Part shown: piece after piece, positions 1 to 64,000 of the stretch
How the letters are laid out: each line of letters begins with the position of its first letter
How positions within the stretch are numbered: the stretch's first letter is position 1
Assembly: GCF_003719295.1 (NCBI RefSeq)
Contig: NZ_RFLW01000005.1
Location: 121,216 to 185,215 of the forward strand
Length of the DNA: 64,000 nucleotides
Direction of reading: 5' to 3'
DNA from: Haliea alexandrii
Lineage (GTDB): Bacteria > Pseudomonadota > Gammaproteobacteria > Pseudomonadales > Halieaceae
Notes under the pieces: model-generated
Database searches by the model: none
What the model saw: the letters and a program-made list of their open reading frames with translations, nothing else
What the model was told of the DNA's origin: nothing
Translations under genes and position numbers: made by a program

Positions 1-624
1 CATGCGTCGCTGAGCCGCTGCGCGGCGCTCCTGCAACCCGACGAGACGATCTTCAAGCCGCGTGAGCTCCAGCTGTGCCCGCACCAGGTCCTGCTGACGG
101 GTAGCCCCCAGTGCCGCCGCGTAGCGGAGTCTGGCGGCGTCCGATAGCTGTCTGAAAAGCCCTCGGCTATGCTCCACCAGCACGATGGTCTCCTGCGCCA
201 GATACGCTGCAAACCACAGCTGCGTCACGGTACGCGCTACCTGCGCGGCACGGTCTGCACGCAGCAGGGGCTCTTGTTCCGCCAGCCGGCTTTTCTGTTG
301 CGCTGCCAGTGCGCGGCTCTCACCGCGCGGAAACGCCTGGCTCACGCCGACCGTAAACTGGGTCATTGCCTCCTGGTTAATAGCAAAGGTATCCAGCGGT
401 AAATTCCCGGCCGTCATGTTGATACGAGGATCTGGCAAGCTGTTGGCGGCGACCGCCTCCTCCGACAGCGCCTGCTGTCGGTAGGCGCTACCCGCAAGCC
501 AGGGGTCGGCGGCAACGGCCAGCGCAATCGCCCGGTCGCGCGTGAGTGCCACCATGTCTGATTGCGCCACCGCCGGCACACACAGCAACAGCAGTGAGCA
601 GAGAGCTCTCTTTAAAACATTCAT
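1..624 (-). CDS. TolC-family outer membrane efflux protein, metal-efflux (CusC-like) type, C-terminus cut by window edge
   Basis: Translation of the minus strand from ATG 622-624 stays open for all 208 codons to the window edge. It starts MNVLKRALCSLLLLCVPAVA, a clear signal peptide ending in AVA-QS. A motif of the type PDPRI..GNLP..F..QE.MTQ..VGVSQ..PRG follows at about residues 55-95, which I associate with TolC channels of heavy-metal RND systems. After it comes a long alpha-helical stretch rich in Gln, Arg, Leu and Ala, as in the TolC barrel-helix repeat. AGGAAAG upstream of the ATG is a good ribosome binding site. The CopL-like gene upstream on the same strand supports a copper/silver efflux operon whose adaptor and pump genes should lie left of the window. 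The role in metal efflux is inferred from family and context. Confidence 0.85.
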   Translation of the reverse strand, partial: MNVLKRALCSLLLLCVPAVAQSDMVALTRDRAIALAVAADPWLAGSAYRQQALSEEAVAANSLPDPRINMTAGNLPLDTFAINQEAMTQFTVGVSQAFPRGESRALAAQQKSRLAEQEPLLRADRAAQVARTVTQLWFAAYLAQETIVLVEHSRGLFRQLSDAARLRYAAALGATRQQDLVRAQLELTRLEDRLVGLQERRAAAQRRM

Positions 625-832
625 TGTCTTTCCTCGAAACCCTTGCTGCCCCACCACACCGGGGCCTGACCAACCGGAACGCCGTGGGATAGCTCGCGCA
701 ACAACAGGTGGCACCTGCGCCGCGCGCGCATCGGCAAACGGCGGCTGGCAGGGCGCTGATTACGTTTGGGGAGTAGCGAACTCCCGCCGCAATGGGTGTG
801 AGTCGCCAAATTTCAGGCGCACTAACCCCATG

Positions 833-1201
833 TCAGCGGAAAATGGGGGGACGAAATACCGAAACGCCGTCAGCCGACACACACGCGACCGGACTTCCAG
901 CGTTGAAAATAGTGGAGCAGGGGGAAGTTTCGAGTACCAGGGAGTCAACCAGCGCCGCTCCGGAGGACAGGCAGTGCAGCAGGGAACACTGTAGCGCGTC
1001 ACAGCATGAGTCCTCAGGGGCGCCGGCCTCACCAGCCAAGGTGTGCCCGGCATGATCCATGCCCATTGCAAACTGTGCAGACTCGGGCACACTGCCGGTA
1101 TCCATCATGGTGCAGGGTGCAGACGTAACCGCCCCCAGCCGACCCGCAAAGGCCAGCAGAGCGATGAGCACAACACACAGCTTATACTTGCGCTGCAACA
1201 T
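833..1201 (-). CDS. CopL-like / DUF2946-type small metal-binding protein
   Basis: This 122-residue protein has an N-terminal hydrophobic segment (about residues 8-26, export signal or membrane anchor). The middle is rich in putative metal ligands: HAGH, a CC pair and two further Cys and a His within about 25 residues. The C-terminus ends FRPPIFR. This layout and the 'RPP' tail match the small CopL/DUF2946-like proteins that often precede TolC-type channels of copper efflux operons. It lies 208 bp upstream of the TolC-like gene on the same strand. The gap between them holds no credible gene. Metal binding is inferred from residue content, not from a fold match. Confidence 0.65.
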   Translation of the reverse strand: MLQRKYKLCVVLIALLAFAGRLGAVTSAPCTMMDTGSVPESAQFAMGMDHAGHTLAGEAGAPEDSCCDALQCSLLHCLSSGAALVDSLVLETSPCSTIFNAGSPVACVSADGVSVFRPPIFR

Positions 1202-1294
1202 ACGCCTCGCGGAGCTGGAAACACCTCAATAGGATAGCGGTTCCAGAAAATAGTTCAAACCACGAAACTGCACACATGCAGGAGATAAAGGAAC

Positions 1295-2173
1295 TTGCTG
1301 TCACGTATTACCCGGATCACGGAGCTGCTTCAGCTCAATGGCGCCCTGTTTATTGCTGACATTGGCGCGGCACTGCTGGCGGAAACACCCGTCTATGCGC
1401 CCCTGGTGCTTGAACACCCGGACGCCCACCTGTTCAGTTTCGACGGCGACCCCCGCCAGATAGCGGCGCTGAAAGCCCGCTACGGCAATAAGGCCACCGT
1501 ACTGGAACACTACGTGGGCGATGGCCAAGCACATACTGCCTATGTGTGCGAGGAAACGTCTGGCATGACTTCCCTGTTCAAGCCATCGCCGCGGGCGTTG
1601 AGTTTCTTCAATGGCTTTGACGACTTCGGGCGCGTACTGCGCACGGAGCGCGTGCAAACCGCGCGGCTGGACTCCATTGCGGCAATCGAACGCATCGACT
1701 TTCTGAAAATGGATATCCAGGGCTCGGAGCTGAGCGTGCTGCAACACGGCACGCAAACGCTGCGCGAGTGCCTCGCCATACAGCTCGAAGTCTCCTTCGT
1801 GGGCCTGTACGAGGGGCAACCCACCTTTGGCGACATCGACCAGTGGATGCGTGCCAACGGCTACCTTCCGCACAGTTTCGTCGACGTGAAACGCTGGTCG
1901 ATATCGCCTGTCGTGAGAAACAACAATTTCCGCATCCCCTTCAATCAGTTGCTGGAGGCCGATGCCGTCTATATCAAGGACCCGCTCGCGCTGGAGCACT
2001 ACAGCGACGTACAACTCAAGCGGCAGGTTCTGTTTGCGGACCTGTTCTTTGACAGCCCTGACCTCGCAGTTTACTGCCTGCGCGAGCTGACAGCGCGCGG
2101 CGTGCTGAGCCAGACAGCCTTGCAGCACTATTTTGCGCTACTGAATGAACCCAAGATCAACACAGCGGGTTGA
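1295..2173 (+). CDS. FkbM-family SAM-dependent methyltransferase
   Basis: The 292-residue product has the FkbM methyltransferase pattern: a DIG glycine motif near residues 22-24, an acidic loop SFDGDP near 48-53, and KMDIQGSE at 138-145, which corresponds to the family signature 'K.D.EG.E'. These enzymes O-methylate sugars or other small substrates with S-adenosylmethionine; the substrate here is unknown. TTG at 1295 is chosen because AGGAG sits at 1280-1284 and no ATG upstream is in frame. It is divergent from the CopL-like gene, with 93 bp between them. No glycosyltransferase or polysaccharide cluster is adjacent, so the substrate cannot be guessed from context. Confidence 0.8.
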   Translation: MLSRITRITELLQLNGALFIADIGAALLAETPVYAPLVLEHPDAHLFSFDGDPRQIAALKARYGNKATVLEHYVGDGQAHTAYVCEETSGMTSLFKPSPRALSFFNGFDDFGRVLRTERVQTARLDSIAAIERIDFLKMDIQGSELSVLQHGTQTLRECLAIQLEVSFVGLYEGQPTFGDIDQWMRANGYLPHSFVDVKRWSISPVVRNNNFRIPFNQLLEADAVYIKDPLALEHYSDVQLKRQVLFADLFFDSPDLAVYCLRELTARGVLSQTALQHYFALLNEPKINTAG

Positions 2174-2297
2174 CCGGCCAAGCGGCGCCCTTGCTTTGCC
2201 GCCGCGACAGCAGACGCCTTGCAAGTGCCAACATCTTTATTATACGCTGTCGACTAATCCCCACTAATCTTGTGGTCACTACGCCGAGGACTGGTAA

Positions 2298-2867
2298 ATG
2301 AGAATAACAACAGGCTTAACGCGACGTCTTGTCGCAGGGCAGACTCCGATCTACGGCGCGGCACTGGCACTACTGGCTCTGGCCCCAGGCAGTCATGCCG
2401 GCACACCGGGCGGCGTAATTCTGGGCCCGGCCTCTGCAACGGCGGTACCCACACTCAGCCCCCCCATTCTCATCGCTTTGGGCGTGGTTTTAGCGGTCAT
2501 TGCGTTGCGTGTACTGCGGCAAAACGGTGGTGCACAGAAAATTATCAGTATCGCCCTGCTCGGGGGCGGTGCGCTGCTAGGCGGCTTTGGCGTGGAACGG
2601 ACGCTGGCGACCAGTGCCGCCACGCTCGCCGACGCAACCTGTGAAACGGCCACGATCAATGTCAGTTTTGGCAACCTGCGCGGCTTCAACTCCCCTGAGA
2701 ACACCGTGAACAATCAGTGCGGGCGCGACCTGCAAGTGGTGGAGTACACGTTTACCTGCGGCCGGATGGGCACATTCAACGACAATGGCGCGCCAGTGGG
2801 CACCGTCATACCGGATGGCGCAGAGCAGAGCATGGGCTACTGCGAGATGCTGCAACCGCCGCCCTGA
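2298..2867 (+). CDS. exported protein with internal PTLS-hydrophobic-basic sorting-like signal (midcut-by-XrtH type)
   Basis: The 189-residue protein begins with a basic, then hydrophobic export signal (cleavage plausible near GSHA, about residues 31-34). At 51-54 comes VPTLS-like PTLS, followed by a hydrophobic segment (about 56-70) and basic residues R71 and R74. This is the architecture of a PEP-CTERM/IPTL-CTERM sorting signal, but it sits in the middle rather than at the C-terminus. A second hydrophobic stretch follows (81-99), then a small soluble domain with four Cys (115, 141, 154, 182), possibly two disulfides. I believe it belongs to the family named 'midcut-by-XrtH', predicted substrates of exosortase H. 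No exosortase gene is in this window. GAGGA at 2286-2290 supports the ATG start. Confidence 0.65.
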   Translation: MRITTGLTRRLVAGQTPIYGAALALLALAPGSHAGTPGGVILGPASATAVPTLSPPILIALGVVLAVIALRVLRQNGGAQKIISIALLGGGALLGGFGVERTLATSAATLADATCETATINVSFGNLRGFNSPENTVNNQCGRDLQVVEYTFTCGRMGTFNDNGAPVGTVIPDGAEQSMGYCEMLQPPP

Positions 2868-2884
2868 ACACTGGCCACTGACTC

Positions 2885-3709
2885 ATGACCGTCACGTCCG
2901 CATCGCAACACATCTACCTGTGGACGTTGGGCCTCATGAGCCTGTTTTTGTTGCTTGAAACCCTGGCGCCGCGTCGCAGCGGCGCCAGTGGGCTAACCTG
3001 GCGCTGGGCCAACAACTTCTCCCTCGCCCTGCTCAATTGGTACATCATGCTGGTTGCCAGCACGCTGTTTTTTGTCTGGCTCGCGCGCTGGGGCAGGGCC
3101 GAAGAGTTTGGTGTACTGAATCTGGGGCCCGTGGCGGGTTTCGCCGCCCTGCTGGCTGGCACGCAGCTGGTCAGTTACTGGCTCCACCGCGCTTTTCACC
3201 GCTTTCCCCTGATGTGGCGCATCCACGCACTGCACCATTCGGATCCCGAGGTAGACGTATCCACGGGCTACCGGCACCACCCCCTGGAGCCACTGATCGC
3301 ACTGCCGGTAGGCGCACCCCTGGTACTCTTGCTGGGCGTTGGCCCGGAGTCGGCGCTCGCCTACCGGATCTTCGCGGTTGCCGCCACGCTGTTCAGCCAC
3401 AGCAATGTGCACGTACCGCAGTCCGTGGAACGCTGGCTGCGCTACCTGCTGCTCACACCGGACTTCCACCGCACCCATCACTTCGTTGAACAACGCTACA
3501 CGAACAGCAACTACGGCAGCCTGGTGCCCTGGTACGACTACGTGTTCGGTACCGCCAGGCACCCGGCTTTCGACGAGCATCCGCAGCGCCTGTTGGGGCT
3601 TGAATACCTGCGCGAACCAGCCGACCAGCGGCTGGACCGGCAACTACTCACTCCACTGCGAGATCTCGACCCAGGTACAGATAGACCGCCGGCAATACAT
3701 ACAGGGTAA
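2885..3709 (+). CDS. sterol desaturase / fatty acid hydroxylase family membrane protein
   Basis: This 274-residue integral membrane protein has at least three hydrophobic segments in its first 100 residues. It carries the diiron histidine boxes of the fatty acid hydroxylase superfamily: HRAFH near residue 101, HALHH near 116, and HRTHH near 194. Such enzymes hydroxylate or desaturate lipids using O2; the substrate is not evident. It starts 17 bp after the midcut-XrtH-like gene and may be cotranscribed with it. Its last 62 bp overlap the 3' end of the convergent RND pump gene, so the two messages would be antisense to each other there. Confidence 0.85.
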   Translation: MTVTSASQHIYLWTLGLMSLFLLLETLAPRRSGASGLTWRWANNFSLALLNWYIMLVASTLFFVWLARWGRAEEFGVLNLGPVAGFAALLAGTQLVSYWLHRAFHRFPLMWRIHALHHSDPEVDVSTGYRHHPLEPLIALPVGAPLVLLLGVGPESALAYRIFAVAATLFSHSNVHVPQSVERWLRYLLLTPDFHRTHHFVEQRYTNSNYGSLVPWYDYVFGTARHPAFDEHPQRLLGLEYLREPADQRLDRQLLTPLRDLDPGTDRPPAIHTG

Positions 3710-6700
3710 ACAGTGTGCCAATGGTCATGCCGGAGGCAATCACCAGGCCCATGGAGAACCGGGCAGAGGCACCGGGACCAGAGGCGAGCAGTAACGGCAC
3801 CATGGCGATGACCAACGCGGCGGTGGTCATCAACACAGGACGCAGGCGCACGGAAGCCGCCTCTTCAATCGCCTCGCGCTTTTTCATTCCCTCTTCCTGC
3901 AGCCGATTGGCAAATTCCACAATGAGAATGCCGTGCTTCGAAATCACGCCAATCAGCGTGACGATGCCCACCTGCGTGTAGATGTTCAGCGTGGCGCCGG
4001 TCACCTGGAAGATTGACAGAATATTCAGGCAGAGCAGTGCACCGCAGACCGACATCGGTACCGTCACCAGCATGATGATCGGATCGCGGAACGACTCGAA
4101 CTGCGCGGCCAGCACCAGGTAGATGAGCAGCAGGGCGAAGAAGAAGGTCATGATGAGCGCGCTGCCCTCGGTCTTGAACTGTCGACTCTGGCCGCCATAA
4201 TCCACGCTGTATTCACGGCTCAGCTCATCCCGGCTGATTTGCTCCAGCGTGGCCAGGGCATCACCCAGCGCCACACCGGGGCGCGGAATGCCACTGAGGG
4301 TGACCGCATTGAGCTGCTGGAAACCCTTCAACGAACGCGGCACCACCTCACTCTCGAGTTGTACCAGTGTACTCATGGCAATGAGGTCGCCGCTGCGCGT
4401 GCGGGTGTAGTAACCCTCAAGGTCCTGCGGCGTCAAGCGCTGCTGGCGCCGCACCTGAGGTATCACCTTGTAGGAGCGCTCGTTCATGGTGAAACGATTG
4501 ACATAGCCGCCAGACAGGAGCGCGGAAAGGTCGGCACTGATCTGCTGCATTTCAACCCCCAGCAGGGCCGCCTTGTCACGGTCTACCGTCAGGCGCTGCT
4601 GGGGCTTGTCGATCTGTAAATCCTGGTCAATGAAAATGAACTTGCCGCTTTCACGTGCCCGCTGCAGTACGCGCTGCACATCGTCATACATGATGTTGAA
4701 ATCGAGGGTAGAGGTCAGCACAAACTCCACTGGCAGGACACCACTGGAGGGTAAAGGCGACGGGTTCACCGCGTTCACCTGCAAACCGGCGATACTCTGT
4801 GTGCGCGGCTGGATGCTTTCCTCCAACACCTGCGCCGAACTGCGCTCGCGTTCGCTCCAGGGCTTGAAAATGAAGCCGCCAAACGCGCCGTTGGTGGTAC
4901 CACCCCCACCCGGGCTGACGCCGTTAAACAGAAAGTTCACATCAATTTCGGGTGTACTGCGCGTAATCTGCCCGATCTCCGCCGTGTACTGTTCAATGTA
5001 CTCGAGCGTGACGTAGGGGTCCGATTCCGCCAGATAGAAAATCAGCCCGATGTCCTCGGGCGGCGCCAGCTCCGACGGCGAGCGCACGAAGAGAAAATAA
5101 CAGGACACGATAATCACCGCACCAAACACCAGCACACCGGCGCTATCGTCCAGCACACGGTCCAGGTCTCGCTGGTAGACCCGGCGCAAAGCATCAAAGC
5201 GCTGGTCGAGCCAACGCTCGAGCCGGTTGCTGTTGTCGCCTTCGTCCTTGCTCAGTAACTTCGCGCACATCATTGGCGACAGAGTGAGCGCAACGATGCC
5301 GGAAATCAGCACCGCGCCTGCCAGGGTAAAGGCAAATTCCGTGAACAGGGTTCCCGTCAAGCCGCCCACAAAGCCAATGGGAATGTACACGGCAATCAGC
5401 GTCGTCGTCATCGCCACGATAGGCCAGGCCAGCTCACTCGCACCCAACAGTGCCGCTTCCTTGGGTGGCATCCCCGCCTCGATATGCCGGTGGATATTCT
5501 CCAGCACGATAATTGCGTCATCGACCACAATGCCAATGGCAAGAACGATCGCGAGCAAGGTGAGCAGGTTGATACTGAAGCCCATCAACTGCATGAGGAA
5601 CAAGCCGCCCACCAGGGACAACGGCACAGCAACGGCCGGGATCAGCACCGACCGCATGGAGCCGAGGAACAGGAAGATCACCACGATAACGATGACCATC
5701 GCCTCGATAATCGTGGCCTGCACATCGTTGATCGCATTCTGGATGTAAACCGTAGCATCGTAATTGATATTACCGGTGATACCCTCGGGCAAGCGGGGCG
5801 CGATGTCGTCAGCGTAGACCTGCCGCACCCGGGCGATCACTTCCACGGCATTGGCATCGGGGGCCACGTCGATCTGCACGAACACCGCCTCCTGGTCGAT
5901 GAACATGGACGATGAGGAGTACCCCTCGTTACCCAGCTCAACATCCGCGATGTCGCCCAGGCGCACGATGGCGCCGTCCTGCTCACGCAGCACCATGTCT
6001 TCAAAACCCTGTACCGAACGCAGGTCGGTGTCAGCCTTCAGGTTCACCTCGACCATGCTGCCTTTGCTCGCGCCCACCGCCGAGAGCACGTTATTGGCCG
6101 CCAGCGCCGCACGCACCTCGCTGGCGGTCAACCCCAGCGCCGTCATGCGCTCCTGGTCCAGCCAGATGCGCATGGCAAATACGCTGGTGGAATTGGCGCT
6201 GGCGCGCAGTACGCCCGGCAAGGTCGACAGCTTGGGCTGTACCTCCCGAACCACGTAATCCGCCACGCGGTTGGTGGGCAGCTGGTCGCTGATAAACGAG
6301 ATGTACATGCTACCCACCTGCTCACCGATGGCCAGGTCAAGCACCGGGTCCTCCGCCTCCTGCGGCAACTCGTTCCGCAGCTTGTTGACCTTGGTGACGA
6401 CCTGGGTGAGCACTTCGTCGGGGTCGGCCTCGGTGCTGACGTAGGCGGAAATGGTGCTCAGGCCACGCACGCTGGTGGAGGTGAGGTAGTCGATACCCTC
6501 CGCCGTTGCGATCTCCAGTTCCAGAGGCGTGGTAATGAAACCCTTGATCAGCTCCGCATCGGCGCCGATATAAGGGGTGCTCACTGTGATCACCGCATTC
6601 TCGATCATCGGGTATTCGCGCACATTCAGCTCGGTTGCCGCACGCAGGCCCAGAATCAACAGGAACAGGCTGACAACGGTCGCCAGTACGGGCTTGTGGA

Positions 6701-6722
6701 TAAAAATGTCCGTGAACTTCAT
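3648..6722 (-). CDS. efflux RND transporter permease subunit (HAE-1-like)
   Basis: The 1024-residue length and full RND layout are clear: an N-terminal cytoplasmic helix and TM1, a large periplasmic loop, a TM2-6 block, a second periplasmic loop and a C-terminal TM block. The TM4 proton-relay motif GIVVDDAIIVLENIHRH (two adjacent Asp) is intact. The N-terminal block with TTPLELEIATAEGIDYLTS resembles the MexF/VexF group of multidrug pumps rather than CzcA/CusA metal pumps. It starts one base after the stop of the adaptor gene, so translation is coupled. It would act as a trimeric proton antiporter in the inner membrane with a TolC-type channel; no channel gene is adjacent. Confidence 0.93.
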   Translation of the reverse strand: MKFTDIFIHKPVLATVVSLFLLILGLRAATELNVREYPMIENAVITVSTPYIGADAELIKGFITTPLELEIATAEGIDYLTSTSVRGLSTISAYVSTEADPDEVLTQVVTKVNKLRNELPQEAEDPVLDLAIGEQVGSMYISFISDQLPTNRVADYVVREVQPKLSTLPGVLRASANSTSVFAMRIWLDQERMTALGLTASEVRAALAANNVLSAVGASKGSMVEVNLKADTDLRSVQGFEDMVLREQDGAIVRLGDIADVELGNEGYSSSSMFIDQEAVFVQIDVAPDANAVEVIARVRQVYADDIAPRLPEGITGNINYDATVYIQNAINDVQATIIEAMVIVIVVIFLFLGSMRSVLIPAVAVPLSLVGGLFLMQLMGFSINLLTLLAIVLAIGIVVDDAIIVLENIHRHIEAGMPPKEAALLGASELAWPIVAMTTTLIAVYIPIGFVGGLTGTLFTEFAFTLAGAVLISGIVALTLSPMMCAKLLSKDEGDNSNRLERWLDQRFDALRRVYQRDLDRVLDDSAGVLVFGAVIIVSCYFLFVRSPSELAPPEDIGLIFYLAESDPYVTLEYIEQYTAEIGQITRSTPEIDVNFLFNGVSPGGGGTTNGAFGGFIFKPWSERERSSAQVLEESIQPRTQSIAGLQVNAVNPSPLPSSGVLPVEFVLTSTLDFNIMYDDVQRVLQRARESGKFIFIDQDLQIDKPQQRLTVDRDKAALLGVEMQQISADLSALLSGGYVNRFTMNERSYKVIPQVRRQQRLTPQDLEGYYTRTRSGDLIAMSTLVQLESEVVPRSLKGFQQLNAVTLSGIPRPGVALGDALATLEQISRDELSREYSVDYGGQSRQFKTEGSALIMTFFFALLLIYLVLAAQFESFRDPIIMLVTVPMSVCGALLCLNILSIFQVTGATLNIYTQVGIVTLIGVISKHGILIVEFANRLQEEGMKKREAIEEAASVRLRPVLMTTAALVIAMVPLLLASGPGASARFSMGLVIASGMTIGTLFTLYVLPAVYLYLGRDLAVE

Positions 6723-6723
6723 G

Positions 6724-7857
6724 TCAGCCGTTGTCCGGTTGTGGGTCGAGTTCGGCGGCGGGCGGCGATGTGTTGTCGATTTTCACCGGCATACCGCCAT
6801 CCAGCTTGAGCAAACCGCTGGTAGCCACCCGCTCACCGGGGTCCAGGCCCTCTTCCACGGCGACCATATCGCCCCGCACCGGGCCCAGCGTGACAAACCG
6901 CTGGCTCACCTGCAGCGCGCCGTCGTGCTCCTGGATCACATAGACAGAGTCGCCATAGGGGCGATAGGCAATGGCTGTTTGCGGTACCACAACACGCTCC
7001 AGCTCAATGCCAATAGGCAGCACCAGCCGGGCGAACATACCGGGACGCAGCAGCTCCTCGGGGTTGGGCAATGTCGCCTGCAGCGCAAAGTTGCGGGTAT
7101 TCGGGTCCACCACCGGTGAAATGGCGGTTACGGTACCGGAGAACTCCCGACCATCCAGAGCCTCCAGCCGGGCCTGTACCGGCATCCCGGCTTCCACCTG
7201 CTGGCTATATTGTTCCGGCAGCGAGAAGTTCACGAACAGACTGTCCAGCGCCTGCAGGGCAATGACGGTCTCACCGGTTTGCACATAGTCGCCCACGTTG
7301 TACTGGCGAATACCCAGCCGCCCTGTGTAGGGCGCACGCAGGGTTTTCTGCTCTATGCGTGCCGCCTGCGCGGCTACCCGGGCCCGGGCCTGCTCCAGCA
7401 GGCTGACGCGCTGATCCAGCTCCGCTTCCGAGATATTGCGCTGCGCCACCAGGCGCCGCGCGCGCTCCAGCTCCAGCCGGGCCAGCTCCGCCGCAGCCTG
7501 CAGCTCCGACAGCTGTGCGCGGTCCGGCGCCGAATTCAGAGTGAGGATCGCATCCCCCGCCTCCACCTGGGCGCCATTTTCAAAGTGAATGGTCTCTACT
7601 GTGCCGGGCACCTCGGTGGCCAGCTCCGCACCGCGAATAGCCACCAGCGTCCCGACCGACTCCACACTGTCGCGCCACAGCGCCGTGCCGGCCTCCATTG
7701 CGGTAACCGTTGCGGGTTGCACCGGCATGTTGTCCATGAACTCGTTCATTTTCTTGTTGCCGAACCACTGCATGCCGAACAACCCGCCAAACACCAGCAG
7801 GGTCACCAGCAACATCAGCCACATACGCAGGCCGAACAGAAACTTCTTCTTAGACAT
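6724..7857 (-). CDS. efflux RND periplasmic adaptor subunit (membrane fusion protein)
   Basis: This HlyD/MFP-type adaptor has one N-terminal transmembrane anchor (about residues 9-28), a lipoyl-like half (GTLVAI...EVPG and EAGDAILTL), a coiled-coil hairpin rich in Ala, Leu, Arg and Glu, then the second lipoyl half (APYTGRLGIRQYNVGDYVQTG) and beta-barrel and membrane-proximal domains. I place the start at ATG 7855-7857 (377 residues), with GGTGAG just upstream. A GTG nine bases further upstream (7866) is in frame and possible. The protein would link the pump encoded one base downstream to an outer membrane channel. Confidence 0.9.
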   Translation of the reverse strand: MSKKKFLFGLRMWLMLLVTLLVFGGLFGMQWFGNKKMNEFMDNMPVQPATVTAMEAGTALWRDSVESVGTLVAIRGAELATEVPGTVETIHFENGAQVEAGDAILTLNSAPDRAQLSELQAAAELARLELERARRLVAQRNISEAELDQRVSLLEQARARVAAQAARIEQKTLRAPYTGRLGIRQYNVGDYVQTGETVIALQALDSLFVNFSLPEQYSQQVEAGMPVQARLEALDGREFSGTVTAISPVVDPNTRNFALQATLPNPEELLRPGMFARLVLPIGIELERVVVPQTAIAYRPYGDSVYVIQEHDGALQVSQRFVTLGPVRGDMVAVEEGLDPGERVATSGLLKLDGGMPVKIDNTSPPAAELDPQPDNG

Positions 7858-7934
7858 CTTTCTCACCGAAATCCATGATTATGGGCGCGAGGTACGCAAG
7901 TTGACTGCCAAGGCACCGGCAAAACAGGAGGACA

Positions 7935-7964
7935 ATAATACGCGGCAGTCTCTCTCGATACCAA
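7935..7964 (-). promoter_or_regulatory. putative sigma70 promoter of the RND efflux operon
   Basis: On the minus strand there is a TTGGTA -35 element, an 18-bp spacer and a TATTAT -10 element (5 of 6 to consensus). Transcription would start near 7928 and give a leader of about 70 nt before the adaptor start. The -10 lies in the only AT-rich patch of the 205-bp gap between the adaptor gene and the divergent Anbu gene. No regulator gene is next to the operon. Confidence 0.45.
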
Positions 7965-8062
7965 TGACAGTTCTGTAGGGTTCAGCGGGACTGTGGCATT
8001 GCCGCCCCGCTATGAGTATGCTTGCCGGCTCGACACGGCCACGGAGCCAAGACACTGCAGCC

Positions 8063-8818
8063 ATGACCTATTGCCTCGCCATTGCCGTTCAGGACGGCTT
8101 GATCTTCTGCTCGGACTCGCGCACCAATGCGGGCCCCGACCGGGTCAGCACCTACAGTAAAATGCACCGTTTTTCCGTGGCCTACGACCGTTCGCTGGTA
8201 CTGCTGACGGCGGGCAACCTGGCGACCAGCCAGGCGGTGATCGCGCAGATCCACCGGGACCTGGAGGAAGACGCCGAGTTCAACATCCTCAAGGCGCGTT
8301 ATGTGGCGGATGTAGCCGACTATATCGGGGAACTGAACGTGGCCGAGCAATCGCGGCACAAGAAGCCCTCCGGCCCTGGGGCCGGCGCCAGCTTCGATGC
8401 CTCCGCCACCTTCATCCTGGGTGGGCAGATCAAGGGCCACGCCCAGGCGTTGTACCTGATCTACCCCGAGGGCAACTACATCACGGCCTCGGAGCTCTAC
8501 CCGTACCTGCAGATCGGTGAGACCAAATACGGCAAGCCCATCCTGGACCGTATTGTGCGCCCGGATACACCGTTTGAAACCGCCATGCGCTGTGCGCTGG
8601 TGTCCATGGATTCAACCATCCGCTCCAACGCCACCGTCGGTCCACCGCTGGAATGCCTGTTCTACCGCAATGACAGCCTGAAGCCCCACGCGCGCTATTT
8701 CGCCCTGGAGGAGCACCACCCCTATCTGGCGAAACTGCGCCAGAGCTGGGATGACAATATCCGCGAAGCCTTCGCCAAGCTGCCCTCACTGGGCGAAGTG
8801 ATCGGTGAGGGTGATTGA
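8063..8818 (+). CDS. proteasome-type protease, Anbu (ancestral beta subunit) family
   Basis: Anbu proteins are N-terminal-threonine hydrolase-fold relatives of the 20S proteasome and HslV. The start at ATG 8063 puts Thr directly after Met (MTYCLAIAV...). After Met removal, Thr1, an Asp in SDSRTNAG (Asp17) and a Lys in YSKMH (Lys32) match the proteasome catalytic triad spacing. The 251-residue length fits the family. It heads a plus-strand operon with the phosphorylase (3 bp gap) and the PRPP-synthase-like gene. The minus-strand neighbours (ATP-grasp, alpha-E) are the classic genomic partners of Anbu. The natural substrates of Anbu are not established, and the role here is inferred from the family. 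Confidence 0.9.
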   Translation: MTYCLAIAVQDGLIFCSDSRTNAGPDRVSTYSKMHRFSVAYDRSLVLLTAGNLATSQAVIAQIHRDLEEDAEFNILKARYVADVADYIGELNVAEQSRHKKPSGPGAGASFDASATFILGGQIKGHAQALYLIYPEGNYITASELYPYLQIGETKYGKPILDRIVRPDTPFETAMRCALVSMDSTIRSNATVGPPLECLFYRNDSLKPHARYFALEEHHPYLAKLRQSWDDNIREAFAKLPSLGEVIGEGD

Positions 8819-8821
8819 TCC

Positions 8822-10411
8822 ATGAGCAACGGCGGGGCAGGCCAGCAGGACGCGCTCCACGCCGCTGAGGCGGCATCCACGCTGCTACTCAAACGCGTTG
8901 CCATCGACACCTATCGGGAAAACGTGGCCTACCTGCACCGGGACTGCGAGCTGTACCGGGCCGAGGGCTTTCAGGCGCTGGCCAAGGTGGAAGTCTCCGA
9001 CGACGGCCAACGCATCCTCGCGAGCGTCAACGTGGTTGACGATGACAGCATCGTGGGCTGTAACGAACTGGGGCTGTCAGAAGATGCCTTCGCTCTGCTG
9101 GGCCTGCCAGAAGGGCAACGCGTCAGCGTGTCCCAGGCGGAACCCCCCACATCGATACCCGCGCTGCACCGCAAGATCGCCGGGGAACGTCTCGACAGCG
9201 ACAGCTTCCGGGCCATCGTCAACGACATTGCCGAACACCGCTACTCAAAAATCGAACTGACCGCTTTTGTCGTGGCCTGCAACCAGGCGGAACTCGACCG
9301 TGAGGAAGTGTTCTTCCTCAGCGACGCCATGAGCCGCGTGGGTAGGCGCCTGAACTGGGGCGAACATCCGGTGGTGGACAAGCACTGTATTGGCGGTATA
9401 CCCGGCAATCGCACGTCCATGTTGGTGGTGCCGATCGTCGCCGCGCACGGCATGCTGTGCCCGAAAACCTCCTCCCGCGCCATCACGTCCCCGGCGGGTA
9501 CCGCAGATACCATGGAGGTACTGGCACACGTGGAGCTGCAATTCGAGCAGCTCAACAGCATTGTGCGCACCCACCGAGGCTGCCTCGCATGGGGCGGCAC
9601 CAGCGACCTGTCTCCCGCCGATGATGTACTGATAGCCGTCGAGCGCCCGCTGTCGATTGACTCCCCCGGCCAGATGGTCGCGTCCATTCTTTCGAAAAAG
9701 GTTGCCGCAGGCTCCACCCACCTGGTGCTGGACATCCCCGTTGGCCCCACCGCCAAGGTCACTTCGATGCCCGAGGCGCAGCGTTTGCGACGCCTGTTCG
9801 AGTACGTTGCCAAGCGCATGGGGTTGATGCTGGAAGTGGTGATCACTGACGGTCGCCAGCCCGTGGGCAACGGCATCGGCCCGGCTCTGGAAGCCCGGGA
9901 CGTGATGCAGGTTCTGCAAAACCACCCCGCGGCACCCGCCGATTTGCGCCAGAAATCCCTGCGCCTCGCCGGGCGCATGCTGGAGTTCGACCCGGATGTT
10001 CGCGGTGGCGACGGCTTCGCCATTGCACGCGACATCCTGGATTCCGGGCGCGCCCTGCGCAAGATGCAGGACATCATTCAGGCGCAGGGCAGCAAACCCT
10101 ACGACGTGAACAACCCGCCGCTGGCACCGCTGACCTACACCGTGCGCGCCGCAAGAGCGGGCACAGTGGTCAATATCGACAACCTGCAGCTGGCACGTAT
10201 CGCACGCCAGGCCGGCGCACCACGCGCGCAGGGCGCAGGGGTAGACCTGCACGCCAAACTGGGTGAGCAGGTGCAAGCCGGTGACCTGCTTTACACTGTC
10301 TACGCCGCCTACCCGACGGAACTCGGCTTCGCGCGCAAACTGTGCGAGCGCGGCAGCGGCTTCACCCTGGGCGCAGCTGCTGACATTACCCCGGCCTTTA
10401 TGGAGTTCTGA
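8822..10411 (+). CDS. thymidine phosphorylase family protein, AMP-phosphorylase-like
   Basis: At 529 residues it is longer than DeoA (about 440) and has the extra N-terminal domain (about residues 1-95) seen in archaeal-type AMP phosphorylases. Core motifs are present: [14 protein letters not shown] near 187, [19 protein letters not shown] near 212-232 (phosphate and substrate binding), and a C-terminal alpha/beta domain. The family splits nucleosides or nucleoside monophosphates with phosphate, the archaeal members giving base plus ribose 1,5-bisphosphate. It sits 3 bp after Anbu, and its stop overlaps the next gene's ATG by one base (TGATG). Pairing with a PRPP-synthase-like gene suggests ribose-phosphate salvage. 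Whether the substrate is AMP or thymidine cannot be read from sequence alone. Confidence 0.85.
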
Positions 10412-11301
10412 TGCCTGCGCTACTGACGTATCTGGATGACGAACGCGACGCGGCGCTGCGTCTCGCCAGCGCCTGCGAACTCCCCACATTGGCCGTGGCG
10501 CGACACCGCTTCCCCGACGACGAACTGAAACTGTTGCTCGACGTGCCTCACGGAACCCACACCCTGGTGGTGTACCGCAGCCTGGACCGGCCCAACGAAA
10601 AGCTGGTGGAGCTCCTGCTGCTGGCGCGGCATGCGCGTCGTGCCGGTGTGCAAACGCTGGTACTGGTCGCGCCCTACCTGGGCTACATGCGCCAGGATAT
10701 TGCCTTCCAACCCGGCGAGATCGTCAGCCAGACCATCGTTGGCGGCTTTCTCGCCGAGTTGTTCGACGCCGTGATTACCGTCGATCCACACCTGCACAGG
10801 ATAAACCGGTTGGACGAAGCCATTCCCCTGCCCCACGCTATCGCCCTGTCAGCGGCGGGCAGCCTCGCGGAGCTGGTGGCAGGGCAACGCGACAACCCGC
10901 TGCTGGTGGGCCCCGATGCGGAATCGCGGCAATGGGTAGAGGGCGCTGCTGTGGTTCGCGGGCTGGAGCACGCGGTGTGCAGCAAACAGCGACACGGCGA
11001 TCGCGAGGTCGTTATAACCTTGCCCGACATTGCCGTAACGGGGCGCGCGGTGGTACTACTGGATGACGTTGCCAGCTCCGGGCGCACCCTGGCCGGCGCC
11101 GCGCAGCTGTTGCTGCAAGCCGGCGCCAGCTCGGTTGATGTGGCGGTGACACATGCCCTGTTTGCCGGCGATGCGCTGTCGGTCATGCAAGCCGCAGGCG
11201 TTGGCACGGTATGGAGCACTGACTGCATACAGCATCACAGTAATGCGGTATTCATGGCGCCGCTGCTCGCCGAGGCCCTGCGTCCGCTACTGGACCACTG
11301 A
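10411..11301 (+). CDS. ribose-phosphate pyrophosphokinase-like protein
   Basis: This 296-residue Prs-like phosphoribosyltransferase-fold protein has PYLGYMRQD near residues 90-98 (ATP-site Arg-Gln-Asp). It has a VDPHLH segment equivalent to the Prs 'DLH' metal site near 131-136, and the PRPP-binding loop LLDDVASSGRTL near 215-226. The usual Prs flexible-loop region is poorly conserved, so it may be a divergent Prs or act on another ribose phosphate. Its ATG overlaps the phosphorylase stop by one base, implying translational coupling and a shared pathway. It ends two bases from the convergent metallopeptidase gene. Confidence 0.82.
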   Translation: MPALLTYLDDERDAALRLASACELPTLAVARHRFPDDELKLLLDVPHGTHTLVVYRSLDRPNEKLVELLLLARHARRAGVQTLVLVAPYLGYMRQDIAFQPGEIVSQTIVGGFLAELFDAVITVDPHLHRINRLDEAIPLPHAIALSAAGSLAELVAGQRDNPLLVGPDAESRQWVEGAAVVRGLEHAVCSKQRHGDREVVITLPDIAVTGRAVVLLDDVASSGRTLAGAAQLLLQAGASSVDVAVTHALFAGDALSVMQAAGVGTVWSTDCIQHHSNAVFMAPLLAEALRPLLDH

Positions 11302-11302
11302 A

Positions 11303-12337
11303 CTAGCGCTTGCCCGGCTGCTGCTGCAGGCGGCGAATCGCCGTGTCGACGAAAGCCAGCTTGGATTCCACAAAGTGGTTGATCACGAAGGGGTAGGCAT
11401 CGCCGCGACCGACGCTGCGGTTGAGTTCGTTGAGGGTGATACTGAGATCGCGCCAGCGGTTGATCCGCTCGTCCACCTCCAGGCTGGCGATGTCCTCACG
11501 AATAACACCGTAGGCCGCAGCTGTCTCCAGCGCATCCTGTATATGCAGGTAATGGCCCCAGGTTTCCGCCCAGTCTTCCATGGGGTGCACGCTGGCGTAG
11601 GCGCTGATGTAATACTTGCGCCAATCAGGTGATGGCCCCTCGCGGTAGTGGCGGTCCAGCGCCCCCGCATAGTCCATGGTTTCATCACCAAACAGCTCGG
11701 CAAACCCCTGGCGAATAGTCTCGTCGCGCCCCAGGCGCGCCCAGTAGTAATGCCCCGACTCATGCCGCAGGTGCCCCAGTACCGTGCGGTAGGGTTCGTT
11801 CATCTGTTCCCGCACAGCGACCCGGGCAACGTCATCTGCCTCCAGCGTATTGATGGTGATAACGCCACCGGCAAATCCCGTACTGACAAAAGACTCGGCA
11901 TACTCTTCTCGGCTGCGACCGTCCTCGATAAAGTCGAGCAGCAGGCCGTTCTCCTGATCCTGCCAACCACTGACCAGCGGCAAACCTAGGCTGCGCAGGG
12001 TGTAAAGCAGGCGTTTCTTGCCCTGTTCCAGCACCCACCAGCGCTGGATATTGCCGGGCAGGGACAGGTCCGGAATGGTGCGGTTGAACTGGCAACCCCA
12101 GCACAGGGGGTGGCTGTCTTCTTCCGCACAGAGCCAGTTGCAGACATCCCATTCACGGCCATTGGCGCACAGGCGATAGCGGCGGCCCTCGGCTGTTTCC
12201 AGGACACCATCAGCCGCAACGCTGAGCGAGTGCATCTCCAGGTCGACCGGGTCGAAACCGAGTTCCATGCCACAATGCACGCAATCCCGGCTTTCGAAGA
12301 ACACCTGGCTGCCACAGCTGCATTCCAGTCGCTTCAT
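11303..12337 (-). CDS. zinc-ribbon putative zinc metallopeptidase (COG4307-like)
   Basis: The 344-residue protein opens with a zinc ribbon (CSCG and CVHC within the first 23 residues; CNWLC and CWGC near 80-100). It carries a gluzincin-like HExxH site, HLRHESGHYYW, near residues 187-197, with further acidic residues downstream that could complete the site. This matches the predicted metallopeptidase family I know as COG4307. It overlaps the upstream alpha-E gene by 4 bp, so it is the last gene of the minus-strand operon ATP-grasp, alpha-E, peptidase. A second, unrelated peptidase next to Anbu suggests it processes the same peptide or product. That link is inference. Confidence 0.8.
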   Translation of the reverse strand: MKRLECSCGSQVFFESRDCVHCGMELGFDPVDLEMHSLSVAADGVLETAEGRRYRLCANGREWDVCNWLCAEEDSHPLCWGCQFNRTIPDLSLPGNIQRWWVLEQGKKRLLYTLRSLGLPLVSGWQDQENGLLLDFIEDGRSREEYAESFVSTGFAGGVITINTLEADDVARVAVREQMNEPYRTVLGHLRHESGHYYWARLGRDETIRQGFAELFGDETMDYAGALDRHYREGPSPDWRKYYISAYASVHPMEDWAETWGHYLHIQDALETAAAYGVIREDIASLEVDERINRWRDLSITLNELNRSVGRGDAYPFVINHFVESKLAFVDTAIRRLQQQPGKR

Positions 12338-13272
12338 GGCGTATCCGGCTGAAACCAGGAGGCTGTGATGGCATCGTGGAGGTCGGCCAGCAACGCCTGG
12401 AACTCATCGATGTAGGCATGCAGGGCCTCCCGGGACATGTGCTCCGGCTGCAGTTTGCCCAGCTTGCGCCGCCCCCGGGCCAGCGTACGCATGGCCTTCT
12501 CGTGATTGTTCAGTGGTTTCAGCTCGGCGCGTATTTCCGCCAGGCAAAACGCCACGGAACGCGGCAGCAACGGTTCCTGAAACACAAACTCGAGCACCTG
12601 CTGCGCTTCCACCAGCGGACCAATCATCCGCCGGTAGGCCCCGAATGAAGACAGTGCCTGCAGCAGGGAGGTCCAGATCAGCGGATCGATCGCCTCATGC
12701 GTGCCGTTCCGCTTCAGGATCTCGCCCGTGCCCACATCCATCAGGCGCGTGGTCATGTCTGACCGTTCCAGCAAATGGCCCAGCCGCAGGAAGCGGTGGG
12801 CGTGGTCACGTGGCAGGCTGGATGACAGCATGCCATTGACGCGCTGGCAACGACTGATCACCTCCTCCAGAAATGCCTGACGATTGCGCCGACCCACGGA
12901 TTTTTCCGCCGCATCACTCACGTACAGGTGCAGCTCGTTGATCTGCTCCCAGGTTTCCTCAGGCAGCACGTCGCGTGTGGTGCGCACGTTCTCGCGCGCC
13001 CAGCGCACAGCGAAAGGTATGCTGGCAGAGCTGTCCTGCTCTGCCAGCAGGAAGCGCAGTACATTCTGCTCATTGCCCACCCGGTAATGCTGGTAGAACA
13101 GCGGTTCGGCATCCAGGATGCGAATAAGCACATCCCAACCCAGCTCCGCGGCGCGCGGAATGTCCATGATCAGGTGATTGTAGGCCGCCACCAGGCGAGC
13201 GCTGTCCTCCGCACGTTCAAGGTAGCGCCCCATCCAGTAAAGGCGTTCGGCAACGCTGGATAACATGGTCAC
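12334..13272 (-). CDS. alpha-E domain-containing protein (DUF403)
   Basis: This 312-residue, almost all-helical protein starts MTMLSSVAERLYWMGRYLER. The 'A.RLYWMGRYLERAE..ARL' opening and a later LRLGHLLERSDMTTRLMDV repeat are diagnostic of the alpha-E family. The function is unproven. Family members are nearly always coded next to a circularly permuted ATP-grasp protein and often a transglutaminase and Anbu, leading to the prediction of a peptide ligation/tagging pathway. GTG 13270-13272 overlaps the ATP-grasp stop by 4 bp; ATG 13266 is an alternative start. Its own end overlaps the peptidase start by 4 bp. Confidence 0.9.
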   Translation of the reverse strand: MTMLSSVAERLYWMGRYLERAEDSARLVAAYNHLIMDIPRAAELGWDVLIRILDAEPLFYQHYRVGNEQNVLRFLLAEQDSSASIPFAVRWARENVRTTRDVLPEETWEQINELHLYVSDAAEKSVGRRNRQAFLEEVISRCQRVNGMLSSSLPRDHAHRFLRLGHLLERSDMTTRLMDVGTGEILKRNGTHEAIDPLIWTSLLQALSSFGAYRRMIGPLVEAQQVLEFVFQEPLLPRSVAFCLAEIRAELKPLNNHEKAMRTLARGRRKLGKLQPEHMSREALHAYIDEFQALLADLHDAITASWFQPDTP

Positions 13273-14717
13273 GCCTTGCCCTCCACGATCCAGGTGTCTT
13301 TGCTGCCGCCGCCCTGCGAGGAATTTACCACCAGCGACCCCCTGGTCAACGCCACCCGCGTCAGCCCTCCGGGGGTCACCCAGGTTTCGCGCCCTTGCAG
13401 AATGAAGGGCCGCAGGTCGAGATGGCGCGGCTCGACCTTGTCGTCGATATACGTAGGCGCGGTGGACAGCGCCAGCGTGGGCTGCGCCACATAATTACGC
13501 GGGTTTTTCTCAATCAGGCGAGCGAACTTGCGCCGCACCGCGGCGCTGCTGTGCGGACCGACCATGATGCCATAGCCGCCCGATTCATTGGCCGGCTTGA
13601 CCACCAACTGGTCGAGGTTCTTGAGCACATGCTCACGGTCCTTCTCGCGCATGCAAAGCCAGGTAGGGACGCTGGCCAGCAACGGCTTCTGCTTCAAGTA
13701 GTAGCGAATCATGTCCGGCACGAAGGCGTAGATCACCTTGTCATCCGCTACCCCGCTGCCCGGGGCATTGGCGATGGCGACATTGCCCGCCTTCCAGGCG
13801 CGCATCAGGCCCGCGACACCGAGCAGCGACTCGGGACGGAAGGCCTCCGGGTCCATGAACTCTTCGTCGATGCGACGGTAGATGACGTCCACACGCACGG
13901 GGCCGTCCACGGTGCGCATATATACGCAGTTGTCATCCGCCACCATCAGGTCACGACCCTCGACCAACTCCGCGCCCATGCCCTGCGCGAGGTAGGCATG
14001 CTCGAAGTAAGCGGAGTTGAAAATACCCGGTGTGAGCACAACAATGCAGGGGCGTCGCCGCTCCCGGGGGGACAGGGACGCCAGTGTCTGATAGAGCTGC
14101 GACGGGTAGTCGTCCACCGGCAGGATGCTGTAGTTCTCAAACAGCTCCGGCAGCACCCGCTTGGTAATCTCCCGGTTTTCCAGCATATAGGAGACCCCGG
14201 AAGGCACCCGCAGGTTGTCTTCGAGCACCCGGAAACGACCGTCCCCGTCCCGCACCAGGTCCGACCCGCAGACATGCGCCCACACCCCGAAGCGCGGCGA
14301 CATGCCCATGCACTGCGGTTTGAAGTTGGTCGACTCAAGCACGATATCGGCGGGCACCACGCCGTCTGCCAGAATTTTCTGCCGGTTGTAAATGTCGTCG
14401 ATGAAGTGATTCAGGGCCAGCGACCGCTGCCGCAGGCCGTCACTGACCGCCTGCCACTGACGTGCCGAAATAACCCGCGGAATGATGTCGAATGGCCACG
14501 CGCGATCGATGTTGCCGGCCTCGTTATAGACGGTAAACGAGATACCCATTTCGCGGATGGCAAGCTCAGCAGCGGCGCGACGCTCCGCCATCTCGTTGCC
14601 CGGCAACTTCTGCAGCAGACGCACGACACCGCGGGCGGCCGCGCGCGGCTGGCCCTGGGGTGTAATCAGCTCGTCGAAGAAGCCGCCGGCCGGGTAGGAC
14701 TTCCAACTCTCGTTCAT
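13269..14717 (-). CDS. circularly permuted type 2 ATP-grasp protein
   Basis: The 482-residue protein matches the circularly permuted ATP-grasp (formerly DUF404/DUF407) family. It has FTVYNEAGNIDRAWPFD near residue 56, GSDLVRDGDGRFRVLEDNLRVPSG near 150-173, YRRIDEEFMDPEAF near 280, and VVKPANESGGYGIMVG near 373, the last two resembling the metal and nucleotide-binding loops. Such enzymes are predicted to join a carboxylate to an amine at ATP cost. It is the first gene of the minus-strand three-gene operon and partner to Anbu on the other strand. No transglutaminase, a frequent fourth member, is nearby. Confidence 0.92.
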   Translation of the reverse strand: MNESWKSYPAGGFFDELITPQGQPRAAARGVVRLLQKLPGNEMAERRAAAELAIREMGISFTVYNEAGNIDRAWPFDIIPRVISARQWQAVSDGLRQRSLALNHFIDDIYNRQKILADGVVPADIVLESTNFKPQCMGMSPRFGVWAHVCGSDLVRDGDGRFRVLEDNLRVPSGVSYMLENREITKRVLPELFENYSILPVDDYPSQLYQTLASLSPRERRRPCIVVLTPGIFNSAYFEHAYLAQGMGAELVEGRDLMVADDNCVYMRTVDGPVRVDVIYRRIDEEFMDPEAFRPESLLGVAGLMRAWKAGNVAIANAPGSGVADDKVIYAFVPDMIRYYLKQKPLLASVPTWLCMREKDREHVLKNLDQLVVKPANESGGYGIMVGPHSSAAVRRKFARLIEKNPRNYVAQPTLALSTAPTYIDDKVEPRHLDLRPFILQGRETWVTPGGLTRVALTRGSLVVNSSQGGGSKDTWIVEGKA

Positions 14718-14859
14718 CGTTTCGACAACCGCGTGAGGGGACGTTTAGCGAGACTACACAAAAAGCCCCCAACCGACTACTGAACGCACTGCCCGCAAGT
14801 GCACTTTATTCGTGCACCCGCTACACTTCTGCCACAGCCATAACAAAGAAGCGCCTGCC

Positions 14860-16986
14860 ATGCCCACCACTGTGCACCATCGCGCCTGTCACCTCTGCGA
14901 GGCCATCTGCGGCCTGCGTATCGAAACCGATGGTGAGAGGATACTGTCGATCAAGGGCGATCCGGACGACCCCTTGAGTCGGGGACACATCTGCCCCAAA
15001 GCCGTGGCTCTGCAGGATATTCACAACGACCCGGATCGCTTGCGCGGGCCATTGCAGCGCGTGCGCGGTGCTCCGGGTGAGGCGGACACCTGGCAGGACA
15101 TCAGCTGGGAGCAGGCGTTGAACGCAACAGCGCAACGGTTGGTAGAGATTGTCCAGCGCGATGGCGTGGATGCCCTCGGCGTGTATCTGGGTAACCCTAC
15201 CGTACACAACTACGGGATGATGACGCACCAGAAAAACCTGTTTCGCCACTTCCACACCCGCAACCGTTTTTCCGCCACCTCGGTGGACCAGCTGCCGCAC
15301 CATCTCGCCAGCCTCTGGCTGTTCGGCCACAAGTCGCTGTTTCCCATTCCCGACATCGACCGCAGCGAGTACTTTCTCATGCTTGGCGCCAACCCCATTG
15401 CGTCCAACGGCAGCATCTGGACCGTGCCCGATGTGCGCAAACGTATCAAGGCGCTGCGCAAACGGGGCGGCAAACTGGTGGTGGTGGACCCGCGCCTGAC
15501 GGAAACTGCCGAGCTGGCCAGCGAACACCTGTATATCCGTCCCGGTAGCGATGCCCTGTTCCTGCTGGCATTGATCAATACCCTGTTTGCTGAAGGCCGC
15601 GTGGCCCCCCGCCACCTCGAGGCCTTCGTCAGCGGCCTGCCCGAGCTGGAAGCCGCGCTGCTGGACTTCACACCCGAGTTCGCCGCCCCGCATTGCGGCA
15701 TTGCGGCGGATACCATACGGCGCATCGCACAGGAGTTCGCGCAGGCAGGGGCCGCCATCTGCTACGGGCGCATGGGCGTATCCACCCAGCGCTACGGGGC
15801 ACTTTGCCAGTGGGCAATACAAGTGCTGAATATCCTCACCGGCAATCTCGACCGGGAGGGAGGTTCACTGTTCACGCTGCCGGCGGTCGACCAGGTCAGC
15901 AACATCAGCCCCGGGGGCTTCGCCCGCCATCACAGCCGGGTACGGCGGCTGCCGGAGTTTGACCGCGAACTGCCCGCCTCCACCATCGCCGAGGAGATCA
16001 CCACGCCGGGAGAAGGCCAGGTGCGCGCGCTCTTCGTAGGCGCGGGCAACCCCGTACTGTCCACACCCAATGGCCGCCAGCTGGACGCCGCGCTGGAACA
16101 GCTGGAGTTCATGGTGTGCCTGGACCCCTACCTGAACGAAACCACACGCCACGCAGACATCATTCTGCCGCCGACCTCGCCGCTGGAACACGACCACTAC
16201 GATCTCGCCTTCCACATAAACGCCGTGCGCAATACTGCCCGGCACAACGAAGCCGTGTTCGACAAACCGCAAGACAGTCTGCACGACTGGGAGATCTTCG
16301 CCGAACTCGGCAACCGCGTCGCGGCGCTGCTGGGCCAACCGCCACAACCGGTGCTGGCGCCGCATGACATCATCGACATGGGACTGCAGATGGGCCCGTA
16401 CAGCGAACGCGCGGGCAGTGCACACGCCCTCACGCTGGCGAAGCTGCAGGCACACCCATCGGGTATCGACCTGGGCCCATTGCAGCCGCAACTGCCCGAC
16501 CGGCTGCAAACGCCAGACAAAACCATCCACTGCGCAACGCCCGCAGCGCTGGCAGACCTGCAACGCCTGCGCGCCGAATTCTCCGCAGAGGACAGCGGGG
16601 CCCTGCGCCTCATCGGGCGCCGGCATGTGCGCTCGAACAACTCCTGGATGCACAACTATCATCGCCTGGTTAAAGGCCGGGAACGCTGCACCCTGCTCAT
16701 GCACCCACAGGACATGGCACAGCGCGGCATCAATGACGGTGACCGTGTGCAGCTGAGTTCCCGGGCAGGCAGCGTTACGGTACCGGCGGAAACCTGCAGC
16801 GGCGTCATGCCCGGGGTGGTGAGCCTGCCCCACGGCTACGGACACAACCGCGCGGGTATTCGTCTGCAGACCGCCAAGCAACACGCCGGGGCAAGCTGCA
16901 ATGATGTCACCGATGACCTCGCTCTGGATGCGCTGTCGGGGAATGCCGCAGTGAACGGCGTCGAGGTCGAGGTGGCACTGGCGTGA
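14860..16986 (+). CDS. molybdopterin-dependent oxidoreductase with N-terminal 4Fe-4S site
   Basis: The 708-residue protein begins with a C-x2-C-x3-C...C cluster motif (CHLCEAIC near residues 10-17, then HICPK near 45-49). The usual bis-MGD oxidoreductase domains follow, with GSDALFLLAL, ILTGNLDREGG and a C-terminal molydopterin dinucleotide-binding domain (SNNSWMHNYHRL, DGDRVQLSSRAGSV). It resembles single-subunit formate-dehydrogenase/nitrate-reductase-like proteins of unknown substrate. There is no twin-arginine signal, so it is probably cytoplasmic. I chose ATG 14860 over a GTG 48 bases upstream because the conserved Cys motif begins soon after it. No partner electron-transfer subunit is adjacent. 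Confidence 0.85.
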   Translation: MPTTVHHRACHLCEAICGLRIETDGERILSIKGDPDDPLSRGHICPKAVALQDIHNDPDRLRGPLQRVRGAPGEADTWQDISWEQALNATAQRLVEIVQRDGVDALGVYLGNPTVHNYGMMTHQKNLFRHFHTRNRFSATSVDQLPHHLASLWLFGHKSLFPIPDIDRSEYFLMLGANPIASNGSIWTVPDVRKRIKALRKRGGKLVVVDPRLTETAELASEHLYIRPGSDALFLLALINTLFAEGRVAPRHLEAFVSGLPELEAALLDFTPEFAAPHCGIAADTIRRIAQEFAQAGAAICYGRMGVSTQRYGALCQWAIQVLNILTGNLDREGGSLFTLPAVDQVSNISPGGFARHHSRVRRLPEFDRELPASTIAEEITTPGEGQVRALFVGAGNPVLSTPNGRQLDAALEQLEFMVCLDPYLNETTRHADIILPPTSPLEHDHYDLAFHINAVRNTARHNEAVFDKPQDSLHDWEIFAELGNRVAALLGQPPQPVLAPHDIIDMGLQMGPYSERAGSAHALTLAKLQAHPSGIDLGPLQPQLPDRLQTPDKTIHCATPAALADLQRLRAEFSAEDSGALRLIGRRHVRSNNSWMHNYHRLVKGRERCTLLMHPQDMAQRGINDGDRVQLSSRAGSVTVPAETCSGVMPGVVSLPHGYGHNRAGIRLQTAKQHAGASCNDVTDDLALDALSGNAAVNGVEVEVALA

Positions 16987-17068
16987 GCGCGGTTGGCGTG
17001 AGTGCGGCTCGCGCCGCGCCGGTTTTCGGGTAGAATCAAGCGACTACTAGCGCCTGGGAGGGTGATGC

Positions 17069-17665
17069 ATGGACGTTTCAACCATTGTGTTCTGGCTGGT
17101 TCTGCTGGGACTGGTGATGTATGTCATCGGCATTTACAACCGGCTGGTTACGCTGAAGAACCGCTATCAAAACGCCTTCGCGCAGATAGAGGTACAGCTC
17201 AAGCGGCGCTATGACCTGATTCCCAACCTGGTGGAGACCGCCCGGGCCTACATGAGCCACGAACGGGAAACCCTGGAAGCCGTCACCAGCGCCCGCAACG
17301 ACGCGGCTGCCGTACTCAAGGCACTGGGGCCGGGCGCTATCGGTGGTGCCGACATGAGCAAGCTGGCCAGCGCCGAAAACGCCCTGCAGGGCGCCTTGGG
17401 CAAACTGAATGTGACCATGGAGGCCTATCCCGACCTCAAGGCCAGCGAGAACATGCAGCAGCTGTCTGAAGAGCTCACCAACACGGAGAACCGCGTGGCC
17501 TTCGCCCGCCAGGGCTACAATGATGCCGTGATGGCCTACAACACCTACCGCCAGAGTTTCCCGCCGGTGGCGGTGGCGTCGACCTTCGGTCACGCACAGG
17601 ATGCCACGCTGCTGGAATTCGACGATTCCGCGCAGATCCAGGCCGCACCCCAGGTCAGCTTCTAG
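17069..17665 (+). CDS. lemA: LemA family protein
   Basis: The 198-residue protein has one N-terminal membrane segment (about residues 5-23) and the family hallmark IYNRLVTLKNRYQNAFAQIEVQLKRRYDLIPNLVETARAYMSHE directly after it (shown in part here: KRRYDLIPNLVETA). A long helical bundle follows. LemA proteins sit in the inner membrane with the helices outside; their role is not well defined. GGGAGGGTG lies just upstream of the ATG as ribosome binding site. The M48 peptidase gene follows after 33 bp, a recurrent pairing, so the two probably act together in envelope protein quality control. Confidence 0.93.
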   Translation: MDVSTIVFWLVLLGLVMYVIGIYNRLVTLKNRYQNAFAQIEVQLKRRYDLIPNLVETARAYMSHERETLEAVTSARNDAAAVLKALGPGAIGGADMSKLASAENALQGALGKLNVTMEAYPDLKASENMQQLSEELTNTENRVAFARQGYNDAVMAYNTYRQSFPPVAVASTFGHAQDATLLEFDDSAQIQAAPQVSF

Positions 17666-17698
17666 GGCCCTCGCCGCACGCGAGACTGAAGGGTCGCT

Positions 17699-19654
17699 AT
17701 GGATTTTTTTGCCCAGCAGGATTTGGCGCGCCGCAATACACGCCTCTTGACGCTGCTATTCCTCTGCGCCGTCGCCGCGCTGATTGTACTGACCAACGCG
17801 ATGTTTGCCGGCTTTCTCTGGTGGAGCGACCACTACAACCTCTACGCAGGCAGCCGCGGCAGCTTCCGTGACTTTCTGCGCTATTTCAGCTGGGAGCGTT
17901 TTGGCACCATCGGCCTCGGCATTTCCGCGACCGTGGGCCTGGTAGCAACCGTCAAATGGCTGCAACTGGCCTCCGGCGGTAAAGTCGTCGCCGAAGCCAT
18001 GGGCGGCACCCGGATACTGCCACAAACCACCGACAGCGCCGAGCGCCGCTGCCTCAACATCGTCGACGAGATCGCCCTGGCCGCCGGCATGCCGGTACCG
18101 CCGGTGTTTGTGCTGAACACCGAGCGCGGCATCAACGCCTTTGCCGCCGGACTGACACCGGCGGATGCGGTGATCGGTATCACCCGGGGGGCCATAACCC
18201 ACTTGCAGCGCAATGAGTTGCAGGGGGTGATCGCGCACGAGTTCAGCCATATTCTCAACGGTGACATGCGCCTGAATATTCGCCTCGCCGCACTGCTCAA
18301 GGGCATCACCTTCATTGGCGATGTGGGCTATATCCTGATGCGCGCCAGCAGCCATCACCGCACCGGCAACGATCGCGACCGCAATTCCAACGGCCCCGCC
18401 GTACCCCTGCTGGGCCTGGGGCTGTGGATACTGGGGTGGCTGGGTGGCCTGGCCTCGGGGTTCATCAAGGCCGCCATCAGCCGCCAGAAGGAATACCTGG
18501 CCGACGCCTGCGCCGTGCAATACACCCGCGACAACAGCGGCATTGCCGATGCACTGAAGGTCATAGGCGGCTATGTGCCAGGCTCTCTGGTGCACACGGC
18601 GCGCGCGGACGAACTGTCGCATATTTTTTTCGGCCAGATCCGCCACCGGCTCTGGCAGCTGTTTGCAACCCACCCACCGCTGGCGGCACGCATCCGGCGG
18701 CTGGATCCCGCCTGGGATGGCGCTTACATCACGCGTAAAGTGGAGCACTACGCGCACGCCCAACCCCATCCGGCCGCCGCTGAGGTGGGCGTGGGGCGCG
18801 CCGCACTGGTGGCTGCGGCACTGGCCGCGGCGGAGGCCGGGGCAGAACAAAACACCCCCAGAGACACCGCTGCAGACGCCCGTTTTGCCGCGCAGGGCCA
18901 GGATGACGCGTTTCCGCGACACCACGGACTCCCACAGGCCTTCGTACGCTACAGTCACGAGCCACTGGGGGCCAGCGCCCTGATGCTGGCGCTGCTGATC
19001 AGCCCGCATGAGCAGGTGCGCGCCGCCCAGTACCGCCTGTTGCGTGAGAGCGGTGTGCAGGGGCTGGAGGAGCTTACCCACACGCTGGCCCCAGGCGTGG
19101 CGCAGCTCGCGGAGGGGCAGCGACTGCCACTGCTGGAATTGTGCCTGCCGGCGCTGAAAAGCCAGTCCGCAGCGCAGTACCACCAGTTCAAACGGCTGCT
19201 GCTCGCGCTGATCCGCGCAGACCGCCGCACGGAACTGCTGGAGTGGTGCCTGTATCAGCTGCTGCGCCACTATATGGACCCCGAGTTTATCCAGATAAAG
19301 CCCTCCACGGCGCGCTACCGCAGCCTGCGCAAGGTGCAGGGTCACCTGCGGGTCGTGCTGTCCATGCTGGCGCACAACAGCAGCGGTGACACCGAGCACT
19401 GTTTTCGCACGGCAACGGCAGCCCTGGACTGCCCCACGCTCGCCCTGCTGCCGCAGGCAGACTGTTCGCTGGCCGCCTTTTCCCGAGCCGTGCGTGAGCT
19501 GGCGGACTGCTACCCCCTGCTCAAACCGAAGATACTCAAGGCAATGAGCAAAGCCGCCAAAGCCGATGGCACCGTCAGTGCTGTGGAGCGGGAGCTTCTG
19601 GCCAGTATTGCCGCCGCCATGGATTGCCCACTGCCAGATGCCCTGGGCAGCTGA
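17699..19654 (+). CDS. M48 family metallopeptidase (HtpX-like, extended)
   Basis: This 651-residue membrane peptidase has two N-terminal transmembrane segments (about residues 18-40 and 62-82). The zinc site HEFSHILNGD lies near 180-189, and a further hydrophobic pair follows around 235-265. The third zinc ligand is likely a Glu in KEYLADACA near 263. After the catalytic domain (to about 330) there are some 300 residues of helical, uncharacterised sequence not found in E. coli HtpX (293 residues). LemA upstream is the usual partner. The C-terminal tail ends in a TerB-like stretch (KAMSKAAKADGTVSAVERELL), which is a suggestion only. Confidence 0.9.
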   Translation: MDFFAQQDLARRNTRLLTLLFLCAVAALIVLTNAMFAGFLWWSDHYNLYAGSRGSFRDFLRYFSWERFGTIGLGISATVGLVATVKWLQLASGGKVVAEAMGGTRILPQTTDSAERRCLNIVDEIALAAGMPVPPVFVLNTERGINAFAAGLTPADAVIGITRGAITHLQRNELQGVIAHEFSHILNGDMRLNIRLAALLKGITFIGDVGYILMRASSHHRTGNDRDRNSNGPAVPLLGLGLWILGWLGGLASGFIKAAISRQKEYLADACAVQYTRDNSGIADALKVIGGYVPGSLVHTARADELSHIFFGQIRHRLWQLFATHPPLAARIRRLDPAWDGAYITRKVEHYAHAQPHPAAAEVGVGRAALVAAALAAAEAGAEQNTPRDTAADARFAAQGQDDAFPRHHGLPQAFVRYSHEPLGASALMLALLISPHEQVRAAQYRLLRESGVQGLEELTHTLAPGVAQLAEGQRLPLLELCLPALKSQSAAQYHQFKRLLLALIRADRRTELLEWCLYQLLRHYMDPEFIQIKPSTARYRSLRKVQGHLRVVLSMLAHNSSGDTEHCFRTATAALDCPTLALLPQADCSLAAFSRAVRELADCYPLLKPKILKAMSKAAKADGTVSAVERELLASIAAAMDCPLPDALGS

Positions 19655-19819
19655 AGCGCTGCGCCCCTGAATCCTTTTCACCATTTCTGACCGCATTACA
19701 CGCGCTTGGGGCGCGCGCGGGAATTCTCTGCTATCTTTTTTCAGGTAGCGCAGGCCCCACGGATGGGGTGAATCCACGCTGCTTCCCACTCACAACGCCT
19801 GAACATGGAGGTTCCGGTC

Positions 19820-20215
19820 ATGCAACACATGCACAGTGCCACACCGGCGCGGCCAGCTCGCCCCGCCCAGCCCAGCCCCAACGCGCCTCGAAACATTCCC
19901 TATCGCACCACCGACCGCGTGCTGCAGATTCTGCTGCGGGGTGATCTGTCACGACTGCGGGTGGAGTCCGTAGCCAGCCAATTGGGCATGAGTGCCACAA
20001 CGTTGCGGCGGCGCCTGCGCGTGGATCACACGCACTACCAGTTCCTGCTCGACCGCGCGCGGCAATACCGCTGTGAGCAGGCGTTGCGCGCCGCATGGCG
20101 GCCCGGCAAGTGCCTGGCGGATGAACTGGGTTACCTGGAGGTGAACAGCTTTTATCGCGCCTTCCGGCGCTGGACGGGGGTTGGCTTCAGCACCTGGAAA
20201 GCGCAGCGCCTCTAG
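19820..20215 (+). CDS. small AraC-type helix-turn-helix regulator, DNA-binding domain only
   Basis: The 131-residue product consists of a short Pro/Ala-rich N-terminus and one AraC-type C-terminal DNA-binding domain with both helix-turn-helix units (VESVASQLGMSATTLRRRL and CLADELGYLEVNSFYRAFRRWTG). There is no effector-binding domain, so it is about 40% of a normal AraC regulator. Start choice: ATG 19820 has TGGAGGT at 19806-19812 at ideal spacing. The in-frame ATG at 19805 overlaps that site and lacks one of its own. Its target is unknown; it stands alone between the M48 gene and purA. Confidence 0.8.
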   Translation: MQHMHSATPARPARPAQPSPNAPRNIPYRTTDRVLQILLRGDLSRLRVESVASQLGMSATTLRRRLRVDHTHYQFLLDRARQYRCEQALRAAWRPGKCLADELGYLEVNSFYRAFRRWTGVGFSTWKAQRL

Positions 20216-20267
20216 CGCAGCACACGCCGGTGCCATGGCAGCCTCGCGGCGCCTGCACCGGGAGCAG

Positions 20268-20298
20268 GAAAACGGGGGGCGGCCGCGCCGGTCGCCCC
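20268..20298 (-). terminator. probable intrinsic terminator of purA
   Basis: On the minus strand, 10 bases after the purA stop, a GC-rich hairpin (GGGGCG-A-CCG, GCG loop, CGG-C-CGCCCC, one mismatch) is followed after CC-G by TTTT. This fits a Rho-independent terminator closing the DUF2065-hisZ-purA unit. Confidence 0.6.
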
Positions 20299-20307
20299 GA
20301 TAGCGGA

Positions 20308-21612
<1,305 letters not shown>

Positions 21613-21629
21613 TTAACTCGTTTGAATGA

Positions 21630-22799
21630 TCAGGATTTGAGCGGGCGCAACACCCACTCGTCGTCAGCCTTTACCAGCATGCGGTCACAACGCGGGTCCA
21701 AAGGTTCGCCCGCACAGCGGATAACCACCTCGCCGCCCCTGCGCAGCGCCGTCACCGCCGTCAGCAGCGCGGGATCGTCACTGTCCGGGGCGCTCACGGC
21801 ACCGGGCTCCGACGGGGAGGCGGGCACCAGCGCCATCAAGGCTTTCAGGTCCGTGGCGAAGCCGGTAGCCGGGCGCGCGCGCCCGAACACCTTGCCCACG
21901 TCGTTGTAGCGCCCCCCATTGGCCAGCGCCTGGCCATGCCCCGGAGCATAGGCCGCGAACACCATTCCTGTGTGATAGTGATAGCCCCGCAGTTCCGCGA
22001 GGTCAAAATACACGGTTGTACCCGGGTGACTGCGCGCAATAGCAGTGGCCACAGTCTCCAGTGCCGCCACCGCGGTAAGCGCCTCCGGCGCCGCCTTGGC
22101 CAGCAGCCTGCGCGCTGTTTCGAGCACCGCCGCATCACCGTGCAATTCGAGCAAGCCGAGAATCAACTCGGCCGCGGGGGCTGCGACATCGGTGAGCGCC
22201 AACAGCAGGTCGGGCCGCGATTTGCGCTGCAGGGCATCGAATACGTCGACTTCCTGCTCCGGCGTCACGTTTGCCGCCGCCAACACCGCTTCATAAACCC
22301 CAACATGGCCGAGATCCAGTGTCACCTCTGCCACGCCTGCAGCGTTGAGGGTCGCCAGCATCAGGCGAATGATTTCGACATCGCCCGCCAGGCTGTCGTC
22401 ACCATACAGCTCCGCCCCCAGCTGAATAGGCGAACGCGAAGCCAGCAGCGATTTGGGCCGGGTATGCAGAGTGGAGCCCGCGTAACACAGGCGGGTAACA
22501 CCCTGCTCCGCCAGGCTATGCGCGTCGATGCGTGCCACCTGTGGCGTAATATCGGCGCGGATGCCAAGGGTGCGCCCGCTCAGCTGATCGGTCATTTTGA
22601 AAGTAAGGAGGTCCAGGTCGCGCCCCAGGCCGATGAGCAGGGATTCGGTGAACTCCATCAGCGGCGGGATAACCAGCTGGTAGCCCCATTGGTGATAGAG
22701 ATCGAGCAGCTCGCGCCGCAGGTGCTCGACCACGCGCGCTTGCCTCGGCAGCACCTCTTCTACCCCATCGGGCAATTGCCAGCGATCCACCGTCGTCAT
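21630..22799 (-). CDS. hisZ: ATP phosphoribosyltransferase regulatory subunit
   Basis: The 389-residue protein is a class II histidyl-tRNA-synthetase-like paralogue without the catalytic tRNA module: PDGVEEVLPRQARVVEHLRR at the N-terminus, motif 2-like FKMTDQLSGRTLGIRADITPQVARI, and a C-terminal YHTGMVFAAYAPGHGQALANGGRYN. HisZ pairs with short-form HisG to catalyse and regulate the first step of histidine synthesis. The hisG gene is not in the window. The position between hflKC/DUF2065 and purA is typical for this lineage. Confidence 0.95.
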   Translation of the reverse strand: MTTVDRWQLPDGVEEVLPRQARVVEHLRRELLDLYHQWGYQLVIPPLMEFTESLLIGLGRDLDLLTFKMTDQLSGRTLGIRADITPQVARIDAHSLAEQGVTRLCYAGSTLHTRPKSLLASRSPIQLGAELYGDDSLAGDVEIIRLMLATLNAAGVAEVTLDLGHVGVYEAVLAAANVTPEQEVDVFDALQRKSRPDLLLALTDVAAPAAELILGLLELHGDAAVLETARRLLAKAAPEALTAVAALETVATAIARSHPGTTVYFDLAELRGYHYHTGMVFAAYAPGHGQALANGGRYNDVGKVFGRARPATGFATDLKALMALVPASPSEPGAVSAPDSDDPALLTAVTALRRGGEVVIRCAGEPLDPRCDRMLVKADDEWVLRPLKS

Positions 22800-22808
22800 A
22801 AACGCCCT

Positions 22809-23000
22809 TTAGTGCACCCAATACAGCACTGCCACGCCCAGCAGCATGCTGCCCAGGCCGACATTGCGGATGACCTTGTCCTGCTGCTGCGCCACGCCAA
22901 CCACCATCTGTCGCCAGGCGCGAGGGCTCAGGAAGGGCAAGACACCCTCGATAATCAGTACCAGCGCCAGGGCCGCTGGCAAAACCTGCCAGAAATCCAC
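22809..23000 (-). CDS. DUF2065 small inner-membrane protein
   Basis: The 63-residue protein has two hydrophobic segments (about residues 6-24 and 45-62) around a basic amphipathic stretch with PRAWRQ. This matches DUF2065, a small membrane family regularly found between hflC and hisZ/purA. Function is unknown. The start is GTG 22998-23000, supported by AGGGG seven bases upstream; there is no alternative ATG in frame. It is separated from hflC by an intrinsic-terminator-like hairpin whose U-run ends 27 bases before the start codon. Confidence 0.9.
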   Translation of the reverse strand: MDFWQVLPAALALVLIIEGVLPFLSPRAWRQMVVGVAQQQDKVIRNVGLGSMLLGVAVLYWVH

Positions 23001-23026
23001 TTCGTCACCCCTGAAGCTGTGCTCAT

Positions 23027-23075
23027 AAAAAAACCGCGGGGCCAGCGTTTGTGGGTAAAACGCCGGATCCCACGG
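23027..23075 (-). terminator. strong intrinsic terminator between hflC and DUF2065-hisZ-purA
   Basis: Minus strand: arm CCGTGGG, AT, CCGGCGTTT; loop TACCCAC; arm AAACGCTGG, C, CCCGCGG; then seven T directly after the stem. That is 16 pairs (two G-T wobbles) with one small internal loop. It should stop transcription from hflKC. A TAGAAT -10-like hexamer (23083-23088) lies just upstream without a clear -35. If it is used, the hairpin would be in the leader of the DUF2065 message. Confidence 0.75.
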
Positions 23076-23125
23076 TTGCAGAATTCTACCACAGGCGCCG
23101 CTGAAGGCACCTGCGTTTTTTGGCC

Positions 23126-24001
23126 CTATTTACTGCCGCCGGCATCCTTCAGGTAGCGGAAGAAGTCGCTATCAGGCTGGATCAGCATGATGTCGCCGCT
23201 ATTCTGGAAAGACTCCCGGTAAGCGCGCAGGCTGCGGGTGAATGAATAGAACTCAGGGTTGGTATTGAACGCACTGGCGTAGATGTTGGTCGCTCGCGCG
23301 TCGCCCTCACCGCGGATCAGCTGGGCGTCCCGATAGGCATTGGCCTCCAGGACGGTGACCTCGCGGTCCGCCGCAGCCCGGATACCCTCGGCAAGCTCCT
23401 GACCCAGTGCGCGATGCTCGCGCGCTTCTTTCTCGCGCTCCGCATTCATGCGCCGGTATACGGACTCGGACACGTCCGGAGGCAGGTCAATCTGCTTCAC
23501 CCGCACATCCACGACCTCAACACCGTATTCCTCAAGCGCCACCTCGCTCAGCTCTTCCGTCAATGCCTCCATCAACTGGTCTCGCTGGCCGGACACCACC
23601 TCCTGAATCGTGCGCACGGCAACCTGGTTGCGCAGGCCATCGTTGATGCGCTGACCCAGCAAGGCGCTGGCACGGGCTTCTTCGCCATTGGTTGCGGTGT
23701 AGAACTTGGCCGTATCCGCTACCCGGAACTTGGCGTAGGAATCCACAATCAGCGCCTTCTTCTCCTGGGTGAAGAAGCGCTCAGGCGTCGAGTCGACCGT
23801 CAACAGCCGTGCCTCAAACTTGCGCACATTGTTGACGAAGGGCACTTTCACGTGCAGACCCGGCTGGATATTCGGGTTCACCACTTCACCGAATTGCAGC
23901 ATGACGGCGCGCTCGGTCTCCTTGACCACAAACACCGTATTGCTCAACACGAACAGCGACAGGGCCGCCACCAGCAGCCAGGTCATACCTTTTCCGCCCA
24001 T
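23126..24001 (-). CDS. hflC: protease modulator HflC
   Basis: HflC is a membrane-anchored SPFH/Band 7 protein with the bulk in the periplasm; with HflK it forms a large complex that modulates FtsH. The 291-residue product has one N-terminal TM (about residues 7-24), ERAVMLQFGEVV and the SPFH core, and a coiled-coil rich in Glu, Arg and Ala before the C-terminus. The start at ATG 23999-24001 is fixed by a perfect AGGAGG at 24010-24015. An upstream in-frame ATG at 24040 would overlap hflK by 38 bp and is unlikely. It begins one base after the hflK stop. Confidence 0.96.
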   Translation of the reverse strand: MGGKGMTWLLVAALSLFVLSNTVFVVKETERAVMLQFGEVVNPNIQPGLHVKVPFVNNVRKFEARLLTVDSTPERFFTQEKKALIVDSYAKFRVADTAKFYTATNGEEARASALLGQRINDGLRNQVAVRTIQEVVSGQRDQLMEALTEELSEVALEEYGVEVVDVRVKQIDLPPDVSESVYRRMNAEREKEAREHRALGQELAEGIRAAADREVTVLEANAYRDAQLIRGEGDARATNIYASAFNTNPEFYSFTRSLRAYRESFQNSGDIMLIQPDSDFFRYLKDAGGSK

Positions 24002-24002
24002 C

Positions 24003-25169
24003 TTAGCGACCTCCTCTGCGGTTATTGGCAGCTGCGGCATCCTGGCGCAGCTGCTCAGTCACGGCGTCGGTCAACTCCCTGACTGTGTTGGCATCCAGCC
24101 GGCCACTGCGCGGCACGGCTGCGCCCGACGAACTGGTCATCTTGTCCAGCGGCAGGTACATCACGTTGTTGCCGCCTTCCACGTCCACCATCACCTTGTT
24201 GGTATTGGTGAACACTTCCTGCACCGCTTCCAGGTACAAGCGCTCACGTGTCACTTCCGGCGCCTTGGAATACTCCGCCAGAAGGGCATTAAAGCGCTCG
24301 GCTTCACCTTCGGCATTGGCGACCACCTGCTCACGGTAGGCGCCCGCCTCCTCAAGCACCCGCTGTGCACGACCGCGCGCCTCGGGCACGATGCCATTGG
24401 CATAGGCCTGCGCTTCGTTCTTCAGCCGCTCCTCATCCTCGCGGGCCTTGATCACATCATCGAACGCAGCCTGCACCTGGGAAGGCGGCTTGGATTCGTC
24501 AATGTTGACCTTGATCACGCGGATGCCCGTCTCGTACATGTCGGTGTAGCGCTGCAGGCGTACCTGCACATCCGTACCAATCTGCGCCCGGCCCTCGGTC
24601 AACACCGAATCCATGCGCGAATCACCGACCACGTGCCGCAAAGCGCTTTGCGCGGCATGCTGCAGGGAGTCCTCGGGGTCACGCACCTTGAGCACGAAGC
24701 TGGTGGGATCAACGATCACATACTGCACCGACATGTGCACTTCGACGATGTTCTCGTCTTGGGTAAGCATGATTTCGCGGAACGTGGCAGCGCGCACCTT
24801 GGTCGTGTTGACCCGGATTACCTCATCAATCAGCGGCGGATTCCATTGCAGGCCCGGTTGCACGGTTTCGTGGTATTTGCCGAAACGCAGCACCACTGCG
24901 CGCTCCTGTTCGTCCACCTGGTAAAGACCCATAAGACCCCATACCACCAAAGCCACCAGCGCAATGACACCCAGCAGACCGGCCGAGATGCCTTTACCCC
25001 GGCCGCCACCGCCTGAACCGCCTGCCTTGCTGCCCCGGCCGCCGAACAGGCCGCCCAGTTTTTCCTGCAGCTTCTTCAAGGCCTCATCAAGGTCCGGCGG
25101 ACCCTGGTCGCCACCGCCCCAGGGATCCTTGGGCTTGTTGTTACCACCACCCGGCTCATTCCAAGCCAT
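24003..25169 (-). CDS. hflK: FtsH protease activity modulator HflK
   Basis: The 388-residue protein starts MAWNEPGGGNNKPKDPWGGG, the typical Gly/Asn/Pro-rich HflK N-terminus. A basic GGRGS segment, one TM (about residues 62-82), the SPFH domain (ERAVVLRFGKYHETVQPGL) and a helical C-terminal region follow. HflK partners HflC around FtsH in the inner membrane. The two genes are one base apart and must be translated as a unit. hflX lies 58 bp upstream on the same strand. Confidence 0.96.
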   Translation of the reverse strand: MAWNEPGGGNNKPKDPWGGGDQGPPDLDEALKKLQEKLGGLFGGRGSKAGGSGGGGRGKGISAGLLGVIALVALVVWGLMGLYQVDEQERAVVLRFGKYHETVQPGLQWNPPLIDEVIRVNTTKVRAATFREIMLTQDENIVEVHMSVQYVIVDPTSFVLKVRDPEDSLQHAAQSALRHVVGDSRMDSVLTEGRAQIGTDVQVRLQRYTDMYETGIRVIKVNIDESKPPSQVQAAFDDVIKAREDEERLKNEAQAYANGIVPEARGRAQRVLEEAGAYREQVVANAEGEAERFNALLAEYSKAPEVTRERLYLEAVQEVFTNTNKVMVDVEGGNNVMYLPLDKMTSSSGAAVPRSGRLDANTVRELTDAVTEQLRQDAAAANNRRGGR

Positions 25170-25227
25170 ACTGAACTCCCATTCTCAACATCGTTGCAGT
25201 TTATCAAAGATTCTCTAGCTGCGGGGG

Positions 25228-26499
25228 CTAGGATAACGACTCCGCACCCCGCTTCATGAGGCGGTTCCAGTCGGCCCGCGGCAGGCGCACACTGAGGTGC
25301 GCAATGCCGTCATCACCGTATTGCTCTGCGGCGACCGCTCCCATCCGGTAGAGCGCGGCCCGCAAGCGTCCCTGCTGGGGCTGCAGGTGCAGTTCTTCCT
25401 CCACCATGTCAGCACCGACGCGCTCACCAATCGCCTGCAGTAGCAGGTCACAGCCAGCACCGGTTGCAGCGCTCAGCCAGACGCGCTCCGGCACACCGTG
25501 CTCATCGTAATCAATACGCGGCTCCTGCTCCAACAGGTCAAGTTTATTGAACACCTGCAACTGCGGAATGCTCTGGGCGCCGATCTCCTCTAGCACCGCC
25601 TGCACCTGGTAGATATTGTCTTCACGCGCGCCTGCCGCAACATCAATGATGTGCAGCAGCAGGTCGGCGCTGACGGTTTCCTCCAGCGTGGCCTTGAAAG
25701 CCTCGACCAGCTTGTGCGGCAGATGCGCAATGAACCCCACCGTATCCGCCATGATGACCGGCCCCACCTCGTCCAGCTCCAGCCGACGCAGGGTCGGGTC
25801 GAGGGTGGCGAACAGCTGGTCGGCGGCATACACCTCCGCGTTCGTCAGACGGTTGAACAGGGTGGACTTGCCCGCATTGGTATAGCCCACCAGTGCAATG
25901 GTGGGCACCTCTGCACGTCGCCGGGAACGCCTGCCCTGGTCGCGCTGGCGCCGTACTTTTTCCAGGCGGGCGAGAATCGACTTGATGCGTACGCGCAGCA
26001 GGCGACGGTCGGTTTCAAGCTGGGTTTCACCCGGGCCGCGCAGCCCGATACCGCCCTTCTGGCGTTCGAGGTGAGTCCAGCCCCGCACCAGCCGGGTGCT
26101 CATGTGCTGCAGCTGCGCCAGCTCCACCTGCAACTTGCCCTCGTGGGTGCGTGCGCGCTGCGCGAAGATGTCCAGAATGAGTCCGGTACGGTCGAGCACG
26201 CGACACTTGAACTCTCGCTCGAGGTTGCGCTCTTGGCTGGGGCTCAGGGCGTGATTGAAAATCACCAGTTCCGCCTCGTGCAGCTGCACCTCGTCGAGCA
26301 CTTCCTGCACTTTGCCGGAGCCTATGAAGGTGCGCGAGTCGGGCACGTCGCGGCTGCCCACCACGAAGGCCACCGGGTCGCCGCCCGCCGACAGCACCAG
26401 CTCCTCGAACTCGCGGGGATCCTCGCGCTCGTCTTCACTGGCAATGGTGAGGTGCACCAATACCGCGCGCTCACCTGACGCTGGACGCTCAAAAAACAC
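25228..26499 (-). CDS. hflX: ribosome-associated GTPase HflX
   Basis: HflX binds the 50S subunit and rescues or splits stalled ribosomes. The 423-residue product has the HflX N-terminal domain (SRTFIGSGKVQEV, NHALSPSQERNLE), the linker GGIGLRGPGETQLETDRR, and the GTPase with G1 GYTNAGKST, G3 DTVGF and G4 NKLD. A C-terminal domain of about 60 residues follows. GTG 26497-26499 begins the conserved MFFERP block; there is no strong ribosome binding site. hfq ends 67 bp upstream; the gap contains a GC-rich hairpin without a T-run, so readthrough from hfq is likely. Confidence 0.96.
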   Translation of the reverse strand: MFFERPASGERAVLVHLTIASEDEREDPREFEELVLSAGGDPVAFVVGSRDVPDSRTFIGSGKVQEVLDEVQLHEAELVIFNHALSPSQERNLEREFKCRVLDRTGLILDIFAQRARTHEGKLQVELAQLQHMSTRLVRGWTHLERQKGGIGLRGPGETQLETDRRLLRVRIKSILARLEKVRRQRDQGRRSRRRAEVPTIALVGYTNAGKSTLFNRLTNAEVYAADQLFATLDPTLRRLELDEVGPVIMADTVGFIAHLPHKLVEAFKATLEETVSADLLLHIIDVAAGAREDNIYQVQAVLEEIGAQSIPQLQVFNKLDLLEQEPRIDYDEHGVPERVWLSAATGAGCDLLLQAIGERVGADMVEEELHLQPQQGRLRAALYRMGAVAAEQYGDDGIAHLSVRLPRADWNRLMKRGAESLS

Positions 26500-26566
26500 G
26501 CTGGTTTCGGGGCTCCGTCAGGAAGAGTGGGGGGAGGCGCCAAAGCGCCACCACAGGCTGGACAGA

Positions 26567-26818
26567 CTAGCTCTCGCCGTCATCGTCTTCCGGCGGGTTC
26601 TGCATGGGCATACGCACCACGCGGGAAGGCACCACGGTGGAGATGGCGTGCTTATACACCATTTGGCTGACCGTATTTTTCAGCAATACAACGAACTGAT
26701 CGAAGGACTCGATCTGGCCCTGTAGTTTGATACCGTTGACCAGATAGATGGAAACTGGAACGCGCTCCTTCCGCAGAATATTCAGGTAAGGGTCTTGTAG
26801 CGTGTGCCCTTTTGACAT
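26567..26818 (-). CDS. hfq: RNA chaperone Hfq
   Basis: The 83-residue Sm-like protein has the full conserved core: [35 protein letters not shown] and the Sm2 motif [12 protein letters not shown] short acidic tail (EDDDGES) is like that of Pseudomonas Hfq. It forms a hexamer that pairs small RNAs with messages. A strong AAGGAGAG ribosome binding site precedes the ATG. The 133-bp gap to miaA upstream holds dyads and a TATACT hexamer, so hfq probably has its own promoter besides readthrough from miaA. Confidence 0.98.
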
Positions 26819-26951
26819 AACTCTCTCCTTGGTTGGCTCAACACGAGCCGAAAATGATGAATGTTTTACCGCTCTCGCTCACACCGGCGAACTGACTAGT
26901 TCGCCGCTGCAAAATCCTTGCTCAAGCCGTGACAGTATAGACCCAATTACC
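26819..26951 (-). promoter_or_regulatory. hfq leader with two hairpins and a -10-like hexamer
   Basis: Minus-strand reading from miaA to hfq: a TATACT hexamer close to the miaA stop (no good -35), then a perfect 8-bp hairpin with a 4-nt loop (GGCGAACT, AGTC, AGTTCGCC; 26886-26905). Next is a second small hairpin, GGCTC-N5-GAGCC (26835-26849), just before the ribosome binding site. Neither is followed by a T-run. The hairpin next to the ribosome binding site could influence Hfq translation; this is inference. Confidence 0.4.
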
Positions 26952-27938
26952 CTATGTGGGGCTCACGTGCAGATACTTCAAGGCACAGGCGAGTGAATTT
27001 TCATCCAAATCGCCCGCGCTCTGTTCTGACTCCCCCATCGCGCAAACGTTCCCGGCTGCATTCGTCAGCAGCCACTGGACCTCGTGCCACTTGCGCAGCC
27101 ACGTCAGTTGCCGTTTCGCCAGCTGACGGGTGGCGGCAATGCCCTGATCCACCGCCTCTTCCAGGCTGCACTCGCCATCCAGATGGCGCCACAACTGGCG
27201 GTACCCGACCGCCCTCGCCGCCGGCAGGTCAGCGTGACCGAGCAGGCCCTGGCGCAGTGCTGCCACCTCCTGCAGAAACCCCTGCTCCATCATCCGCGCG
27301 AAGCGCAGCGCAATCCGTTCATGCAGAACCCTGCGCTCGCGAGGGCAGATAGCCAACTGCACCACGCGATAGCCCTCCACAGGGCTCACCGGCACCTGTT
27401 CGTGCCAGACGCTGAGGGGTACCCCGCTACTCAGGTACACCTCAAGCGCTCTGCTTATACGTTGCGAGTGGTGTGGGTGGATTGCCGCTGCGGATACGGG
27501 GTCCACCGTCGCCAGCCGCGCATGCAGGGCGGTCCAGCCCTGCTCTGCTGCCTGCACCGCGAGCGCTGCCCGCAGCGCAGGATCTGCTGCTGGCATTGCC
27601 GCCAGCCCCTCAAGCAGCGCACGGAAATAGAGCATGGTGCCGCCGACCAGTATGGGCACCCGCCCGCGGGCGACAATCTCCGCGGCAGTGCGCACTGCAT
27701 CGCGGACGAATTCGGCGGCGGAATAGCTCTCGTCGGGGTCGCGGATGTCGATCAGGTGATGCGGAAACGCCGGCTTCGCACTGCCGATATCCAGGCCGCG
27801 ATAGACCAGCGTGGAATCGACGCTGATCAGTTCGCCGTCAAGCGCCTGCGCCAGCCCCTCGGCGAGGTCTGTCTTGCCCGCGGCTGTGGGCCCCATGATG
27901 CAGAGCAACAGGGGTTTTGCCGCCTCGCGCTGGGCCAC
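26952..27938 (-). CDS. miaA: tRNA dimethylallyltransferase
   Basis: MiaA adds a dimethylallyl group to A37 of tRNAs reading U-starting codons. The 328-residue protein has the P-loop [15 protein letters not shown] near residues 15-29, [16 protein letters not shown] with the catalytic Asp, [15 protein letters not shown], and the C-terminal [15 protein letters not shown] signature. mutL ends 6 bp upstream and hfq lies downstream, the standard mutL-miaA-hfq order. The C-terminal tail is slightly longer than in E. coli (316). Confidence 0.97.
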
Positions 27939-27944
27939 AGTGAC

Positions 27945-29822
27945 CTAGCGGCCCCGCAGGAACAGTTTATCGAGCTCATCGAGGGACATCCGTGTCCATG
28001 TGGGGCGTCCGTGGTTGCACTGGCCAGAGCGCTCCGTTTCCTCCATGTCGCGCAGCAGAGCATTCATTTCCGGCACTGTCAGGCGCCGGTTCGCGCGCAC
28101 CGCGCCGTGGCAGGCCATGGTCGAGAGAATCTCGTCCATATGGGCTTCGATGCGGTCGGAGCTGCCGTATTCGGCCAGGTCGGAAAGCACATCGCGTACC
28201 AGCGCCGCAACGTCAGAGCCACGCAGGGTCACCGGAATCTGCCGCACCAGCAGGGACTCTTCACCGGCGACGTCCACCAACAGGCCCAGCCGTGTAAACA
28301 CCGCGGCGTGCTCCTGCACCAGACCCACTTCCCGCTCACTGACGGCGATCGCCTCCGGCACCAGCAAGGGCTGCCCGGGTATGGCGTCGAGGGCTCTTGC
28401 CGCTTTCAGGCGCTCATAGGTAATCCGCTCGTGCGCGGCGTGCATGTCAACCAGCACCAGGCCCTCGGCGTTTTCCGCCAGAATATAGATACCCTTGAGC
28501 TGGGCCAGAGCGTAGCCCAGCGGTGGCACCGCCTCGGGGGCTTCGGCCACGGGCAACGAAGCAGGGTGCAGGCCGGCGTAGCTACGCACCTGCTCTCCCG
28601 CCTGGCCCGCCGTCAGCGTGGCCGCAGGGCGGTATGCCCCAGGCGGGTATGCCCCAGGCGGGTATGCCCCAGGCGGGTATGCCCCAGGCGGGTATGCCCC
28701 AGCCGAGTCAGCCCCGGGGGCACCCCAGCCCAGACCGGGCTGGGTGGCGATTTCGCCCGTTGCCGTATCGACAGCAAGACCTTCCGCAGTCGCCACCGGG
28801 GGCGCCCCGGCAGTAGGCCTGACGTCGGCAAGGGCGCGATGCAGGCCACTGAAAATGCACTGGTGCACTGCTCGGCTGTCGCGGAAACGCACCTCGTGCT
28901 TGCCTGGGTGCACGTTCACATCCACCTGCGCCGGGTCCAGTTCGAGATAGAGGACAAAGGCGGGATGGCGCCCGTGGTAGAGCACATCGCGGTAGGCCTG
29001 CTTGACCGCGTGCGCCACCAGTTTGTCGCGAATCACCCGGCCGTTGACGAAGAAATACTGCAGGTCGGCCTGACTGCGGGAGAACGTGGGCAGGCCCAGC
29101 CAACCCCACAGACGCATATCGCCGCGGTCGACCTCAATGAACAGGGCCTGCTCCATAAAAGCGGGCCCGCACACCGCCGCCACCCGACGCTGTCGCTCAG
29201 CATCGGCATGAGCGCCCGCCAGGCTGTGAATCACCTTGCCGTTGTGGCGCAGCGTGAAGCCGACGTCGAAGCGGGACAGGGCCAGGCGCTTGACCACTTC
29301 CTCCAGGTGATTGAATTCCGTTTTTTCCGTACGCAGAAACTTGCGCCGTGCCGGTGTGTTGAAGAACAGGTCGCGCACCTCTACCGTGGTGCCGCGCGGG
29401 TGCGGCGCGGGGCGCAGCTGCACATCCATGTCGCGCCCTTCACAGAGGGCGCTGCAACCCTCGCTGGTATCGTCGCGGTGATTGCTGGTGAGCGTCAGGC
29501 GCGACACCGAGCCAATCGACGCCAGCGCCTCGCCGCGAAATCCCAGGCTACCCACCCGCTCCAGGTCGTCCAGCGAGGAAATTTTGCTGGTGGCGTGACG
29601 CGACAGCGCCAGGGGCAGGTCGTCCGCATCGATCCCCGCACCGTTATCGCGAATACGAATGAGTTTGCAGCCCGCGGATTCGATATCGATGTCCACACGG
29701 GTCGCACCGGCGTCGAGGCTGTTCTCAAGCACTTCCTTGACCACGGAAGCGGGCCGCTCGACCACCTCACCGGCGGCGATCTGGTTGGCTAGCCTCGGGC
29801 TGAGGAGCTGGATTCTTGACAT
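27945..29822 (-). CDS. mutL: DNA mismatch repair protein MutL, endonuclease-type
   Basis: The 625-residue protein has an N-terminal GHKL ATPase domain ([41 protein letters not shown]). A Pro/Ala-rich linker contains five 15-bp repeats coding PPGAY units (about residues 370-400). The C-terminal dimerisation domain holds [12 protein letters not shown], which fits the DQHAx2Ex4E endonuclease motif with Met for Gln, plus [10 protein letters not shown] and QCNHGRPT. It should therefore nick DNA itself, as MutL does in species without MutH. It sits between amiB (20 bp upstream) and miaA (6 bp downstream). Confidence 0.97.
28631..28705. repeat. five tandem 15-bp units inside mutL linker
   Basis: Five head-to-tail copies of GGTATGCCCCAGGCG (plus-strand sense), the last with one mismatch. 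The unit is a multiple of three and codes Pro-Pro-Gly-Ala-Tyr on the minus strand, so copy number changes would lengthen or shorten the MutL linker without a frameshift. Confidence 0.95.
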
Positions 29823-29842
29823 GGACAGGGCTGCAGTCTGGC

Positions 29843-31174
29843 TCAGGTCGCGGGTATTTTCAGCGTTTGACCCACCATGATATGCGAGGAATCACGCAGG
29901 CCGTTATGTTCTCGCAGGCGCCGAACCGGCACGTTGAAACGCTGGGCGATGCCGGAGAGTGTATCACCCCGGGCAATGGTGTACTCCTGATCACCCTGCT
30001 GTTTGCGCTGAGCAATGAGGGTACCGGGGGGCGGCTGGGCCAGGAACCAGTCGCGAATACCGGCGTGAATGGCCTGCGCCACCTTCTGCTGGTAGGCGCG
30101 CGTACTCAGCTTTTGCGCCTCGCCAGGATTGGAAATAAAACCCGTCTCCACCAGGATCGACGGAATATCCGGCGACTTCAGCACCGCAAAACCGGCCTGC
30201 TCCACGTTGCGCTTGTGCAGTCTGGCCACCGTGTCCATGCGCGACAACACCTTGCCACCCACCTTGAGGCTGTGGTCCAGGGTGTTGGTCATGGAGAGAT
30301 CCGTGAGCACACTCGCCAGCACATCATCCTTGTCACCCAGGCGCACCCCGCCAATCAGGTCGGCCTCGTTTTCACGCTGGGCGAGGTAACTGGCGGCCGT
30401 GCTGGTGGCGCCGCGGGTAGACAGCGCGTACACCGACGCACCGTTGGCTTCGCGGCGGGTAAATGCATCGGCGTGGATGGAGACAAACAGGTCCGCATGG
30501 CGCTGGCGTGCGAGGTCGCGGCGCCCCTTGAGGCTGATGTAGTAATCACCCGTGCGAATCATGGTCGGACGGAAGCCCTGATCCCGCTTGAGCAGCGACT
30601 CGAGCTCCCGGGAGATGGCCAGCACGATATCTTTCTCGCGCTGACGGTTGGGGCCGATGGCACCTGGATCCTCGCCGCCGTGGCCGGCATCAATGGCGAT
30701 GATGATGTCGCGATTGCCGCGATCGGTGGCGGCGGCGGTCTTAACCGGCTCTGGCGCCGCGGCAGGGCTGCTGGCGGGTTTGCGGTCGTAGAGGTCCAGC
30801 ACCAGGCGGTCGCCGGTTTGTGCCTGCGCATTGGCTTTCAGCGCGAAGCTGCGCGGCTCCACCGCAGCGCGCACGTCGAAGACTACGCGCAGGTCGCGGC
30901 CCTCACGGACCCCCGAGCGCACCAAAGAAATTGGCGTGTTTTCCAGCGCCAGCCCGCTCAGGCTCGTTTTCAGGGAAGCTTCGCTGACATCAAGCACGAT
31001 GCGGTCGGGGTTACTGAGGGTCAGCAGACGATGCTCCGCCGGGCCGGTCAGGTCAAAAACGATCCGCGTGTGGTCCGGTGCGCGCCAAAGACGGACGTCG
31101 TGCACCTCTACCGCCAGCGCCGTTGATGCGCACAGGCACGACAACACCACACTCGCCCAGAAACCCCTGTTCAT
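29843..31174 (-). CDS. amiB: N-acetylmuramoyl-L-alanine amidase (AMIN, Amidase_3, LysM)
   Basis: AmiB-type amidases cut septal peptidoglycan in the periplasm during cell separation. The 443-residue protein has a signal peptide (to about residue 22, ALA-VEV) and an AMIN domain (about 25-130). A short Pro/Ala linker leads to the zinc amidase domain with [16 protein letters not shown] near 161-176, HADAF near 230 and [11 protein letters not shown] near 340. A single C-terminal LysM domain (about 397-441) binds peptidoglycan. The gene is 20 bp from mutL and 24 bp after tsaE, the classic order. Confidence 0.95.
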
Positions 31175-31198
31175 CTCACTCCAGACGTGTATCCGTCG

Positions 31199-31675
31199 CT
31201 ACGCTCGGGCCGCGGATTGCCAGCGAGACAGGATACGCTCACCCACATCACTCCTGGCCTGCACCTGCAGGCTGCGCCCACTGCCCGCTGACGCTATGGT
31301 AATCGCTAAATCTGCCGGGGGCAAAACTCCGTGACCGCGCTCGGGCCACTCGACCAGGCAGAGGCTGTGTGGCCCGAAGTAATCACGAATGCCCATGAAC
31401 TCGAGCTCCGTCGGATCCCCCAGGCGGTAGAGGTCGAAATGAAACACCTCCAGCTCACCAAACTCGTAAGGTTCTACCAGCGTGTAGGTGGGGCTTTTCA
31501 CTGCACCGCGATGGCCCAGACCGTGCACAACGCCGCGGCTCAAGGTGGTCTTGCCCATGCCCAGGCCGCCGCACAGATACACCACGGCACCGGGCTCGCA
31601 GGCCTCAGCCAAAGTGGCGCCCAACGCCACCATGGCGGCCTCATCAACCGCGGAAAGCACTGCGTCTACGCTCAC
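31199..31675 (-). CDS. tsaE: tRNA t6A synthesis ATPase TsaE
   Basis: TsaE is the ATPase that works with TsaB and TsaD to make N6-threonylcarbamoyladenosine at A37 of ANN-decoding tRNAs. The 158-residue protein has the P-loop GGLGMGKTTLSRG near residues 35-47, SPTYTLVEPYE, FHFDLYRL and the C-terminal VEWPERG. Its ATG overlaps the nnrD stop by 4 bp, a widespread nnrD-tsaE-amiB-mutL arrangement. Confidence 0.96.
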   Translation of the reverse strand: MSVDAVLSAVDEAAMVALGATLAEACEPGAVVYLCGGLGMGKTTLSRGVVHGLGHRGAVKSPTYTLVEPYEFGELEVFHFDLYRLGDPTELEFMGIRDYFGPHSLCLVEWPERGHGVLPPADLAITIASAGSGRSLQVQARSDVGERILSRWQSAARA

Positions 31676-33183
31676 CCGAGCAGCTTCCGCAGGGGCGCCA
31701 TGAGGTCACTGGCAAGCAGGCCTCGCTGTCCGTCGCGGGCCGCCTCATCCGCAGCCGCGCCGTGCACACAGGCGCCCAGGGCGGCCGCCGCTCGCGGGCT
31801 CAAGCCCTGCGCAAGCAGCGCCCCAATGATGCCGCTGAGGACGTCACCCATACCGCCGGACGCCATTCCGGCGTTGCCATAATCCGACAGCAGGCGCTGT
31901 TCGCCGCTGACAATCAGACTGCCGTTACCCTTCAGCAACACGGTGCCTCCAAGCCGCCCCTGCAAGGCAAGCGCAGCGGCAAAGCGGTCGTTTTGCACCG
32001 CGCCACTGGAACTGCCCAGCAAACGCCCCGCTTCACCGGGGTGCGGCGTATACACGCGGTTTTCCCGCCTCGCTACGGTTCCCTCCGGGGCGGCCGCCAA
32101 CAGGTTGAGGGCGTCGGCGTCCAGCACCATCGGCAGGGACGACGCCAACGCCACCTGCAAAAGCTGGCCGGACCAGCTGCTGCGGCCGAGGCCAGGCCCC
32201 AGCACCAGCACGTCGGCGCTGTTGAGCAGTGGCTGCAGCTCCTGGCCAGAGCGCACCCCGCTGACCATCGCCTCGGGGGTACGCGCCACAATCGCCGGCA
32301 GGTGCTCGGGCCGCGTGGCCACGCGCACCAGCCCGGCTCCGCTGCGCAGGGCGGCTTCGGCCGCCAGCGCCACTGCACCGGAAAACCCGTGATCGCCGCC
32401 AACCACCAGCACCGTGCCGTAATCGCCCTTGTGGCTGGCAGCAGGGCGCTCGGGCCATGCGGCCAGCAAACGCTGCAGATCGAGACGACGCCAGGCGGGC
32501 AACACAGCCTGAAAGGCCGCCATGGGTACGGCAAGATCGGCAAACTCCAGCTCACCAACACAATCCGGCCCATGCAGGGTAAACAGCCCGCGCTTGCAGG
32601 CAATAAAGGTCACGGTGAGGTCGGCGCGCACCGCCGTGCCGAGCACGCGTCCGGTATCCGCACACAGCCCGGAGGGGATATCCAGCGCCACCACCGGCAG
32701 GTCCGCAGCGTTCAGCCCCTCGATGGCGGCGATAAACGGCGCGCGGACGTCACCGCCAAGCCCGGTGCCCAACAGAGCATCCACCAGCACGCCCCGTGCC
32801 TGGAGTTCGTCCGGCGCAAACGGTACCACAGGTACGCCACTGGCCAACGCCTGCTCGCGGGCTCTCAGTGCATCACCGCCTATTCTGGCCGAGTCTCCCA
32901 CTTGCAACACGCGCACCGGGATATTGCGGCGCTGCGCCTGATCGGCGAGCAGATAACCGTCGCCGCCATTATTCCCGGTGCCGCAGAGCACCTGCAGCAG
33001 CTCAGGTTGCGGCCAGCGCAGCAACAACTGGCGCAGGGCGGCAGACGCGGCACGGGACATGAGCAGCGCACCGTCAATGCCCGCCTGGTCAATGGCCCAC
33101 CGGTCCAGCGCACGGCTCTCACTGGCACTGTACAGCCCCTCGTGCTCCCACTCGCTGCAATCCAGCTTGACTGACGTCGCCAA
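31672..33183 (-). CDS. nnrD: bifunctional NAD(P)H-hydrate epimerase / ADP-dependent dehydratase
   Basis: This 503-residue fusion repairs damaged, hydrated NAD(P)H. The N-terminal YjeF_N epimerase half (about residues 1-215) has LCGTGNNGGDGYLLA and VDALLGTGLGG. The C-terminal ribokinase-like dehydratase half has SHKGDYGTVLVVGGDHGFSGA and the ADP-site NAGMASGGMGDVLSGIIGALLAQG. It is first in a long minus-strand operon and divergent from queG, with about 106 bp of shared upstream DNA. Its stop overlaps tsaE by 4 bp. Confidence 0.95.
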   Translation of the reverse strand: MATSVKLDCSEWEHEGLYSASESRALDRWAIDQAGIDGALLMSRAASAALRQLLLRWPQPELLQVLCGTGNNGGDGYLLADQAQRRNIPVRVLQVGDSARIGGDALRAREQALASGVPVVPFAPDELQARGVLVDALLGTGLGGDVRAPFIAAIEGLNAADLPVVALDIPSGLCADTGRVLGTAVRADLTVTFIACKRGLFTLHGPDCVGELEFADLAVPMAAFQAVLPAWRRLDLQRLLAAWPERPAASHKGDYGTVLVVGGDHGFSGAVALAAEAALRSGAGLVRVATRPEHLPAIVARTPEAMVSGVRSGQELQPLLNSADVLVLGPGLGRSSWSGQLLQVALASSLPMVLDADALNLLAAAPEGTVARRENRVYTPHPGEAGRLLGSSSGAVQNDRFAAALALQGRLGGTVLLKGNGSLIVSGEQRLLSDYGNAGMASGGMGDVLSGIIGALLAQGLSPRAAAALGACVHGAAADEAARDGQRGLLASDLMAPLRKLLG

Positions 33184-33289
33184 AACCCACCTCGCGCTGC
33201 TAAACTCACGGGCTCAGGATACGCCCGCAAACCCGCGGATTATAGGCAGCTTTCTTTGCCCGGCCCAGCCCCATGCGACGCAAACACCG

Positions 33290-34438
33290 ATGGCACCAGC
33301 ACTGACACCAGAGCGCCAGATTGCCCTGCGCCAACAAATCGATGGCTGGGTGGCGGAGCTGGGGTTCAGCCAGTGTGCGGTCAGCGACATTCACCTCGAG
33401 GCGCATGAGCCCTACCTGCAGAAGTGGCTGGATGCGGGTTATCATGGGGATATGGACTACATGGCGCGCCACGGTCTGCGCCGGGCGCGGCCCGCCGAGT
33501 TGGTGCCCGAGACCTGCCGGGTCATTACCGTGCGGCTGGATTACCTGGCCGCCGACACACAACCGCTACGGGTGCTCGCCGCGGCGGACAAAGCCTACAT
33601 CTCCCGCTATGCGCTCGGCCGCGACTACCACAAGCTCATGCGCAAACGCCTCGCCCGGCTAGCCGAGCTGATTCAGGCATCCGTCGCGGGCGGCCAGTAC
33701 CGCGCGTTCGTCGACAGCGCGCCGGTACTGGAACGCGCACTGGCAGAGCGCGCCGGCATGGGCTGGCTGGCCAAGAACACCATGCTGATCAACGAGCGCG
33801 CGGGCTCCTGGTTTTTCCTCGGCGAAATCTACACCGACCTGCCACTGGACGCTGACCCGCCACAGGCCAGCAAGCACTGCGGCAGCTGCAGTGCCTGCCT
33901 GAGCGTGTGCCCCACCGACGCCTTCGCCGGCCCCTTTGAGCTGGACGCGCGTCGCTGCATCTCCTACCTGACCATCGAGCACCGCGGCAGTATTGACCCG
34001 AGCTTACGTCCCCTGCTGGGCAACCGGGTATTTGGCTGCGATGACTGCCAGCTGGTCTGCCCCTGGAACAAGTTCGCGCGCCACAGCGACGAGACCGATT
34101 TCCAGCCGCGCCACAAGCTGCACGACAGCGAGCTGGTAACCCTGTTTTTGTGGGACGAGGACACGTTTTTGCAACGCACCGAAGGCTCGGCCATCCGGCG
34201 CATCGGCCACGAACGCTGGCTACGCAACCTGGCTGTGGGCCTGGGGAATGGTCCCGCCACAGCGGGCGCCATCGCGGCACTGGAAACCCGCCTGACACAC
34301 CCCTCCGCGCTGGTGCGCGAGCACGTCGGCTGGGCGCTGGAGGTGCTCAGGGCGCGCGCAGAAAATGCTCCCGGTAGTAGCGCAGCTCGGCAACCGATTC
34401 ACGAATATCATCCAGCGCCTGGTGGCTCCCGGCCTTGA
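33290..34438 (+). CDS. queG: epoxyqueuosine reductase QueG
   Basis: QueG reduces epoxyqueuosine to queuosine in tRNA using cobalamin and two 4Fe-4S clusters. The 382-residue protein has [15 protein letters not shown] near 113 and the cobalamin-region catalytic [20 protein letters not shown]. Two ferredoxin-like cluster motifs follow ([16 protein letters not shown] and [14 protein letters not shown]), and a C-terminal HEAT-like region. ATG 33290 starts the conserved core; the ribosome binding site is weak. It is divergent from nnrD. Its last 92 bp are antisense to the 3' end of the convergent orn gene. Confidence 0.96.
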
Positions 34439-34889
34439 CCACACCACTCTCGAGTTCCGGGCGCCACAGTCGCATCAGGATCTTCAGTGTGCTCACGTCC
34501 AGGTTGCGGTAGTGGAAAAAAGCCTCCAGCTGCGGCATGTAGCGCGCCAGAAAGCGGCGATCCTGGCAGATGGTGTTGCCACACATGGGCGAGCTGCCTG
34601 GCAGAACCCAGTCAGCCAGAAAGGCGAGCGTCATCGCCTCGGCCTCGGCGCTGTCGATGCGGCTCTTGCGCACGCGCTCGACCAGCCCGGAGCGGGTATG
34701 GTGGGTGGTGTTCCATTCGTCCATGCCCGCCAGCACCGACTCGGGCTGATGGATGGCGATCACCGGCCCTTCGGCGAGGGTACGCAGCTGACTGTCGGTA
34801 ACGATCGTCGCCATCTCGATCACAACATCCCGCTCCGGGTCGAGGCCGGTCATTTCCAGATCCACCCAGATCAGGTTATCTTGCTGCAT
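34347..34889 (-). CDS. orn: oligoribonuclease
   Basis: Orn degrades dinucleotides left by RNA turnover and by c-di-GMP breakdown. The 180-residue product (E. coli 181) is a DEDDh exonuclease: [12 protein letters not shown] (Asp, Glu), [11 protein letters not shown] (Asp), and SHQALDDI with the catalytic His and Asp. ATG 34887-34889 gives the standard N-terminus [12 protein letters not shown]. Longer in-frame starts add sequence without homology to the family. It shares 85 bp of divergent upstream DNA with rsgA, the usual orn/rsgA arrangement. Confidence 0.97.
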
Positions 34890-34974
34890 ACCATCACACC
34901 CTGTTGTCATTTTCGCGCGAAGCAGTGTAACAAATTGCCTGTACAGCGCCACGTCGGCCCCCAATAATGCAACG

Positions 34975-35991
34975 ATGAGCAAACGCAAACTGAGCCGGCA
35001 GCAGAGCTTCCGCATCCGCAGGATCCAGGAGGAGCGCAGCGCCCGCGCGCAGCGCCGCGACGCCCGGGCCGACGAGGCACTGGGCGCGGGTGAACTCGGA
35101 GCAGAGCAGACCGGGCTGGTGATCGCACACTACGGCACCCAGGTCGACATAGAGGATGGCGACAGGCACACCCAGCGCTGCCACCTGCGCGCCAACCTCG
35201 AGGGCCTGGTCACCGGTGACCGGGTGACCTGGTGCCCGGGCGAGAGCACCGGCGTCGTGGTCGCGCGCGAACCGCGGCACAGCGAACTGCGCCGGCCAGA
35301 CCCCTACGGCAAAATGAAAACCATCGCCGCCAACATCGACCAGATACTGGTGGTTATCGCGCCCTTTCCGGAACCGCACGCCAACCTCATCGACCGCTAT
35401 CTGGTGGCAGCCGAAGTCGTGGGGATAGAACCCGTACTGGTGCTCAACAAATGCGACCTGCTGGCCGCTGACGCCGCGCTGCACGCACGCGTGCACGCGA
35501 TGCTGGCGATCTACCCGACCCTGGGCTACCGCGTGCTCGAAGTGAGCAGCCAGAGCGGCAGCCTGGAGGCGCTGCAGCAGGCACTGCAGGGCCGCATCAG
35601 CGTATTTGTCGGGCAATCGGGTGTCGGCAAGTCGTCTTTGGTGAACACTCTGTTACCCGAGGCGGAGCTACGGGTGGGCGAGCTTTCCGCACTGCGCCAG
35701 AAGGGCACGCACACCACCACCACCGCGCAGCTGTTCCACCTGCCGGGCGGCGGCAGCCTTATCGACTCACCCGGGATACGCGAATTCGGCCTGTGGCACA
35801 TGCAGCGCGAGCAGGTGGAGCAGGGTTTCAGGGAGTTTCGCACACGCCTGGGCCACTGCCGCTTTCGCGACTGCAGCCACAAGCATGAGCCCGGCTGCGC
35901 CATCCTGGACGCAGCCGCCCAAGGTGCAATCAGCGCTGCCCGCCTGGACAGTTACCGCCACATCGTGGAGAGCCTGGATCAACCCGGCTGA
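34975..35991 (+). CDS. rsgA: small ribosomal subunit biogenesis GTPase RsgA
   Basis: RsgA is a circularly permuted GTPase that checks late 30S assembly. The 338-residue protein has an OB fold after a basic N-terminus ([18 protein letters not shown]). Permuted G motifs follow: NKCD near 159, then [12 protein letters not shown] near 212, then [10 protein letters not shown] zinc motif with [14 protein letters not shown] comes near the C-terminus. ATG 34975 starts the conserved basic region. Its last 13 bp overlap the convergent psd gene. Confidence 0.97.
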
Positions 35992-36851
35992 ACAGGCGCT
36001 GCCTGCGCGAGGCTGCCCAGGACCTGCCCGAGACGGGTGGCACTGCCCGCGGCCAGTGATTCATCCCAGCTGACCGCGCCTTCCGGGAACAACAGGATCA
36101 CAGTGGAGCCCAGTTTGAACCGGCCCATCTCTTCCCCGCGGGCGAGCCGCACGGGAGCGGGCAAGGTGCGGTAGTCCCGCTCGCGCAGACTGCGCGGGGG
36201 CGGCGCCACCTGCCCTTCCCACACCGTATCGATGCCGGCAACAATCATCGCACCCACCAGCACCATGGCCATCGGCCCGGCCGGGGTATCGAAATAGCAG
36301 ACCAGCCGCTCGTTGCGCGCAAAGAGGCGATCCACGCCCGCTGCGGTAGTACTGTTGACTGAGAAGAGCTTGCCCGGCACGTAGCGCGTGGCCACCAACT
36401 CACCATCAATCGGCATGTGCACGCGGTGGTAGTCCCTGGGCGAAAGGTAAATGGTAGCGAAGTGACCATTGCGAAACTGCGCGGCGCGCTCGTCGTCACC
36501 CCCCAGTAACGCCCAGGTGGAAAAATGACGGCCCTTGGCCTGCAGCAGGCTGTGCTCTTCGATACGCCCGAGCTGGCTCACCGTGCCATCTGCCGGGCAC
36601 ACCAGCCCAGCCTCGGCCAATGGCCGCGCGCCGGACCGCAGACGGCGGGTGAAGAAGGCATTGAAGTTCGCGTAGGCCTCCGGGTAGCGCTCCTCGGCTT
36701 CACTCATGTTCACCCCAAACGCTCGAATGAACGCGGCAATCAGCCCGTTTTTCAGCCACCGGGGGTTGCGCAACTCCGCAAACCAGCCGACCACACGGGA
36801 CAGCGCATGCTGTGGAACCAGGTACTGCAGCAAAACGAACAGGGCTTTCAT
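35979..36851 (-). CDS. psd: phosphatidylserine decarboxylase
   Basis: Psd makes phosphatidylethanolamine at the inner membrane. The 290-residue proenzyme has the self-cleavage site FKLGSTVILLF (Gly-Ser) near residues 243-253, and the conserved FFTRRLRSGARPL, FATIYLSPRDYHRVHMPIDG and YVPGKLFSVN segments. The Ser becomes the pyruvoyl group of the alpha chain. It is preceded on the same strand by the PhoH-like gene, with a perfect 12-bp hairpin in the 85-bp gap. It is convergent with rsgA. Confidence 0.97.
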   Translation of the reverse strand: MKALFVLLQYLVPQHALSRVVGWFAELRNPRWLKNGLIAAFIRAFGVNMSEAEERYPEAYANFNAFFTRRLRSGARPLAEAGLVCPADGTVSQLGRIEEHSLLQAKGRHFSTWALLGGDDERAAQFRNGHFATIYLSPRDYHRVHMPIDGELVATRYVPGKLFSVNSTTAAGVDRLFARNERLVCYFDTPAGPMAMVLVGAMIVAGIDTVWEGQVAPPPRSLRERDYRTLPAPVRLARGEEMGRFKLGSTVILLFPEGAVSWDESLAAGSATRLGQVLGSLAQAAPVQPG

Positions 36852-36872
36852 GGTATCGGAATTCCGGGCATG

Positions 36873-36908
36873 GGTACGGGGCGCAGCACTCAGGCCGCGC
36901 CCCGTACC
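36873..36908. repeat. perfect 12-bp inverted repeat between PhoH-like gene and psd
   Basis: GGTACGGGGCGC and its exact complement are separated by a 12-base loop. No T-run follows on either strand, so it is not a standard terminator. It begins about 20 bp upstream of the psd start and would form a very stable hairpin in the psd leader. Confidence 0.85.
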
Positions 36909-36936
36909 TTAGCAGAAAAGCGCCGGGGGAGCAGCG

Positions 36937-38373
36937 CTAGAGCTGCTCTTCCGCGAACGCCGCGAGGCGCGAACGGACAATGCCGTTGACGTGCATGATG
37001 CCCGCATGGGGGTAGGTTTTGGTTTTCTCCACCAAGTAGGTAAGCCCCGAGGTGAGCGGCGAGATATACTTGTTGTCGATCTGTGCCAGATTACCCAGGA
37101 CGACGATCTTGGAGTCGGCGCCCACCCGGCTGATCACCGACTTCAACTGGAACTGGCTCAGGCCCTGGGCTTCATCAATGATGATATAAGCGTTGTTGAA
37201 GGAGCGGCCGCGCATGAAATTGAGCGACTTGAACTGGATGTTGGCGCGCTCCTTCACGTAGGCAATGCTGCCATGACAGGACTCGTCCGTGCCGTGCAGG
37301 ATCTCCAGGTTGTCGTCGAAAGCGGCGAGCCAGGGCGCCATTTTCTCCTCCTCGGTGCCCGGCAGAAAGCCGATATCCTCGGCAATCGGTGGCGTCGAGC
37401 GCGCGACAATGAGCTTGCTGAAACGCTTCTGCTCAAGGATCGCGTGCAGCCCGTAAGCCAGCGCCAGCAGGGTCTTGCCGGAGCCTGCCGGGCCGGTCAT
37501 CACCGTCATGTCGACGTTGTCGTTCTCGAGCAGCGACATCGCCATGGCCTGCTCCAGGTTGCGCGGCGCCAGCCCCCAGAAACGGCGGTGCATCAGCTTG
37601 TCGCGGCTGTCGCAGTGTAAATACACATAGTCGCTGTCTATCCGCTTCACGAACGCCATGAAGGCCTGGTCGTCATACAGGAACATGTTCGGGTACACGT
37701 TGGGCAGGCACCGGCGGGGAATCCGGTGCAGCGTGCAATCCCCTTCTCGCAGCGTATCCACCTCGGATATATCGGACCAGAAATCCCCTTCAATGTGCTC
37801 GTAGCCCCGAGCCAGCAGGTCGATATCGTCCAGTACCCGGTCGCGACGATAGTCCTCCACGTGCATCAGGCCGGATCCCTTGGCCTTGATGCGCATGTTG
37901 ATGTCCTTGGTGACCAGGCAGACAAACGCCGCGGGGTTTTCTGCCTGCAAGCGCAGAGCCACGTTGATGATACGGTTGTCGTTGGCCTGGTCCTGGGTCA
38001 CGTCCAGGTAGGGTACATCGCTGTCATCGCTAAGCAGCTGGTCAGGGTAGATGGCCAGTGTTCCCGGCACCCCTTCCCGGTTGCTACCCGGAATGGGCAC
38101 CCCCGACTGGATGTCCTGCGGCGACGCCGTGTCGACCACCTTGTCGATCATCTGGATAGCGATACGCGCCTCGCGACTCACCGTCTTTTCATGCCGATCC
38201 TTGATGTGGTCCAGCTCCTCCAGAACGGTCATGGGGATAACAACGTGGTGCTCGTTGAAGGCGGTCACTGCGGTGGGGTCGTGCAACAGCACATTGGTAT
38301 CCAGAACATACGTCTTCTTGATGACGGCCTTCAGTGTGGTTTTTTCTACGCGCAGGGGTGAACCTGAGTCCAT
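36937..38373 (-). CDS. PhoH family protein, PIN domain plus PhoH ATPase
   Basis: The 478-residue protein joins an N-terminal PIN ribonuclease domain (KTYVLDTNVLLHDPTA near residue 20; VTKDINMR and further acidic residues to about 150) to a C-terminal PhoH/RNA-helicase-like ATPase (TGPAGSGKTLLALAYG Walker A near 290; AYIIIDEAQGLS Walker B). PIN-PhoH (PhoH2-like) proteins are RNA-unwinding ribonucleases. GAGGA before the ATG supports the start. It is divergent from the RNase II-type gene 266 bp away, so two RNA-processing genes share that control region. Confidence 0.92.
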   Translation of the reverse strand: MDSGSPLRVEKTTLKAVIKKTYVLDTNVLLHDPTAVTAFNEHHVVIPMTVLEELDHIKDRHEKTVSREARIAIQMIDKVVDTASPQDIQSGVPIPGSNREGVPGTLAIYPDQLLSDDSDVPYLDVTQDQANDNRIINVALRLQAENPAAFVCLVTKDINMRIKAKGSGLMHVEDYRRDRVLDDIDLLARGYEHIEGDFWSDISEVDTLREGDCTLHRIPRRCLPNVYPNMFLYDDQAFMAFVKRIDSDYVYLHCDSRDKLMHRRFWGLAPRNLEQAMAMSLLENDNVDMTVMTGPAGSGKTLLALAYGLHAILEQKRFSKLIVARSTPPIAEDIGFLPGTEEEKMAPWLAAFDDNLEILHGTDESCHGSIAYVKERANIQFKSLNFMRGRSFNNAYIIIDEAQGLSQFQLKSVISRVGADSKIVVLGNLAQIDNKYISPLTSGLTYLVEKTKTYPHAGIMHVNGIVRSRLAAFAEEQL

Positions 38374-38568
38374 AGTAAAGTCCTCATGGGTGGGCGTTCA
38401 GAGCAGGAGAGTAAGGGGCGTGTGGAACGTGTTGCCGGCGTTGCGGGCCGGGGTGGGGGTGAGCGAAACGAACAGCGTTGTTTCAAAAGCGCTTCCTGGT
38501 AAAGGCGAAACCAAAGCGTTCCCTGATTACAAACCCTGAGCCATACAATGTCAACGACCGATGAATCC

Positions 38569-38597
38569 CTGACAGCCCCGCGGTTTTCGGCTAGGAT
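38569..38597 (+). promoter_or_regulatory. putative sigma70 promoter of the RNase II-type gene
   Basis: CTGACA (5 of 6 to the -35 consensus), 17-bp spacer, TAGGAT (4 of 6 to the -10 consensus), about 40 bp before the start codon at 38640. It lies in the 266-bp divergent region between the PhoH-like and RNase II-type genes. I see no coding sequence in that region. Confidence 0.5.
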
Positions 38598-38639
38598 AGC
38601 GTGCTTGTTTAGCCACCAGCCAAAGACTCGATTGCCGCG

Positions 38640-40631
38640 ATGCTCAACTCGGACTCTCTCGCCCAGCTCAAGGGCCTCAAATCCCAGATGGAGGCCGAGA
38701 AAGAGCGCGCCGACGCGGTGATCAAGGGCACTCAGTCCCGCTACGGCTTCGCCGTACTCGCTGATGGGCGGGAAATTTTCGTGCCGCCAGACGAAATGCT
38801 CAAGGCATTCCCGGATGACCGGGTTCGCGTCTGCATCCGCCCCTCGGGCGACAACAAGCTTGTCGCCGATATCGAGAAATTGCTCGACAGCCCCCTCGGC
38901 GACTTCAGTGGTCGCTGCGTGCGCAAGGGCAAAGCGCTGTTTGTGCAACCCGACCTGCCGCAGCTGAAGCGGTGGCTGTTCATACCGCCGCACGCCCGCA
39001 ACGGCGTGCGCGAGGGCGACTACCTGCGCTGCGCGATACTGCGCCACCCGATTCGGGACGGCAAGCCCCAAGCCAAAGTGCTGCAGGTGCTTGGCAACGA
39101 CCAGACACCGGGTATCGAAAATCTCTACAGCATCGCCAAATACCGGCTGGCGCCCACCTGGAGTTCACCGGCGCTGCGCGACCTGGAGAAGCAACTCGCG
39201 GACGCGCGCCCGCTCGCGAGTGAGGGGCGCCAGGACCTTACCGACCTTGAGTTCGTCTCCATCGACGCGGCCAAAACCCAGGATATCGACGACGCACTGT
39301 ACGCGGACATCAGCAGCGATGGCTGGACCCTCTATGTCGCCATCGCAGACCCCAGTGCCTGGGTGCCCGCCGACTCCAGCCTGCGGCAGGACATCGCCGC
39401 ACGTGGCACCACCGTCTACTTTCACGGTGACGTTCTGCCCATGCTGCCCGAACAAATGGCCCAGGACACCTGCGCCCTGTCCGAAGGCAATGACAGGGCG
39501 GCCCTGGTGTGCAAGATTTCCGTGAGTGACAGCGGCCAGGTGGGCGCCTTCGAGTTCGTGGAAGCCACTGTGCGCTCGCGCGCCAAGCTCTCCTATTTTG
39601 CCGTGGACCGCTACCTCAACGGCCATGGCGACGACCTGATGAGCCATGCCACACCGCTGGAAGCGCTCTATCAGGTCTACCGTGCGCTGCGTGCGCAACG
39701 CGAGGCCAGTGAACTGGTGATGGAAGACCGGCGCGAATATCGCTGGATTCTCAATGACCAGAAACAGATCGAAACCATTGAACCGCATGAGAAGCTGCTG
39801 TCGCAGAAACTGGTCGAGGAATGCATGATCGCCGCCAACCGGTGCGCGGCCCGCTTCCTCGCCGAGCGCGAGGGCAGTGGGCCGTTTGTCACCCACCCCG
39901 GTTTTCGCACCGACCGCCTCGAGGAGTGCCGGAAATTTCTCGCCCTGCACGCCCCGGAGGTTGCGGAGCTGGATCCGACCACGCGGGAGGGATACCGGGA
40001 CATCATGCGCCGTTTGGCCGCCAGCGAGAACCAGCTGCCACTGCGCGCCATGATCAACCGCCTGCTCACCCGGGCGGAGCTGTCCACACGGGCCGGGCTG
40101 CACATGGGAATGGCCCTGGAGTGCTATACCAACTGCACCTCACCCCTGCGCAAATACGTCGACTTCCTGGTGCATCTGCAGATCAAGTCCCTGCTGCGAG
40201 GAGAACCCGCGCAGCTGGTCAGCGGCGCCGAGCTCAGCGCACTGAAGGAGCGCCTGGGCAACGTCCGTGCTGCCACGCAGGAAGCAGAGCGCTGGCTGGC
40301 GAGCAAGTACCTGGCGCGTGTCGCCGCCGATAGAAGCGAAGGCTTCAGCGGCCGCATCGTGCACATCAACAGCTCCGGCATGAGCGTGCGCCTGCTGGAT
40401 TGTGGGCTGGAGGGCTTTGTCGACCTGCGCAAGGACCCGGAGAAGTTCAGCTACGACAAATGGACCGCCAGCCTCACCAGCACCACACGGCGCTTCCACC
40501 TTGAACAAACCGTGGAGCTGGACTATCTGGGTTGCGACACGGAAAACAACTACCAGACGCAGTTCGCCGTGCGCCCCGGCAGTGGCCTGAAACCACCGAA
40601 AGACGCCGGCACAGGCCAGGCGTCAAACTGA
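38640..40631 (+). CDS. VacB/RNase II family 3'-5' exoribonuclease
   Basis: The 663-residue enzyme degrades single-stranded RNA processively from the 3' end. It has an N-terminal helical region, cold-shock domains (RYGFAVLADGREIFVP), and the RNB catalytic core with FVSIDAAKTQDIDDALYADI near residues 203-222 (the cluster of metal-binding Asp). DPSAWVPADS, VHLQIKSLLRG and a C-terminal S1 domain (GFSGRIVHINSSGMSVRLLDCGL, shown in part) complete it. The size is nearer E. coli RNase II (644) than RNase R (813), and it lacks a long basic tail. It is convergent with asnS. Confidence 0.93.
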   Translation: MLNSDSLAQLKGLKSQMEAEKERADAVIKGTQSRYGFAVLADGREIFVPPDEMLKAFPDDRVRVCIRPSGDNKLVADIEKLLDSPLGDFSGRCVRKGKALFVQPDLPQLKRWLFIPPHARNGVREGDYLRCAILRHPIRDGKPQAKVLQVLGNDQTPGIENLYSIAKYRLAPTWSSPALRDLEKQLADARPLASEGRQDLTDLEFVSIDAAKTQDIDDALYADISSDGWTLYVAIADPSAWVPADSSLRQDIAARGTTVYFHGDVLPMLPEQMAQDTCALSEGNDRAALVCKISVSDSGQVGAFEFVEATVRSRAKLSYFAVDRYLNGHGDDLMSHATPLEALYQVYRALRAQREASELVMEDRREYRWILNDQKQIETIEPHEKLLSQKLVEECMIAANRCAARFLAEREGSGPFVTHPGFRTDRLEECRKFLALHAPEVAELDPTTREGYRDIMRRLAASENQLPLRAMINRLLTRAELSTRAGLHMGMALECYTNCTSPLRKYVDFLVHLQIKSLLRGEPAQLVSGAELSALKERLGNVRAATQEAERWLASKYLARVAADRSEGFSGRIVHINSSGMSVRLLDCGLEGFVDLRKDPEKFSYDKWTASLTSTTRRFHLEQTVELDYLGCDTENNYQTQFAVRPGSGLKPPKDAGTGQASN

Positions 40632-40642
40632 GATCACCCGGC

Positions 40643-40662
40643 GCGCCCCGCCAGCGGGGCGC
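40643..40662. terminator. hairpin between convergent RNase II-type gene and asnS
   Basis: A perfect 8-bp GC stem (GCGCCCCG, CCAG loop, CGGGGCGC) sits between two facing stop codons 34 bp apart. There is no T-run on either side, so it may work as a weak bidirectional terminator or RNA 3'-end stabiliser. Confidence 0.5.
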
Positions 40663-40665
40663 TGC

Positions 40666-42063
40666 TCAAAAACTGGCGTTGCCGGGTGTACGTGGAAAGG
40701 GAATGGCATCGCGCACATTCTCCATGCCAGTGACATAATTGAGCAAACGCTCAAAGCCCAGGCCAAAACCGGCGTGCGGCACACTGCCGTAGCGGCGCAG
40801 GTCGCGATACCACCACAACTCTTCGCGTACCTGGGGATCCATGCGGGCATCCAACACGTCCAGACGCTCCTCGCGCTGGCTGCCACCGATGATTTCACCG
40901 ATGCCGGGAGCCAGCACGTCCATCGCCGCCACCGTCTTGCCATCGTCATTCAGGCGCATGTAAAACGCCTTGATCTCTTTCGGGTAGTTCATGACCACCA
41001 CCGGGCGCCCCACATGGGTCTCCGCCAGGTAGCGCTCGTGCTCCGAGGCGAGGTCCACGCCCCAGGTCACCGGAAACTCAAAGGATTTGCCACAGTTCTG
41101 CAGGATATTCACCGCCTCGGTGTAATCCATGCGCTCGAACGGGCTATCCACCACCGTGCGCAGCCGCTCCATGACGGTGTTATCTATGCGCTGCTGGAAA
41201 AATGCCATGTCGTCTTCGCACTCTTCAAGCACCCGGGCAAAGACATGCTTGAGCAGCGACTCCGCCAGGTTCGCATTGGCCTGCAGGTCGGCAAACGCCA
41301 CTTCGGGCTCCACCATCCAGAACTCCGCGAGGTGGCGACTGGTGTTGGAGTTCTCCGCGCGGAAGGTCGGGCCGAAGGTGTACACCTTGCTCATGGCAAG
41401 GCAGTAGGACTCCACTTCGAGTTGCCCGGACACGGTGAGAAAGGCATCCCCGGCAAAGAAGTCGGCGCGATGGTCTACCGACCCGTCGGGATGACGCGGC
41501 AGGTTGGCGAAATCCAGCGTGCTGACCCGGAACAATTCGCCGGCACCTTCACAGTCGCTGCCTGTGATGATGGGCGTATTGACCCAATAAAAACCCTCCC
41601 GGTGGAAATAACTGTGGATCGCGTTCGCCAGGGTGTGGCGCACCCGCGTAATGGCACCAAAGGTGTTGGTGCGGGGGCGCAGATGCGCCTGGGTACGCAG
41701 GTACTCAAACGTGTGCCGCTTCTTGGCGATCGGGTAGGTCTCGGCATCGTCCACCCAGCCCAGCACTTCCACGCGGCTGGCCTGAATCTCCACGGCCTGC
41801 CCCTGGCCCTGGGAGGCCACCAGCTCGCCGCATACGGCAACCGCGCACCCGGTGGAGAGTTTGATGATCTCGCTCTCGTAGTTGTCAAGGCTCGCGGGCA
41901 CCACCGCCTGAACAGGATGAAAACTGGTACCGTCATGAATCGACAGAAACGAAATACCGGCCTTGGAGTCGCGCTTGCTGCGCAGCCAGCCCTTTACGGT
42001 AACCTCGCTGCCAACAGGCAGCTCACCTTTGAGGACGGCAACAACCGGGCTGTGGTCAGGCAT
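40666..42063 (-). CDS. asnS: asparaginyl-tRNA synthetase
   Basis: The 465-residue class II synthetase (E. coli 466) has the N-terminal OB-fold anticodon-binding domain ([20 protein letters not shown]), motif 2 [25 protein letters not shown], and motif 3 [21 protein letters not shown]. The start at ATG 42061-42063 gives the standard length; the upstream in-frame ATGs add non-conserved sequence. It charges tRNA-Asn directly. Confidence 0.97.
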
Positions 42064-42144
42064 GGGGTGGCTCTCCCGCGTGAGCATAGAAAGAAAGCCG
42101 CGCAGCATACCCAAAGCCCGGCGCGGCCGCCACAGCCAGGGCGC

Positions 42145-42693
42145 TCAGCGCGCAATGCGGTTGATGGTACTGCCGTTGAGGTCCGCGCCCTCAATAATAC
42201 CCTTGTCCGAGAAGCTCAGGGCCAGCACCGGGTGCTTGGCCCGCGCCAGGCGGACATTGCCACCGGCCGTTTGCACCAGGTCAACCTCACCGTGCAGCCC
42301 CACCTCCCAGCCCACGGTATTGCGGAACGATACCAATGCGTCCGTGGTCATGAACAGGATAACCTTGGCGGCGCGGGTGGCACCCGGCGGCAGCTCCGCG
42401 GGCCCGGCCGAGGAGGCGTAGTAGGCGACCGGCTCGCCGTCAACCAGCAGCGTGCCCTCACCGTATTGCCCCCCAACACCGAAACCCATATTGACGATAT
42501 CCGGGAATACCAGCACACCACGCGCCTTGGTCAGCAGGGCGTTGACCCCCGGCGAGTAACGCCGCAGATCATCCAGCGCCGCATCGGATTTCACTTCGAT
42601 GGATTCGCGGGTATCGGCGCCCGCCGGCACCGTCGCCAGGCCCAGCAACAGCGCCATGACTGCCACTGCGCTGCGCTGCATCAGTGTGGTCAT
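42145..42693 (-). CDS. secreted SYLF-domain (YSC84-like) lipid-binding protein
   Basis: The 182-residue product has a signal peptide (MTTLMQRSAVAVMALLLG... to about residue 27, AGA-DT) and one SYLF domain: LLTKARGVLVFPDIVNMGFGVGGQYGEGTLL, AAKVILFMTTDALVSFRN and a C-terminal KGIIEGADLNGSTI (shown in parts). SYLF proteins bind phosphoinositides in eukaryotes; bacterial ones are periplasmic or outer-membrane proteins of unclear role. The start at ATG 42693 is supported by AGGAG eight bases upstream. It overlaps the SDR gene's stop by 4 bp, so the two are cotranscribed. Confidence 0.88.
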   Translation of the reverse strand: MTTLMQRSAVAVMALLLGLATVPAGADTRESIEVKSDAALDDLRRYSPGVNALLTKARGVLVFPDIVNMGFGVGGQYGEGTLLVDGEPVAYYASSAGPAELPPGATRAAKVILFMTTDALVSFRNTVGWEVGLHGEVDLVQTAGGNVRLARAKHPVLALSFSDKGIIEGADLNGSTINRIAR

Positions 42694-43646
42694 CCAGTGC
42701 ACTCCTGCCCCACCCACTCCTGCGACAACTGCCACAAACGCTCGGCGGCTTCCGCGTCTACCGCCCACGGGTGCACGCCGCCCAGGCTCTTGCCGTCAGC
42801 CGGCTCTGCGACCTGGCAATCCTCGAGATAGAGGCCACCCTGGCCCTCCAGTTCAGGCGCGGTCGCCGCCCAGACTGAGGTTGCGGCGCCCTGCGGCACG
42901 GATTTGAAGGCCATTTTACCGCCCGGAAACGAGGCGGCAATCCGCTCCATGTCCTCCCGGTCCAAGTGGCGCCCCAGCTCCGTGCTGATTGCGCCGGGGT
43001 GTACCGCAAAAGCGCGTACATGGCTGGCCGCAACGCGCGTATCCAGCGCAAGGGAAAACAACACATTGGCGGTTTTCGACTGCCCATAGGACTGCCATTT
43101 GTCGTAAGGACGCTGCCGGTAATTCGGGTCCTCGAAGTCCATCGCCGCAAAGCTGTGGCCCGCAGAACTCAGGTTGACCACTCGCGCCGCACGCTGCGAT
43201 GAACCTGCGGCTTTCAGGGCGGGCAACAGCAGGCAGGTCAGCAGGAAATGGCCCACGTGATTGGTGCCCAGCTGCATCTCAAAACCCTGGGCTGTGCGCC
43301 CGAGGGGGCAGGCCATAACACCGGCATTGTTGATCAGCAGATCGATTTTCGGGCAGGTTTGCAGCAGCCCCGCGGCGGCCTCGCGCACCTGATCCAGGTC
43401 CGCCAGGTCGAGCAGTGCAGAATCCAGCCTTCCCGGCAGGTTTTCCGCGCGCAGGGTGTCCAGCGCCGCATCCAGCTTGCTCCGGTCACGACCCAGCAGG
43501 TACACCGTGGCACCGGCGCCGGCAAGCGCTCGCGCCGTCTCCACGCCCAGGCCAGCGGAGGCCCCGGTTACCAGGGCCACCCGCCCGGTTAAATCCTGCC
43601 CTGCAATCACATCACTTGTAGTGGACTCGAATCCGAATGTACGCAT
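42690..43646 (-). CDS. SDR family oxidoreductase (retinol dehydrogenase/WWOX-like)
   Basis: This 318-residue classical-fold short-chain dehydrogenase has the NAD(P) motif TGASAGLG near residues 29-36, NNAGVMA near 109, and the catalytic Tyr and Lys in YGQSKTAN near 187-194. The Ser lies in VNLSSAGH. GRDRSKL after beta-2 (basic residues) suggests NADP(H) preference. The substrate is unknown. It is followed by the SYLF gene with a 4-bp overlap and divergent from the small PPOX flavoprotein gene. Confidence 0.9.
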   Translation of the reverse strand: MRTFGFESTTSDVIAGQDLTGRVALVTGASAGLGVETARALAGAGATVYLLGRDRSKLDAALDTLRAENLPGRLDSALLDLADLDQVREAAAGLLQTCPKIDLLINNAGVMACPLGRTAQGFEMQLGTNHVGHFLLTCLLLPALKAAGSSQRAARVVNLSSAGHSFAAMDFEDPNYRQRPYDKWQSYGQSKTANVLFSLALDTRVAASHVRAFAVHPGAISTELGRHLDREDMERIAASFPGGKMAFKSVPQGAATSVWAATAPELEGQGGLYLEDCQVAEPADGKSLGGVHPWAVDAEAAERLWQLSQEWVGQECTG

Positions 43647-43744
43647 CTACTGCTTTCCTCTGCTGTTCTGTTATCGTAAGCCATTGTGCCGGGCTATGCT
43701 GCGCCGTGTAAGCCCGGGCCGTCAATATTCGCACGGAAAACGCC

Positions 43745-44143
43745 ATGAAAAGTCGTCCTGCCGCACCCTTCGAGCGCTGCGCTTATCTGAGCTTCGCCAC
43801 GCGCAAGCGCAACGGCGATTTCGTACCCACGCCGGTGTGGTTTGCACCGGATAACGGAGTGTACTACCTGTTTTCCGCAGGCGATGCGGGGAAGGTCAAG
43901 CGCCTGCGCAATTTCAGTAGCGCGCGCATCGCGCCCTGCACGGTCAGCGGCCGGCTGACGGGTGACTGGTACGAGGCAAACGCCTACCTGGTAGACTCAC
44001 CGTCGGAAATCGCGCAAGCCCTCGCCGCCCTGCGCCGCAAGTACGGCTGGCAGATGCGCGGGCTGGATGCGTTATCGCGACTCGGCGGCAAGCTGCACAA
44101 GCGCGCCTATATCCGGGTTGAGCCCGCCTCGCCAGCCGCCTGA
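43745..44143 (+). CDS. PPOX-class flavin/F420-binding oxidoreductase
   Basis: The 132-residue split-barrel protein matches the small 'PPOX class F420-dependent' (Rv2061c-like) group: YLSFATRKRNGDFVPTPVWFAPD at the N-terminus (shown in part here: KRNGDFVPTPVWFA), a KVKRLRNFSSARIAPCTVSG core and a short C-terminal helix. In Proteobacteria the true cofactor may be FMN rather than F420, and the substrate is unknown. Its last 37 bp overlap the convergent TPR gene. Confidence 0.8.
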   Translation: MKSRPAAPFERCAYLSFATRKRNGDFVPTPVWFAPDNGVYYLFSAGDAGKVKRLRNFSSARIAPCTVSGRLTGDWYEANAYLVDSPSEIAQALAALRRKYGWQMRGLDALSRLGGKLHKRAYIRVEPASPAA

Positions 44144-45315
44144 ACACCGCCTGCCCGGCGGCCCCGCCGGACCCGCTCCAGCTGCGCCGCGTACTCGCGC
44201 CGCTCACTGGACAGGCTGGCCCCCTCAATCGCCTGCTGCAAGAGCCGCTCGGCGGCAGCGTACTGTTGCAGCTTGAAGTGAATGATGCCGGTCGCCGCGA
44301 GCAGCGCACTGTCGCCCGGCTGTAGATCCAGGGCCTTACGGTACTGCAGCAGAGCCTGGCCCCAGTCGCCGCTCTCGCCGGCCATGTCACCGCGCCAGGC
44401 CAGGTAATAGGGGTTGCGCTCTCGGTAGTGTTGAATACGCGCCAACCAGACATCGCGCTCGCGGCTGCGTCCAGTCTGGTCATACAACAGCGCCAGGTTG
44501 TTCATCGCCGAACGCTCGCCACTGTCGCGCTGCAGGGCTTGCAGTAATGCCCACTCAACGGCTTCCAATTGTCCCGATTGCCGGTAGATTGCCCCCAGAT
44601 TGACCCAGAGCAGCGGTAGATCGGGGCTCTGACGCAAGGCGTTGACCGCACGCATCCACGCACGGGGGAGATCCCCTTGCGCCAGTGCTGCCATGGCGAG
44701 GTTGTTGTCGTGCAGCGCCGCGGCCTCCCGGTCAGCCAGCAGGCGCGATGCGGCAATATCACGCGCTTGCAAGGGATCGATGTCCACCATGAATTGCTCG
44801 CCATGCGGCATGCGGACCATCACATTGACATGCACGCGCATGGTCAGCCGCTCGCCGATGCGGGTCCACTGGGGACGCACGTCCAGCCACTGATAACGCG
44901 CGTCCAGCCCCGCCTCCCGGGCCAGTGCGACAAACAAATGGGCAAAGGAGAGGCAATTGGCATCCCCGCTGGCAAATACCCGCGCCGCGTCACCGTCTGC
45001 TGCAGGGTTGTAGCCGACACCCAATGCGCCAGCGCCACGCACTGCTTCGTGCAGGCCAAGAAGGCGCGCGCGCGGATTCATCTCGCGTGGTGAAAAACGG
45101 GCCACGAAGTCGTGCATCTGCGGGGTGACCAGCAGCAGTGAATCAGTGCCGGGCGCTGTGGCCACATCGGCTGCCGGCAGCAGCTTGCCACTGTCCAGTA
45201 CCAGGGCTGGCAGGCTATCGAGGTCAAGCGACGGGGCGACGAGTGAGCCGCAGGCACTCTGAAATACCGCGAGCACCGCCCACACAGCCGCCCGCAGCAA
45301 ACGGCTTGCTTGCAT
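44107..45315 (-). CDS. exported transglutaminase-like and TPR-repeat protein
   Basis: The 402-residue protein has an N-terminal hydrophobic export signal ending QSAC, a possible but atypical lipobox. A transglutaminase-like region follows (DANCLSFAHLFVALAREAGL with the nucleophile-like Cys near residue 119, a His in MRVHVNV, an Asp in VDIDP). At least four TPR units cover about 195-375 (LPLLWVNLGAIYRQSGQL, SAMNNLALLYDQTG). The Cys-His-Asp triad seems present. The substrate is unknown. GGAG eight bases upstream supports ATG 45315. Confidence 0.78.
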   Translation of the reverse strand: MQASRLLRAAVWAVLAVFQSACGSLVAPSLDLDSLPALVLDSGKLLPAADVATAPGTDSLLLVTPQMHDFVARFSPREMNPRARLLGLHEAVRGAGALGVGYNPAADGDAARVFASGDANCLSFAHLFVALAREAGLDARYQWLDVRPQWTRIGERLTMRVHVNVMVRMPHGEQFMVDIDPLQARDIAASRLLADREAAALHDNNLAMAALAQGDLPRAWMRAVNALRQSPDLPLLWVNLGAIYRQSGQLEAVEWALLQALQRDSGERSAMNNLALLYDQTGRSRERDVWLARIQHYRERNPYYLAWRGDMAGESGDWGQALLQYRKALDLQPGDSALLAATGIIHFKLQQYAAAERLLQQAIEGASLSSERREYAAQLERVRRGRRAGGVQAAGEAGSTRI

Positions 45316-45430
45316 AGGCTACTCCGTTGCTTACAACAGACGGTATGTCCTGCCTCAAGTATAGCGGACCGGCGACCCGCACCCCGAGAGCGCGGCGCCG
45401 ATTGCCGCAATCGCCGGCAAGACCTTGGGA

Positions 45431-46051
45431 TTAAGCGGCAGTATGCAGGCCGCATTCGCGACCATCGTGCACCTTGGTGGGGTCGAAATAGTGGCGGCAG
45501 GTGGGCAACTGGTGGCGCTGCATGTACTCCTCAACCTCCGCCTCGGACCAGTAGAAAATGGGAGCCACCTTGAGAATGCCACGATCATCGAGGGAGACGA
45601 TATCCAGCGTCTTGCGATGCTCGGTTTCCTCGCGTCGAATACCGGTGAGCCAGATCTCCGGCTGCAGGTCCTCCAGCGCTCGTGCAAAGGGCTCCAGCTT
45701 GACCTGACGCGTGAACTCGCGATGTCGATCCTCTTCATCCACGGTGGGAATGCCACCCATGATGGCGTTGCGCCGCTCCGATGTCATCAACGGGCTGTAA
45801 ACGCGAATATCCAGCGCGAGATCGCGAATCAGGCGCTCCGCCACCACGTAGGTGTCGCGCAGGTTGTAGCCCGTGTCGATCCAGACGGTGGGCACCGCGC
45901 GGTCCACCTGGCTCACCAGATGCAGCATAAGCGCCGCGTTGCGCCCCATGCTGGTGGTCGCAATGGTCGGGCGTCCCTGCGCCAGCGCCCACTCCACTAC
46001 CGCGGGCGCGCTGGCGCCTCGCAGCATGTCATTGACGCTTTTCAAATCCAT
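45431..46051 (-). CDS. cysH: phosphoadenylyl-sulfate (PAPS) reductase
   Basis: CysH reduces PAPS to sulfite with thioredoxin in assimilatory sulfate reduction. The 206-residue protein is a shorter form than E. coli CysH (244). It has TSMGRNAALMLH (PP-loop equivalent) near residues 34-45, VWIDTGYN, TGIRREETEHR and the C-terminal ECGLH with the catalytic Cys. The CC...CxxC iron-sulfur ligands of APS reductases are absent, so it should use PAPS. It stands alone, with a putative CysB-type control region upstream. Confidence 0.93.
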   Translation of the reverse strand: MDLKSVNDMLRGASAPAVVEWALAQGRPTIATTSMGRNAALMLHLVSQVDRAVPTVWIDTGYNLRDTYVVAERLIRDLALDIRVYSPLMTSERRNAIMGGIPTVDEEDRHREFTRQVKLEPFARALEDLQPEIWLTGIRREETEHRKTLDIVSLDDRGILKVAPIFYWSEAEVEEYMQRHQLPTCRHYFDPTKVHDGRECGLHTAA

Positions 46052-46093
46052 GTTTACAACAACCTTGCGTAACAGGAGTACTAAAGAACGCGA

Positions 46094-46145
46094 ACTCTAA
46101 AGAATCAAAATTGGGCTGACAAATAACTAGATTTTATAAGGTTAT
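46094..46145 (-). promoter_or_regulatory. putative cysH promoter with CysB-like ATAAC dyad
   Basis: Minus strand: -35 TTGTCA (5 of 6), 17-bp spacer, -10 TAGAGT (4 of 6) at 46094-46122. Directly upstream is the dyad ATAAC-N13-GTTAT (46123-46145), set in an AT-rich patch of an otherwise GC-rich region. CysB, a LysR-type regulator, activates cys genes from sites just upstream of -35 and with ATAAC-like half sites. The assignment is by position and resemblance only. Confidence 0.45.
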
Positions 46146-46252
46146 ATGCGAGCCTGAGCAGATGCGCCACTTTCGCTGGCCTTCAGGCACCATTGCCTCT
46201 GCCCGCCGGCGGGACAATACTCTGCGCTCAGCCGATTGGAGGAGAACACCCC

Positions 46253-47380
46253 ATGACCAACTCACTGTGCGAGCGCCTGGGTATCGAGTACCCCATTTTC
46301 GCCTTCACCCATTGTCGCGACGTTGTTGTTGCCGTCAGCAAGGCCGGCGGCATTGGTGTGCTCGGTGTGGTGGGCTTTACCCCCGAGCAGATGAAGGAAG
46401 AACTGGATTGGATTGACGCCCACATCGGCGATCGTCCCTACGGTGTCGACATTGTCATCCCGCAGAAATACGAGGGCATGGACGCCCTGTCGGCGGAAGA
46501 GATGGAGAAGCAGCTGTGGGCCATGGTGCCCAAAGAGCACATTGAGTTCGCCGAACAGCTGCTGGCCAATGCGGGTGTGCCGGAGTGGCCGGACGGCAGC
46601 AAGACCATGGGCCTGATGGGCTGGACCGACGCCACCGCCACACCGCTTCTGGACGAGGCACTGACACGCCCGAAATGCCGCCTCATCGCCAACGCACTGG
46701 GCACGCCACCGGCGGAAAAAATCAAACAGGTGAAAGACTCGGGGCGGCTGATTGGCGCCCTCTGTGGCAAGGTGAAACAGGCGGTGCAGCACAAGGAGGC
46801 CGGCCTCGATTTCGTTGTGGCGCAGGGCGGCGAAGGCGGCGGACACACCGGGGAGGTGGGTTCCATCGTACTCTGGCCACAAATCGTCGACGCCATTGGC
46901 GACTTGCCCATGCTGGCAGCGGGCGGAATCGGCAACGGCAGGCAGATTGCCGCCGCCATGGCAATGGGTGCCGCGGGCGTCTGGACCGGTTCCCTCTGGC
47001 TAACCGTGGAAGAGGCCCACACCCAGCCGGCGCAGAAACAATCGCTGCTTGATGCCAGCAGCGAGGACACGGTGCGCTCCCGCTCCTGGACCGGCAAACC
47101 CTGCCGCATGCTGAAAAACGAGTGGACAGCAGCCTGGGAGCGCGCGGACACGCCCGACCCGCTGGGCATGCCGCTGCAGGGGCTGGTGACCTCGGACGGT
47201 ATTCGCCGCACCGCGGTCTACGCCGATGCCGGCGATTGCCAGAAAATCGCTTTCAACCCTTGCGGACAGGTGATCGGGCAACTGAACACCGTCGAGTCAT
47301 GCCGCCAGGTGATCTACCGGCTGCTGGACGAATACGTGGATGCCGTCGACAAAGCCGGCGGCCTGCTGCCGAAAGTCTAG
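46253..47380 (+). CDS. nitronate monooxygenase family flavoprotein
   Basis: The 375-residue TIM-barrel FMN enzyme of the NMO/FabK-like family has PIFAFTHCRDVVVAVSKAGG, GLDFVVAQGGEGGGHTG near residues 184-200 (with the His-Thr FMN contact), and LPMLAAGGIGNGRQIAAAMAMGAAGVWTGS for phosphate binding (quoted in parts: AAGGIGNGRQIAAAM). The C-terminal 80 residues are longer than in canonical NMOs. The true substrate may be a nitronate or a related compound. GGAGGAG at 46238-46244 fixes ATG 46253. It is divergent from cysH. Confidence 0.88.
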   Translation: MTNSLCERLGIEYPIFAFTHCRDVVVAVSKAGGIGVLGVVGFTPEQMKEELDWIDAHIGDRPYGVDIVIPQKYEGMDALSAEEMEKQLWAMVPKEHIEFAEQLLANAGVPEWPDGSKTMGLMGWTDATATPLLDEALTRPKCRLIANALGTPPAEKIKQVKDSGRLIGALCGKVKQAVQHKEAGLDFVVAQGGEGGGHTGEVGSIVLWPQIVDAIGDLPMLAAGGIGNGRQIAAAMAMGAAGVWTGSLWLTVEEAHTQPAQKQSLLDASSEDTVRSRSWTGKPCRMLKNEWTAAWERADTPDPLGMPLQGLVTSDGIRRTAVYADAGDCQKIAFNPCGQVIGQLNTVESCRQVIYRLLDEYVDAVDKAGGLLPKV

Positions 47381-47422
47381 CGTTCAAGCAGAGCGCCGGG
47401 CGCCGCAGGGAGGGGAGTGGGC

Positions 47423-48211
47423 TCAGGCCCGCCCGCTCTCCAGTTCATCATAGAGCGCCAGAAACTGCTGTGTCAGCTTGTGACTGGGTGCCAGATCCAC
47501 CAGTGGGCGATGCTCGTGGTGCGACTCACGCATTTTCACCGACGCGCTGAGATAGGTTGCGCACACCGGGTAGCCCTCTTCCTCGAGCTCCGCCACCAGC
47601 TCTCCCGGCAAACGGGCCTGGCTATTAAACTGGTTGATCACAATGCCTTCCACCGCGAGGTCCGGGTTGTGGTCCTCCTGCAGCTCAGCGATATTATCCA
47701 TGAGGGAATAGAGGCTCTGGCGGGCGAAACTGTCGCAGTCAAAGGGCACCAGCACGGTGTCTGCTGCAATCAGGGCGGACTTGGAGTAAAAATTGAAATT
47801 GGGTGGGGTGTCGATGTACACCCGGTCGTATTCCGCGTCCAGTTTTTGCAGCGCATCACGCAGCTTGTAGATCTTGTAGCGCGACTCCAGCTCGCGCTCC
47901 AACTGCGTCAGCACAGGGCTGGAGGGCAGCAGGAACAGGTTTTCCCAGGGGGTTTCCCAGACGAAGGAATCCGGGTTCTGGTGCATCTTGCGCGAGCCCA
48001 CGGTCTGCTTGAACAGCCCGGCTGCGCCCTGCGCCTCGGCCGGAAATGCATCGGCATCAATCTCGCCCACCAGGTAATGGGTGGTATTGCCCTGCACGTC
48101 CAGATCCACAACCAGCGTACGCAGGCCGCGGGCGGCGCTGATGGCCGCCAGGTTGCAGGTAATACTGGTCTTGCCCACACCGCCCTTCTGGTTAAATACA
48201 ACGCGCTTCAT
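47423..48211 (-). CDS. orphan ParA family ATPase
   Basis: The 262-residue protein starts MKRVVFNQKGGVGKTSITCN, with a deviant Walker A (KGGVGKTS) at residues 9-16. VVDLDVQGNTTHY (A') and YIDTPPNFNF (Walker B) follow. It has no N-terminal HTH and no ParB gene nearby, so it is not the chromosome or plasmid partition pair. Orphan ParAs often position cargo such as chemoreceptors or enzymes. It follows the alcohol dehydrogenase gene by 81 bp, with a 6-bp GC hairpin between. Confidence 0.87.
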   Translation of the reverse strand: MKRVVFNQKGGVGKTSITCNLAAISAARGLRTLVVDLDVQGNTTHYLVGEIDADAFPAEAQGAAGLFKQTVGSRKMHQNPDSFVWETPWENLFLLPSSPVLTQLERELESRYKIYKLRDALQKLDAEYDRVYIDTPPNFNFYSKSALIAADTVLVPFDCDSFARQSLYSLMDNIAELQEDHNPDLAVEGIVINQFNSQARLPGELVAELEEEGYPVCATYLSASVKMRESHHEHRPLVDLAPSHKLTQQFLALYDELESGRA

Positions 48212-48285
48212 GGTTTCTTGCCTCCGGGCGGCTTGCTGCTGGGGCCGGGGAGTGTAGCCAATGCACCCCGTGTTGGGTAGGGGAA

Positions 48286-48301
48286 GCCGCCTTCAGGCGG
48301 C
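48286..48301 (-). terminator. small GC hairpin at the end of the alcohol dehydrogenase gene
   Basis: GCCGCC-TGAA-GGCGGC includes the stop codon in its loop and is followed by TTCCCCT on the minus strand. The stem is short and the T-tract is broken, so at best it is a weak terminator before parA. Confidence 0.35.
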
Positions 48302-49456
48302 CCAAACGCGACGGTACAGGGCCACGATATCCGTTGCTTCCGGCACGCGTGGGTTATTCCCCGGCGAACCGGATGCCAGGGCCTGTGCTGCCATGGTGTC
48401 CAGGTTGGCAAACCAGTGCTCCTCGGCGATGCCCCACGCCCGGGGGCCGGGCACCTCCAGGTCAGCGGTGAGCTGATGCAGCCCCGCCACCAGGCGATCC
48501 GCCGCCTGCGTGTCGCTGTCACGCGCCTGTGCCAGCCCCATGACGCGGGCGCACTCCGCATAGCGCTGCGGCGCATGGCCGACCGACCAGGCCGTCACCT
48601 CCGGCAGGAGCATGGCATTACTGAGGCCGTGCGGCACATGAAACAGCGCGCCCAGCGGACGACTCATACCGTGAATGAGGGTGACAGACGCGTTGGCAAA
48701 AGCAATACCGCCCTGGGTGGCCGCCAGCATCATCGCCTCGCGCGCTCCCCGGTTGTCGGGATCATCACAGGCCGTGCGCAGGTGCTGGCTGATACTGGCC
48801 AGCGCGGTGAGGGCAATACTGTCGGTAAAGGCGTTGGCCTTGCGGCTGACATACGCTTCCAGCGCATGGCACAGGCTGTCCAGACCGGTGTCGGCCGTTA
48901 ACCGACGGGGCATACTCAGGGTCAGCTCAAAATCCACCAGCGCGGCGACCGGCACCAGACCCAGCCCCATACAGAGCATCTTTTCCTGGGTGAGCGTGTC
49001 GGTAATCACGGCCGCGCGCGTCACTTCGGCACCCGTGCCCGCCGTTGTGGGAATGGCAATAACCGGCAGGCCGGTGGTGACCGTCGCCGGCACTGCGAAA
49101 TCGCGCATTGCACCACCGTGCAGTGCCAACACCGACACCGCTTTCGCCGTATCCAGCGAACTGCCGCCTCCCAGCGCCACCAGGCAATCAAAATCCCCAC
49201 TGCGCAACTGCGACAGACAGGCTGCAACACTGTCTGTTGTGGGGTCGGGAACGCATTCGGCGAACACCGGGCAGGCGACACCGGCACGCATGAGCGGCTG
49301 CAACAACCGCTCTGCAAAGCCACACTCGGCCAGAAAGGGGTCCGTCACCAGCAGCGGCCGGGCCAGCCCCAGTTCACTCAGCGTGTCCAACAGCGTCGCA
49401 CTGGCACCGGCCCCGATGCGCAGGATGCGCGGCAGGTGAATACTGGCCGGCGCCAT
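48293..49456 (-). CDS. iron-containing alcohol dehydrogenase
   Basis: The 387-residue group III alcohol dehydrogenase has the NAD-binding GGGSSLDTAKAV near residue 95. Metal ligands lie in the family signatures DTGLDSLCHALEAYVS, and HGMSRPLGALFHVPHGLSNA with two ligand His. I chose ATG 49456, which has GAGGAG eight bases upstream. GTG 49465 overlaps the FKBP stop and has no spacing for a ribosome binding site. It follows the FKBP gene without a real gap and is probably cotranscribed; the alcohol substrate is unknown. Confidence 0.92.
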   Translation of the reverse strand: MAPASIHLPRILRIGAGASATLLDTLSELGLARPLLVTDPFLAECGFAERLLQPLMRAGVACPVFAECVPDPTTDSVAACLSQLRSGDFDCLVALGGGSSLDTAKAVSVLALHGGAMRDFAVPATVTTGLPVIAIPTTAGTGAEVTRAAVITDTLTQEKMLCMGLGLVPVAALVDFELTLSMPRRLTADTGLDSLCHALEAYVSRKANAFTDSIALTALASISQHLRTACDDPDNRGAREAMMLAATQGGIAFANASVTLIHGMSRPLGALFHVPHGLSNAMLLPEVTAWSVGHAPQRYAECARVMGLAQARDSDTQAADRLVAGLHQLTADLEVPGPRAWGIAEEHWFANLDTMAAQALASGSPGNNPRVPEATDIVALYRRVWAA

Positions 49457-49461
49457 AACGC

Positions 49462-50094
49462 TCACTCCTCAATGCCGAGCAAATGGATCTCAAACACCAG
49501 CGCCGTATTCGGTGGAATGGCGTCACCGGCACCCTGCGCACCGTAGGCCAGCGCCGGCGGACAGGCGATGCGCCATTTATCGCCAATGCGCATCAGCTGC
49601 AGCGCCTCGGTCCATCCCGGAATCACCTCGTGGACACCAAAACGCGCCGGCTCCCCGCGATCCACGGAGCTGTCGAATACCGTACCGTCAACAAAAGTGC
49701 CGTGATAATGGGTGACAACATTGCTGCGCGGCCCGGGACTGGCGCCCTCACCCGCCTCCAGCACCTCATACTGCAAACCGCTGGCGGTGGTACTGACCGC
49801 GGGGCGCTGCGCATTGGCCTGCATGAACTGCTCCGCCAACGCCTCGCGCTTCGCCACCAGCTCGGCGGCAACGGCCTGCTGTTTGGCCTTGATGGCATCG
49901 TAGCTGGGGTTCAGTTCGCCGTCGGCAAGCACTGACTGGCGCTCGTTGTACCAGTGCTGCAGGCCCGCCATCACCGCCGCGAGGTCCAGCCCGGGAAAGT
50001 CGTTACGCAGCAATTGGTCGCCAAACTGCAGGCCGAAACCGTAGCTGACTTTCTGTTCATCGGTGGTCAGTTCGACCTCGGGTTGTAGTGGCAT
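49462..50094 (-). CDS. FKBP-type peptidyl-prolyl cis-trans isomerase (FklB-like)
   Basis: The 210-residue protein has an N-terminal helical dimerisation domain (KVSYGFGLQFGDQLLRND, about residues 15-110). A C-terminal FKBP domain follows with VVTHYHGTFVDGTVFDSS, PGWTEALQLMRIGDKWRIACP and AYGAQGAGDAIPPNTALVFEIHL. There is no signal peptide, unlike FkpA, so it is likely cytosolic like FklB. It overlaps the alcohol dehydrogenase region at its stop, and the G-rich/inverted-repeat region lies upstream. Confidence 0.93.
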   Translation of the reverse strand: MPLQPEVELTTDEQKVSYGFGLQFGDQLLRNDFPGLDLAAVMAGLQHWYNERQSVLADGELNPSYDAIKAKQQAVAAELVAKREALAEQFMQANAQRPAVSTTASGLQYEVLEAGEGASPGPRSNVVTHYHGTFVDGTVFDSSVDRGEPARFGVHEVIPGWTEALQLMRIGDKWRIACPPALAYGAQGAGDAIPPNTALVFEIHLLGIEE

Positions 50095-50167
50095 GCGGGG
50101 CTCCAGGATCGGCTGTTAAAAAGTAGAGGCATCAGTATATCAGGGGGGGTGAAGTCTGGGTTGTTGC

Positions 50168-50208
50168 GGGTGGGGCTGGGTGCTGTGGGTGGGACTAGGT
50201 GCTGTGGG
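50168..50208 (+). other. G-rich tract with G-quadruplex-compatible spacing and 19-bp direct repeat
   Basis: Five G-tracts of three or four G (50168-50193) are spaced by 1, 2, 6 and 1 bases, meeting the usual pattern for an intramolecular G-quadruplex. GGTGCTGTGGG occurs twice at a 19-bp period (50179 and 50198). The tract lies about 75-115 bp upstream of the FKBP gene start, on the strand opposite to its coding strand. Confidence 0.6.
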
Positions 50209-50223
50209 AGGGTGCTTCGGGGT

Positions 50224-50759
50224 GGCGGCCCGTTAGGCCGCTGCGTCGCTCCGGAGCACGGGGGTCTTTTTGCTCCACTGCGGGCGCATGCGGCGCGCGG
50301 TCCTTTGGGGGTTCTTGCGCTGCCGTTTGGCGGCGTGCTGGTTTAAGGGTTTTGCATCTATCAGGGCTGTTGAGTGCTTGGGGGGCGTTTGCGTACTCGC
50401 AGGGCTGGGGGTTGGCAGGGCCTAAGGCGAGGCTGTGTTCGCGCCGACGCCCTCCGAGTCCGCAAAAAGACCTCCGCACACCGGATCAACGCGGGGGTGT
50501 AGAGCCAACTATGCAGCATCTACGAAGCGATAAGCGTATCGTCAACGTACCCGCGTGGATTTGTGCGGCGGGTTGTTTCCTGCGGACTTGGAGGGCGTCG
50601 GTGCGCCCACCACACTCTCTTAAACGCACCCCACCACCAGCCCTGCTAGTGCGTAAAGGTCCCCCCAAGAACACCCAAAGGACCGCGCGCCGCATGCGCC
50701 CGCAATGGAGCAGGAAACAACGCGCCGTGCAAAGCAACGCAGCGGCCCAACGGGCCGCC
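50224..50759. repeat. 536-bp imperfect inverted repeat (palindromic, MITE-like) filling a gene-free gap
   Basis: Outer arms: 50224-50250 pairs with 50733-50759 (25 of 27 matches), and 50271-50317 with 50666-50712 (45 of 47), in the same register. Inner arms: 50444-50464 pairs with 50581-50601 (20 of 21), and ACGCGGG at 50489 with CCCGCGT at 50550. The inner register is shifted by 62 bp, so one arm has gained or lost about 62 bp (extra sequence at about 50318-50380). The centre holds small hairpins (GTAGA..TCTAC 50499-50523; CGATA-AGCG-TATCG 50528-50541). Short open frames here are low-complexity arm translations, so I call no gene between 50095 and 50779. Confidence 0.9.
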
Positions 50760-50779
50760 GAGCCACCAAGCCCCCAACC

Positions 50780-51355
50780 TCAGGGCAACTCACGCACCCG
50801 GTGCCGCTGATAACGCTCCGCCGTCATCTCCGTATGCCAGACATCAAAACGCCCCGACTCCAGATCGTCATAGGCCTGAAAAATCGAATCGTTCACCTCG
50901 GGATAAGCCACCTGCCCCCAGGGGCACTCTTCACGCGAGAAAAACCCGGCGTCCAGCGACTCCGGGCCCGGGCACAGAGCTTCGTCGTTTACACGGGCCC
51001 TAAACGCCACATACACCTGATTGATGAACGTGATTGTGCCCATCATATAAAATGACAGCGCGGATGCCGGCAGCACCACACCCGCCTCCTCACGCAACTC
51101 GCGCGCCGCACCTTCCGCCAGAGTTTCGTCCTGCTCCAGAAAGCCTCCCGGTATGGCCCAGGACCCCACCTTGGGGGGCAGGGCACGCTGCACCCAGAGC
51201 AGGCGCTTGTTGCACGCGATAAACGTGGTCACCACGATCATGGGGTGATCGTAGTGCAGACGCGCGCAGACGGTGCAGCGCCAGTGGTTGCGCAGCTCGC
51301 CGCCTACCACATGCGGTTCCAGCGTTGCGCCACATTGAGGGCAATAACGGGTCAT
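50780..51355 (-). CDS. zinc-ribbon Nudix hydrolase
   Basis: The 191-residue protein has an N-terminal zinc ribbon (CPQCG and CTVC near residues 5-35). A Nudix domain follows with the complete box GGFLEQDETLAEGAARELREEAGVVL (Gly, the REL..E and EE..G residues all present; quoted in part: GAARELREEAG). This is the layout of NUDIX proteins related to NADH pyrophosphatase, but without the NudC SQPWPFPxS motif. It probably hydrolyses a nucleotide diphosphate of unknown identity. ATG 51353-51355 begins directly before the zinc ribbon. It is divergent from cinA. Confidence 0.9.
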   Translation of the reverse strand: MTRYCPQCGATLEPHVVGGELRNHWRCTVCARLHYDHPMIVVTTFIACNKRLLWVQRALPPKVGSWAIPGGFLEQDETLAEGAARELREEAGVVLPASALSFYMMGTITFINQVYVAFRARVNDEALCPGPESLDAGFFSREECPWGQVAYPEVNDSIFQAYDDLESGRFDVWHTEMTAERYQRHRVRELP

Positions 51356-51479
51356 CGGCGCTGCGCCCGATGCGGGCACATATCTCCTGAGGCCTGAGTG
51401 AAAGGAGCAAAAATAGCACTTTGCCTGAACAAAAGCATCGGCACTACACTGTGCGCCTGTCAATTCAAGGAGTGAGACC

Positions 51480-52763
51480 GTGCATCGCGACCCCCAGGTG
51501 CAGCTGTTGCTGACCGGCAACGAAATCATGAGCGGCGACACCGTCGACTCCAATTCGGCCCTGATCGCCCAGCGCCTGGCAGACATCGGGCTCAGCATTT
51601 ACCGCAAGGTCACCGTGGGCGACGACCGGGCACTGCTGTGCCGTGAGCTCACGGCGATGGCCTCGAGTGCGGATGTCCTCATCGTCAACGGCGGGCTCGG
51701 GCCTACGGTGGACGATTTGACCGCTGTGGTGTTGGCAGAAGCCGCGGGGGTGCCATTGGAGGAGCACCCCCAGGCGGTCGCGCACCTGGAGGCCTGGTGT
51801 GGTCGGCGCAATATCCCGCTGGATGCCGCCAACCGCAAGCAGGCACAGCTACCCGCGGGGTCCCGCATCGTGGACAACGCCATTGGCAGCGCCGTGGGCT
51901 TCGAGCTTTACCTGGGCAGTTGCCGGGTGATCTGTACTCCCGGCGTGCCGGGGGAGCTGCGCCGCATGCTCGACCTGATCGTCGACAACCTCGCTGCCGC
52001 CCTGACCCGCCCGGCGCAACGGCATATTCTGCGCCTGCAAACATTTGGCCTGGGGGAGTCCAGCGCACAGCAACTGATCAACGATGCCATCCCGGACTGG
52101 CCCGCCGCGGTGGAGCTGGGTTTTCGCGCCGGGGCGCCCCAGATGGAGATCAAGCTGGCCGTGGATGATGCCGCCGACCTGCCGTTGCGCGACCGGTGTG
52201 AGCAGCGGCTGCGGGAGCTGGTGGGCGACCACATCATCGGCGAGGGGGATACGCTGCTGGCGGCGCGGGTATTGGAACTGCTGGGCGCGCGCGGGCACAC
52301 CCTGACGACGGCAGAATCCTGCACCGGCGGGCTGATCGCCAGCCAGCTGACACGTATTCCGGGATCATCGCAGGCCTTTCACGCCGGCTTCGTAACCTAC
52401 GCCGACGCAATCAAGTCGAGCGTGCTCGGGGTCAGCGAAGCGACGCTGGCAAACCACGGTGCGGTGAGTGAGGCGGTGGTGCGGGAGATGGCCCTGGGTG
52501 CCCTGGAGCGGGCCCGGGCCGACTACGCCATTGCCGTCTCGGGCGTTGCCGGGCCGGAGGGCGGCACGCCCGACAAACCGGTGGGCACGGTCTGGCTGGC
52601 CTGGGGCACGGCTGAGGATTTACGCACTCGCTGCCTGCTGTGGCCAGTGGAACGCACGCTGTTCCAGACCATGATTGCCGCCGCCGGCCTGGACATGATC
52701 CGCCGGCAGCTGCTGGGGCTGCACAGCGAGCCGCGTTACTTCGCGCAGCGGCGCGCGCGCTGA
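51480..52763 (+). CDS. cinA: CinA family protein, nicotinamide-nucleotide amidase plus MoCF-like domain
   Basis: The 427-residue full-length CinA has an N-terminal MoCF/COG1058 domain (LLLTGNEIMSGDTVDSNS; VNGGLGPTVDDLT) associated with ADP-ribose pyrophosphatase activity. The C-terminal PncC domain (LTTAESCTGGLIASQLTRIPGSS with the catalytic Ser region, VSGVAGPEGGTPDKPVGTVW) deamidates NMN to nicotinate mononucleotide. It acts in pyridine nucleotide recycling. GTG 51480 is supported by AGGAG at 51468-51472. It ends flush against the convergent lipocalin-like gene. Confidence 0.93.
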   Translation: MHRDPQVQLLLTGNEIMSGDTVDSNSALIAQRLADIGLSIYRKVTVGDDRALLCRELTAMASSADVLIVNGGLGPTVDDLTAVVLAEAAGVPLEEHPQAVAHLEAWCGRRNIPLDAANRKQAQLPAGSRIVDNAIGSAVGFELYLGSCRVICTPGVPGELRRMLDLIVDNLAAALTRPAQRHILRLQTFGLGESSAQQLINDAIPDWPAAVELGFRAGAPQMEIKLAVDDAADLPLRDRCEQRLRELVGDHIIGEGDTLLAARVLELLGARGHTLTTAESCTGGLIASQLTRIPGSSQAFHAGFVTYADAIKSSVLGVSEATLANHGAVSEAVVREMALGALERARADYAIAVSGVAGPEGGTPDKPVGTVWLAWGTAEDLRTRCLLWPVERTLFQTMIAAAGLDMIRRQLLGLHSEPRYFAQRRAR

Positions 52764-53219
52764 CTACTCGGCCGCGGGTTGTGTGGCTGGCGCCCGGTGC
52801 CATACCAGCGTGTGGTAGCGGAGGGTGCCGCCCACTTCATCCTTGCCGGTCAGCACCAGAGTCTGCCCATCCAGTTCTGCGTGGCGCAACTGCTCGGTGC
52901 CCGGAAAGTTCGGGTTCAGGCTTTGCGTCACGTAGTGCACAACGCTGCCATTGACCACCCGGTAACGCCCCGCATAGTGAAAATAACTGCTGTAGGCTGA
53001 CGCGCGCTGCGCATCGGGCACTTTGCGCGGGCTGGCATCTTCGGGCAAGCGGGCGCGCTCACGTCGATTGATGGAAGCACTCATCCAGCCATCTGCCGTA
53101 TACACGAGCAGACCCAGGGGGTCCTCGCCGAAGGGGCTGCTGAAGTCATCCCGGCCCTCGTAGCCAATTGACCACGACTCCAACTGCCAGGCACCAACCA
53201 GTTGCTGCTGTTCAACCAT
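52764..53219 (-). CDS. lipocalin-like domain protein
   Basis: The 151-residue protein fits the lipocalin-like_5 type. LVGAWQLESWSIGYEG is the conserved opening, then DPLGLLVYTADGWMSASI, YFHYAGRYRVVNGSVVHYV and a C-terminal beta region. There is no signal peptide. Such proteins often accompany biosynthetic or detoxifying enzymes and may bind small hydrophobic compounds. The gene is 36 bp downstream of pdxH on the same strand and shares the end of cinA. Confidence 0.8.
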   Translation of the reverse strand: MVEQQQLVGAWQLESWSIGYEGRDDFSSPFGEDPLGLLVYTADGWMSASINRRERARLPEDASPRKVPDAQRASAYSSYFHYAGRYRVVNGSVVHYVTQSLNPNFPGTEQLRHAELDGQTLVLTGKDEVGGTLRYHTLVWHRAPATQPAAE

Positions 53220-53255
53220 TGCTCTGTTTCACTCCTTGACCACATGCCATTCTGT

Positions 53256-53891
53256 TCACGGTTGCAGGCGCTCTATGCGCCAGCCGTCGCCTTCCCGGTA
53301 GTAACGGAACCGGTCGTGCAGGCGATGCGCTCCACCTTGCCAGAACTCGATCCGCTCTGGAACAACCCGATACCCGCCCCAGAAGTCCGGCACCGGGATA
53401 TCGCCCTGGGCAAACTTGCGCCGCAGGGCGCTCATCTGCGATTCCAGCACCGCGCGCGCCGACACCGGCCGACTCTGGCGCGATGCCAGAGCCGCGAGCT
53501 GGCTCTCCCGCGGGCGGCTGAGAAAGTAGCGCGCCGATTCCAGTGCCGACAGGCGCTCCGCCCGGCCGGCAACAATCACCTGGCGCTCCAGCGTATTCCA
53601 CGGAAACAGCAACGATACCTGGGGGTGGCGGCTGATGTCCGCCGCCTTCGCACTGCTGTAATTGGTATAGAACACAAAGCCACGGGTGGCGACATCCTTG
53701 AGCAGCACGATACGCTGCCAGGGACCGCCATCTTCATCCAGCGTGGCCAGCACCATGGCCGTGGGGTCGGCAATCTCGCTCTCCACTGCCTGCTGCAGCC
53801 AGGTCTCGAACTGGGCAATGGGACAGGGCGCCAGCATCTCGCGCCGGAGTCCGCCGGCCAGATACTCGCGCCTGAATTCCTCGTAATTCAC
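53256..53891 (-). CDS. pdxH: pyridoxamine 5'-phosphate oxidase
   Basis: PdxH uses FMN and O2 to make pyridoxal 5'-phosphate. The 211-residue protein has [23 protein letters not shown] near residues 60-80, [49 protein letters not shown] and the C-terminal RIERLQP, the end typical of the family. ATG 53891 gives the normal length. It is probably cotranscribed with the lipocalin-like gene downstream and follows the small unknown gene by 27 bp. Confidence 0.97.
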
Positions 53892-53918
53892 GGCGTTAGT
53901 CCTGCAAACAAAGCGGCA

Positions 53919-54224
53919 TTATAGATCATCGGATGTGCTGGGAACGACCGGCGCGCGCTGTTGCATGGCGGGTATCTGGGGAAACGGGAACAACTGCCGC
54001 CACTGGGCACCGAAATCGTCCTGTGGCGTACGCGAGAACGCCGCCTGGTAGCGGTTGCTCAGCAGGGCCGTGAGTTCATCCTCATCAGCGCAGCCGAGCA
54101 GCACCGCCACCTCAAGCAAACCTTCAAGGCGCAGGCGCTGTGCCGGCGGCGCATCCCGCCCCTCGGCGAGCGGTGCAAACAGGCTATCGAGACGCTCCGT
54201 TATGTGCTCAAGCAATGTATTCAC
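53919..54224 (-). CDS. small uncharacterised protein, about 101 residues
   Basis: From GTG 54222-54224 the frame codes 101 residues: a helical N-terminal half (HITERLDSLFAPLAEG, then GLLEVAVLLGCADEDELTALL). A hydrophilic C-terminus follows with FGAQWRQLFPFPQIPAMQQ. I do not recognise a family. Support for coding is the GGGGAGG about nine bases upstream and protein-like residue composition. It also lies in the same direction as pdxH, 27 bp away. The frame is open further upstream, but that part is antisense to ggt and looks non-coding. It would fit a cytosolic accessory protein. Confidence 0.6.
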   Translation of the reverse strand: MNTLLEHITERLDSLFAPLAEGRDAPPAQRLRLEGLLEVAVLLGCADEDELTALLSNRYQAAFSRTPQDDFGAQWRQLFPFPQIPAMQQRAPVVPSTSDDL

Positions 54225-54320
54225 TTCGCCCTGCCTCCCCGGTGTGACGGCAGCCTGTGAGTATGCGTTGCCTGCCAAAACAGGTAAAGTGCGGCCTCTC
54301 GGCGCCGGAGGATCCACCTG

Positions 54321-56060
54321 ATGAAACTGACCCGTTACCTGATCATTCTGCTGGGCGTGACTCTGCTGCCCGCCCCCCTCGCGCAGGCACAGGTGCCCGC
54401 CGCAGAAGAGCCGATCATCGATTTCGGCAGCCGCTTCCTGCCCACCGTAGCACGCGAGGGTATGGTCGTCGGTCCCGAGCGGCTTGCGGCGGAAATCGGC
54501 CTCGATGTACTGCGCCGCGGCGGCAATGCGGTGGATTCGGCGGTCGCCACCGGCTTTGCGCTGGCGGTGAGCTACCCGCGCGCCGGGAATCTGGGTGGCG
54601 GCGGCTTTATGCTGGTGCATCTCGCCGAGGAGGACCGGCAGACGCTGATCGACTACCGCGAAACAGCCCCCGCCAGCGCCACGCGCGACCTGTTCCTGAA
54701 TGCGCAGGGCGAGGTGGACCAGCGACGGGCCTATTTCAGCCACCAGTCCGCCGGTGTTCCCGGCACCGTGGCGGGCCTGGTGCTGGCCCAGAAGCGCTAC
54801 GGCACATTGCCCCTCGCGGAGGTCATGGCGCCGGCCATCACCCTGGCCCGTGACGGCCTGGAGGTCTCTTTCGCACTCAACCAGGAAATAACCGCGCGTG
54901 CCGAACGCCTGGCCACCAACGCTGAGGCGCGCAAGCTGTTCTTCGACGCTGAAGGGCGAGTCCCGGCGATTGGTGCCCGCTGGCAGCAACCGGATCTGGC
55001 CTGGACACTGGAACAGATTGCCCGAGACGGACACGAGGGCTTTTATGCCGGCGAGGTCGCTGACCGTATTCTCGCGGAGATGAAGGCGGGGGATGGCCTG
55101 ATCAGCCGCGCGGATCTGGCGGCGTACCGCGCGATCGAGCGCGAGCCGGTCCGCGGTCGTTACAAGGATTTCGAGGTCGTCTCCACACCACCCCCCTCTT
55201 CCGGCGGTATCCACATCATCCAGATACTGAACATCCTGGAAGGCTATGACCTCCAGGCCATGGGGCACAACAGCGCCGCCTACATTCACCACCTGGCGGA
55301 GGCGATGAAACTGGCCTATGCCGACCGCAGCCGCTACCTGGCAGACCCCGATTTCGAGCCCGTGCCGGTCGGTGCGCTTATCGACAAGGCGTACGCCGAG
55401 CGGCAGCGCGCCCTGATCAAACCCGGTCGTGCAACCCCCGCGACGGAGATTGCGCCGGGCAACGTACTGGTCGACGCCAGCCATGACACCACCCATTACA
55501 CCGTAGCCGACCGCTTCGGTAATGTGGTGAGCAATACCTACACGCTCAATTTCAGCTTTGGCTCACACATCGCCGTGCCGGGAACAGGCATGCTGCTGAA
55601 CAACGAAATGGCCGATTTTGCCGCCAACCCGGGTCAACCCAACCCCTTTGGCCTGGTGGAGGGCGAAGCCAACAGCATCGAGGGAGGCAAGCGCCCGCTG
55701 TCGTCCATGAGCCCCACCATGGTGTTCCGTGGGGGCAAACCCTGGATCGCCACCGGCAGCCCCGGCGGCAGCCTCATCATCACCTCGGTACTGCAAACGG
55801 TGCTCAATGCCATGGCTTTCGACATGAACATTGCCACAGCGGCGGCGGAACCGCGGGTGCACCACCAGTGGCAGCCGGACAAGCTGGTTGTCGAGCAAGG
55901 CGTCAGCCCGGATACCCTGAGCCTGCTGCGCGCACTGGGGCACAACGTGGACATTGCCGGGCGCACGCTGGGTCGCACGCAGTCGATCATGCTGGAACGG
56001 GGTTACCTGCTGGGTGCGACCGACACCCGTCGGCCCGGGGGATACGTCGCCGGCTACTGA
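54321..56060 (+). CDS. ggt: gamma-glutamyltransferase
   Basis: Ggt cleaves glutathione gamma-glutamyl bonds in the periplasm. The 579-residue precursor (E. coli 580) has a signal peptide to about residue 24 (AQA-Q) and a large subunit with GGNAVDSAVATGFALAVSYP, GNLGGGGFML and ETAPASATRDLF. The self-cleavage site DTTHYTVADRFGN puts the nucleophile Thr near residue 390 at the start of the small subunit. GSPGGSLI for substrate binding lies near the C-terminus. It is convergent with the thioesterase gene, overlapping by 7 bp. Confidence 0.96.
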   Translation: MKLTRYLIILLGVTLLPAPLAQAQVPAAEEPIIDFGSRFLPTVAREGMVVGPERLAAEIGLDVLRRGGNAVDSAVATGFALAVSYPRAGNLGGGGFMLVHLAEEDRQTLIDYRETAPASATRDLFLNAQGEVDQRRAYFSHQSAGVPGTVAGLVLAQKRYGTLPLAEVMAPAITLARDGLEVSFALNQEITARAERLATNAEARKLFFDAEGRVPAIGARWQQPDLAWTLEQIARDGHEGFYAGEVADRILAEMKAGDGLISRADLAAYRAIEREPVRGRYKDFEVVSTPPPSSGGIHIIQILNILEGYDLQAMGHNSAAYIHHLAEAMKLAYADRSRYLADPDFEPVPVGALIDKAYAERQRALIKPGRATPATEIAPGNVLVDASHDTTHYTVADRFGNVVSNTYTLNFSFGSHIAVPGTGMLLNNEMADFAANPGQPNPFGLVEGEANSIEGGKRPLSSMSPTMVFRGGKPWIATGSPGGSLIITSVLQTVLNAMAFDMNIATAAAEPRVHHQWQPDKLVVEQGVSPDTLSLLRALGHNVDIAGRTLGRTQSIMLERGYLLGATDTRRPGGYVAGY

Positions 56061-56866
56061 GCCCGCGGCAGCCGGACCTTGGCCGTCTGGCGGCTGATGG
56101 CCACCAGGTTGCCGGTGCTATCCCAATACTCGCCATCTTCCTCGATCACGCCGGACGTGAGGTGTTTGGAGAACAAACGCGCCTGCAGGGGGCCAGGCGC
56201 CGGTAATCCGCGCAGCTGTACGGTCAACTCCACCGTGGGCACCCAACCCACTACACCCAGCACATCGAATACGGGGGGCGGAAAAGCATCCGCGAACATA
56301 AGCAGGGCGATGGCATCAGGTGCGGCGCCATCCGCGTGCTGTACCCAGCCGCGAAATTCGCCGCTGCCGCTGGGCTCGCCGCCACGGAACACGGCTGCCT
56401 CCTCCACCAGACGAATGTCGACTCGCTGCCTGAACTCCAGGCCACTGTCGCCGCCGCTCACACACTCCTCCCAGGCCGGAAAATGGGGTCGAGCCTGCCC
56501 TGACCAGCTCGGGCCCTGCAAGCGTGCCAGCGTGGTGTAGGCCGCAGTCACCACCATCTTCAACTCACCGTCCTGATACACCCTCGCGCTGGCATGGCTG
56601 GTATTGCCGCCTGCGCGCAGCAGCTCGACGCGGCACTCGACCGGCCCCAGCGTGGTGGGCGCCAGATAGAACGCGTTGACAGCCAGCGGATCCTTGTGCG
56701 GCAGCGCTTCGCTCAGCGCCCTGCCGGCAATGGCCAGCACATACCCGCCATTGGGCACCGCGCCGATGCGCCAGCCAGCATGCAACTCTGCCGTCCACAG
56801 ATTCTCGCCGCGCCGTTGCACGGCGGTTTCCAGGGCAAACTGGCTGGGCGTGACAGGCTCTGACAT
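56054..56866 (-). CDS. acyl-CoA thioesterase family protein (TesB-like double hotdog)
   Basis: The 270-residue protein has a two-hotdog layout: WRIGAVPNGGYVLAIAGRALSEALPHKDPLAVNAFYLAPT at the N-terminal half (quoted in part here: PNGGYVLAIAGRA), and a C-terminal half with VPTVELTVQLRGLPAPG and SKHLTSGVIEEDGEYWDSTGNLVAISRQ (in part: EDGEYWDSTGNLV). It matches the TesB-like/'thioesterase family' of actinobacteria and Gammaproteobacteria. ATG 56864-56866 has GGAG five bases upstream; an ATG at 56902 is less likely. The acyl chain preference is unknown. Confidence 0.85.
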   Translation of the reverse strand: MSEPVTPSQFALETAVQRRGENLWTAELHAGWRIGAVPNGGYVLAIAGRALSEALPHKDPLAVNAFYLAPTTLGPVECRVELLRAGGNTSHASARVYQDGELKMVVTAAYTTLARLQGPSWSGQARPHFPAWEECVSGGDSGLEFRQRVDIRLVEEAAVFRGGEPSGSGEFRGWVQHADGAAPDAIALLMFADAFPPPVFDVLGVVGWVPTVELTVQLRGLPAPGPLQARLFSKHLTSGVIEEDGEYWDSTGNLVAISRQTAKVRLPRAQ

Positions 56867-56922
56867 GACGGCTCCGGAATCGGGTGGAAAGAAATGCGCC
56901 AAAACAGGCGCAGCCGCGTATT

Positions 56923-56952
56923 TTGTGTGTGGCTGGCGTAAATGTATATACT
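56923..56952 (+). promoter_or_regulatory. weak putative promoter of the envelope cluster
   Basis: TTGTGT, 18-bp spacer, TATACT (5 of 6 to -10) in the 148-bp gap between the thioesterase and the first gene of the cluster. The -35 is poor. This is the only AT-rich patch in the gap. Confidence 0.35.
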
Positions 56953-57014
56953 TGAACGGTGCTGTTCGCTTTTACCGGGCTCGAACAAGCGCTTTCGCGA
57001 TGGTGATCGATGCC

Positions 57015-58271
57015 ATGAAAGGACTGTATTTTGCGGCGCTCCTGTTGGCAGGTGCGCTCGGCGCGAACCAGGGGTTCGCTGACACACTACCCGCGGCGCC
57101 TACCGAAGACACTGCGACAGATGATGCGGCCCAAGCGTCTGTCGCCAGCCACGACATAGGCGCCCCGGCACAACGGCGCGCGCTGCAGGAAGCCATCACC
57201 GACCTCGAAAGCGAGTACGGCGCCTACAGCCCGGTGCTGCCCGAGCGGCTCCTGAGCCTGGGGCTGGCCCTGCAGTCGGAGGGGCGCCACGCCGAAGCCG
57301 CCGCAGTATTCAAGCGCGGCACCCACCTGGCCCGGGTGAGCACCGGCCTCTACAGCCTCGACCAACTGCCCCTGTTGGAGTCCGAAATCGCCAGCCTGCA
57401 GGCCCTGGGGGACTATCGGGCCGTCGATGATCGGCAGCGCTACCTGTACCGTGTGCAAAGCAAAGCTCCGCTCTCTTCTGCGCAGCGCGTGCGGGCTTAC
57501 GTACACCAAGCCGACTGGCAGCGACAGGCCTTCCTGCTGAACATGGATGAGGAGCCGGGCTTACGCCTGCTGCAGATGTGGGAGTACTACCGGCTGGCGC
57601 TGACTGAAGTGCTTGAACAGAGCGGCGATAACTCCCGCGACCTGTTGCCCCCCCTGTACGGCATGCTGCAGGCGCAGTACCTGATTGCCGGGTATCGCTG
57701 GCCCGATAGCGGAGACAACACGGGCAATGGCTTCACCAGCAACAACCTGCGCCCGCTGGGCAACAGCTACCTGAGAGACAACTTCAACAAGGGCCGGGCG
57801 GTACTGCAGGCGATTTACGATCTCGAACAGCTACACGGCAGCGCCGACCCCGAGGCAGCGGCGCGCGCGCAGACCCTCATGGGTGACTGGTTGCTGTGGC
57901 ACGGTGACAGTGAAGGTGCCATGGCGGAGTATGCAAAGGTGCTCGCGGAACTTGCGGACGATGCCGCTGCCCAAGCCTTGTACAACGAGCTCTTTGCCGA
58001 GCCTGTGCCGCTGCCGGCCCTGGACGGCCTTGATGTACACGGGCCTCTCGCAGTGGAGGGGGATGGGGATATACTACTGGGGTTTAACGTCGCGGCCGAC
58101 GGCAAGGTCTCCGACCTGCAACGACTGGATGACTCCGGTACGGCGAACGGGCTCGCCAATCGGCTCATGCGCAGCTTGCGCAACACCCCGTTCCGACCGC
58201 GATTCGACCTCGCTTCCGGCACGCCGGTCGCCACCGACAACCTGGTTATGGCCTATGACAGTACACGCTGA
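57015..58271 (+). CDS. exported TPR-like protein with TonB-like C-terminal domain
   Basis: The 418-residue protein has a signal peptide (MKGLYFAALLLAGALGANQG, cleavage near GFA-DT). Helical repeats follow (PERLLSLGLALQSEGRHAEAAAVFKRG and GDWLLWHGDSEGAMAEYAKVLAELA, quoted in parts). The last 95 residues read like a TonB C-terminal domain: GDILLGFNVAADGKVSDL, NRLMRSLRNTPFRPRFDLASGTPV. It lacks the N-terminal TM and Pro-rich span of real TonB, so it is not an energy transducer. It is the first gene of the cluster, and its end overlaps the next gene by 17 bp. ATG 57000 is an alternative start. Function unknown. Confidence 0.78.
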   Translation: MKGLYFAALLLAGALGANQGFADTLPAAPTEDTATDDAAQASVASHDIGAPAQRRALQEAITDLESEYGAYSPVLPERLLSLGLALQSEGRHAEAAAVFKRGTHLARVSTGLYSLDQLPLLESEIASLQALGDYRAVDDRQRYLYRVQSKAPLSSAQRVRAYVHQADWQRQAFLLNMDEEPGLRLLQMWEYYRLALTEVLEQSGDNSRDLLPPLYGMLQAQYLIAGYRWPDSGDNTGNGFTSNNLRPLGNSYLRDNFNKGRAVLQAIYDLEQLHGSADPEAAARAQTLMGDWLLWHGDSEGAMAEYAKVLAELADDAAAQALYNELFAEPVPLPALDGLDVHGPLAVEGDGDILLGFNVAADGKVSDLQRLDDSGTANGLANRLMRSLRNTPFRPRFDLASGTPVATDNLVMAYDSTR

Positions 58272-59349
58272 AACATCAAATGCACTGACCCTGCTGCGCA
58301 GCGCGGGCTGCGCTGCATTGTGCCTGATGCTGGCGGGCTGCCCCAGTGCCAGCAACCCCACTCAGCCGTCCTCGTCACCCAGCACACCCTCCGCGTCGTC
58401 CAGCAGCAGCCCGAGCGCATCGTCTTCCAGCTCATCGTCCTCCAGCAATAGCCCGAGCTCTCCCACCAGCGGCAGCAGCGCATCAATGCCCTCAACAGCG
58501 GGTGGCTCACCCGGCAGCAGCGCGGGCACCCCCGACACAGGTGCGTCCGGAGCCCGGGACACTGCGCAGGCCGGTGGGGTCACGCAGCCGACACCCGCAT
58601 CCGCTACAGCTAGCGACCAGGGTACAGGCGGCGATCAGGGCACAGCCAATGCGAGCGCCGGCGACCCCGCAGGCGGCGGGCAACCGGCGGGTGAACCGGG
58701 CTTTGAAGCCAGCGCCGGCAGTACCGCCCTGCCCGACATGCGCGACAACCCAACGCTGGACCCCGGCACCCTCGCCGCTCTCGAAGCGGCCATGGAAGCC
58801 GCCGCGAAGGGCGGCAATGCAGGCACGGGGGAAGGCGCCGGCACCGCCAACGACGCAGGTGCAGCGTCGGGAGCAGGGCCGGGTGACACCCCAGGTCGCT
58901 TGCCAGGCAATGGCGGTGCCGGCACCGGGCCACTGACCCCGGCGGAACAAGTGGCCATTCTCGATGCGCGGCTGGAAGCCGGTGCGGGCGATTTCGACAC
59001 CATGATTCTTGAAGAGCAGGCCCGCCAGCGCAGCGCGCGCCGCGCCAGCAGTGACGATGTACCCGCCTCAGACTCCGCGGGTGGCGCCCCGGCCGGTGGC
59101 CGCGAGGGGCCCTACGGCGAGGATATCACCGTGGCCGGCGCCGGCGGCGGGCGTGGCAGCGTCAACACACCCGGGCGCCCGCCCCCCCCCAATACGGCCC
59201 GCTACCCGGCACCTGACGACATACCCAGCGGCAACGACGACGATGTCGTCGCCCGGCAGCTGCGCGAAGCGGCCATGCGTGAGCCCGACCCCGCAGTACG
59301 CGAAAAGCTCTGGGATGAATACCGCAAATATAAGGGACTCACTCCATGA
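58255..59349 (+). CDS. Ser/Gly/Pro-rich lipoprotein of unknown function
   Basis: The 364-residue protein has a lipobox LAGC about 27 residues in. About 35 residues that are mainly Ser and Pro follow, then a long Gly/Ala/Thr-rich region with low complexity. The more structured end holds PLTPAEQVAILDARLEAGAG and a charged C-terminal helix (VARQLREAAMREPDPAVREKLWDEYRKY, in parts). It has a nine-C homopolymer (59182-59190) coding Pro-Pro-Pro. It overlaps the preceding gene by 17 bp and the next by 4 bp. Probably outer-membrane anchored, with the flexible stretch as a stalk. No family recognised. Confidence 0.72.
   Translation: MTVHAETSNALTLLRSAGCAALCLMLAGCPSASNPTQPSSSPSTPSASSSSSPSASSSSSSSSSNSPSSPTSGSSASMPSTAGGSPGSSAGTPDTGASGARDTAQAGGVTQPTPASATASDQGTGGDQGTANASAGDPAGGGQPAGEPGFEASAGSTALPDMRDNPTLDPGTLAALEAAMEAAAKGGNAGTGEGAGTANDAGAASGAGPGDTPGRLPGNGGAGTGPLTPAEQVAILDARLEAGAGDFDTMILEEQARQRSARRASSDDVPASDSAGGAPAGGREGPYGEDITVAGAGGGRGSVNTPGRPPPPNTARYPAPDDIPSGNDDDVVARQLREAAMREPDPAVREKLWDEYRKYKGLTP
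59182..59190. repeat. nine-C homopolymer in lipoprotein gene
   Basis: Nine consecutive C within the coding frame of the Ser-rich lipoprotein (Arg-Pro-Pro-Pro-Pro). Homopolymers of this length in surface protein genes can slip during replication and switch the frame. Confidence 0.85.
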
Positions 59350-60539
59350 CCACCGCCCGGCTTGCGCTTGCTGCGCTGCTGCTGGTCACGCTGACCGCCT
59401 GCGTCAACCAGACCGTCAAAACCTCGGCGGTGCCGCCTCTGGAGCGCCCACCCCAGGCCGCGCCCGAGACGGCGCTACTGGACGTTGGCGTACTGGTGTT
59501 TGATCCCGGCCTTGACGAATATGACGAGGATCAGCAAATCTACCCCGAGGTGCGCAAGGCGGAAGCGCGCTTTATGCCCCGGCTGCTCGCCGAGGCCATG
59601 CAAAACAGCGGTGCCTGGGGTGCAGTGCGCGTCATTCCCTCCGACCGTCAGACCGTTGACCTGCTGGTCCGGGGGCGCATTGTGCACTCGGACGGTGAAA
59701 CCCTCGAGCTGCACATCGTCGCACGCGATGCGCGTGGTGCCGAATGGCTGGACAAGACCTACGAGGCCAACGCCAGCAAATACGCCTACACGCCGTCAAC
59801 GCGCAACAGCTACGACCCGTTCCAGGCGATTTACCACATGATCGCCAATGACCTTGTGCGCCGGCAGGAAACCCTCACCCTCACTCAACGGGAGGATATT
59901 CGCCTGATTACCGAGCTGCAGTTCGCCCGCAGCTTCTCTCCCGAGGCATTCGACGGCTACCTCACGGAGAACCGCAAGGGTGTCATGGAGGTACGCCGCC
60001 TGCCCGCAGAAGGCGACCCCATGCTGGAGCGTATTCGCAGCATCCGCGAGCGCGACCAGCTGTTCGTCGACACACTACAGGAGCACTACGGCTACTTCAG
60101 CGGCGAAATGCAGGTGCCCTATCAGGAGTGGCGCAAGATGAGCTACGAAGAGGCCATCGCGCTGCAGGAATTGCAGGCTGAGAGCCGGCGCAACCTGATC
60201 GCCGGCGGCGCGGCGATCCTTGCCGGCATTTATGCCGCAGGCAGCAGTGAACGTTCCAGCAGGGCCGCCGGCAACGTCGCCATCATCGGCGGGGGTTACC
60301 TGCTCAAGAGCGGCCTGGAAAAACGCGCCGAGGCACAGATTCACGTCGCTGCCCTGGAAGAGCTGGGCATGTCGCTGGAAGCGGAAATTACGCCGCAAGT
60401 GATTGAACTGGAAGACCGCACTGTCATGCTCAGTGGCAACGTTGAAGAACAATACGCCCAGTGGCGCGAACTGCTGGCGGACATCTACCAGGCCGAAGTC
60501 GGTCTGCTGGAACCCCTTCCAACCGTCGACAACCCCTGA
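59346..60539 (+). CDS. lipoprotein of unknown function, CsgG-like region possible
   Basis: The 397-residue protein has a lipobox LTAC at about residue 19. A soluble N-terminal domain follows (ALLDVGVLVFDPGL, PRLLAEAMQNSGAWGAVRVIP, VDLLVRGRIVHSDGETLELH) that recalls CsgG/CurK-style outer-membrane lipoproteins in shape, which is weak evidence. Then comes a Gly-rich hydrophobic stretch (LIAGGAAILAGIYAAGSS) and a helical end with QIHVAALEELGMSLEAEI. ATG 59346 overlaps the upstream stop by 4 bp. The coupled translation ties it to the cluster. Function is unknown. Confidence 0.72.
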   Translation: MTTARLALAALLLVTLTACVNQTVKTSAVPPLERPPQAAPETALLDVGVLVFDPGLDEYDEDQQIYPEVRKAEARFMPRLLAEAMQNSGAWGAVRVIPSDRQTVDLLVRGRIVHSDGETLELHIVARDARGAEWLDKTYEANASKYAYTPSTRNSYDPFQAIYHMIANDLVRRQETLTLTQREDIRLITELQFARSFSPEAFDGYLTENRKGVMEVRRLPAEGDPMLERIRSIRERDQLFVDTLQEHYGYFSGEMQVPYQEWRKMSYEEAIALQELQAESRRNLIAGGAAILAGIYAAGSSERSSRAAGNVAIIGGGYLLKSGLEKRAEAQIHVAALEELGMSLEAEITPQVIELEDRTVMLSGNVEEQYAQWRELLADIYQAEVGLLEPLPTVDNP

Positions 60540-60573
60540 TCCAGGGACCAGCCGCCACAAGGCCCATAGCCGC

Positions 60574-62100
60574 ATGACCAGCCCCAACGAGCCCGTTCAA
60601 CCCACACCCTTCAGTGTTGCCCAACCGGTCGCCAGTGAGGTGAAAAACAGTGGGCAGACCAGCAGCCAGTCGCGCTGGCTGATTCCGGCCCTGCTGTTTC
60701 TGGTGGCCTGTGCGCTGGCCGTGGTGTTTTGGCTGCCCTCCCAGCTTGGCCGCGAGCCGGGAGCTCCAGCTGCGCCTGTCCAGAGTTCGTCCGACACGGT
60801 CGACCAGGTGCCTGCTATGCCCGCAGCAGATTCCACAGAGCCTGCCGCCAGCCCCTGGTCAGACGCGCAACAGGCGCGCCTGCGCACGGCGGCGCAGGAT
60901 GTGTTGGCGCAGCTGGTGGAGCTGCAATTTGCGCTGGAGGAGCGTGGTGCCGACGTCTGGGCCGGTGCTGAGCTGGAGACTGCAAAAGCGGCGGCTGGCC
61001 GCGGCGATGCGCTCTATCAGGCGCGCGAGTTTGTTGCCGCCACCGAGGCCTACCGCGACAGCCTCACACAGCTGCAGGCAATCGAGGCGAATATCCCCGC
61101 GGTGCTGCAAAACGCACTGGACTCTGCAACCGCGGCACTGGAAAAAGGGGATGCACAAGGGCTGGAGCCGGCGCTGGCCACGGCGACGCTGCTCGCACCC
61201 GACGAACCCACCCTGGCGCAACTGCGCGAGCGTGCCGCGGCCATGGCCCCGCTACAGGCCGCGCTGGACCAGGCAGAGGCCCTGGAAAGCGCCGGTGACC
61301 TCGCCGGCGCCGAGACGGCCCTGCAGACGGCAATCCAGCTCGACCCCGCCAGTCAGCGAGCCGCTCGCGCCCTCACGCGCGTGCAGGCAGCCCATGCGGC
61401 CCAACGCTACCAACGCGCCATGAGCGAAGGCTATAGCGCCCTCGACGAGGGTCGCTTTGATGCCGCCGCCAGCGCTTTTGCCAGCGCACGCAAATTGCAG
61501 CCAGACAACCCGGAGATTGATGCTGCGGTGACCGAATTGCGCAGCACACAAAGTGCGGCCCGGTTGCGCGCCCTGCAACGCACCGCGCGTGACCTTGAGG
61601 CAAAAGAGGCCTGGGGCGATGCCGTGGCCAGCTATGAAGAGGCGCTTGCGGTGGACGCGACCCTGGTGTTTGCACAGGAGGGTCTGGCACGTGCGCAACC
61701 GCGGGCACGCCTGGACAGTCAACTGCGCGAGGCGCTGGCCGCACCGGAGCGGCTGGCAGACCCCGCCGTTGCCAAAAATCTGGAGCAGTTACTGAGCGAA
61801 GCGCGCGGGGTGACTCCGGCAGGGGACACACTCGCGCAGCAGATCGGGCAACTGGCGCAGCTTCTGGAACAGGCCAACACACCGGTCACGGTCACGCTGC
61901 GCTCGGACCAGCTTACCGCCGTGCTGGTACAACGGGTCGCCAGACTGGGCCAGTTTTCTGAACAGCGCCTGACGTTGCGTCCGGGCGAATACACCGCGGT
62001 GGGCACGCGGGAGGGCTACCGCGATGTCAGGGAAACCTTCACCGTGTCCGCCGACCAGGCACCAGCTCCCATTTTCATCGCCTGCACGGACCCGGTTTGA
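60574..62100 (+). CDS. membrane-anchored TPR-like protein
   Basis: The 508-residue protein has a short cytoplasmic N-terminus, one TM (about residues 33-53, LIPALLFLVACALAVVFWLP) and a long Ala-rich helical region. TPR-like units include ALYQAREFVAATEAYRDSLTQLQ, ESAGDLAGAETALQTAIQLDP and YSALDEGRFDAAASAFASARKLQPDNPEI (quoted in parts). The C-terminal 80 residues look like a PEGA-type beta domain (VTVTLRSDQLTAVLVQRVARLGQF, LRPGEYTAVGTREGYRDV). ATG 60574 starts before the TM. It is followed directly by the PEGA/FGE-like gene and shares its topology. Confidence 0.78.
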   Translation: MTSPNEPVQPTPFSVAQPVASEVKNSGQTSSQSRWLIPALLFLVACALAVVFWLPSQLGREPGAPAAPVQSSSDTVDQVPAMPAADSTEPAASPWSDAQQARLRTAAQDVLAQLVELQFALEERGADVWAGAELETAKAAAGRGDALYQAREFVAATEAYRDSLTQLQAIEANIPAVLQNALDSATAALEKGDAQGLEPALATATLLAPDEPTLAQLRERAAAMAPLQAALDQAEALESAGDLAGAETALQTAIQLDPASQRAARALTRVQAAHAAQRYQRAMSEGYSALDEGRFDAAASAFASARKLQPDNPEIDAAVTELRSTQSAARLRALQRTARDLEAKEAWGDAVASYEEALAVDATLVFAQEGLARAQPRARLDSQLREALAAPERLADPAVAKNLEQLLSEARGVTPAGDTLAQQIGQLAQLLEQANTPVTVTLRSDQLTAVLVQRVARLGQFSEQRLTLRPGEYTAVGTREGYRDVRETFTVSADQAPAPIFIACTDPV

Positions 62101-64000
62101 ATGAGCACTGAGCGCAAGCCCACACAAGCAATTGCCCCGAGCAGCTTCGAGCCACTCGATCAAGCGCAACCGCCCGCGGCGCGCCATGGACGCGGTTGGC
62201 GGCGCTGGCTTCTACCACTCGCCATCCTGCTGTTCGCACTGGTGATGGCATTCCTGTTCCTGGCGCGCTCGGTAGAGATCAGCACAGACACCACAACACC
62301 CGCAGACATCGACCTGAGCGGCTTCCACCTGCCGCTGGGCGGTCGCCTCCTGCTGCTGCCCGGGATTTACTCCCTGCAGATCGCCGCGCCGGGCTATGTC
62401 ACCCTGGAAACCGAGGTGGCCGTGAGTGAGGAGGCCAGCCAGCGTTTCCGCTACGAACTGCAGCCTGAACCCGGCATCGTGACCCTCCTCACACAGCCTG
62501 CTGGCGTAGCGGTCACCCTTGATAACGCCTATGCTGGCGAGGCCCCAATGAGCGCGCTGGAACTTGCCGCGGGCGTGCACGCGCTGGAACTGCGCCACCC
62601 GCGCTATCTGCCGCTGGATGTCACTCTGGAGGTCGCCGGCCGCGCACAGGAAGAGACGTTCACATTCAGCCTGTCCCCCGCCTGGGGCGTCGCCACCGTC
62701 AGCAGCGAGCCCGCAGGGGCAGATATTCTTGTCGATGGCGAGCCAGTCGCCACGACACCGGCCGCGGTGGAGTTGCTGCAGGGCGAGCGCCAGCTGCAGT
62801 TGCGCCTGCCCGGTTATGCGCCCTGGCAGCAAACGTTGATGGCGGAAGCCGGTAACGATATCGCCCTGGACACCGTGCAACTGCAGCCAGCTGCCGGGGT
62901 GCTTGAGGTCACCAGTACACCCAGCGGTGCCAACGTCACGCTGGATGGCGACTTTCAGGGCCAGACACCGGTGACTCTCAACCTGCTACCCGACACAGCG
63001 CAGCGGCTCATGTTGACGCGCCCGGGCTACCGGCGCCACAGCGAGACAGTGCAGCTGGCGGCTGGAGCCAGCGGGCGCAAGGCCATCACCCTGCAGGCCC
63101 AGTTGGGCGCCATCGATTTGCGGGTAAGTCCACCCGAGGCGGAGGTGCGTGTGAATGGGCGCCTGATCGGGCGCGGCAACCAGTCGCTGTCACTGCCCAC
63201 CGTCGAGCACCGGGTAGAGGTCAGCCTGGCCGGTCACCGCAGTGAGTCGCAGCGCATCACGCCGCGGCAAGGGTTGGAGCAGCGCTTCGAGGTGGCCCTG
63301 CAAACCGAACAGGAAGCCAGGGTGGCACAGGTGCAGCCTGAGGTGACCTCGGCCCTGGGGCAGACACTGCGCCTGTTCATCCCCGGCGAACACGGGCCCG
63401 ACAGCTTCACCCTGGGTGCCTCGCGGCGCGAGCCCGGCCGCCGCGCCAATGAAGTGCTGCGCCCCGTTACCCTGCGACGCATGTTCTACCTGCAGACAAC
63501 AGAAGTGACCAACGCCCAGTTCCGCCAGTTTCTGGCCAGCCACAATTCCGGGCAGATTGAGGGCAACAGCCTCAACCGTGAGCACCAGCCCGTCGCACAG
63601 GTAAGCTGGCAGCAGGCCGCCCAGTTCTGCAACTGGCTCAGCCAGCGCGAGGGTCTGCCCGCCTTCTACACCCAGAACCAGGGCATCGTGACCGGTTTCA
63701 ACCCCGCAGCCACCGGCTACCGCTTGCCGACAGAAGCGGAATGGGCCTGGGCCGCTCGGGTCAAGGGTGAAACGCGTCTCACCTTCCCCTGGGGCGAGAG
63801 CTTTCCCCCCACTGCCGTTGTCGAGAACTATGCAGACAGCAGCTCGGCCTACGTCACCGGCCGCACCATCAATGGCTACAACGACGGCCAGGTGGTGAGC
63901 GCCACCGTCGCCAGCTTTGCCGCCAACCATAACGGCCTGCACGACCTCGGCGGCAACGTGGCGGAGTGGGTGCACGACGTCTACCAGATCCCGGCCGCCA
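62101..64000 (+). CDS. membrane-anchored PEGA-repeat protein with C-terminal FGE/SUMF1-like domain, 3' end cut by window edge
   Basis: From ATG 62101 the frame is open to the window edge (633 codons). A 40-residue Pro-rich cytoplasmic tail and one TM (LLPLAILLFALVMAFLFLA) lead to at least four PEGA-like repeats (VTLLTQPAGVAVTLDNAYAG; SEPAGADILVDGEPV; TSTPSGANVTLDGDFQG; VSPPEAEVRVNGRLIG). A formylglycine-generating-enzyme (SUMF1) fold follows: YLQTTEVTNAQFRQF, PVAQVSWQQAAQFCNWLS, GYRLPTEAEWAWAAR, GLHDLGGNVAEWVHDVY. PEGA repeats are surface-domain folds; the FGE-like domain may be enzymatic or a binding module. The catalytic Cys region is beyond the window. It starts right at the stop of the TPR gene. 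Confidence 0.85.
   Translation, partial: MSTERKPTQAIAPSSFEPLDQAQPPAARHGRGWRRWLLPLAILLFALVMAFLFLARSVEISTDTTTPADIDLSGFHLPLGGRLLLLPGIYSLQIAAPGYVTLETEVAVSEEASQRFRYELQPEPGIVTLLTQPAGVAVTLDNAYAGEAPMSALELAAGVHALELRHPRYLPLDVTLEVAGRAQEETFTFSLSPAWGVATVSSEPAGADILVDGEPVATTPAAVELLQGERQLQLRLPGYAPWQQTLMAEAGNDIALDTVQLQPAAGVLEVTSTPSGANVTLDGDFQGQTPVTLNLLPDTAQRLMLTRPGYRRHSETVQLAAGASGRKAITLQAQLGAIDLRVSPPEAEVRVNGRLIGRGNQSLSLPTVEHRVEVSLAGHRSESQRITPRQGLEQRFEVALQTEQEARVAQVQPEVTSALGQTLRLFIPGEHGPDSFTLGASRREPGRRANEVLRPVTLRRMFYLQTTEVTNAQFRQFLASHNSGQIEGNSLNREHQPVAQVSWQQAAQFCNWLSQREGLPAFYTQNQGIVTGFNPAATGYRLPTEAEWAWAARVKGETRLTFPWGESFPPTAVVENYADSSSAYVTGRTINGYNDGQVVSATVASFAANHNGLHDLGGNVAEWVHDVYQIPAA

Follow-up and report, generated by a model that had tools for sequence, protein, structure and literature searches.

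The locus described here from Haliea alexandrii has close parallels among described systems in the 5:2 motors TolQR, ExbBD and MotAB. It shares with them a protein of the MotA/TolQ/ExbB family, the pore threonine pair and the helix Asp of the B subunit, but differs in encoding two different B subunits, in which vWA heads replace the ExbD-type domain. Rings of TolQ-like proteins with paired TPH-vWA proteins rotating inside them were predicted in 2025 (Mol Biol Evol msaf138, PMC12204202), in a paper whose text leaves the paired TPH-vWA family without a name or function. A TolQ-like gene next to two different TM-vWA genes, a pore-helix Asp and the lack of tolR/exbD nearby (checked here in the genome of the window) are common to those motors, as described in that paper, and to our locus. 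The section of that paper on the paired family names no PEGA-FGE, lipoprotein or TM-TPR partner and no Hsp70/FHA or small-peptide partner, although its Fig. 4c may draw neighbours. The terms 'PEGA', 'FGE', 'SUMF1' and 'sulfatase' do not occur in its main text, and vWA is not mentioned in the available text of PMC9389320 or PMC12505986.

Two further groups are comparable in part. The T9SS modules GldKLMN/PorKLMN have in common with our locus a PMF motor and a periplasmic protein of FGE fold, whereas our FGE-like protein, E, is anchored in the inner membrane with PEGA arms, is no lipoprotein and scores below the GldK cut-off. In Ser/Thr kinase-PEGA-FGE proteins (L183, G796), PEGA-like repeats (by eye) precede an FGE domain as in E, but those proteins are fused to a kinase, while E is membrane-anchored and lies in a motor operon.

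The first-pass annotation had recognised no described system with this gene set. That judgement stands for the set as a whole, of which we found no description in the literature searched (preprints and most subscription journals were outside the search), but not for the motor trio, which is predicted in PMC12204202. The operon extends this recently predicted motor class, and what is new relative to the 2025 prediction are the accompanying parts and a small protein, M. The reading that we favour, with a probability of roughly 60%, is that the cluster encodes a proton-driven trans-envelope machine, in which a vWA-headed rotor would be coupled to an outer-membrane assembly.

Organization of the locus

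The window, a stretch of 64,000 nucleotides of the 3.96 Mb genome (C8:121216-185215), carries near its right end five plus-strand ORFs, A to E, spaced exactly as the first-pass annotation had claimed: A and B overlap by 17 bp and B and C by 4 bp, C and D are 34 bp apart, and D abuts E. The five genes are real, but the cluster does not end with them. Gene E crosses the end of the window and M and F to L follow downstream, so that the window holds only the first half; the rightward extension which that annotation had proposed as a check revealed a TolQ-like protein (F), two TolR/ExbD-like vWA proteins (H and I) and the tiny M (Table 1). The operon is tight, with median gaps between neighbours of -17 to 34 bp except between E and F, where the median is 288 bp (86 loci). 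A scan for promoters and terminators gave signal at chance level.

Table 1. Genes of the operon. A to E are given in window coordinates; M to L, all beyond the window end, are in coordinates of locus L004, to which 55000 is added for the window scale.
Gene	Position	Strand	Product and features	Status
A	57015..58271	+	Signal-peptide-like start (by eye), TPR region, TonB C-terminal-like end	accessory
B	58255..59349	+	Lipoprotein; Ala/Gly/Ser/Pro-rich linker of ~290 aa	core
C	59346..60539	+	Lipoprotein of a family without Pfam model	core
D	60574..62100	+	One N-terminal TM, periplasmic TPR region, PEGA-like C-terminus	core
E	62101..64170 (L004:7101-9170)	+	689 aa; one N-terminal TM, five PEGA stretches, FGE-like domain	core
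M	L004:9178-9432		Tiny exported protein, 84 aa, between E and F	core
F	L004:9442-10239		MotA/TolQ/ExbB protein, 265 aa	core
G	L004:10241-11497		Hsp70-like/FHA protein, ~418 aa	accessory
H	L004:11510-12598		Membrane-anchored vWA protein, 362 aa	core
I	L004:12607-13602		Membrane-anchored vWA protein, 331 aa	core
J	L004:13562-14233		Lipoprotein	accessory
K	L004:14230-14892		Lipoprotein	accessory
L	L004:14902-16332		M48 protease	accessory

Motor proteins

Protein F matches PF01618 (MotA/TolQ/ExbB) with 54.3 bits, at a cut-off of 22.9, and the profile of its family aligns weakly, across the GTV and ATA segments, with TolQ of solved structure (E 0.008). The TolQ-type pore threonines, T189 and T222 of F, are present in 97 of 97 sequences. 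F falls far below the NCBIfam cut-offs for TolQ, ExbB and MotA, and a hydropathy scan finds only one to three TMs in it.

H and I each consist of one N-terminal TM, a coiled coil and a vWA domain, the Pfam VWA match of I being below the cut-off (17.9 vs 23.8). Neither has an ExbD-type or peptidoglycan-binding periplasmic domain, the vWA domain standing in its place. The TolR/ExbD-like Asp of the pore helix is found in all 106 sequences of I and, in the alignment of H (from which two partial rows had been dropped beforehand), in all 98 rows without a gap at that position, and in 104 of 104 once six gapped rows are read upstream. These six rows are the loci of another class, where ...GFN[IV]AFLDIM is encoded in frame ahead of the first ATG, GTG or TTG, so that the start of H would there be another codon. 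H and I both keep the DxSxS of the vWA metal site, and all 105 complete rows of H terminate in WP-COOH. No ExbD/TolR (PF02472) match lies on the contig of the cluster in this genome; its four such matches are on contigs C1 and C5, near other MotA/TolQ/ExbB genes, of which the genome has six besides F.

The small exported protein M

In the genome of the window, M comprises a signal peptide, a low-complexity middle and the end EQISEDLSVSFPVDI. A PxDI tail, mostly FPVDI, defined as [FYL]P-x-D-I-stop within 620 bp after E, occurs in 86 of 88 loci, and the remaining two end in IPSDM and MPSDI; over the whole 3.64 Mb of loci, both strands included, the pattern [FYL]P-x-D-I-stop has 95 occurrences, these 86 among them. 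When the longest ORF was taken from each E-F gap, 85 of 86 gaps yielded one of at least 30 aa, 80 of them with a DI end; in the remaining five gaps and in L174, the search for the tail pattern revealed the correct frame of M. Among the 80 ORFs, which were chosen for their DI end, conservation over the last 15 codons is 0.84, 0.90 and 0.46 at codon positions 1, 2 and 3. The tail Pro is present in all 74 DI-ending ORFs of at least 60 aa, and each of the three stop codons and of the three Ile codons is used in the tails. Because codon positions 1 and 2 are conserved over position 3, Pro is invariant and the stop and Ile codons vary, selection acts on M as a protein: M is a coding gene. None of the four M proteins scanned passed an NCBIfam model, and a gene this small may well be missed by automatic annotation.

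M is shorter in the other class, with 33 to 56 aa (five loci), that is, a signal peptide and roughly 16 residues; the gammaproteobacterial locus L049 has an M that is as short (34 aa). Given cleavage of the signal peptide, mature M would be down to about 16 residues in one clade. Its place also varies: in a genome with a split operon (G799) M precedes F instead of following E, and M tails stand ahead of F in L040, L047 and L050 too, while M stays after E in L044, where F is displaced. A short C-terminal tail conserved over two classes indicates a specific binding pocket, and the PxDI C-terminus of M is probably a docking peptide.

Conservation and gene order

Gene I has a match (E up to 0.001) in 127 of the 140 genomes of the family, including 76 of 78 high-quality genomes and 27 of 28 genera; 13 family genomes are without a match, two of them of high quality. 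Across the class, matches occur in 22 of 274 genomes, 20 of which we read as carrying true H/I genes. The two set aside are G237, whose match (E 9.9e-4) was taken as a chance coiled-coil/vWA match, and G090 (L054), which has a different TPH system; both were left out of the co-occurrence count. H and I are paired in all of the 20 except G087 and G098, in which the contig breaks off. At the level of the phylum, gene I matches 26 of 398 genomes; 16 matches are strong, 13 of them in family f199 of another class, and the ten weak ones (E 1.8e-5 to 8.8e-4) were likewise taken as chance. Plasmid-borne mobility was considered and rejected, gene I having no match in the plasmid collection.

A scan of named genomes with gene I gave at least 583 relatives, the best 80 of which served for locus counts; among these 80, gene I is closest to that of a Haliea sp. 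MAG, at 90% identity, and of Kineobactrum sediminis, at 81%. The order could be counted where at least 9 kb lie upstream of I, as in 55 of the best 80 (of at least 583), and B-C-D-E-F-H-I follow each other on one strand in 54 of these 55 loci. G is present in 53 of the 54, A in 37, J in 51, K in 50 and L in 49, the counts for A, J, K and L being too low where a stretch ends, in some cases inside A. Six loci from another class (L167-L169 and L172-L174) have the same core order and show no A, J, K or L, with L167, L169 and L174 stopping within 0.4 kb after I. Far from being confined to one genome, the order is thus kept between families and also in a second class, which bears out the first-pass proposal of a conserved envelope system and argues that the arrangement is more than chance.

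Gene C is present in 19 of the 274 class genomes. It occurs together with H/I in 18, alone in one, and is missing from two with H/I and from 253 with neither (Fisher P 5e-25, shared ancestry ignored). Exceptions to the arrangement are few. F is placed after I in L044 and on another contig in G213, where no C was detected; the operon of G799 (L121) is split, with B-E about 32 kb from F-L and all of B-E, M and F-L retained. G185 has C, fragmented like D next to transposase-like sequence, and no match to H/I, and in G087, an assembly of 300 contigs, H stands at a contig end and C has no match.

Envelope proteins and alternative readings

The exported or membrane-bound nature that had been claimed for the products of A to E was confirmed, A having a signal-peptide-like start, B and C lipobox-like starts (by eye), and D and E one TM each; so were the domain features, namely weak TPRs and, at family level, a TonB_C-like end in A, TPRs in D, and PEGA and FGE in E. 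B has a conserved motif near its C-terminus, DDDVVARQLREAAMREPD..REKLWDEYRKYKG in relatives, found by regex in 69 of 74 members and as a variant in the remaining five (by eye). A lipobox pattern is seen in only 51 of the 74 B rows, partial rows counted, and in neither of two other-class B proteins examined. Near residues 287-320, C carries a stretch rich in Gly and Ala that by eye resembles a hairpin (6 of 42 matched stretches viewed) and that was not seen in a C paralogue elsewhere in the genome. Pfam gave merely single-member hits among the 52 members of the C family, and no NCBIfam model matches the C of the window. In D, TPR_2 is found in 16 of 22 members, and the C-terminus moderately resembles PEGA, with an hhalign probability of 91 against the first PEGA of E and 45-75 against the other four repeats. 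J (15 members) and K (18 members) have no convincing Pfam match; profile comparison of C with J/K gives a weak match whose aligned region includes the signal peptides.

The five PEGA stretches and the FGE domain of E exceed the Pfam cut-offs. At the two alignment columns that we take to be those of the FGE catalytic cysteines, E has Met and Glu, and no conserved Cys column is found there across 80 members of its family. FGE-type enzyme activity of E was rejected on this ground, and the surface-binding/modifying module formerly proposed is unsupported, since the domain lacks both catalytic cysteines. Its nearest PDB match is PorK (E 5e-18), followed by FGE (1.6e-12), and GldK is the top NCBIfam model for six of six E proteins scanned. 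These matches would suit a T9SS- or gliding-like motor for secretion or surface motility, with F-H-I as GldL/GldM and E as the PorK/GldK ring. We consider such a motor unlikely, as an unrelated kinase-PEGA-FGE protein used as control (L183, in G796), whose best FGE-type model is PvdO, scores 104.4 bits on GldK compared with 104.7 bits for E, so that the similarity of E to PorK/GldK is no evidence for a T9SS. Moreover, E is far under the GldK cut-off of 350, its family has a TM in 79 of 88 rows and a lipobox pattern in 4 of 88, and GldL, GldM and GldN found no match among the ten operon proteins scanned. T9SS membership was rejected once the control scored alike.

A Ton/Tol-like force system, which would stabilise the outer membrane or power uptake with A as TonB-like transducer, is improbable to a similar degree. 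F resembles TolQ, the operon encodes several lipoproteins and A has the TonB_C-like end: Pfam TonB_C is matched by four of seven A-family members (best E 9e-4), though not by the A of the window itself, and the family profile matches PDB TonB with E 7e-7. A is poorly conserved, however (19-28% identity to the other six members), and has no TM besides its signal peptide (by eye). It is missing from part of the full named loci, as counted above, and none was detected either in L038, L044, L045, L048, L049 and L051, each of which extends 2.6 kb or more past B. Pfam found no TolR, TolA, TolB or Pal in A-L, and with the further MotA/TolQ/ExbB and ExbD/TolR genes of this genome the operon need not replace Ton/Tol.

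It is less probable still that the complex is a mechanosensor rather than a working motor, its envelope parts feeling force and G reporting to Ser/Thr phosphorylation. Pfam finds nothing in the G of the window alone, and FHA in three and HSP70 in one of 43 members, but the G-family profile matches Hsp70 nucleotide-binding domains in the PDB over residues 92-270 (E 5e-4) and FHA domains over residues 375-434 (E 2e-3). The distant F-like/TPH pair of L054 also adjoins FHA-like and PP2C-like genes (named by eye). Against this, no G lies between F and H in six of six other-class loci, nor in L038, L049 and L051.

Zorya-type anti-phage defence is very improbable, the evidence for it among the 10 of 12 A-L proteins scanned with PADLOC being a weak ZorA match of F (E 0.0024), such as would be expected of any TolQ-like protein, where Zorya has ZorB and effector genes as well, while the remaining matches fall within the coiled-coil regions of H and I and gene I is near-universal in the family and unmatched in plasmids; this and other PADLOC defence systems were rejected.

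A predicted trans-envelope machine

The proton-driven machine that we favour is built on the observed gene set, order, conservation and residues. Judging from its homology to TolQ and from its conserved pore threonines, F would form the pentameric ring of a 5:2 motor, and one H and one I would make up a dimeric axle inside it. Each would supply a vWA head in the periplasm, a coiled-coil stalk and, at the N-terminus, a pore helix whose Asp carries the proton. The stalk, predicted to be about 15 nm long from some 100 coiled-coil residues at 0.15 nm each, would be turned by proton flow and may reach the outer membrane and do work there. The vWA heads would act on an assembly of D, E, B, C and M, with D and E as inner-membrane-anchored TPR, PEGA and FGE-like arms, B as a long flexible tether and C as a Gly-hairpin lipoprotein. 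The tail of M would dock, perhaps, as a guess, as a ligand of the vWA metal site; that this site would take the Asp of M or its free carboxylate is suggested solely by integrin-type chemistry. The cytosolic G, with its Hsp70-like and FHA regions, probably regulates the motor through phosphothreonine binding.

A more specific form of this machine we put forward only tentatively: an undescribed, complete rotary trans-envelope machine, in which the vWA heads of H and I would cyclically bind the free FPVDI-type tail of M and so pull or turn an outer-membrane B/C complex held by the PEGA/FGE arms. If true, this would be a principle of force coupling other than the TonB/TolA boxes and GldM. The operon provides a parts list, with B, C, D, E, M, F, H and I as its core, for the vWA-headed motors predicted in 2025, and its invariant residues and tails are targets for mutation. 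Named carriers with strain designations, among them Microbulbifer, Pseudohaliea rubra and Kineobactrum sediminis, make the motor testable.

Conserved C-termini of M and H

The C-terminus of the small exported protein M carries a nearly invariant PxDI motif, usually in the form FPVDI, in a gene whose length falls below customary ORF cut-offs. The membrane-anchored vWA protein H ends in WP-COOH in all complete family members (105/105). The operon's upstream neighbours resemble gamma-glutamyltransferase and thioesterase genes.

Related genes elsewhere

The second gene C family copy of H. alexandrii is without the Gly hairpin and adjoins another small lipoprotein-like gene; none of the remaining operon families was seen near it in the 20 kb of L175 examined. 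In another genome (G185), C and D of a decayed operon copy are fragmented and adjoin transposase-like sequence, and H/I were not found for this copy.

Besides gene E, only one FGE-domain gene was found in the H. alexandrii genome. Judged by eye, it resembles EgtB and the gene after it codes for an EgtD-like methyltransferase, as in ergothioneine synthesis. A kinase-PEGA-FGE fusion encoded in G796 scores as high as gene E with the T9SS GldK model. G090 carries a distinct TPH system in which, as named by eye, an F-like MotA protein, an FHA-like protein and a phosphatase resembling PP2C stand in line with a TPH coiled-coil protein and a trypsin-like protease.

Positions of the operon features and related loci (L004, same contig as the window)
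Feature	Position	Remarks
Gamma-glutamyltransferase-like and thioesterase-like genes	window 54321-56902	opposite strand; by eye
Gene M	L004:9178-9432	window scale 64178-64432
Gene H	L004:11510-12598	
Gene C family, second copy	L175:9734-11586	G000:C5 (H. alexandrii)
Decayed operon remnant	L176:8370-11174	G185:C1
EgtB-like FGE-domain gene	L006:4403-6735	G000:C1; by eye
Kinase-PEGA-FGE fusion	L183:13-2199	G796, same order
Distinct TPH system	L054:8122-12750	G090:C1
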